The notes beneath the pieces were generated by a model, which worked only from the letters and a program-made list of their open reading frames with translations, searched no databases and was not told where the DNA came from. Below are positions 1 to 20,404 of a DNA stretch of 20,404 bases, piece after piece; positions within the stretch are counted from its first letter, which is position 1, and every line of letters begins with the position of its first letter. Source of the stretch: a virus; the IMG/VR virus record IMGVR_UViG_3300009183_000448, positions 1 to 20,404 of that record. One strand, 5' to 3'. Made by a program: the position numbers and the translations under genes.

Positions 1-237
1 ATTCTATTGAATGAAATTCGTAAGAATCGTCAATTGAACCACAAATTGCAATCATCTAAATCTTTCCAAGAGTTGGAAGAACAAGTTGATAGAATCAATA
101 CACCCGTTCAACAAGTTGCACCCGCACCTGCACCAGCAGCACCAGTTTCTCGTAGTGTTGAAGTTGATAAACCAGTTTCATTCAAAGAAACAATTAGTGG
201 TGCTGTAAGTAACAAACCTGTTGTGGTGAATAACTGA
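1..237 (+). CDS. C-terminal part of an unidentified phage protein (5' end outside window)
   Basis: The frame is open to the window edge, so this is the 3' end of a longer gene; the TTG at 7 is probably not its start. The visible 78 residues begin with a charged, helical stretch (NEIRKNRQLNHKLQ). A Pro/Ala linker with APAPAPAAP follows, then a short tail ending in VVVNN. The linker suggests a flexible tether near the C terminus. I do not recognise the family. The TGA stop overlaps the ATG of the next gene (TGATG), so the two are probably translated together. Confidence 0.7.
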   Translation: MLLNEIRKNRQLNHKLQSSKSFQELEEQVDRINTPVQQVAPAPAPAAPVSRSVEVDKPVSFKETISGAVSNKPVVVNN

Positions 238-416
238 TGTATAATTATTTTAAATATAGTGGACTCTCGGTTATTATAATGTTAAATCCATTGCATTGGA
301 AAGTTTTGCCTTGGTATCGTAATGAGAAAACGGAAGAAGTTTGGTCAACAAACACCTACGCTTTTGGGTTTTTGTTTTTGACAATTAGATTTTGGTTAGA
401 CGATGGAGATTGGTAA
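237..416 (+). CDS. small hypothetical protein (59 aa)
   Basis: An ATG at 237 overlaps the upstream TGA, and the TAA at 414-416 overlaps the ATG of the next gene, so it fits exactly into a chain of coupled genes. The product is rich in Trp, Tyr and Phe (HWKVLPWYRNEK, then YAFGFLFLTIRFWLDDGDW). It contains one short hydrophobic segment near the C terminus, too short to call a confident membrane span. No family is recognised. The overlaps at both ends are the main evidence that it is real. Confidence 0.6.
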   Translation: MYNYFKYSGLSVIIMLNPLHWKVLPWYRNEKTEEVWSTNTYAFGFLFLTIRFWLDDGDW

Positions 417-748
417 TGACAATGCAATATTATAAAGAGTTGAGTGTAATTGAAACTGAAATTATTAGATTGGGTTGTATGGAAAGTATGTTGAGAGTAA
501 CCGCTTGCGGCATTACAGATGCTTCAATTGAAGATGCTGAAAATGTGTTGTGGCACTTGCAAGGTGGCATCGAAGATATTCACAATAAATTGCGAGATGG
601 ATTTGATGCTATGTGGGAAGCAGACCGTAGTAGTGGTAAAAATGGTTCATTTATTAGCACACTAAAAACAAATGATTATGTTGAACCTGAAAATGATAAT
701 TGGAAAATGCTTGAAGAAGTAACTCGCAAATGGGCTGCTAAGAAGTGA
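416..748 (+). CDS. hypothetical protein (110 aa)
   Basis: The start at 416 is chosen because this ATG overlaps the upstream TAA (TAATG). A TTG at 392 in the same frame lies inside the previous gene and is less likely. The product is acidic and mostly helical (VIETEIIRLGCMESMLRV, then NVLWHLQGGIEDIHNKLRDGFDAMW). There are no signal peptide or membrane segments. Its stop overlaps the GTG start of the next gene by 4 bases. Function unknown. Confidence 0.7.
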   Translation: MTMQYYKELSVIETEIIRLGCMESMLRVTACGITDASIEDAENVLWHLQGGIEDIHNKLRDGFDAMWEADRSSGKNGSFISTLKTNDYVEPENDNWKMLEEVTRKWAAKK

Positions 749-1290
749 ATATATTTTACCTACATAATGATGTAAATGAATGTGCTAAAATGCACGCCGA
801 TAAACACGTTGTAAAAATGATCCTTGAATATGCTCAGTTACTTTCTACTGCTCATCGCTATCTTGACGGCACTCGCATTGTTAAACATTCTGACACTGGT
901 CGAAAGCAAAGTCGTTATGTTCTTCATGATAGTCGTGATGAGTTGCTTTATGCTTCCACTCATATTAATCATCCATCGGCTGTTTGGGTAAGGCAAAATC
1001 AGCAGAATTATATTTGGTTATCACAATTGCTTCATGCTCTCTGTAAAGAATATACTTATCGTTATGGTAAAATTCATAAAGTAGAACGTGATGGTTTACT
1101 GGAAGAATTATACAATTGGCCTATGAATATACCAATGGGTGAATTTACAGAACCAACACCTGCGATGCCTGATGATGTTAAAGTGGCAGGTGATTCGATT
1201 AAGTCCTATCATAACTACTATATAAAGAATAAAGCGCATCTTGCGAATTGGAAAAATCGAAAGGTACCTGATTGGTATGCCAACATATAA
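745..1290 (+). CDS. conserved phage protein, N-terminal HADKHVVKMILEYAQLL motif (181 aa)
   Basis: It starts at GTG 745, overlapping the previous stop. The N terminus has the pattern NIFYL-(x)n-CAKMHADKHVVKMILEYAQLLSTAHR, and the C terminus YHNYYIKNKAHLANWKNRKVPDWY. I recall similar proteins in many T4-like phages of marine bacteria, usually called hypothetical. The conserved His/Asp/Lys residues in the N-terminal helix suggest an enzyme or nucleic-acid binder, but this is a guess. The gene overlaps the start of the next gene by 14 bases in another frame. Confidence 0.8.
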   Translation: MNIFYLHNDVNECAKMHADKHVVKMILEYAQLLSTAHRYLDGTRIVKHSDTGRKQSRYVLHDSRDELLYASTHINHPSAVWVRQNQQNYIWLSQLLHALCKEYTYRYGKIHKVERDGLLEELYNWPMNIPMGEFTEPTPAMPDDVKVAGDSIKSYHNYYIKNKAHLANWKNRKVPDWYANI

Positions 1291-1600
1291 TTTTATTGAC
1301 ACCGTAACTGGTGAAGAATTTGAATCGTTTATGAAGATAGCTGAACGTGAAGAATATCTTAAAGAAAATCCACATATTCAACCAATGTTAACCGCACCAG
1401 CGATTGTTTCTGGTGTTGTTGGTGTTGGTTCAAATCGTGTACCAAATGGTTTTAAAGAAGTGTTATCGAAAGTTGCAGAAGCACATCCAACAAGTAGAGT
1501 TGGGCAACAGTATGGCACTAAATCAATCAAGCAAGCTAGAAGTGAGCAGGTTGTTAAAAAACACGTTGACCGAATTACAAAAAGATTGCAAGGTAGATGA
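1277..1600 (+). CDS. conserved T4-like phage protein, MPTYxF N terminus (107 aa)
   Basis: The ATG at 1277 is preferred over the in-frame ATG at 1241 because the protein then begins MPTYNFIDTVTGEEFE. That resembles the beta-hairpin start of FmdB-type zinc-ribbon proteins, but no cysteines are present, so zinc binding is not expected. A motif NPHIQPMLTAPAIVSG follows, then a basic, helical C terminus (SEQVVKKHVDRITKRLQGR) that could bind nucleic acid. I recall homologues next to nuclease genes in T4-like marine phages. The stop overlaps the next ATG (ATGA). Function unknown. Confidence 0.8.
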   Translation: MPTYNFIDTVTGEEFESFMKIAEREEYLKENPHIQPMLTAPAIVSGVVGVGSNRVPNGFKEVLSKVAEAHPTSRVGQQYGTKSIKQARSEQVVKKHVDRITKRLQGR

Positions 1601-2286
1601 ATTTAAGAACCTTTAACCATGTTAAATTACCAGAATTAGATTTTGAATTGAAAGCGGTAACAACTGAAGATGGTAGAAGATATACAACACCGCAAGGAAA
1701 TGTGTATCCTTCTATCACTACTGTTCTTTCTGAATACAGTAAAAAAGGAATTCTTGAGTGGCGTGCAAGAGTTGGTAATGAACAAGCAAACAAAATAAGC
1801 ACAAAAGCAGCTCGCCGTGGTACTGCACTACATACTGTTTGTGAGAAATATCTATTGAATGAAATAGATTTTCAATATAGGCAATCACTAATGCCTGACA
1901 CTAAAGAATTGTTTCTTCAATTGAAATCTCATATTGATGATAATGTTGGCGATGTGTATGCAATTGAACAATCTTTGTATTCTGATAAATTGCGAGTTGC
2001 TGGTCGAAATGACTGTATCGCAGAATGGAATGGAAAGATATCTGTAATTGATTACAAGAGTGCTTCTAAAGAAAAGAATGAGAATTGGATACAGAATTAC
2101 TTTATGCAATGCACAGCATATGCAATTATGTTTGAAGAAATAACAGGTAAAGAAATTGAACAAATCGTTGTGGCAATTGCCGTTGAAGATGGCCAGCCAC
2201 AAATCTTTGTCCGAGAAAAATCTAAATATATTAAACAGTTAACAGAGTTTGTCGGCAATTATCACGGCAAACTCTTGACAGGTTGA
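1597..2286 (+). CDS. PD-(D/E)XK exonuclease, MGME1-like
   Basis: This 229-residue protein has the layout of phage exonucleases related to mitochondrial genome maintenance exonuclease 1. Residues 36-43 give YPSITTVL and residues 74-79 RGTALH. Glu124 precedes the core. Asp139 lies in VAGRND, and Asp152 with Lys154 in VIDYKSA. Gln171 is in QCTAYA. Asp139, Asp152 and Lys154 are the expected metal-binding and catalytic set. Family members cut single-stranded DNA ends; a role in processing replication or recombination intermediates, or in host DNA breakdown, is likely but inferred. The start overlaps the previous stop (ATGA). Its 3' end contains the -35 box of the tmRNA promoter. Confidence 0.87.
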   Translation: MNLRTFNHVKLPELDFELKAVTTEDGRRYTTPQGNVYPSITTVLSEYSKKGILEWRARVGNEQANKISTKAARRGTALHTVCEKYLLNEIDFQYRQSLMPDTKELFLQLKSHIDDNVGDVYAIEQSLYSDKLRVAGRNDCIAEWNGKISVIDYKSASKEKNENWIQNYFMQCTAYAIMFEEITGKEIEQIVVAIAVEDGQPQIFVREKSKYIKQLTEFVGNYHGKLLTG

Positions 2287-2303
2287 AGTTAGTTTGTTAT
2301 AAT
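2275..2303 (+). promoter_or_regulatory. consensus sigma70 promoter for the tmRNA-pqqA unit
   Basis: TTGACA at 2275-2280 and TATAAT at 2298-2303 are both exact consensus and are separated by 17 bases. A TG at 2295-2296 adds an extended -10 element. The start point should be near 2310, just before the tmRNA acceptor piece. The -35 box lies in the last codons of the exonuclease gene. A host-type promoter this strong implies early transcription by unmodified host polymerase. Confidence 0.88.
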
Positions 2304-2322
2304 GGTTTAAATTGTTGTAATC

Positions 2323-2375
2323 CCTTCAAAGAGAAGGTGTTCTGGACGGGGGTGCAAATCCCCCCACCTCCACCA
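2323..2375 (+). other. tmRNA acceptor piece
   Basis: A hairpin CCTTC/GAAGG (2323-2327, 2333-2337) is followed by the 3' strand of P2 (2338-2343), GGAC, the T-arm and the acceptor strand with encoded CCA. The T-loop is TGCAAAT (2353-2359), so the position equivalent to the usual pseudouridine 55 is G instead of T. The 5' end of the mature piece cannot be fixed from sequence. Confidence 0.85.
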
Positions 2376-2435
2376 GAAGTGTATGTGTTAGATGAAAGAA
2401 ACCATTTTATGGGCTCTAATGGGTATGCTTCTGAT
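2375..2435 (+). other. intervening segment of the pre-tmRNA, with closing helix
   Basis: These bases separate the CCA end of the acceptor piece from the first G of the coding piece and would be removed by processing. Bases 2375-2384 pair with 2423-2432 over 10 bp (three G-U pairs). With A2372-U2435 and C2374-G2433 this helix stacks on the acceptor stem with one mismatch (C2373/A2434), giving a long hairpin precursor suited to RNase P and 3' processing enzymes. Confidence 0.8.
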
Positions 2436-2519
2436 GGGGGTGCATAGTTTCGACAGGGCAAAATATCGGAGACGGCAACACGGTAGGCGATGACCGTTAA
2501 TCAAGCAAAACAAGTAAAC

Positions 2520-2552
2520 GCAAACGATAGCGAATACGCATTAGCAGCTTAA
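2520..2552 (+). other. tmRNA tag reading frame, ANDSEYALAA
   Basis: The resume codon GCA at 2520 begins ten sense codons for ANDSEYALAA, then TAA at 2550-2552. E. coli encodes ANDENYALAA. The C-terminal ALAA is the ClpXP/ClpAP degradation signal. The frame ends inside the P5 hairpin AGCAG/CTGCT (2543-2547, 2556-2560), as in E. coli. Confidence 0.95.
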
Positions 2553-2563
2553 ACACTGCTTAG

Positions 2564-2608
2564 GGTTTCGGTTGGTTTCCTCGTAACAGAATAACCAACC
2601 AATTTCAT
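2564..2608 (+). repeat. left copy of the degenerate direct repeat around pqqA (tmRNA coding-piece 3' hairpin)
   Basis: This copy contains a perfect 8-bp hairpin, GGTTGGTT (2570-2577) with AACCAACC (2593-2600), loop 2578-2592. It follows the tag and P5 helix, so it is probably the last structured part of the tmRNA coding piece. The sequence reappears after pqqA at 2716-2754. Aligning 2564-2596 with 2716-2748 gives 24 of 33 identical bases; after a 6-base gap, TTTCAT matches in both copies. Confidence 0.75.
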
Positions 2609-2628
2609 AACTAAAAAAAGGAATCAAT

Positions 2629-2703
2629 ATGAAATGGTCTACACCAACGGCAACGGATATGCGTTTCGGTTTTGAAATTACAATGTATATTGCAAATCGG
2701 TAA
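2629..2703 (+). CDS. pqqA: PqqA, peptide precursor of pyrroloquinoline quinone (24 aa)
   Basis: PqqA is the ribosomal peptide whose Glu and Tyr side chains are crosslinked by the radical SAM enzyme PqqE, with PqqD as chaperone, and then trimmed to PQQ. The frame encodes 24 residues, the usual PqqA size. It starts MKWSTPTATDMRFGFE and ends in IANR. The diagnostic Glu-x3-Tyr is E16-I-T-M-Y20, preceded by RFGF, as in bacterial PqqA with (R/L)xGxEVTxY. AAAAAAGGA lies 6 bases before the ATG. It is the first ORF after the tmRNA, with no obvious terminator between them. No other pqq gene is in the window, so host PqqB-E would have to mature it. PQQ serves methanol and other quinoprotein dehydrogenases. 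The match is to family knowledge, not a database search. Confidence 0.93.
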   Translation: MKWSTPTATDMRFGFEITMYIANR

Positions 2704-2715
2704 TATCTAATAAAT

Positions 2716-2754
2716 GGTTTCGATTGGTTCCCAGCATAGCGAATAACCTTTCAT
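2716..2754 (+). repeat. right copy of the degenerate direct repeat around pqqA
   Basis: GGTTTCGATTGGTT at 2716-2729 and GAATAACC at 2741-2748 repeat the end of the tmRNA coding piece (2564-2608), 152 bases downstream. The copy has lost the second half of the hairpin's 3' strand, so only a shorter stem can form. It lies between pqqA and the next gene. Confidence 0.7.
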
Positions 2755-2778
2755 ATATTTCAACTAAGGAGTTTTATT

Positions 2779-3321
2779 TTGAAAAAGTTAAGTTTATTTT
2801 TGGCCACTTTGGCAATCAGTTCTACCGTAATGGCTCAAGGTTATGGTTCATTAGAATATTCTGATGAAACTAATCGTTCAACAAAGGCATCAAATATTAA
2901 AGAAGCCGTTGTTATTGGTACTAAAGATGGTTCTACCGATTATAGTATCAAAATGGAAAATAGCCAAACATCATTTGGTAATGGTTCTATTACTCAAGGC
3001 ATGGAAGTTCGTGTGAAGCAATCTATCGGTGCTTTTTATGTTGGCGGTCGTTTGGGTGAGAGAATTTCTAGCACGACAAATTTCAGCCACTATGCAGTTG
3101 ACGCAGGAGTTAAAATCCCTCTTGGTGCTGGTTTTACTGGTGATGTTGGTGCTCGTTATCGCAATGCGTTTGATACCACAAACAATTATCAAACAACCCG
3201 TGTTCATACAGCGGTAGGTTATGCACTCACTAAACAAGATGCAGTAGCTGTTCGTTGGAGTCGTTCATACGGCGATGAAGAAAAAGATGCTTGGCGTCTA
3301 CAATACACTCGTAGTTTCTAA
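2779..3321 (+). CDS. small outer-membrane beta-barrel protein with signal peptide
   Basis: The start is TTG at 2779, supported by a strong TAAGGAG 7 bases upstream and by the signal peptide it produces: MKK, a hydrophobic core, and an AxA-like STVMA-Q cleavage site near residue 19. The mature protein alternates polar and nonpolar residues in short strands with Gly-rich turns (VGGRLGERIS, VDAGVKIPLGAG, DVGARYRN, LQYTRSF). It ends in Phe, the usual C-terminal signal for BAM-mediated insertion. About 160 mature residues suit an 8-strand barrel. In a phage this could alter the infected cell's surface or permeability, or block superinfection; none of these is shown. Only a few comparable marine phage genes come to mind. 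Confidence 0.8.
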   Translation: MKKLSLFLATLAISSTVMAQGYGSLEYSDETNRSTKASNIKEAVVIGTKDGSTDYSIKMENSQTSFGNGSITQGMEVRVKQSIGAFYVGGRLGERISSTTNFSHYAVDAGVKIPLGAGFTGDVGARYRNAFDTTNNYQTTRVHTAVGYALTKQDAVAVRWSRSYGDEEKDAWRLQYTRSF

Positions 3322-3333
3322 GTAAGAGAGTTT

Positions 3334-3365
3334 GGTGGTCTCAATAAAACCACCGCCTTTATTTT
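3334..3365 (+). terminator. probable intrinsic terminator after the beta-barrel gene
   Basis: GGTGGT (3334-3339) pairs with ACCACC (3349-3354) across a 9-base loop, followed by GCCTTTATTTT. The stem is short and the T tract interrupted, so termination may be partial. Confidence 0.5.
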
Positions 3366-3374
3366 GGAGAAATT

Positions 3375-4049
3375 GTGAAGATTTATAAAAGTAATTATCG
3401 CCATCATTGGGTATCACCCTATAATATTCTCAAAGCAGTTTGCTTTTGGGAAAAAGATGATGATGTGTTTTATAACCATGAAGATATTCCTGGTCACAAA
3501 TACGATAAATGGGTTAACTTCTTAACACCATTTTGCAAAGCATGGATGAAGTTTTTTGATTTTGTTCATCCACAAATCAACTATGTGAAGATTGATAGAT
3601 ATGATACATGGTCAATGGACCACACTTTAGCAGATATCATTCTGCCAATGTTGAAACAGTTAAAAGAAACCAAACACGGCGCACCTTTTGTTGATGATGA
3701 AGATGTGCCGGAAGAACTGAAATCAACATCTGCACCACCAAAAGAAAATGAATATGATACTGATGAGAATCATTTCAAACGCTGGGATTATGTTCTTGAT
3801 GAAATGATTTTTGCCTTTGAATGTAAAGTTGATGACACAACATGGCAAGAAAAGTTTAGTTCTGGTGAATTCGATAAGAAAACAGTTGCTTGTCAATGGG
3901 ATGAAAACGGCAAAGCAACAATGTATGAATGGCTTGATGGACCAAATCACACCTATAAATTAGATGTTGAAGGTATGCAATTGGTACAAAAACGAATCAC
4001 AAATGGATATCGTTTGTTCGGTAAATACTATGAAGGCCTTTGGGATTAA
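3375..4049 (+). CDS. conserved hypothetical phage protein (224 aa)
   Basis: GTG start at 3375 with GGAG 6 bases upstream. The product is acidic and aromatic: it opens MKIYKSNYRHHWVSPYNIL, has KIDRYDTWSMDHTLADIILPMLKQLK at about residues 73-98, an acidic linker with DDEDVPEEL, and ENHFKRWDYVLDEMIFAFE at about 131-149. I recall homologues in T4-like phages of marine bacteria, with no known role. The TAA stop lies 2 bases before the next ATG, so the oxygenase downstream is probably translated with it. Confidence 0.75.
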   Translation: MKIYKSNYRHHWVSPYNILKAVCFWEKDDDVFYNHEDIPGHKYDKWVNFLTPFCKAWMKFFDFVHPQINYVKIDRYDTWSMDHTLADIILPMLKQLKETKHGAPFVDDEDVPEELKSTSAPPKENEYDTDENHFKRWDYVLDEMIFAFECKVDDTTWQEKFSSGEFDKKTVACQWDENGKATMYEWLDGPNHTYKLDVEGMQLVQKRITNGYRLFGKYYEGLWD

Positions 4050-4051
4050 TT

Positions 4052-4630
4052 ATGGATAAAAATATAGAATCATATGTTAAGGTGTATGATAATTGGCTTG
4101 ATGCAGAAATTTGCAAAAGGACAATTGAAGAACTTGAATCGCCAGTTATGGCGAACACTTTCAATCAACATACATTTTATCAATCAACAACTGGAACTTA
4201 CGGAACTCAAAGTGGTGATAGAGAACTGGATGTATCATATGCAAAGGTTACACCACGGGATTATCTGATGCAAAGAGTTTGGGATGGTTTTGCTCGTTAT
4301 CTTACTGAGTTAAACTTTCCATGGTACAGCACATGGGCAGGATATTCCGGTATACGATTCAACAAATATTCAGAAGATAGATTGATGGCTGAACATTGTG
4401 ACCACATTCACTCTATGTTTGATGGCACTACAAAAGGTATTCCAATAATGAGTTTTGTTGGTGTATTAAATGATGATTATGAAGGTGGTGAATTTGTTAT
4501 GTGGAAAGATAAAGTTATTGAATTGAAAGCTGGTTCTGTAATGATTTTTCCATCCATCTTTTTATATCCACATAGAGTCGAACCCATAAAAAAAGGAACT
4601 AGGCATTCTTTTGTTTCTTGGGCTTACTAA
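4052..4630 (+). CDS. 2-oxoglutarate/Fe(II)-dependent oxygenase (prolyl 4-hydroxylase-like)
   Basis: The ATG at 4052, just after the previous stop, is preferred over the TTG at 4040. The 192-residue protein shows the jelly-roll iron-binding triad: His115 and Asp117 in EHCDH, and His174 in LYPHRV. Arg184 in GTRHSFVSW is placed to bind 2-oxoglutarate. GVLNDDYEGGEFVMW (residues 137-151) and the GSVMIFPS strand are typical of the family. Such enzymes hydroxylate protein or nucleic-acid substrates. Phage copies are common in marine myoviruses, and the substrate here is unknown. Confidence 0.87.
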   Translation: MDKNIESYVKVYDNWLDAEICKRTIEELESPVMANTFNQHTFYQSTTGTYGTQSGDRELDVSYAKVTPRDYLMQRVWDGFARYLTELNFPWYSTWAGYSGIRFNKYSEDRLMAEHCDHIHSMFDGTTKGIPIMSFVGVLNDDYEGGEFVMWKDKVIELKAGSVMIFPSIFLYPHRVEPIKKGTRHSFVSWAY

Positions 4631-4644
4631 ACACTAAATAAGTA

Positions 4645-4670
4645 ACCAGCAATCACACAAAAATGCTGGT
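4645..4670 (+). promoter_or_regulatory. hairpin in the gap before the 4697 gene
   Basis: ACCAGCA (4645-4651) pairs perfectly with TGCTGGT (4664-4670) across a 12-base A-rich loop. No T tract follows, so it is unlikely to be a strong terminator; it may protect or process the mRNA. CTAAATAA at 4634-4641 resembles a late promoter only weakly. Confidence 0.4.
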
Positions 4671-4696
4671 ACACACAAACACACTAGGAGTAAACT

Positions 4697-4972
4697 ATGT
4701 CAAATATGACACCGTTCGAGATTCGCCTTGAACTTTTAAAAATGGCGAAAGATATGCTGACCGATGACTACTACGGTAAGCGTGAAATAATTAGCAATAC
4801 TTGGCACGCCAAATTAGAAATTGCTAAAATCAATGGTGGAGAGTTGCCTGAACATCCAGGATTCCCTTCTTTTCCATCAGAAACCGAAATCATTGCAAAG
4901 GCTCAATCGCTTAATGGTTTTGTTTCAAACATCCCTCTAGATACAAAGACTAATAGCAAAAAGTCTACCTGA
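4697..4972 (+). CDS. conserved T4-like phage protein, MTPFEIRLELLKMAKDML motif (91 aa)
   Basis: ATG at 4697 with AGGAGT upstream. The product has an N-terminal helix (MTPFEIRLELLKMAKDML) and a Pro-rich ELPEHPGFPSFPSETEIIAKAQSLNGFV segment at about residues 50-77. The tail is polar and basic (NSKKST). I recall very similar small proteins in many cyanophages and other marine T4-like phages, all of unknown function. It has its own ribosome binding site and a hairpin upstream, so it may be separately regulated. The stop at 4972 is followed by the structured endolysin leader. Confidence 0.78.
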   Translation: MSNMTPFEIRLELLKMAKDMLTDDYYGKREIISNTWHAKLEIAKINGGELPEHPGFPSFPSETEIIAKAQSLNGFVSNIPLDTKTNSKKST

Positions 4973-4980
4973 TGGGCGGC

Positions 4981-5022
4981 GGCACGCCCGTCCATGGGTG
5001 TGCCTCCTTTAACAAAAAGGAG
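4981..5022 (+). promoter_or_regulatory. structured leader that sequesters the endolysin ribosome binding site
   Basis: GGCACGCCC (4981-4989) pairs with GGGTGTGCC (4996-5004), 9 bp with one G-U. Directly after it CTCCTTT (5004-5010) pairs perfectly with AAAGGAG (5016-5022), the Shine-Dalgarno of the endolysin, around a 5-base loop. An alternative stem GGGCG/CGCCC uses 4974-4978 and 4985-4989. The GC richness stands out in this AT-rich genome. An intrinsic terminator reading of the first stem plus TCCTTT is possible but the T run is poor. Confidence 0.65.
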
Positions 5023-5026
5023 AAAT

Positions 5027-5605
5027 ATGCAAAGCAACAGAATCATTATTGCTAGTATTTTTATGTCTTGCCTTTTATTTTTAGTGGCAATGACAGCACA
5101 GAGCAATCAAAAATATTTAATTCATGGTATTAAATTTAGTGAGTTAACACCACCAGCACAAAAACAAGTTGAATGTTTAGCTGAAAATATTTTACTAGAA
5201 GCTGGACATGAGAGTAGAGAAGGCCAAATTGCCGTTGGTATGGTCACAGTTAATCGTGTCGTATCCGGTAGATATGCCGATGATATATGTGATGTTGTAA
5301 AACAAAAGATTATTCATCCATCGGGTAAAGTTGTGTGTCAATTTTCTTGGGTATGTCAGCCATTCTTTACCTCAAAACTATTGACAATGAAGCACACTTC
5401 GTTGTATAATGACGTATTGAATTTATCAATTGATATTTTCCTAAACTATGATAAGTTGGTAGATGTTACAAAAGGCGCAACATACTATCATGCTGATTAT
5501 GTTAACCCCGGTTGGAAATTGCCAAAAACAACCGTAATAGGTCGCCACATCTTCTACATGAAGCCTGGTGATTTAGACAACAAGAAGGAATTTTCTGGAA
5601 TATGA
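5027..5605 (+). CDS. SleB-type cell-wall hydrolase with N-terminal signal anchor (endolysin)
   Basis: The ATG at 5027 follows AAAGGAG; an upstream in-frame ATG at 4994 would add 11 residues with KRR. Residues 6-24 form one hydrophobic segment without a clear cleavage site, like a signal-anchor-release endolysin. Residues 49-110 match the Hydrolase_2/SleB pattern: ECLAENILLEAGHES with likely catalytic Glu58, GMVTVNRV, DICDVV, CQFSW. The second family block is KGATYYHADYVNPGW (149-163) then IGRHIFYM (171-178). These enzymes cleave the glycan strand of peptidoglycan. It is the only apparent lysis gene here, and export by the signal anchor could make lysis partly holin-independent. The next ORF overlaps its stop. 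Confidence 0.87.
   Translation: MQSNRIIIASIFMSCLLFLVAMTAQSNQKYLIHGIKFSELTPPAQKQVECLAENILLEAGHESREGQIAVGMVTVNRVVSGRYADDICDVVKQKIIHPSGKVVCQFSWVCQPFFTSKLLTMKHTSLYNDVLNLSIDIFLNYDKLVDVTKGATYYHADYVNPGWKLPKTTVIGRHIFYMKPGDLDNKKEFSGI
5381..5410 (+). promoter_or_regulatory. consensus sigma70 promoter inside the endolysin gene
   Basis: TTGACA at 5381-5386 and TATAAT at 5405-5410 are exact consensus hexamers with an 18-base spacer. It could transcribe the downstream block of the small membrane protein, gp33 and gp59 separately from lysis. It lies within coding sequence, so chance occurrence must be considered. Confidence 0.6.
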
Positions 5606-5874
5606 GAACGAATAATGTCTTTGAACAATTTAAAAATAATATAACAAATCTTATTATTTCATTTACAATCATTATGACCTCAGGTATCATTAGTTTGGCA
5701 ATTTACAGTTTTAATGATAGGTCATTGATGGCAAGAAATATTGAAACAGCTATGAGCAAGGGTGTTGACCCATTATCTGTTAGATGTTCTTATGCCGCAC
5801 ATGATGATGCTATTTGCGTAGCATACTCAATCACGCACGGAAACACACCAGCAATACCACAATCAAAGAAGTAA
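5602..5874 (+). CDS. small membrane protein (90 aa)
   Basis: The ATG overlaps the endolysin stop (ATGA). Residues 15-36 form one transmembrane helix (LIISFTIIMTSGIISLAIYSF) after a short charged N terminus. The C-terminal domain has two cysteines (RCSYAAHDDAICVAYS) that could form a disulfide if it faces the periplasm. Its position right after a signal-anchored endolysin makes a role in lysis, for example pinholin-like or spanin-like, worth considering. One TM helix and overlap are the only support. No family is recognised. Confidence 0.65.
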   Translation: MRTNNVFEQFKNNITNLIISFTIIMTSGIISLAIYSFNDRSLMARNIETAMSKGVDPLSVRCSYAAHDDAICVAYSITHGNTPAIPQSKK

Positions 5875-5889
5875 AAGGAACTTTATATT

Positions 5890-6171
5890 ATGAAATACAT
5901 TTTTAAACAGATTGACAACATTTCTGGACACTCTGCCGAAACAACAATTGAATTTAGTGCAGATTATCTTCCTGATGTTTTACAACATTTTGAAATGTTT
6001 CTTCGTGGTTCAGGCTTTCATCCAACAGGCACCTTAGATTTTGTGCAAGATGAAGATTATTATGGTGAACCACCCGAGTGGCATATAGAAGAATCAAGCT
6101 CCATTTATGATGGTGATTTGAATTCACCAAGCGCAGGTGCATTTAGCACAAAAGGACAAAATGCCAACTAA
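5890..6171 (+). CDS. conserved hypothetical T4-like phage protein (93 aa)
   Basis: ATG at 5890 with AAAAGGA upstream. The product is acidic. It opens MKYIFKQIDNISGHSAETTIEFSADYLPDVLQHFEMFLRGSGF, then HPTGTLDFV, and ends in a low-complexity tail. I recall proteins of this shape (a strand pair, then a helix with FxxFLRGxGxxxxGxLD) beside the gp33-gp59 genes in cyanophages and other marine T4-like phages. It overlaps the gp33 start by 11 bases. Function unknown. Confidence 0.75.
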   Translation: MKYIFKQIDNISGHSAETTIEFSADYLPDVLQHFEMFLRGSGFHPTGTLDFVQDEDYYGEPPEWHIEESSSIYDGDLNSPSAGAFSTKGQNAN

Positions 6172-6385
6172 AGAAGAAATGGCAAAATTTGCCAAAGAGA
6201 TTGATAAGTTGGTTTCGGAAACCGATTACAATTACATTGAAGCCATTACTGTTTACTGTAAAGAATCAGGATTGGAGATTGAGGTGGCAGCTACATTAGT
6301 AAATGCCAACCTCAAATCTAAAATTCATATCGATGCAATGGACAATAATATGTTGAAAGAAAAAAGTTCAAGACTTCCAATATGA
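6161..6385 (+). CDS. gp33: gp33-like late transcription coactivator (74 aa)
   Basis: The ATG at 6161 is chosen over the GTG at 6137 because AAAGGA lies 5 bases before it. In T4, gp33 bridges host RNA polymerase and the gp45 sliding clamp to activate late promoters recognised by gp55. Residues 26-67 (YNYIEAITVYCKESGLE, then IHIDAMDNNMLKE) align by eye with the core of T4 gp33, whose sequence has YLEATTAFLEENSI and AIDENLL. The protein is shorter than T4's 112 residues. The order 33-59-32 differs only slightly from T4's 59-33-32 cluster, and TATAAATA-type late motifs occur in this window. The stop overlaps gp59. Confidence 0.8.
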   Translation: MPTKEEMAKFAKEIDKLVSETDYNYIEAITVYCKESGLEIEVAATLVNANLKSKIHIDAMDNNMLKEKSSRLPI

Positions 6386-6972
6386 CAGGTTATGAGGCAT
6401 TTTCGTTTTACAATTCACTAAAACTTCACTTCTCACAACAGACATATGACTACTTTAAATACAATGGGAAGTCAAATATCTCTGTGAATAGTTTTGAGAA
6501 TCGTAAAGACAAATATCACTTCTACAAACTCTCAAGAAAATACAATCAGGATGACTACATCAATTTTCTTGTAGGCAACTTTATTGTCAATGAAAAAACT
6601 TGGGCAGGTGATTTGTTGAAGGCTGAATCTGAGGTAAATTACCTAAGGCGAATGAAATATTTGCAATCCATAACGTATAGTTTTGAGAATGACTGCAAGT
6701 ATATCTTTGATGATTTAGATGATCCTAATGAGGTCCTAAAGTGTTTGGATGGTGAATACCCTGTGCTTCTATTGATGACTTTTCGGAAAGAAATTCAACC
6801 TGAAACTCTTGTCATATTAAATGCCTTACTCAATTTCTTTCCGATGTGGGAACAACAAATTGCCGATACCATTCGATGGCCAGATTACCGGTTAAAGATG
6901 TTGAAGTATACTCCGTTTGTTCCGTTTGATAATGAAAAATTTAAATTGAAATTAAAAGAGGTGATTGTATGA
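6382..6972 (+). CDS. gp59: gp59-like helicase loader
   Basis: T4 gp59 binds forked DNA and gp32 and loads the gp41 replicative helicase. The protein has 196 residues against about 217 in T4. RKDKYHFYKLSRKY at about residues 41-54 matches T4's RRDKYFFQKLSEKY, followed by FLVGNFIVNEKTWAGDLL like T4's FISNLVANQDAWIGDI. LVILNALLNFF is in the same place as T4's ILLDSFLNII. It is translationally coupled to gp33 (ATGA) and to the next small ORF, and lies close to gp32, its partner. Confidence 0.88.
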   Translation: MTGYEAFSFYNSLKLHFSQQTYDYFKYNGKSNISVNSFENRKDKYHFYKLSRKYNQDDYINFLVGNFIVNEKTWAGDLLKAESEVNYLRRMKYLQSITYSFENDCKYIFDDLDDPNEVLKCLDGEYPVLLLMTFRKEIQPETLVILNALLNFFPMWEQQIADTIRWPDYRLKMLKYTPFVPFDNEKFKLKLKEVIV

Positions 6973-7136
6973 GAGATAGTTTTAAAACATTAGTGGGTTT
7001 ATTTTTGTTTTTTTCGTGGGTTGCTGGTGTAGTTATAGCTGAAGGATTTTGGTCAACATTGTTTTCCATAATTGTTCCGTTTTGGGCTTATTATCTTCTT
7101 GTTGAAAAACTTTTAATTGTTTATGGAATAGTATGA
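6969..7136 (+). CDS. small hydrophobic membrane protein (55 aa)
   Basis: The ATG overlaps the gp59 stop, and its own TGA overlaps the next ATG, so it is coupled on both sides. After MRDSFK it is almost wholly hydrophobic: LVGLFLFFSWVAGVVIA and STLFSIIVPFWAYYLLV form two likely membrane helices. No family is recognised. Its placement between helicase loader and nucleotidase does not suggest a role. Confidence 0.7.
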   Translation: MRDSFKTLVGLFLFFSWVAGVVIAEGFWSTLFSIIVPFWAYYLLVEKLLIVYGIV

Positions 7137-7636
7137 AAATTTATTTGGACATGGATGGCGTAATTGCCAATTTTGAAAAACGATACATAGAATTGTTTCG
7201 TGAACATCCTGGTACTTCAAGGGATAGAAAAGAATTTAGTAAAAACTGGACTTCATTTATTGAAGGTAAAAATTTCGAGAGTCTTGAATTTTGGCCAGGT
7301 GGTCCAGAATTAATCAATTATTTAATTAATCATTTCAATGATGTTGAAATTTTAACTTCATCAGGTGGAAGAAAATACCATGATGAGGTAACAAATCAAA
7401 AAAAGAAATGGATTAAAGAAAGAAGTTCTCATTTGCCTCCAACATGGAAAGTAAATGTTGTTGCAGGCAGGTCATTAAAGGCGGAGTTTGCCACTCCCGA
7501 TAGCATACTAATAGATGATACCTTAGATGTTATTGATGCCTTTAACAAAGCAGGCGGAATAGGTATTCATCACAAGGATGTCGGTAATACTATGATGTTG
7601 TTAGATATTCTGCTTGAAAAGAACATAAATATATGA
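7133..7636 (+). CDS. HAD-superfamily 5'(3')-deoxyribonucleotidase-like phosphatase
   Basis: Motif I is D6-M-D8-G-V at the N terminus. Motif II is ILTSSGG at about residues 73-79. A Lys lies in motif III near residue 113 (GRSLKAEF), and motif IV is ILIDDT. This is the 5'-nucleotidase (NT5C) layout. The likely activity is dephosphorylation of nucleoside monophosphates, adjusting nucleotide pools during replication; substrate choice is inferred. It begins in overlap with the previous gene and ends about 70 bases before gp32, carrying the gp32 promoter in its 3' end. Confidence 0.82.
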   Translation: MKIYLDMDGVIANFEKRYIELFREHPGTSRDRKEFSKNWTSFIEGKNFESLEFWPGGPELINYLINHFNDVEILTSSGGRKYHDEVTNQKKKWIKERSSHLPPTWKVNVVAGRSLKAEFATPDSILIDDTLDVIDAFNKAGGIGIHHKDVGNTMMLLDILLEKNINI

Positions 7637-7642
7637 TATACT
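7614..7642 (+). promoter_or_regulatory. sigma70-type promoter for gp32
   Basis: TTGAAA at 7614-7619 and TATACT at 7637-7642 are separated by 17 bases, with TG at 7634-7635 as an extended -10. CATAAATA at 7624-7631 inside the spacer also fits the late-promoter motif, so both early and late transcription of gp32 are possible. Confidence 0.65.
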
Positions 7643-7661
7643 ATGTTTTATGTGGATAAGT

Positions 7662-7691
7662 CGTTTATACACCGTTAATACTCCGTTATAC
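7662..7691 (+). repeat. three phased CGTT(A/T)ATAC repeats in the gp32 leader
   Basis: CGTTTATAC (7662), CGTTAATAC (7673) and CGTTATAC (7684) start exactly 11 bases apart, and end 2-3 bases before the AAAGGA ribosome binding site of gp32. T4 gp32 represses its own translation by binding an unstructured leader next to its start. These repeats may be the equivalent operator, or a DNA-level protein site since 11 bases is about one helical turn. Confidence 0.6.
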
Positions 7692-7704
7692 GAAAGGAAA
7701 TACT

Positions 7705-8589
7705 ATGAGTAGTTTTGCAAACTTAAAGCGCAATCGTTCTTCCATGGACAAACTGACCAAGGCGATTGAAGCTTCTACCCAGTCCAATTCTGAGGCTGGT
7801 TCCAAAGACGATACAAGAATGTGGCAACCCAGCGTTGACAAGTCTGGTAATGGTATGGCCGTTATTCGGTTTCTACCTGCACCCGCTGTTGATGGTGACG
7901 AAGCTTTGCCTTGGGTTCGTGTGTTCTCACATGGATTTCAGGGACCTGGCGGTTGGTACATTGATAATTGTCTGACAACCTTGAATGAAAAGTGTCCCGT
8001 ATGTGAGCACAATAATACATTATGGAATTCTGGTATTGAAGCCAACAAAGATGTAGCTCGTAAGCAGAAGCGTAAGCTTTCTTACATTGCTAATATTCTT
8101 GTGGTATCTGACCCTAGCAATCCTGAAAATGAAGGTCAAATCAAACTGTTTAAGTTTGGTAAGAAAATCTTTGACAAGATTACTGAAGCAATGAATCCCG
8201 AATTTGCTGATGAATCTCCTGTCAATCCATTTGATATGTGGGAAGGTGCTAACTTCAAATTGAAGATTCGTAATGTTGAAGGTTATCGTAATTATGATAA
8301 ATCTGAATTTGCAGATAAGTCTGCTCTTTTAGATGGTGATGATGCTAAATTGGAAGAACTGTGGAAGAAAGAATTCTCTCTCAAAGAATTTACTGAGAAG
8401 AAACAATTCAAACCATATGACCAATTGAAATCTCGTCTTGATAAAGTTCTTGGTTTTGAGGGTGTTGCTTCATCTATCAAAGCTGAAGATGTTGAGTTGA
8501 GAAGTTTTACCGAAGATGAAGTTAAAGTCCTCGATAAAGTGGTTGCAGATGAAGATTTGGATTACTTCAAGTCTTTAGCAAATCAATAA
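7705..8589 (+). CDS. gp32: gp32-like single-stranded DNA-binding protein
   Basis: gp32 coats ssDNA in replication, recombination and repair. The protein has 294 residues, close to T4's 301. The N-terminal basic segment FANLKRNRSS fits the LAST motif used for cooperative binding. The zinc site is complete: His76, Cys89, Cys97 and Cys100 (SHGF, DNC, EKCPVC). Aromatic and basic residues of the OB fold follow, with WEGANFKLKIRNVEGYRNYDKS at about 180-201. The C terminus is acidic, as expected for partner binding. An AAAGGA site precedes the ATG, and a strong terminator follows. Confidence 0.95.
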   Translation: MSSFANLKRNRSSMDKLTKAIEASTQSNSEAGSKDDTRMWQPSVDKSGNGMAVIRFLPAPAVDGDEALPWVRVFSHGFQGPGGWYIDNCLTTLNEKCPVCEHNNTLWNSGIEANKDVARKQKRKLSYIANILVVSDPSNPENEGQIKLFKFGKKIFDKITEAMNPEFADESPVNPFDMWEGANFKLKIRNVEGYRNYDKSEFADKSALLDGDDAKLEELWKKEFSLKEFTEKKQFKPYDQLKSRLDKVLGFEGVASSIKAEDVELRSFTEDEVKVLDKVVADEDLDYFKSLANQ

Positions 8590-8612
8590 TTTGATATAGT
8601 ATCAACCAAAAG

Positions 8613-8638
8613 AAAACCCCGCTTCGGCGGGGTTTTTT
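8613..8638. terminator. strong bidirectional intrinsic terminator between convergent genes
   Basis: AAAACCCCGC pairs with GCGGGGTTTT over 10 bp around a TTCG tetraloop, with T runs at the 3' end on both strands. It separates gp32 (+) from the tape-measure gene (-), whose stop lies within a few bases. Confidence 0.92.
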
Positions 8639-8640
8639 GT

Positions 8641-10950
8641 TTATAGAGCTCTCGCTCTCACAACACCCATATAGAAATCTCTTTCATATGGTGTTGCCTT
8701 AGAAACAAGTGCGGCTTGAGTCATTCCACCTCCACCATTTGCCATTGATTGAGATTTTAAAGCATTTGCGAGAGCTGTTAAATCTTCTTGAGTAAATAAT
8801 GGTTTAGCAGCCTCGGCCACCTCGACAGCTGCCGCTGCCACTTCTTTTTGTTTTTGAGCTGCCGCAACATTTGAGCGTGTAGTTTCACCTGTTAAAGCTG
8901 ATTGCAATTGTGCAGTTGAAATTGAAGCTTTGTTATTTCCCTTACCTGCATGATAAGATACTCCTGTATCGGGACGAGGAATAGCAGCAAACTCTTTAGC
9001 TAATTCCATTTGTGTTTTAAATGGATCACCACCGCCCGCTCTTATTCGAGCGTCAATTAGTGTTGTTGCTAATTTGTCTTGAGTTTCAGCGTTAAATAAA
9101 TCATTACCCTTAACACCAGCTTTTCCACCAGCCATTAATCCAGCTAAGGTTCCTGGAATTATTTGATATCGTCCTGCTGCAAAAATTTTGCCGTCAGACT
9201 GTAATTTCATTACATCGTTTACGGTCAGTCCCGATAAACCTGGATATCCTCCAGGCATATCACCAGCTTTACCTTTATTTGCAGCATCATAACCATCTCC
9301 TGCTCCTTCAGCGGCACCGATAAGGTCTAATAATGCGCCCATTTGACCTTGAGCAGTTGGTGAATTTGATGAATTTTCTCTTTTTTGCTTATTGAATAAT
9401 CTTGCTGAATTCATTCCGCCCACTTTATTTGGTGAATTATCACTCTCACGTTTATCTCCGGCTTTATTAATTTCTTGACTTACGTTGTTAGCTTCCATGT
9501 ACCTAGAAAAATGGTCTGTTCTTCTTTCTTCTCTCTTTTTTTCTGCTTCTTGTGCTTTTAGTAAAAGTTCTTTTTCTTCTTCATCTAATTTTTTAAGCTC
9601 TGCTTCCCGGTTCTTTATCAAATTTTCTTTATCTGGATGAATTGATCCACTATTCTTGAGTGCTGCGATTGCGTCTTGTGCTTTTTTTCTTTGCTCTGGA
9701 ATATATTTTGTCAATCTTTCTTGCTCAGTTGGTGCTAATTCCGATAAACCATAAGCAGTTACACCTAAAGCAGCTGCAGCTAAACCTACAGCCGGATTGG
9801 CCACAAGAAATCTGGACATTCCCAAGAGAGCCTTAGCGCCACCTTTAACGGCCGCCTTGCCAACGCCTCGACCACCACCTAAAGCTAAAGCGCCTCCACC
9901 AGCAGCTGCAGCAATGATATATCCACCATATTCATCAAGAAATTGTAAAAAATGTCCTTTCATATCGTTAGCCAATGCAACTAAAGCGCCCGACATGAAA
10001 TTAAAAGAACCTATGGTAACATCAGTTATTTTATCAAATGCGGATTGCATAATTTTACTCATTTTATCTAAAGTGCTAGAAAACATTGTTGTTTTAAATG
10101 TTTTATCTAATGCAGCTGCAAATGTTGTAAGTAAACCACCTTTACCATCACCCTCTATACCAAAAAAATTCTTAATACTTGTTGAAACATCACTATACAT
10201 TTTCTTAAAATCACCACCCATTTTTTCAAAATCAATACTTTTTGCAATCGAATATATCATAAATCCAGCGGCAGCACCTAGTATAATGCCTAAAGGTCCT
10301 AATCCACCCAATGCTCCGGAAATAATACTGAAAATACCTCCAGCTACACCACCAATTAAACTTCCTATGCCGCTAAGTATAGAACCACCTATGCTTAACA
10401 GACCTCCACCTATTGAACCTAGGCCACCCAACAAACTTCCGCCTATTGAACCTAGACTACTTAACAAACCTCCACCACCACTAGATGATGATGAAGAAGA
10501 AGCTTTTCCGTATTGCTGATTATATTGCTTTTCTCTGTCGCCTGCTCTTTTGAAAAACATATCCGATTTTGTTGATGGAGTGCCACCAGCTAATCTAACC
10601 AGCCTCTGCATATTCATACGCATCAAATTCATATCTCTGGCCATTGCAGGAAAGACAACACTATTTTTTGCTGCAATTTTACTATTTTTATTAATCTTTT
10701 CTAATAATTCATTAGAAGCACCATCTAACGATGGTGATGTTGCTGATGAAGGTGTTCTTCTTGTAGCAGAATAGCCTTTGCCAAATATTTTAGTACCAAT
10801 AGTAGACCCCAATCCACTACCACTAAAGAGTGAATTTCGAATATCCATTTTCTCTCTTGAGCGTTTACTAAGAGCCGAAACAGCACCACCTACGATGCCT
10901 TTTGTTTTATATTCTTGTTCTAATATTTGTGCAAGTCTATTAGTAGCCAT
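8641..10950 (-). CDS. tape-measure protein with lambda-lysozyme-like muramidase domain (769 aa)
   Basis: N terminus MATNRLAQILEQEYK resembles the large tail protein that follows gp26 in marine T4-like phages. Residues 151-200 are a poly-Ser and then Gly/Leu/Ile-rich repeat (GGLGSIGGGLL), followed by hydrophobic segments (203-237 and about 342-405), as in tape measures. Residues 411-480 are charged and likely coiled coil. Residues 537-690 resemble lambda-type lysozyme/GH104: Glu548 in AAEGAGDGY, GRYQ at 593-596, QDKLATTLI, and FAAIP. T4 gp29 has no such domain, so cell-wall cleavage during DNA entry seems located here. The start follows AGAAGG. Confidence 0.8.
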   Translation of the reverse strand: MATNRLAQILEQEYKTKGIVGGAVSALSKRSREKMDIRNSLFSGSGLGSTIGTKIFGKGYSATRRTPSSATSPSLDGASNELLEKINKNSKIAAKNSVVFPAMARDMNLMRMNMQRLVRLAGGTPSTKSDMFFKRAGDREKQYNQQYGKASSSSSSSGGGGLLSSLGSIGGSLLGGLGSIGGGLLSIGGSILSGIGSLIGGVAGGIFSIISGALGGLGPLGIILGAAAGFMIYSIAKSIDFEKMGGDFKKMYSDVSTSIKNFFGIEGDGKGGLLTTFAAALDKTFKTTMFSSTLDKMSKIMQSAFDKITDVTIGSFNFMSGALVALANDMKGHFLQFLDEYGGYIIAAAAGGGALALGGGRGVGKAAVKGGAKALLGMSRFLVANPAVGLAAAALGVTAYGLSELAPTEQERLTKYIPEQRKKAQDAIAALKNSGSIHPDKENLIKNREAELKKLDEEEKELLLKAQEAEKKREERRTDHFSRYMEANNVSQEINKAGDKRESDNSPNKVGGMNSARLFNKQKRENSSNSPTAQGQMGALLDLIGAAEGAGDGYDAANKGKAGDMPGGYPGLSGLTVNDVMKLQSDGKIFAAGRYQIIPGTLAGLMAGGKAGVKGNDLFNAETQDKLATTLIDARIRAGGGDPFKTQMELAKEFAAIPRPDTGVSYHAGKGNNKASISTAQLQSALTGETTRSNVAAAQKQKEVAAAAVEVAEAAKPLFTQEDLTALANALKSQSMANGGGGMTQAALVSKATPYERDFYMGVVRARAL

Positions 10951-10953
10951 TTA

Positions 10954-11145
10954 TTATTGCCTTCTATTTTTCATTTTTTCTTTTTCTTCTTCAAGATGCT
11001 TCATTAGCAAACCAACATAAACTTCTCTTTCCCAAGGTAACATATTTTCAAGCTCAGTCAAACTGTATTTGTGGTGTTGCATCATTGCAAAATTAGTTTG
11101 ATAGAAATTACCTAAATTTTCATAACCAAAACTTAGACGAAAAAA
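10954..11145 (-). CDS. -1 frameshift extension of gp26 (61 codons, MLPWEREVY domain)
   Basis: The frame reads RLSFGYENLGNFYQTNFAMMQHHKYS, then LTELENMLPWEREVYVGLL and a charged KEKMKNRRQ tail. The FYQTNFAMMQHHKYS part looks like part of the conserved domain, yet no start codon lies before the Met-Met in its middle (11085 and 11082) except deep within gp26, and no ribosome binding site precedes it. Read by -1 slippage at 11139-11145 it would continue gp26 into a fusion of about 304 residues. An alternative is a separate 48-residue protein from 11085. Confidence 0.7.
   Translation of the reverse strand, partial: FFRLSFGYENLGNFYQTNFAMMQHHKYSLTELENMLPWEREVYVGLLMKHLEEEKEKMKNRRQ
11112..11145 (-). 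promoter_or_regulatory. programmed -1 frameshift site: slippery heptamer and hairpin
   Basis: On the minus strand T TTT TTC lies at 11145-11139 in the gp26 frame, two codons before its TAA. Two bases later CTAAGTTTT (11136-11128) pairs with AAAATTTAG (11120-11112) over 9 bp with one G-U around GGTTATG, so the stop codon itself is inside the stem. This is the X XXY YYZ form used by tail genes such as P2 E/E' and lambda G/GT. Confidence 0.7.
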
Positions 11146-11867
11146 CTTTCCAATCCTTCCACGGTAATTGTTTCTTCGTGTCCACATTTGCCACATTTGA
11201 AATCTAAATCTTTTGAAATCTTTGGCATATTATCAAAGAAGTTTTTAATTTTTTCCAAATCTCTACTTTGCATACCTTCAATAAACTCAATCAATTCTTC
11301 TTCTGGAGTATCTTTTGCATAGAAAATTTGGTCATCATCATAAATGTATTCAATACAATCGGATGTTAATTTCATAATTACATCGGCTTGATTTACATTT
11401 TCATATTTCTTCAAAGTATCAAAGTTTGGATACTTCATAACCATACCTACTTTATCAGTAATCTGAATTTTGGTTTCTTGTTTTGCATCAGTCTTTGGTT
11501 TGATATCCAAAATATTTACATCAATTTTTACGGTATGACCACACTTATGTGTGCCTTCATCCTCTTCATTTTTGATATCATTATTACATTTGTAATTTAA
11601 GTTGATAATTTCACTTACCGACCTTGCACGGATATTTAAAAATAAATATTCAATATCAAACACAGGCAATTTATCAATATCAACTTCCGAAATAATACAA
11701 TTATTCAAAACTTGTTTTGTTGTATCGATAACTGTTTTTAAATCATTACTTTCGTTAGCCATTAAAAACAATTTTTCTTCTTTGACCGTAAACGGTCTAA
11801 ACTTAATTTCTTTACCAGTTGATATTAAGTTAATACTAAAAACAGGCACATCAATTTTCGGTAACAT
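11133..11867 (-). CDS. gp26: gp26-like baseplate hub assembly protein (T4_baseplate family)
   Basis: The 244-residue product opens MLPKIDVPVFSINLISTGKEIKFRPFTVKEEKLFLMA, the signature of the T4 gp26/gp51-type family that helps assemble the central hub. Residues 44-90 and 140-215 are the usual helical parts. Cys94 and Cys109, with Cys225 and Cys228 (FKCGKCGH), could form a zinc ribbon. GGAG lies 7 bases before the ATG. A late-type motif lies 40 bases upstream. The last codons contain a slippery heptamer, so a longer product is likely too. Confidence 0.85.
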   Translation of the reverse strand: MLPKIDVPVFSINLISTGKEIKFRPFTVKEEKLFLMANESNDLKTVIDTTKQVLNNCIISEVDIDKLPVFDIEYLFLNIRARSVSEIINLNYKCNNDIKNEEDEGTHKCGHTVKIDVNILDIKPKTDAKQETKIQITDKVGMVMKYPNFDTLKKYENVNQADVIMKLTSDCIEYIYDDDQIFYAKDTPEEELIEFIEGMQSRDLEKIKNFFDNMPKISKDLDFKCGKCGHEETITVEGLESFFV

Positions 11868-11884
11868 ATTGTATCTCCATTAAA

Positions 11885-12670
11885 TTAAAAATTTTCTTCA
11901 AAAAGTCTATTTATGTCATCACGCAGGTTTTGACCTTCTATGTCAAATAATCTGGCACCTTTAGCACCAAAATATTCAATAGCAGCTCCAACAAGGTCAT
12001 AACTACCTTCGTAAATAACATTGTATCTCTGATAAGCAAATTGAACAGACAATCTATGAAAGTTATCTTCTGTCCAATTTAAAGATTGTGGTCCAATTGC
12101 AATAGGAAAAGCATCAACTAACTCGACTGCAAAAATTCGTTTGATAAAATCATCATACTGAATAATTTTTATGTTTGTTAGGTATCTACTTTTTTCACCT
12201 TTTGCAAATCTTAAATTATTTGTATCTGAAGGATTGATAGCTTCTATCCATCTTTCAAATAACTTTCTTTCATAGAATTCATTAGTGCAAAGAAAAGTTA
12301 AATTCGTATCACCATATTGTGTTAAGTATGGAACTTTAAAACTAGGTCCATAAACTTTACCTTCTTGTGTCATCAATGTTTTACCAGGAAATTCTGCAGC
12401 TTCACATTGAAGTGCCAAGTATCTACTGATTGATGGATTTGATGTTTTAGATTGTTCTGATGAGGGAGAATTACCTAACGCATCATTTACAACACTTGTA
12501 ATGTCAGCAATCAATACATTAGGTAAATTCAATATTTTTTCAAAAAGTGATTGAGATATAAAATTGTTAATGTATGGTGGTATAGGAAGAATAACATCAA
12601 ACCTTGATGGTCTTGCCAATCCATCTTTAGCTTTAATGTTTGATAAAAATAATTGTGGTGAAAAAGGCAT
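11885..12670 (-). CDS. gp54: gp54-like baseplate-tail tube initiator
   Basis: gp54 sits on top of gp48 and starts tail-tube polymerisation. The 261-residue protein shows a tail-tube-like fold pattern: PSRFDVILPIPPYI near the N terminus, LALQCEAAEFPGKTL at about 85-99, YGPSFKVPYLTQYGDTNLTFLCTNEFYERKLFERWIEAI at about 107-145, and VQFAYQRYNVIYEG near 212-225. These match marine T4-like gp54 from memory. The ATG shares one base with the upstream TAA (TAATG). Confidence 0.82.
   Translation of the reverse strand: MPFSPQLFLSNIKAKDGLARPSRFDVILPIPPYINNFISQSLFEKILNLPNVLIADITSVVNDALGNSPSSEQSKTSNPSISRYLALQCEAAEFPGKTLMTQEGKVYGPSFKVPYLTQYGDTNLTFLCTNEFYERKLFERWIEAINPSDTNNLRFAKGEKSRYLTNIKIIQYDDFIKRIFAVELVDAFPIAIGPQSLNWTEDNFHRLSVQFAYQRYNVIYEGSYDLVGAAIEYFGAKGARLFDIEGQNLRDDINRLFEENF
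11908..11915 (-). promoter_or_regulatory. late-type promoter motif CATAAATA upstream of gp26
   Basis: The minus strand reads GACATAAATAGAC (11917-11905), inside the 3' end of gp54. The motif ends 40 bases before the gp26 ATG, a normal leader distance. The same 13 bases occur upstream of the 13248 gene, which supports a real signal. Confidence 0.55.
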
Positions 12671-13248
12671 TAGAATTTATTCCTAGAATCGTTGTATACT
12701 TTATTTGCAGTTGCACCTTGGAAGTTTTGAAATGGCAATAATGCAGCAATATCCCACTCGTCTGCGGTAATTTCAAGAAACCTACTATCAACGTGCTTAA
12801 AAAGATATCTCTTTACACAAGGTTTTGCTTTGAAAGTTCTACCAACAGTTTTTAATTTGTTCCAACTTAATCTCAATCTTGTCGTTTCATCGTATTTTGA
12901 ATTAGTCGCAAAATCACTTAGGGCATCTAAAAGTTCAATGCGTTGCCTTGGGCTTATGTAATGTAAATTTAACCCTAAAAAACCATCTTGGTATCGTTCT
13001 ATTGGTATGACCAATGGGAACCTGTCGTAGTATGGCAACTCATCTTTTAACTTTGGATCGTAGTAATAGAAATACATACGTCCAATTATAGTATTCGTTT
13101 TAAGTCGTTCCTTGTCGTTTAGGAGCGCTTGGCGAGTTGGTTTCAAGTCTTTAATCTTAGACCTTAACCAATCTCTTGCGGCAGTAGTCCTAGGTTCATA
13201 ACCCGATTTTGCAAGCTGTTGTTTTATTCGTTCTATTAGATATGCCAT
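12670..13248 (-). CDS. conserved T4-like virion or DNA-end protein of uncertain role (192 aa)
   Basis: The protein starts MAYLIERIKQQLAKSGYEPRTTAARDWLRSK and carries RMYFYYYDPKLKDELPYYDRFPLVIPIERY at about residues 57-86, then GFLGLNLHYISPRQRIELLDAL. I recall this pattern as a well-conserved small protein of marine T4-like phages. Its place next to gp4 is where T4 has gp2, the DNA end protector, and relatives may be labelled so, but I see no decisive match. Leader structure is odd: a CATAAATA motif ends only 4 bases before the ATG. Confidence 0.72.
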   Translation of the reverse strand: MAYLIERIKQQLAKSGYEPRTTAARDWLRSKIKDLKPTRQALLNDKERLKTNTIIGRMYFYYYDPKLKDELPYYDRFPLVIPIERYQDGFLGLNLHYISPRQRIELLDALSDFATNSKYDETTRLRLSWNKLKTVGRTFKAKPCVKRYLFKHVDSRFLEITADEWDIAALLPFQNFQGATANKVYNDSRNKF

Positions 13249-13252
13249 TGTC

Positions 13253-13260
13253 TATTTATG
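13253..13260 (-). promoter_or_regulatory. late-type motif CATAAATA immediately before the 13248 gene
   Basis: The minus strand reads GACATAAATAGACA-ATG. If it is a -10 late promoter, transcription would start at about the ATG, giving a leaderless mRNA. No Shine-Dalgarno is visible between motif and start. Confidence 0.45.
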
Positions 13261-13332
13261 TCAGTAAATTAAACCTCATTATTACCTTCAAAATTTGATA
13301 TTTTCTTATAAGTATCGGTGTCCGCTTTGAAA

Positions 13333-13779
13333 TTAGATACCTAGCTCCTTCTCAGTCATAATCATGAATTTCCAACCATGTTCCTGACAGAAGATATCCG
13401 CAGCTTTCCACTTCTCTTGATTTACAACATAAGTTGCAGCCTCACGGATATATCGTTGAGTTTTCTTCTTTTGAATGGGCATTTTGGTTTGCTCTAACGG
13501 TTTCACTTCAATAATATAAGTCATTACGGAACCGTCTTTTTGTTTAATTTTAGCAATGAAGTCTGGAAAATAGCGATGCATCCTATTGTCCAGCGGTGAT
13601 TTATATGGTATCGGCAGTTCTTCAGATGCCCACCAAATCACGTTTGGATGTTCATCCAGCCACTTCATAACACGCACTTCCCATGTAGAACGATAGATGA
13701 TGTTATCTGCATCACCATTGTATTTCTTTGGATTTTTGGGTTGGAACCGACCCTTATAGGTTTTCTTACCGAATGTCAT
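13333..13779 (-). CDS. gp4: gp4-like head completion protein (nuclease-like fold)
   Basis: T4 gp4 (also called gp50) completes DNA-filled heads before tail joining. The 148 residues align from memory with it: YKGRFQPKNPKKYNGDADNIIYRSTWEVRVMKWLD, VIWWASEELPIPYKSPLDNRMHRYFPDF, YIIEVKP and EKWKAADIFCQEHGWKFMIMTEKELGI. Glu34, Asp73 and Glu91-x-Lys93 have the spacing of a PD-(D/E)XK/TnsA-like centre. No Shine-Dalgarno is obvious before the ATG. It is the first gene of the leftward tail block, divergent from gp48. Confidence 0.9.
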   Translation of the reverse strand: MTFGKKTYKGRFQPKNPKKYNGDADNIIYRSTWEVRVMKWLDEHPNVIWWASEELPIPYKSPLDNRMHRYFPDFIAKIKQKDGSVMTYIIEVKPLEQTKMPIQKKKTQRYIREAATYVVNQEKWKAADIFCQEHGWKFMIMTEKELGI

Positions 13780-13786
13780 ATAAATA
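13779..13786 (+). promoter_or_regulatory. T4-type late promoter TATAAATA for gp48 operon
   Basis: An exact TATAAATA ends 26 bases before the gp48 ATG, leaving room for a leader and the AGGA site. No -35 box is needed for T4 late promoters, which use gp55, gp33 and the clamp; gp33 is encoded in this window. Confidence 0.7.
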
Positions 13787-13812
13787 TCTAGTAAACTTTT
13801 ATAGGAATCTCA

Positions 13813-15069
13813 ATGGGACTTTTTAACCTTCTTGGTGGTGGCATCAGCTTCGGTACTAGTGCTCGAACTGGAAATAGTGTTTTGACTGGTGATTCAAAAT
13901 ATCAAAGCAATTTGCTTAAATATCCAATCGATTTGGGTTCGGCTGATAAAGGTCATTATATACTTATAAACATTAATGAGCAAACTTTTACATCATTTCC
14001 TGGCACTAGAGCTGGATCGGATTTACCTTCAGTATTAGCAAATAGAAAATCAATCGCTCAACAAAATGGTGGATATGATACTGCTGCAGGATTAGCTAAT
14101 GCATCAAAAATTGCACAAGGTGCGGTAGATGCGGTAGTTTCATCACCTATTGGCCAAGCAATTAAGACGTATACTGCACCAATTGTTAATGTTTTGGGTC
14201 CCTTAATTCCAAATGTAGCTAAAGAAGGTGCTGCTGGTGTGGGTGATGGTTTAAAACAATTTCTTGGCAACGTAGATGCTAATATTGGTGTAAGAACCAT
14301 CAGTAGAATAACTGATACAATTGCTCTTTATATGCCAAGTAGTCTAAATTTTGCATACAATCAGGGATATAGTGATTTGAGGCCTGGTGGTACCGGTTAT
14401 CAAACTGCACTTTCGGTTTTAAATTCTGCATCTGATACTTATAAAAGTGGTGGTGATAAAAATACTACAAGAGCAATGATGAGTAATCTTTCACCATTTA
14501 TTTTAAACACTTTACTTCAAGGTGCTGGTCCCGTTGGTCAAATTTTGTTTACTGCTGGAAGTGGTGGTAAAGTTCAAAATCCAATGCTTGAATTATTATA
14601 TTCTTCACCAGAATTTAGAACATTTCAATTTGATTTTTTAATGTTTCCAAGATCCGAACAAGAAGCATTAGAAGTTCAAAATATTATTAATAAATTAAGA
14701 TTTCATCAAGCACCAGAATTAGTTAAAAATAGTGGTGGTTATTTTTTATATCCTCCTTCCGAATTTGATATCTCCTTTTATTACAACGGCCAAGTCAATC
14801 CAAATATACCAAAAATTTCAACTTGTGTTTTAACAAATATAACAACAGATTATGCACCAGGTGGTTTTGCTACATATGAAGTTGAGGGTGAACCTTTTGC
14901 TGATGTGGGTAGAACCGGTATGCCAGTTGGCATTCGTTTGAGTTTATCATTTAAAGAAACTGAATACTTGGTCAAAGGAAGTCCTTTATTAGGTGTTGCT
15001 AATAGATTTTCTGCTGATGCAGGTATTGCTGCTACTCAAAGAGAACTTACTGACCAAAATATACTTTAA
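13813..15069 (+). CDS. gp48: gp48-like baseplate tail-tube cap protein
   Basis: gp48 forms the platform between hub and gp54 on which the tail tube grows. The 418-residue product has a Gly/Ser-rich N terminus, a region 70-160 of small residues, and the family core at about residues 256-390: NPMLELLYSSPEFRTFQFDF, PRSEQEALEVQNIINKLRFHQAPE, YPPSEFDISFYYNG, PNIPKISTCVLTNI, DYAPGGFATYEV and GMPVGIRLSLSFKETEYL. Strong match from memory to T4-like gp48. Longer than T4's 364 residues, mostly in the N-terminal half. AGGA lies before the ATG. Confidence 0.9.
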   Translation: MGLFNLLGGGISFGTSARTGNSVLTGDSKYQSNLLKYPIDLGSADKGHYILININEQTFTSFPGTRAGSDLPSVLANRKSIAQQNGGYDTAAGLANASKIAQGAVDAVVSSPIGQAIKTYTAPIVNVLGPLIPNVAKEGAAGVGDGLKQFLGNVDANIGVRTISRITDTIALYMPSSLNFAYNQGYSDLRPGGTGYQTALSVLNSASDTYKSGGDKNTTRAMMSNLSPFILNTLLQGAGPVGQILFTAGSGGKVQNPMLELLYSSPEFRTFQFDFLMFPRSEQEALEVQNIINKLRFHQAPELVKNSGGYFLYPPSEFDISFYYNGQVNPNIPKISTCVLTNITTDYAPGGFATYEVEGEPFADVGRTGMPVGIRLSLSFKETEYLVKGSPLLGVANRFSADAGIAATQRELTDQNIL

Positions 15070-15072
15070 TCT

Positions 15073-15717
15073 ATGGCAAAATACTTTAGCAAATTTCCTA
15101 AAACTTATTATACTTTAGCGAATACTACTTATAGTATTGATGTTGTTACAAACATCATATCCCGTTTTTCGCTTGAACAATCATTCAAAGACAATACATC
15201 AATTTATGAAAAATATAGTATTCAAGAAAGTGATACACCAGAAATCATAGCATCAAAAATTTATGATTCACCTGAACGCCATTGGATTGTTTTGATGATG
15301 AATGATATTGTTGATCCTCAATATGATTGGCCATTAGAATATAGAACACTAACAGCATTTATTAATGACAAATATACGGCAAATGCAAACACAGCTGCCG
15401 GTCAAACCGGTTTAATGTGGGCTCAAGAAAATACACATTCATATTATTCTGTTGAAAAAAGAACAACAATAAGAACAGGTGATTATTCTGAAAAGAAAGT
15501 TCGTGTTGACGCTAATACATATGCCAATGTAGTTACATCATCAACTAATAAAATACTTAATGATGGGAATGAAATTAAAATTGACACATCTAAAGAATCA
15601 ATATCGTATTACACATATGAAATTGATGAGAATGAAACAAAAAGGCAAATTAAAATTTTGAAACCAGAATTTGCTTATGCTCTTGAACAAGAGTTGAAAG
15701 TTGTATTTACCACATGA
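15073..15717 (+). CDS. gp53: gp53-like baseplate wedge protein
   Basis: gp53 joins wedges into the baseplate. The 214 residues show the N-terminal LysM-like part: DNTSIYEKYSIQESDTPEIIASKIYDSPERHWIVLMMNDIVDPQYDWPL (about 40-95), as T4's AIYGNPQLYWVLLMCNDNYDPYYGW. The C terminus has NETKRQIKILKPEFAYALEQEL, like T4's KLRQIKIIAKSDINSF. It begins 3 bases after gp48, and its stop overlaps the next ATG (ATGA). Confidence 0.9.
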   Translation: MAKYFSKFPKTYYTLANTTYSIDVVTNIISRFSLEQSFKDNTSIYEKYSIQESDTPEIIASKIYDSPERHWIVLMMNDIVDPQYDWPLEYRTLTAFINDKYTANANTAAGQTGLMWAQENTHSYYSVEKRTTIRTGDYSEKKVRVDANTYANVVTSSTNKILNDGNEIKIDTSKESISYYTYEIDENETKRQIKILKPEFAYALEQELKVVFTT

Positions 15718-17048
15718 GTCTTAATCTAACACAAGCAACTCAATTTAAGATAAAGGATTTAACACTTATCACAAAATTGGGCAGCGTAAATATTACAGGT
15801 GTCTATCAAGAAATAAACATATATGATAGTATGTTTATGCCTTGTGTTCGTGGTGATATTTTAATCCAAGATGCAATTGGTTTATGTAATAAACTTGTAT
15901 TGGATGGTAGTGAATACATTTCAATGGAAATCACAAAAGGTGAAGAATCTGAAAGTGATGCAACAACATTTAAAAAAACATTTAGAATTTACAAATTAAG
16001 TGGAAGAGAAAACATAAATCAAAATTCTGAAATTTATGTTTTATATTTTGCTTCAGATGAAATGGTATATTCAGAACAACAAAAAATAAATCAATCATTT
16101 ACTGGTGCATATAGTGATATTGTTAATGTCGTTTTAAGAAATTATCTTTCGGTTCCTAACAATAGAATAAACAAAATAGGAACAACAAAAGGTGTGCATA
16201 CTGTGGTTATTCCAGGTTTATCACCATTTGACACAATGGAATGGTTGTGTAAGAAAGCAATTGATTTCGAATCTTTGCCTAACTTTTTGTTTTTTGAAAA
16301 CAAGTATGGCTATAATTTTGTTTCATTATCAGAATTAATTCAAAAACCACCAATAATGAATATTAATTTTGAACCAAAAAACCTTCCTACGTCTGGCAGT
16401 AAGGAGTTTTATGGTGCTCGTGAAGCTAAAATAGTTAGTTCAAACGATTTGATTGAAAATATAAAAAATGGTGTTTATGCAGGTAAATTTATTGGCATAG
16501 ACCCACTAACAAGAAAAGTTAGTATTAACAAAATAGATTTTCAACAGACATATGGCAAAACACAATCACATTTAAACAAGTATCCAAATTTTACAGGTGC
16601 TGTTAATAAAGATGGCCTTGATTCAGCACAGATGTTTGATTCTAAAGTTTCATTGTATGCGTTTCAATCTTTTCGTGGTGCATCACCTTGGATTAAAAAA
16701 AATGATCCGAAAACAGGAATAATTATTAATGACACTCATGCATATGTGTTTCAAAGAGCTCCTATATTCACAAACTTGTTACAAACAACAATACATTTGA
16801 ATTTACCTGGTAATTTTGGTATCACATCTGGTTCTGTAATTAATTTAACTATGCCAGTAAAGTCAATAAAACCAGACGCTGGTGAAGCTATCGATGAAAC
16901 CTTGAGTGGTAAATATATAGTTACAGCAGCAAGACAAATGATTAAAGGTGATATGCACGAAACAATTATTGAAGTAGCCACAGATTCTACAAATAGACCT
17001 TTCTTTAAACGATTAACAGATGAGTTGCTAACAGCAACATTAATGTGA
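15714..17048 (+). CDS. gp27: gp27-like baseplate hub protein
   Basis: The 444-residue protein lies between gp53 and the gp5 OB domain. It has a two-domain hub look: IYDSMFMPCVRGDILIQDAIGL at about 36-57, a strand-rich KTFRIYKLSGRENINQ segment, SDIVNVVLRNYL, LSPFDTMEWLCKKA, and a C-terminal SGKYIVTAARQMIKGDMHETIIEVATDS. This resembles hub proteins of the gp27/VgrG-type family and fits a trimeric cylinder holding gp5. Identity as gp27 rests on pattern and place; a search would be decisive. It is coupled at both ends. Confidence 0.65.
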   Translation: MSLNLTQATQFKIKDLTLITKLGSVNITGVYQEINIYDSMFMPCVRGDILIQDAIGLCNKLVLDGSEYISMEITKGEESESDATTFKKTFRIYKLSGRENINQNSEIYVLYFASDEMVYSEQQKINQSFTGAYSDIVNVVLRNYLSVPNNRINKIGTTKGVHTVVIPGLSPFDTMEWLCKKAIDFESLPNFLFFENKYGYNFVSLSELIQKPPIMNINFEPKNLPTSGSKEFYGAREAKIVSSNDLIENIKNGVYAGKFIGIDPLTRKVSINKIDFQQTYGKTQSHLNKYPNFTGAVNKDGLDSAQMFDSKVSLYAFQSFRGASPWIKKNDPKTGIIINDTHAYVFQRAPIFTNLLQTTIHLNLPGNFGITSGSVINLTMPVKSIKPDAGEAIDETLSGKYIVTAARQMIKGDMHETIIEVATDSTNRPFFKRLTDELLTATLM

Positions 17049-17344
17049 TGAATACAAATTTTGCAGGTAAAAATGGATTTATATGGTGGGTTGGTGTTGT
17101 GGAAAACCGTGTTGATCCAATGGCTGTTGGCCGTTGTCAAGTTCGTATTTTTGGATGGCACAATGAAAATTCAATTATATTACCAACAGAGAAATTACCT
17201 TGGGCTCAAGCCTTAATACCACTTAACAATTCAAAGAATTTCTCTGCACCAAGAGTTGGTGATTGGGTTCTTGGATTTTTTATGGATGGTGAGCAAGCTC
17301 AAATTCCCGTTATGATGGGTGTTTTACCAGGACTAAAACCATGA
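17048..17344 (+). CDS. gp5: gp5 N-terminal OB-fold domain as a separate ORF
   Basis: The ATG at 17048 overlaps the previous TGA (TGATG); GTG 17045 would add one Met. The protein corresponds to the OB-fold of T4 gp5: GFIWWVGVVENRVDPMAVGRCQVRIFGWH matches T4's NWFVGVVEDRMDPLKLGRVRVRVVGLH, then ILPTEKLPWAQALIPL matches IPTEKLPWMSVIQPI. T4 gp5 continues into a lysozyme and a beta-helix, but this ORF ends at TGA 17342-17344 after VMMGVLPGLKP. The OB domain attaches to gp27 in T4. Reading stops cleanly with no slippery run seen. Confidence 0.85.
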   Translation: MNTNFAGKNGFIWWVGVVENRVDPMAVGRCQVRIFGWHNENSIILPTEKLPWAQALIPLNNSKNFSAPRVGDWVLGFFMDGEQAQIPVMMGVLPGLKP

Positions 17345-17356
17345 GGAATAATTTAA

Positions 17357-18538
17357 ATGGCTGAACTCATACCAATTGTTGCAGGCGCAGGTAACAGCGA
17401 GCTTGCCAGCCGTCTGGTCGTAGGAGAGGCAGACCCTCCGGCGATTGTTCCGGTTGTAGAACCGATTGTGGTTGCTGTGGCTCCAGGTGCAACCAGTCCA
17501 TTTGGTGGTACAGCCTTCAACAATGCAACTGCACAAACTCCTACACCTGTGGATCCAGGTGCTAACACACCGTTTGGTGGTACAGTGTTCAACAATTCAA
17601 TGAACGCTGCTGTAACTTCGATAAGGTCTGGCGTTGTAGTTCAAGATGCTGTTTTTGATGTAAGAAAGGCTGGCATAATTGTTATTAGTAATGGAAACAT
17701 TAAAGAAAATGCACCGCCCGTATGTGTTCGCACAGGTGATGCACCACAATCTGGAGAACCATCAAACACTCCAGGTACTTCTTATGGTAAGATTAACAAT
17801 ACCTGTATTGATGAAACAAATAAAAAACGGTCACACGTTTGCGATTTTATTTCTGAGATGCAAAAAAATATTGCTTTGAAGGCCTACACTAAAGCTATTG
17901 GTGCAGCTATAAGAGAATCTATTAAAAAAATAATGAAATTTTTAGGTTTAAGTGATAGAACAGGTAAATTTTCATATGTTATAAGCAGATTAAGAGCTTT
18001 TGCGGCTGAACTAAGAAGAATCAATAGAGAAATTATACAACCAATTATTGATTTTGAAAGATATGTTTTAGCTTACATCACAAAACTTCGTGCTTTCATA
18101 CAATGGCTTTTAAGTTTGCCAGCTGCTCTATTAGCACTACTTGCTGATTGTTTAGCGAGAGTATTAAAGTTAATTAGAAGTGTTTTTAGTGATATAATAT
18201 CAGAAGCAACAAGTGGTGGTGATAAAACTAGTGAATTTTCAGAATTGATTGCGGCCGCCAAAGATGCGGCTAAAGCAACTGGAGAAACAATAAAAAAGGT
18301 TGTGGAGGCTACAACATTAGCAGTTGAAATTCCTATTGCTGCAACAGCTGGATTAATAGTTCCTGTTAGTCAATCTGAATTGAATGCTGCCAATACCACA
18401 ATACAACAATTTAGTGCCTCGAGCCCTTCTTTATCGGATATAGAAACTGCTGACCAAAATAAATTATCACAGTTTGGATATCCCGATAGAAACTATTTGA
18501 ATGACCAACTTATGACATTAACGAAACCGGCAATATAA
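17357..18538 (+). CDS. unknown virion-associated protein between the two halves of gp5 (393 aa)
   Basis: ATG at 17357 with GAGGA upstream. Residues 1-85 are Ala/Val/Pro/Gly-rich and contain two copies of PGA(T/N)(S/T)PFGGT(A/V)FNN, 24 residues apart. Residues 107-160 hold cysteines (VCVRTG, NTCIDET, HVCDFI). Residues 165-290 are long amphipathic helices (RLRAFAAELRRINREIIQPIIDFERYVLAYITKLRAFIQWLLSLPAALLALLADCLARV), then Ala-rich helices. There is no lysozyme motif. The 5' part has more G and C than its neighbours. It may be a structural spacer that links OB domain and spike. I recall nothing certain about it. Confidence 0.7.
   Translation: MAELIPIVAGAGNSELASRLVVGEADPPAIVPVVEPIVVAVAPGATSPFGGTAFNNATAQTPTPVDPGANTPFGGTVFNNSMNAAVTSIRSGVVVQDAVFDVRKAGIIVISNGNIKENAPPVCVRTGDAPQSGEPSNTPGTSYGKINNTCIDETNKKRSHVCDFISEMQKNIALKAYTKAIGAAIRESIKKIMKFLGLSDRTGKFSYVISRLRAFAAELRRINREIIQPIIDFERYVLAYITKLRAFIQWLLSLPAALLALLADCLARVLKLIRSVFSDIISEATSGGDKTSEFSELIAAAKDAAKATGETIKKVVEATTLAVEIPIAATAGLIVPVSQSELNAANTTIQQFSASSPSLSDIETADQNKLSQFGYPDRNYLNDQLMTLTKPAI
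17483..17599 (+). repeat. two 45-base direct repeats within the 393-aa gene
   Basis: 17483-17527 and 17555-17599 match at 37 of 45 positions by eye, 72 bases apart. Both encode PGAxxPFGGTxFNNxx, so the repeat is also at protein level and probably a recent internal duplication. Confidence 0.8.
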
Positions 18539-18539
18539 T

Positions 18540-19430
18540 ATGGCAACAACACCAGAATTAGGAAACGTACCCAGCCTCGCAATTGATGCGGGTTGGACAG
18601 AACCAGAATCAGCTGCAAACACATCTTATCAGCCGCTTTATCCTTATAATGATGCAAAACAAACTGAGAGTGGACATCTATTTGAAATGGATGATACACC
18701 TACCCGTGAACGTATTCGTTTACAACACGGTAAAAGTTTAACCTTTTTTGAAATGCATCCTAATGGTGACCAAGTCCATAAAGTATTCGGTGATGATTAT
18801 GAAATTACAATTAAAAATAAATGCGTTTTAATTCAAGGACGTTGTAGTGTAACCGTTATCGGTGATTGCAATATGGAAGTTCGTGGTGATTATAATCTAG
18901 ATGTAAAAGGTGATTATAATTTACAAGTTGCTGGTAAAATGAAAACCCGTGTCAAAGGTGATATAAGGATTTCTGGTGATGAATATGTTGCAATTACCGC
19001 AGATGAAAATATTGGTGGTACCATGTATCTCGGTGCTGCTGACAATATCACAATTGGTTCAGATATGAATCTTAAAGGTTCAATGGATGTGGATGGCACA
19101 GTTACTTGTGATACACTTATTGCTGATGGTGATTTACAGTATGATGCGGTTGGAAATATTATTGGAGGTGGCGGTGTTTTTGCTGGACCATTTGGTTTTG
19201 TTTCAGTAAAAGGTGGTTTATCATTGGGTATTCCAATAGCAGTACCTGGCTCTGTTTTTGCTGTGGGTTCTGGAACATTTGGTATTAAAGTTTTTGCGCC
19301 TTATGTTTCATCATTGTATAGTTCAACAATTATTGGTGGTGCGATATGGCAATCTGATATACTTAACTATGTTAAACGATTGATACATAGACCAGCTGGT
19401 ACTGGTGAAATTAAAGCATCTGTGGCTTAA
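18540..19430 (+). CDS. gp5 C-terminal beta-helix spike as a separate ORF
   Basis: The ATG lies 1 base after the previous stop. PYNDAKQTESGHLFEMDDTPTRERIRLQHGKSL at about 35-67 matches the T4 gp5 segment around TMETESGHIQEFDDTPGQERYRLVHPTG, which begins its C-terminal domain. Residues 85-150 give short repeated strands (VTVIGDCNMEVRGDYNLDVKGDYNLQVAGKMKTRVKGDI) of the triple-stranded beta-helix needle. A Gly-rich C terminus follows, with no lysozyme domain. In T4 all three parts are one chain cleaved after assembly. Here the spike is encoded separately. Confidence 0.85.
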   Translation: MATTPELGNVPSLAIDAGWTEPESAANTSYQPLYPYNDAKQTESGHLFEMDDTPTRERIRLQHGKSLTFFEMHPNGDQVHKVFGDDYEITIKNKCVLIQGRCSVTVIGDCNMEVRGDYNLDVKGDYNLQVAGKMKTRVKGDIRISGDEYVAITADENIGGTMYLGAADNITIGSDMNLKGSMDVDGTVTCDTLIADGDLQYDAVGNIIGGGGVFAGPFGFVSVKGGLSLGIPIAVPGSVFAVGSGTFGIKVFAPYVSSLYSSTIIGGAIWQSDILNYVKRLIHRPAGTGEIKASVA

Positions 19431-19452
19431 TTTATTATGAAAAGGAAATAAA

Positions 19453-20277
19453 ATGGCAAGCGTATATGGAAGATTAGGTTTTAATTTTGATGCTAATAAT
19501 ACAGGCATACTATCTTTGTCGGAGGATGCAATTGGGCATTTAAATACAGCCCCAAGTTTTTTACCGAATGAATGGCAAGTAACTGACCTTGCAAATTCTG
19601 ACACGGATGGGTATTATAAAAATCCAACCGCAAACGTCTATACAACAATGTCTGCAAACGCAAACTTAATTTATATTACTGCAACTTCAAGTAATATTAC
19701 TTTTCCTTTTGCTGTTTATGGTGAAGGTGCAAAATTAGCAAATACTGCCAATAGTTACATGATAACTTTGGATTCGTTTAAATCCCATACGGATAATCTT
19801 ACTGTAAATTTAATTGAAGATGGTGGCACATCTGCAGCAGATTTTCCATATAGACAAAGTGCGTTAGGATATGGAAAATTTTTAATTTATTTAACATATC
19901 AAACTGATGGAATCTCTAATGCTTCTCCAGCTTTAGGTAGTTTTACCAGCTTGTTTGTCAATGAACAACTAGAATCAAACAATACAATAATCTATAATGA
20001 TTTCATTACTCTGAATAATTCAATATCAATGGTTTCTGGTAATGCAGTTTCGAGTTTGTCTGGTGCTGCCATAAACGTAATTATTTCACACATTCAAACT
20101 GCAAATACTTTAATTGATACTAGAAGAACACACGATGTTCAATTTTTTCAAAATAGTGGTGAGGTTCTTAAAGATTTTGGAGTTGTAGCTGAATTTTCAA
20201 ATATGGGTGCCCTAGACACCAATCTTGCTAATAATTATATTGGTTCCGACAAATTACTTACCAGACTTAACTCATAA
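19453..20277 (+). CDS. unknown virion protein between gp5 spike and gp25 (274 aa)
   Basis: ATG at 19453 follows AAAAGGA. The product is Asn/Ser/Thr-rich, beta-strand-like, with no signal peptide: LNTAPSFLPNEWQVTDLANSDTDGYYKNPT at about 31-60, FPFAVYGEGAKLANTANSYMITLDSF at about 84-109, SALGYGKFLIYLTYQTDG at about 136-153, and a helical end (INVIISHIQTANTLIDTRRTHDVQFFQNS). The composition and place suggest a baseplate or spike-associated component. I cannot assign a T4 equivalent. Its stop TAA is part of the next CATAAATA motif. Confidence 0.72.
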   Translation: MASVYGRLGFNFDANNTGILSLSEDAIGHLNTAPSFLPNEWQVTDLANSDTDGYYKNPTANVYTTMSANANLIYITATSSNITFPFAVYGEGAKLANTANSYMITLDSFKSHTDNLTVNLIEDGGTSAADFPYRQSALGYGKFLIYLTYQTDGISNASPALGSFTSLFVNEQLESNNTIIYNDFITLNNSISMVSGNAVSSLSGAAINVIISHIQTANTLIDTRRTHDVQFFQNSGEVLKDFGVVAEFSNMGALDTNLANNYIGSDKLLTRLNS

Positions 20278-20280
20278 ATA
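20273..20280 (+). promoter_or_regulatory. late-type motif CATAAATA immediately before gp25
   Basis: CATAAATA ends 4 bases before the gp25 ATG at 20285, the same unusual spacing as at 13253-13260. The TAA of the previous gene lies within it. No ribosome binding site is seen before gp25. Confidence 0.45.
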
Positions 20281-20284
20281 GAAT

Positions 20285-20404
20285 ATGGCAACCGTAACCA
20301 CAGATATTGTTAGAGATTTCAAAGACTTGGACTTGAATTTTACCATTCATCCAATTCGAAAAGACATTAATAGAGCCATCGGACCGATGGCTGTTGTCAA
20401 TTCC
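20285..20404 (+). CDS. gp25: gp25-like baseplate wedge protein (3' end outside window)
   Basis: The 40 visible residues begin MATVTTDIVRDFKDLDLNFTIHPIRKDINRAIGPMAVVNS. DLNFxxHPxxKDI and the Ser/Asn near the end are typical of gp25, which nucleates the wedge complex with gp6 and gp7 and is related to type VI secretion TssE. The frame stays open to the window end. Confidence 0.82.
   Translation, partial: MATVTTDIVRDFKDLDLNFTIHPIRKDINRAIGPMAVVNS

Follow-up and report, generated by a model that had tools for sequence, protein, structure and literature searches.

Does a frame of 24 codons in a phage genome encode PqqA, the precursor peptide of PQQ, and, if so, what would a phage do with this single gene of a bacterial pathway? 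We followed this question in a window (the whole stretch of DNA that was analysed) of 20,404 bases with a GC content of 35%, which is itself a virus record. According to family scans, the window is a piece of a T4-like phage with genes for a gp59 helicase loader, an SSB, an exonuclease and baseplate proteins. Together with the presence of pqqA in complete isolates, these genes confirm that the frame sits in a phage, as the initial annotation had it.

A PqqA peptide encoded by a T4-like phage

The frame had been proposed to encode a PqqA-type peptide including the Glu and the Tyr that PqqE crosslinks, and a search with the Pfam profile had been set beforehand as a check. The peptide passes the cut-offs of both curated profiles, scoring 37.2 bits against PF08042 (Pfam PqqA; E 2.7e-9, gathering cut-off 21.1 bits) and 39 bits against the NCBIfam equivalog TIGR02107 (PqqA; E 4.9e-10, cut-off 20 bits). 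The crosslink site, a Glu and a Tyr three residues apart, is in place as E16 and Y20; in the numbering of Methylorubrum extorquens PqqA, it is Glu16 and Tyr20 that are joined by PqqE (PMC10906245). The good ribosome binding site ascribed to the frame is borne out by AAGGA six bases 5′ of the ATG (Table 1). The peptide has no match in the PHROGs. With a degenerate PqqA pattern, the window gives a single match against zero in 100 dinucleotide shuffles, and three further viral contigs (L118, L356 and L361) encode a peptide identical to that of the window. One of these, L361, has the same peptide yet is diverged elsewhere, its flanking proteins being 78–99% identical to those of the window. A chance open reading frame is ruled out by the two curated profiles, by selection and by recurrence.

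Table 1. Features of the pqqA locus (positions in the window)
Feature	Position	Strand	Evidence and remarks
Permuted (two-piece) tmRNA, tag ANDSEYALAA	2263-2607	+	RF04321 151.5 bits, RF01850 147.6 bits, ARAGORN; directly 5′ of pqqA
Sigma-70 consensus promoter TTGACA-17-TATAAT, TG before -10	2275-2303	+	12/12 match; described as preceding the tmRNA
tmRNA 3′ hairpin	2564-2596		Copied in part behind pqqA
Shine-Dalgarno AAGGA	2618-2622	+	6 nt before the pqqA ATG; sequence
pqqA, 24-aa PQQ precursor peptide MKWSTPTATDMRFGFEITMYIANR	2629-2703	+	Translation, PF08042, TIGR02107, own-record search
E16 codon of pqqA	2674-2676	+	Translation
Y20 codon of pqqA	2686-2688	+	Translation
33-nt sequence behind pqqA	2716-2748	+	73% identical to the tmRNA 3′ hairpin; repeat search
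180-aa protein, signal-peptide-like start, outer-membrane-like	2779-3321	+	ORF; starts 75 nt after pqqA
Second perfect sigma-70 consensus promoter, 18-nt spacer	5381-5410		Inside cell wall hydrolase gene 4994-5605 (PF07486)

Upstream, pqqA adjoins a tmRNA. A two-piece tmRNA has reportedly been described earlier for the phage Melnitz, and ARAGORN called a tmRNA in 48 of 230 pqqA-bearing viral loci among the matches listed. Two perfect sigma-70 promoters were observed in the window compared to 0.05 per shuffle of the whole window. The first of these likely drives the tmRNA and, via read-through, pqqA; such read-through has to be assumed for pqqA transcription because the nearest perfect promoter lies 354 nt upstream, before the tmRNA. 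Besides the tmRNA, Rfam yielded nothing on the pqqA region, and a riboswitch or other additional RNA structure on pqqA was rejected, the fold z-score being −0.86. With the partial hairpin copy behind it, pqqA looks as if flanked on either side by a copy of the tmRNA end; in related phages, flank comparison reveals other stem-loops at the position of this repeat.

The downstream neighbour encodes an exported protein that matches no Pfam or PHROG family, is conserved in numerous contigs of T4-like phages from fresh water and possibly serves receptor masking. Its gene starts 64–76 nt after pqqA in several divergent contigs, as would fit another use of PQQ or of modified PqqA, for instance as a bioactive peptide or exported signal, perhaps involving the exported protein. 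We regard such a use as most unlikely, given that the exported-protein gene occurs without pqqA in most relatives (pqqA lies within 200 nt in nine of 53) and that annotated small methylophages hold pqqA beside quite different genes. The neighbour probably does not belong to the pqqA function.

A stand-alone gene under purifying selection

Family scans found no pqq gene among the window ORFs beside pqqA. PqqE was over cut-off in none of 60 pqqA-related virus records, and PQQ alcohol dehydrogenases, including methanol dehydrogenase, in none of 31 records with the window included, so that a viral methanol dehydrogenase beside pqqA was rejected for these records. Each of 30 records holds exactly one copy of pqqA. 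On the lack of PqqE over cut-off in the 60 records, bacterial contamination was likewise rejected as the source of viral pqqA. The sole contaminated case is most likely “Acinetobacter phage MD-2021a” (L007, CAKLQF020000010.1), where ppk, pqqB, pqqC, pqqD and a radical SAM gene surround pqqA and which we take for a bacterial contig within a phage collection.

Among the matches listed, pN/pS over unique coding sequences amounts to 0.134 for the subtype of the window and 0.115 for the methylophage subtype, values that are lowered by search patterns fixing the core and that rise to 0.45 and 0.26, respectively, outside the patterns, where they nonetheless stay below one. W3 and P6, which lie outside the search patterns, are invariant among the matches listed, and so is R24, which lies outside one search pattern, over six codons. 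PqqA patterns that exchanged the Glu for codons beginning with a letter other than G, or the Tyr for codons beginning with a letter other than T, had no match in 2.9 million viral contigs. As judged from these coding sequences, phage pqqA is under purifying selection and apparently maintained as a PQQ substrate.

A substrate carried without its enzymes is also what would be expected of an inhibitor. The phage peptide might act as a decoy that occupies PqqD and PqqE and lowers PQQ synthesis, thereby slowing host respiration or a competing metabolism. Loss of the reactive residues would then be expected in some lineages, but no such form turned up among the viral contigs, and the phage peptides retain the host consensus; we therefore consider a decoy very unlikely.

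pqqA in unrelated phages

Looking for pqqA in related phage genomes, as envisaged in the initial annotation, was productive in both phage collections and metagenomic contigs. Searching 50,697 phage records with the window peptide (tblastn) found 12, nearly all of them methylophages, and the named carriers comprise four Melnitz strains, P19250A, Venkman, MEP301, MEP401, MEP402 and a spring-water podovirus; as MEP431–434 and phiMB624-A also exist among the named methylophages in the taxonomy, pqqA is not claimed for all methylophages. Most of the named carriers leave the gene without annotation, and in Melnitz (L002 5967-6062) and podovirus ctXG6705 (L006 2067-2195) an antisense hypothetical protein is wrongly annotated over it, in line with the prediction that usual gene callers miss it. 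Phage pqqA measures 69–78 bases; tiny, and either unannotated or masked by an antisense ORF, it has probably been missed repeatedly by surveys of auxiliary metabolic genes.

In IMG/VR, at least 120 stretches matched one degenerate DNA pattern and at least 119 another, and at least 230 pqqA loci were parsed; a Shine-Dalgarno-like motif precedes pqqA in 223 of 230 viral loci among the matches listed. A third pattern, VGMEINxYxCA, gave 22 matches, 18 of which are PqqA-like by length and composition. The viral contigs concerned (L249–L270) contain a PqqA type recalling that of alphaproteobacteria (MEINCYACAEL, MEINMYACAKQK), most with a ribosome binding site, and PqqE is absent in those that were tested. 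In another contig (L588), a PqqA-like frame with an altered tail, WTTPAATDMRFGFEITLYVMNC, in which E and Y are kept, follows about 1.4 kb after its match.

Clustering of contigs via shared ORFs (single linkage) merged nearly everything and was not used. By blastp, both TerL and capsid proteins are mutually unrelated between P19250A, Venkman together with podovirus ctXG6705, MEP301 and MEP402, while 12 kb of the T4-like Melnitz have one ORF in common with MEP402 and none with the other methylophages compared. Given the unrelated terminases and capsids of the four groups and the nearly complete lack of common genes in Melnitz, at least five phage lineages carry pqqA. This breadth suggests that viruses commonly provide for PQQ synthesis while infecting their hosts.

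An insertable cassette

In contig L575, from a related phage, this tmRNA end leads directly into the exported-protein gene, without pqqA between them. Since this tmRNA–membrane-gene junction represents an empty site, pqqA behaves as an insertable cassette. Three contigs (L562, L572 and L580) have an own promoter shortly 5′ of pqqA and a stem-loop after its stop, and a perfect promoter lies 71–72 nt (once 76 nt) before the pqqA start in 13 loci among the matches listed. The promoter and stem-loop flanks and the empty site imply that pqqA is gained and lost as a unit of about 170 bases. Across all phages, promoters are no more frequent upstream of pqqA than upstream of other phage genes, and a dedicated early promoter was rejected as a general feature of pqqA, being confined to a subset of the T4-like relatives.

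Among gp59 relatives with at least 5 kb of upstream sequence, fetched regardless of pqqA, the gene is nearby in two of 23, although relatives without a nearby copy may carry pqqA elsewhere in the genome. This patchiness counts against the explanation that we favour below, a functional gene supplying precursor. It would suit a hitchhiker, that is a host fragment acquired near a tmRNA integration site without benefit to the phage, as would the adjoining tmRNA and the partial copy of its 3′ hairpin behind pqqA. A passenger of this kind is nevertheless quite improbable in view of the purifying selection, the Shine-Dalgarno-like motifs in nearly all copies and the gains in at least five lineages, which include small phages with pqqA between other genes.

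Host of the phage and methanol oxidation

The initial annotation assumed a Methylophilaceae host whose methanol oxidation is sustained by the phage. The window peptide carries the residues DMRFGFEITMYIANR of Comamonadaceae, other Burkholderiales and Thauera, and the EITMYIANR type occurs, in named genomes, in Comamonadaceae, Rhodoferax, Hydrogenophaga, Limnobacter, other Burkholderiales and Thauera. Its best bacterial matches are identical at 19–23 of 24 residues (Thauera 23, Comamonadaceae 21) compared to at most 16 of 24 for 67 host peptides of the Methylophilaceae type. With such a peptide, neither the Methylophilaceae host nor the tie to methanol oxidation is established, and the host of the window phage is probably a betaproteobacterium from outside the Methylophilaceae.

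A supply that serves methanol oxidation in particular, with Methylophilaceae as hosts, is a narrower form of the explanation favoured here, with which its weight overlaps. The named isolates with pqqA infect Methylophilaceae, and Lake Baikal T4-like phages with a methanol dehydrogenase, which share the GC content of 35% with the window, were assigned to the same family (PMC7678222). For the window, this version is unlikely because its peptide is of the other-Burkholderiales/Thauera type, an objection that is tempered by Melnitz, according to which a methylophage peptide may drift from the type of its host.

The genomes with the tmRNAs closest to that of the window belong to betaproteobacteria with a permuted tmRNA, and pqqA was found in none of the 12. 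Comamonadaceae-type and Methylophilaceae genomes with a tmRNA called by ARAGORN have the one-piece form. As a lone phage pqqA would serve no purpose in a host that cannot make PQQ, the pqqA-less genomes matched by tmRNA count against a supply function. Several candidate hosts encode PQQ alcohol dehydrogenases over cut-off.

Probable supply of a consumed precursor during infection

Every PQQ made costs one PqqA, the consumed component of the pathway, whereas the enzymes serve again. With host transcription stopped by the phage, PqqA would therefore be the first part to fall short. During infection, PqqA synthesis would be driven by a strong promoter of the host type; host PqqD would bind the phage peptide, host PqqE would crosslink its E16 to Y20, and a host protease, PqqB and PqqC would complete PQQ. 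Phage pqqA would thus keep PQQ flowing to the periplasmic quinoprotein dehydrogenases of the host and hence sustain respiration, the benefiting enzyme being set by the host: a XoxF-type methanol dehydrogenase, another alcohol dehydrogenase or a sugar dehydrogenase. We consider it probable, on genomic grounds, that the window contains a functional phage-borne pqqA, a small insertable cassette topping up the consumed precursor for host PqqBCDE. Of the earlier proposal, the extra substrate for the host PQQ pathway stands as the best reading, and the restriction to methanol oxidation in Methylophilaceae does not.

Host genomes offer an indication of how much precursor matters. In Methylophilaceae, 149 of 150 genomes contain pqqA, with up to 12 copies, while the other pqq genes (pqqBCDE) are as a rule single-copy and orphan pqqA copies are present (PMC4109929). 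Up to 12 pqqA genes against a single pqqBCDE set suggest that the dosage of PqqA is under selection in hosts with a high PQQ demand. In Acetobacter, overexpression of pqqAB raised PQQ by 29% and that of the full operon eightfold (PMC7936290); this small gain compared to the full operon argues that the precursor is not always limiting.

More generally, precursor-peptide supply might be an almost unnoticed phage strategy, in which unrelated phages of methylotrophs, other betaproteobacteria and alphaproteobacteria would have gained stand-alone pqqA cassettes independently, matched to the peptide type of each host, because PqqA runs out. We see the case for this generalization as evenly balanced. 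The gene for the PQQ-dependent XoxF ranks with the most highly expressed ones in marine methylotrophs (PMC5120137). If phages of methylotrophs do routinely bring the PQQ precursor, the oxidation of methanol and alcohols in marine and lake waters would be coupled to viral infection. Cultured phage–host pairs are on hand with Melnitz and Venkman on Methylophilales H5P1, and the published host medium includes PQQ at 1 nM.

Comparison with known systems

As a metabolic gene that lies in an undoubted phage genome and is kept by selection, the window pqqA qualifies as an auxiliary metabolic gene. Whether phage pqqA had been reported before was left undecided by the initial annotation; such a report exists, as pqqA was proposed as an auxiliary metabolic gene of the T4-like Lake Baikal phage population VP_266, together with a methanol dehydrogenase (Coutinho et al, 2020; PMC7678222), and phage pqqA is also listed in a 2026 sediment survey (PMC13188868). 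Term searches gave no mention of pqqA in the Melnitz, MEP301 and MEP401/402 papers, and we found no report of its breadth among phages in the open literature, most subscription journals and preprints lying outside this coverage. Phage pqqA itself is thus already known, and the notable part is its wide, convergent and unannotated occurrence.

The window peptide resembles bacterial PqqA (PF08042, TIGR02107) in its length, W-x-x-P start, RFGFE-x3-Y core and Glu16/Tyr20 spacing. The genes differ in that the window pqqA is phage-borne, has no PqqE over cut-off in the 60 related virus records and does not adjoin pqqBCDE, as bacterial pqqA usually does, though this neighbourhood is not defining. VP_266 is likened to the window by description rather than by peptide sequence, both being T4-like phages with 35% GC and pqqA; whereas a methanol dehydrogenase was reported for VP_266, the window and 30 related records have none. 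The extra pqqA copies of Methylophilaceae are, like the phage gene, orphans apart from pqqBCDE that can be read as a precursor dosage device, but they are chromosomal and encode another peptide subtype, MWT..EMRFGFEVTMYV[MC]N[KR]. A parallel in function is offered by cyanophage psbA, a phage auxiliary metabolic gene replacing a part of the host machinery that is spent sooner than the others. While psbA encodes a reaction-centre protein and phage pqqA a consumed precursor peptide of 24 amino acids, both would replace a fast-spent component of the host.
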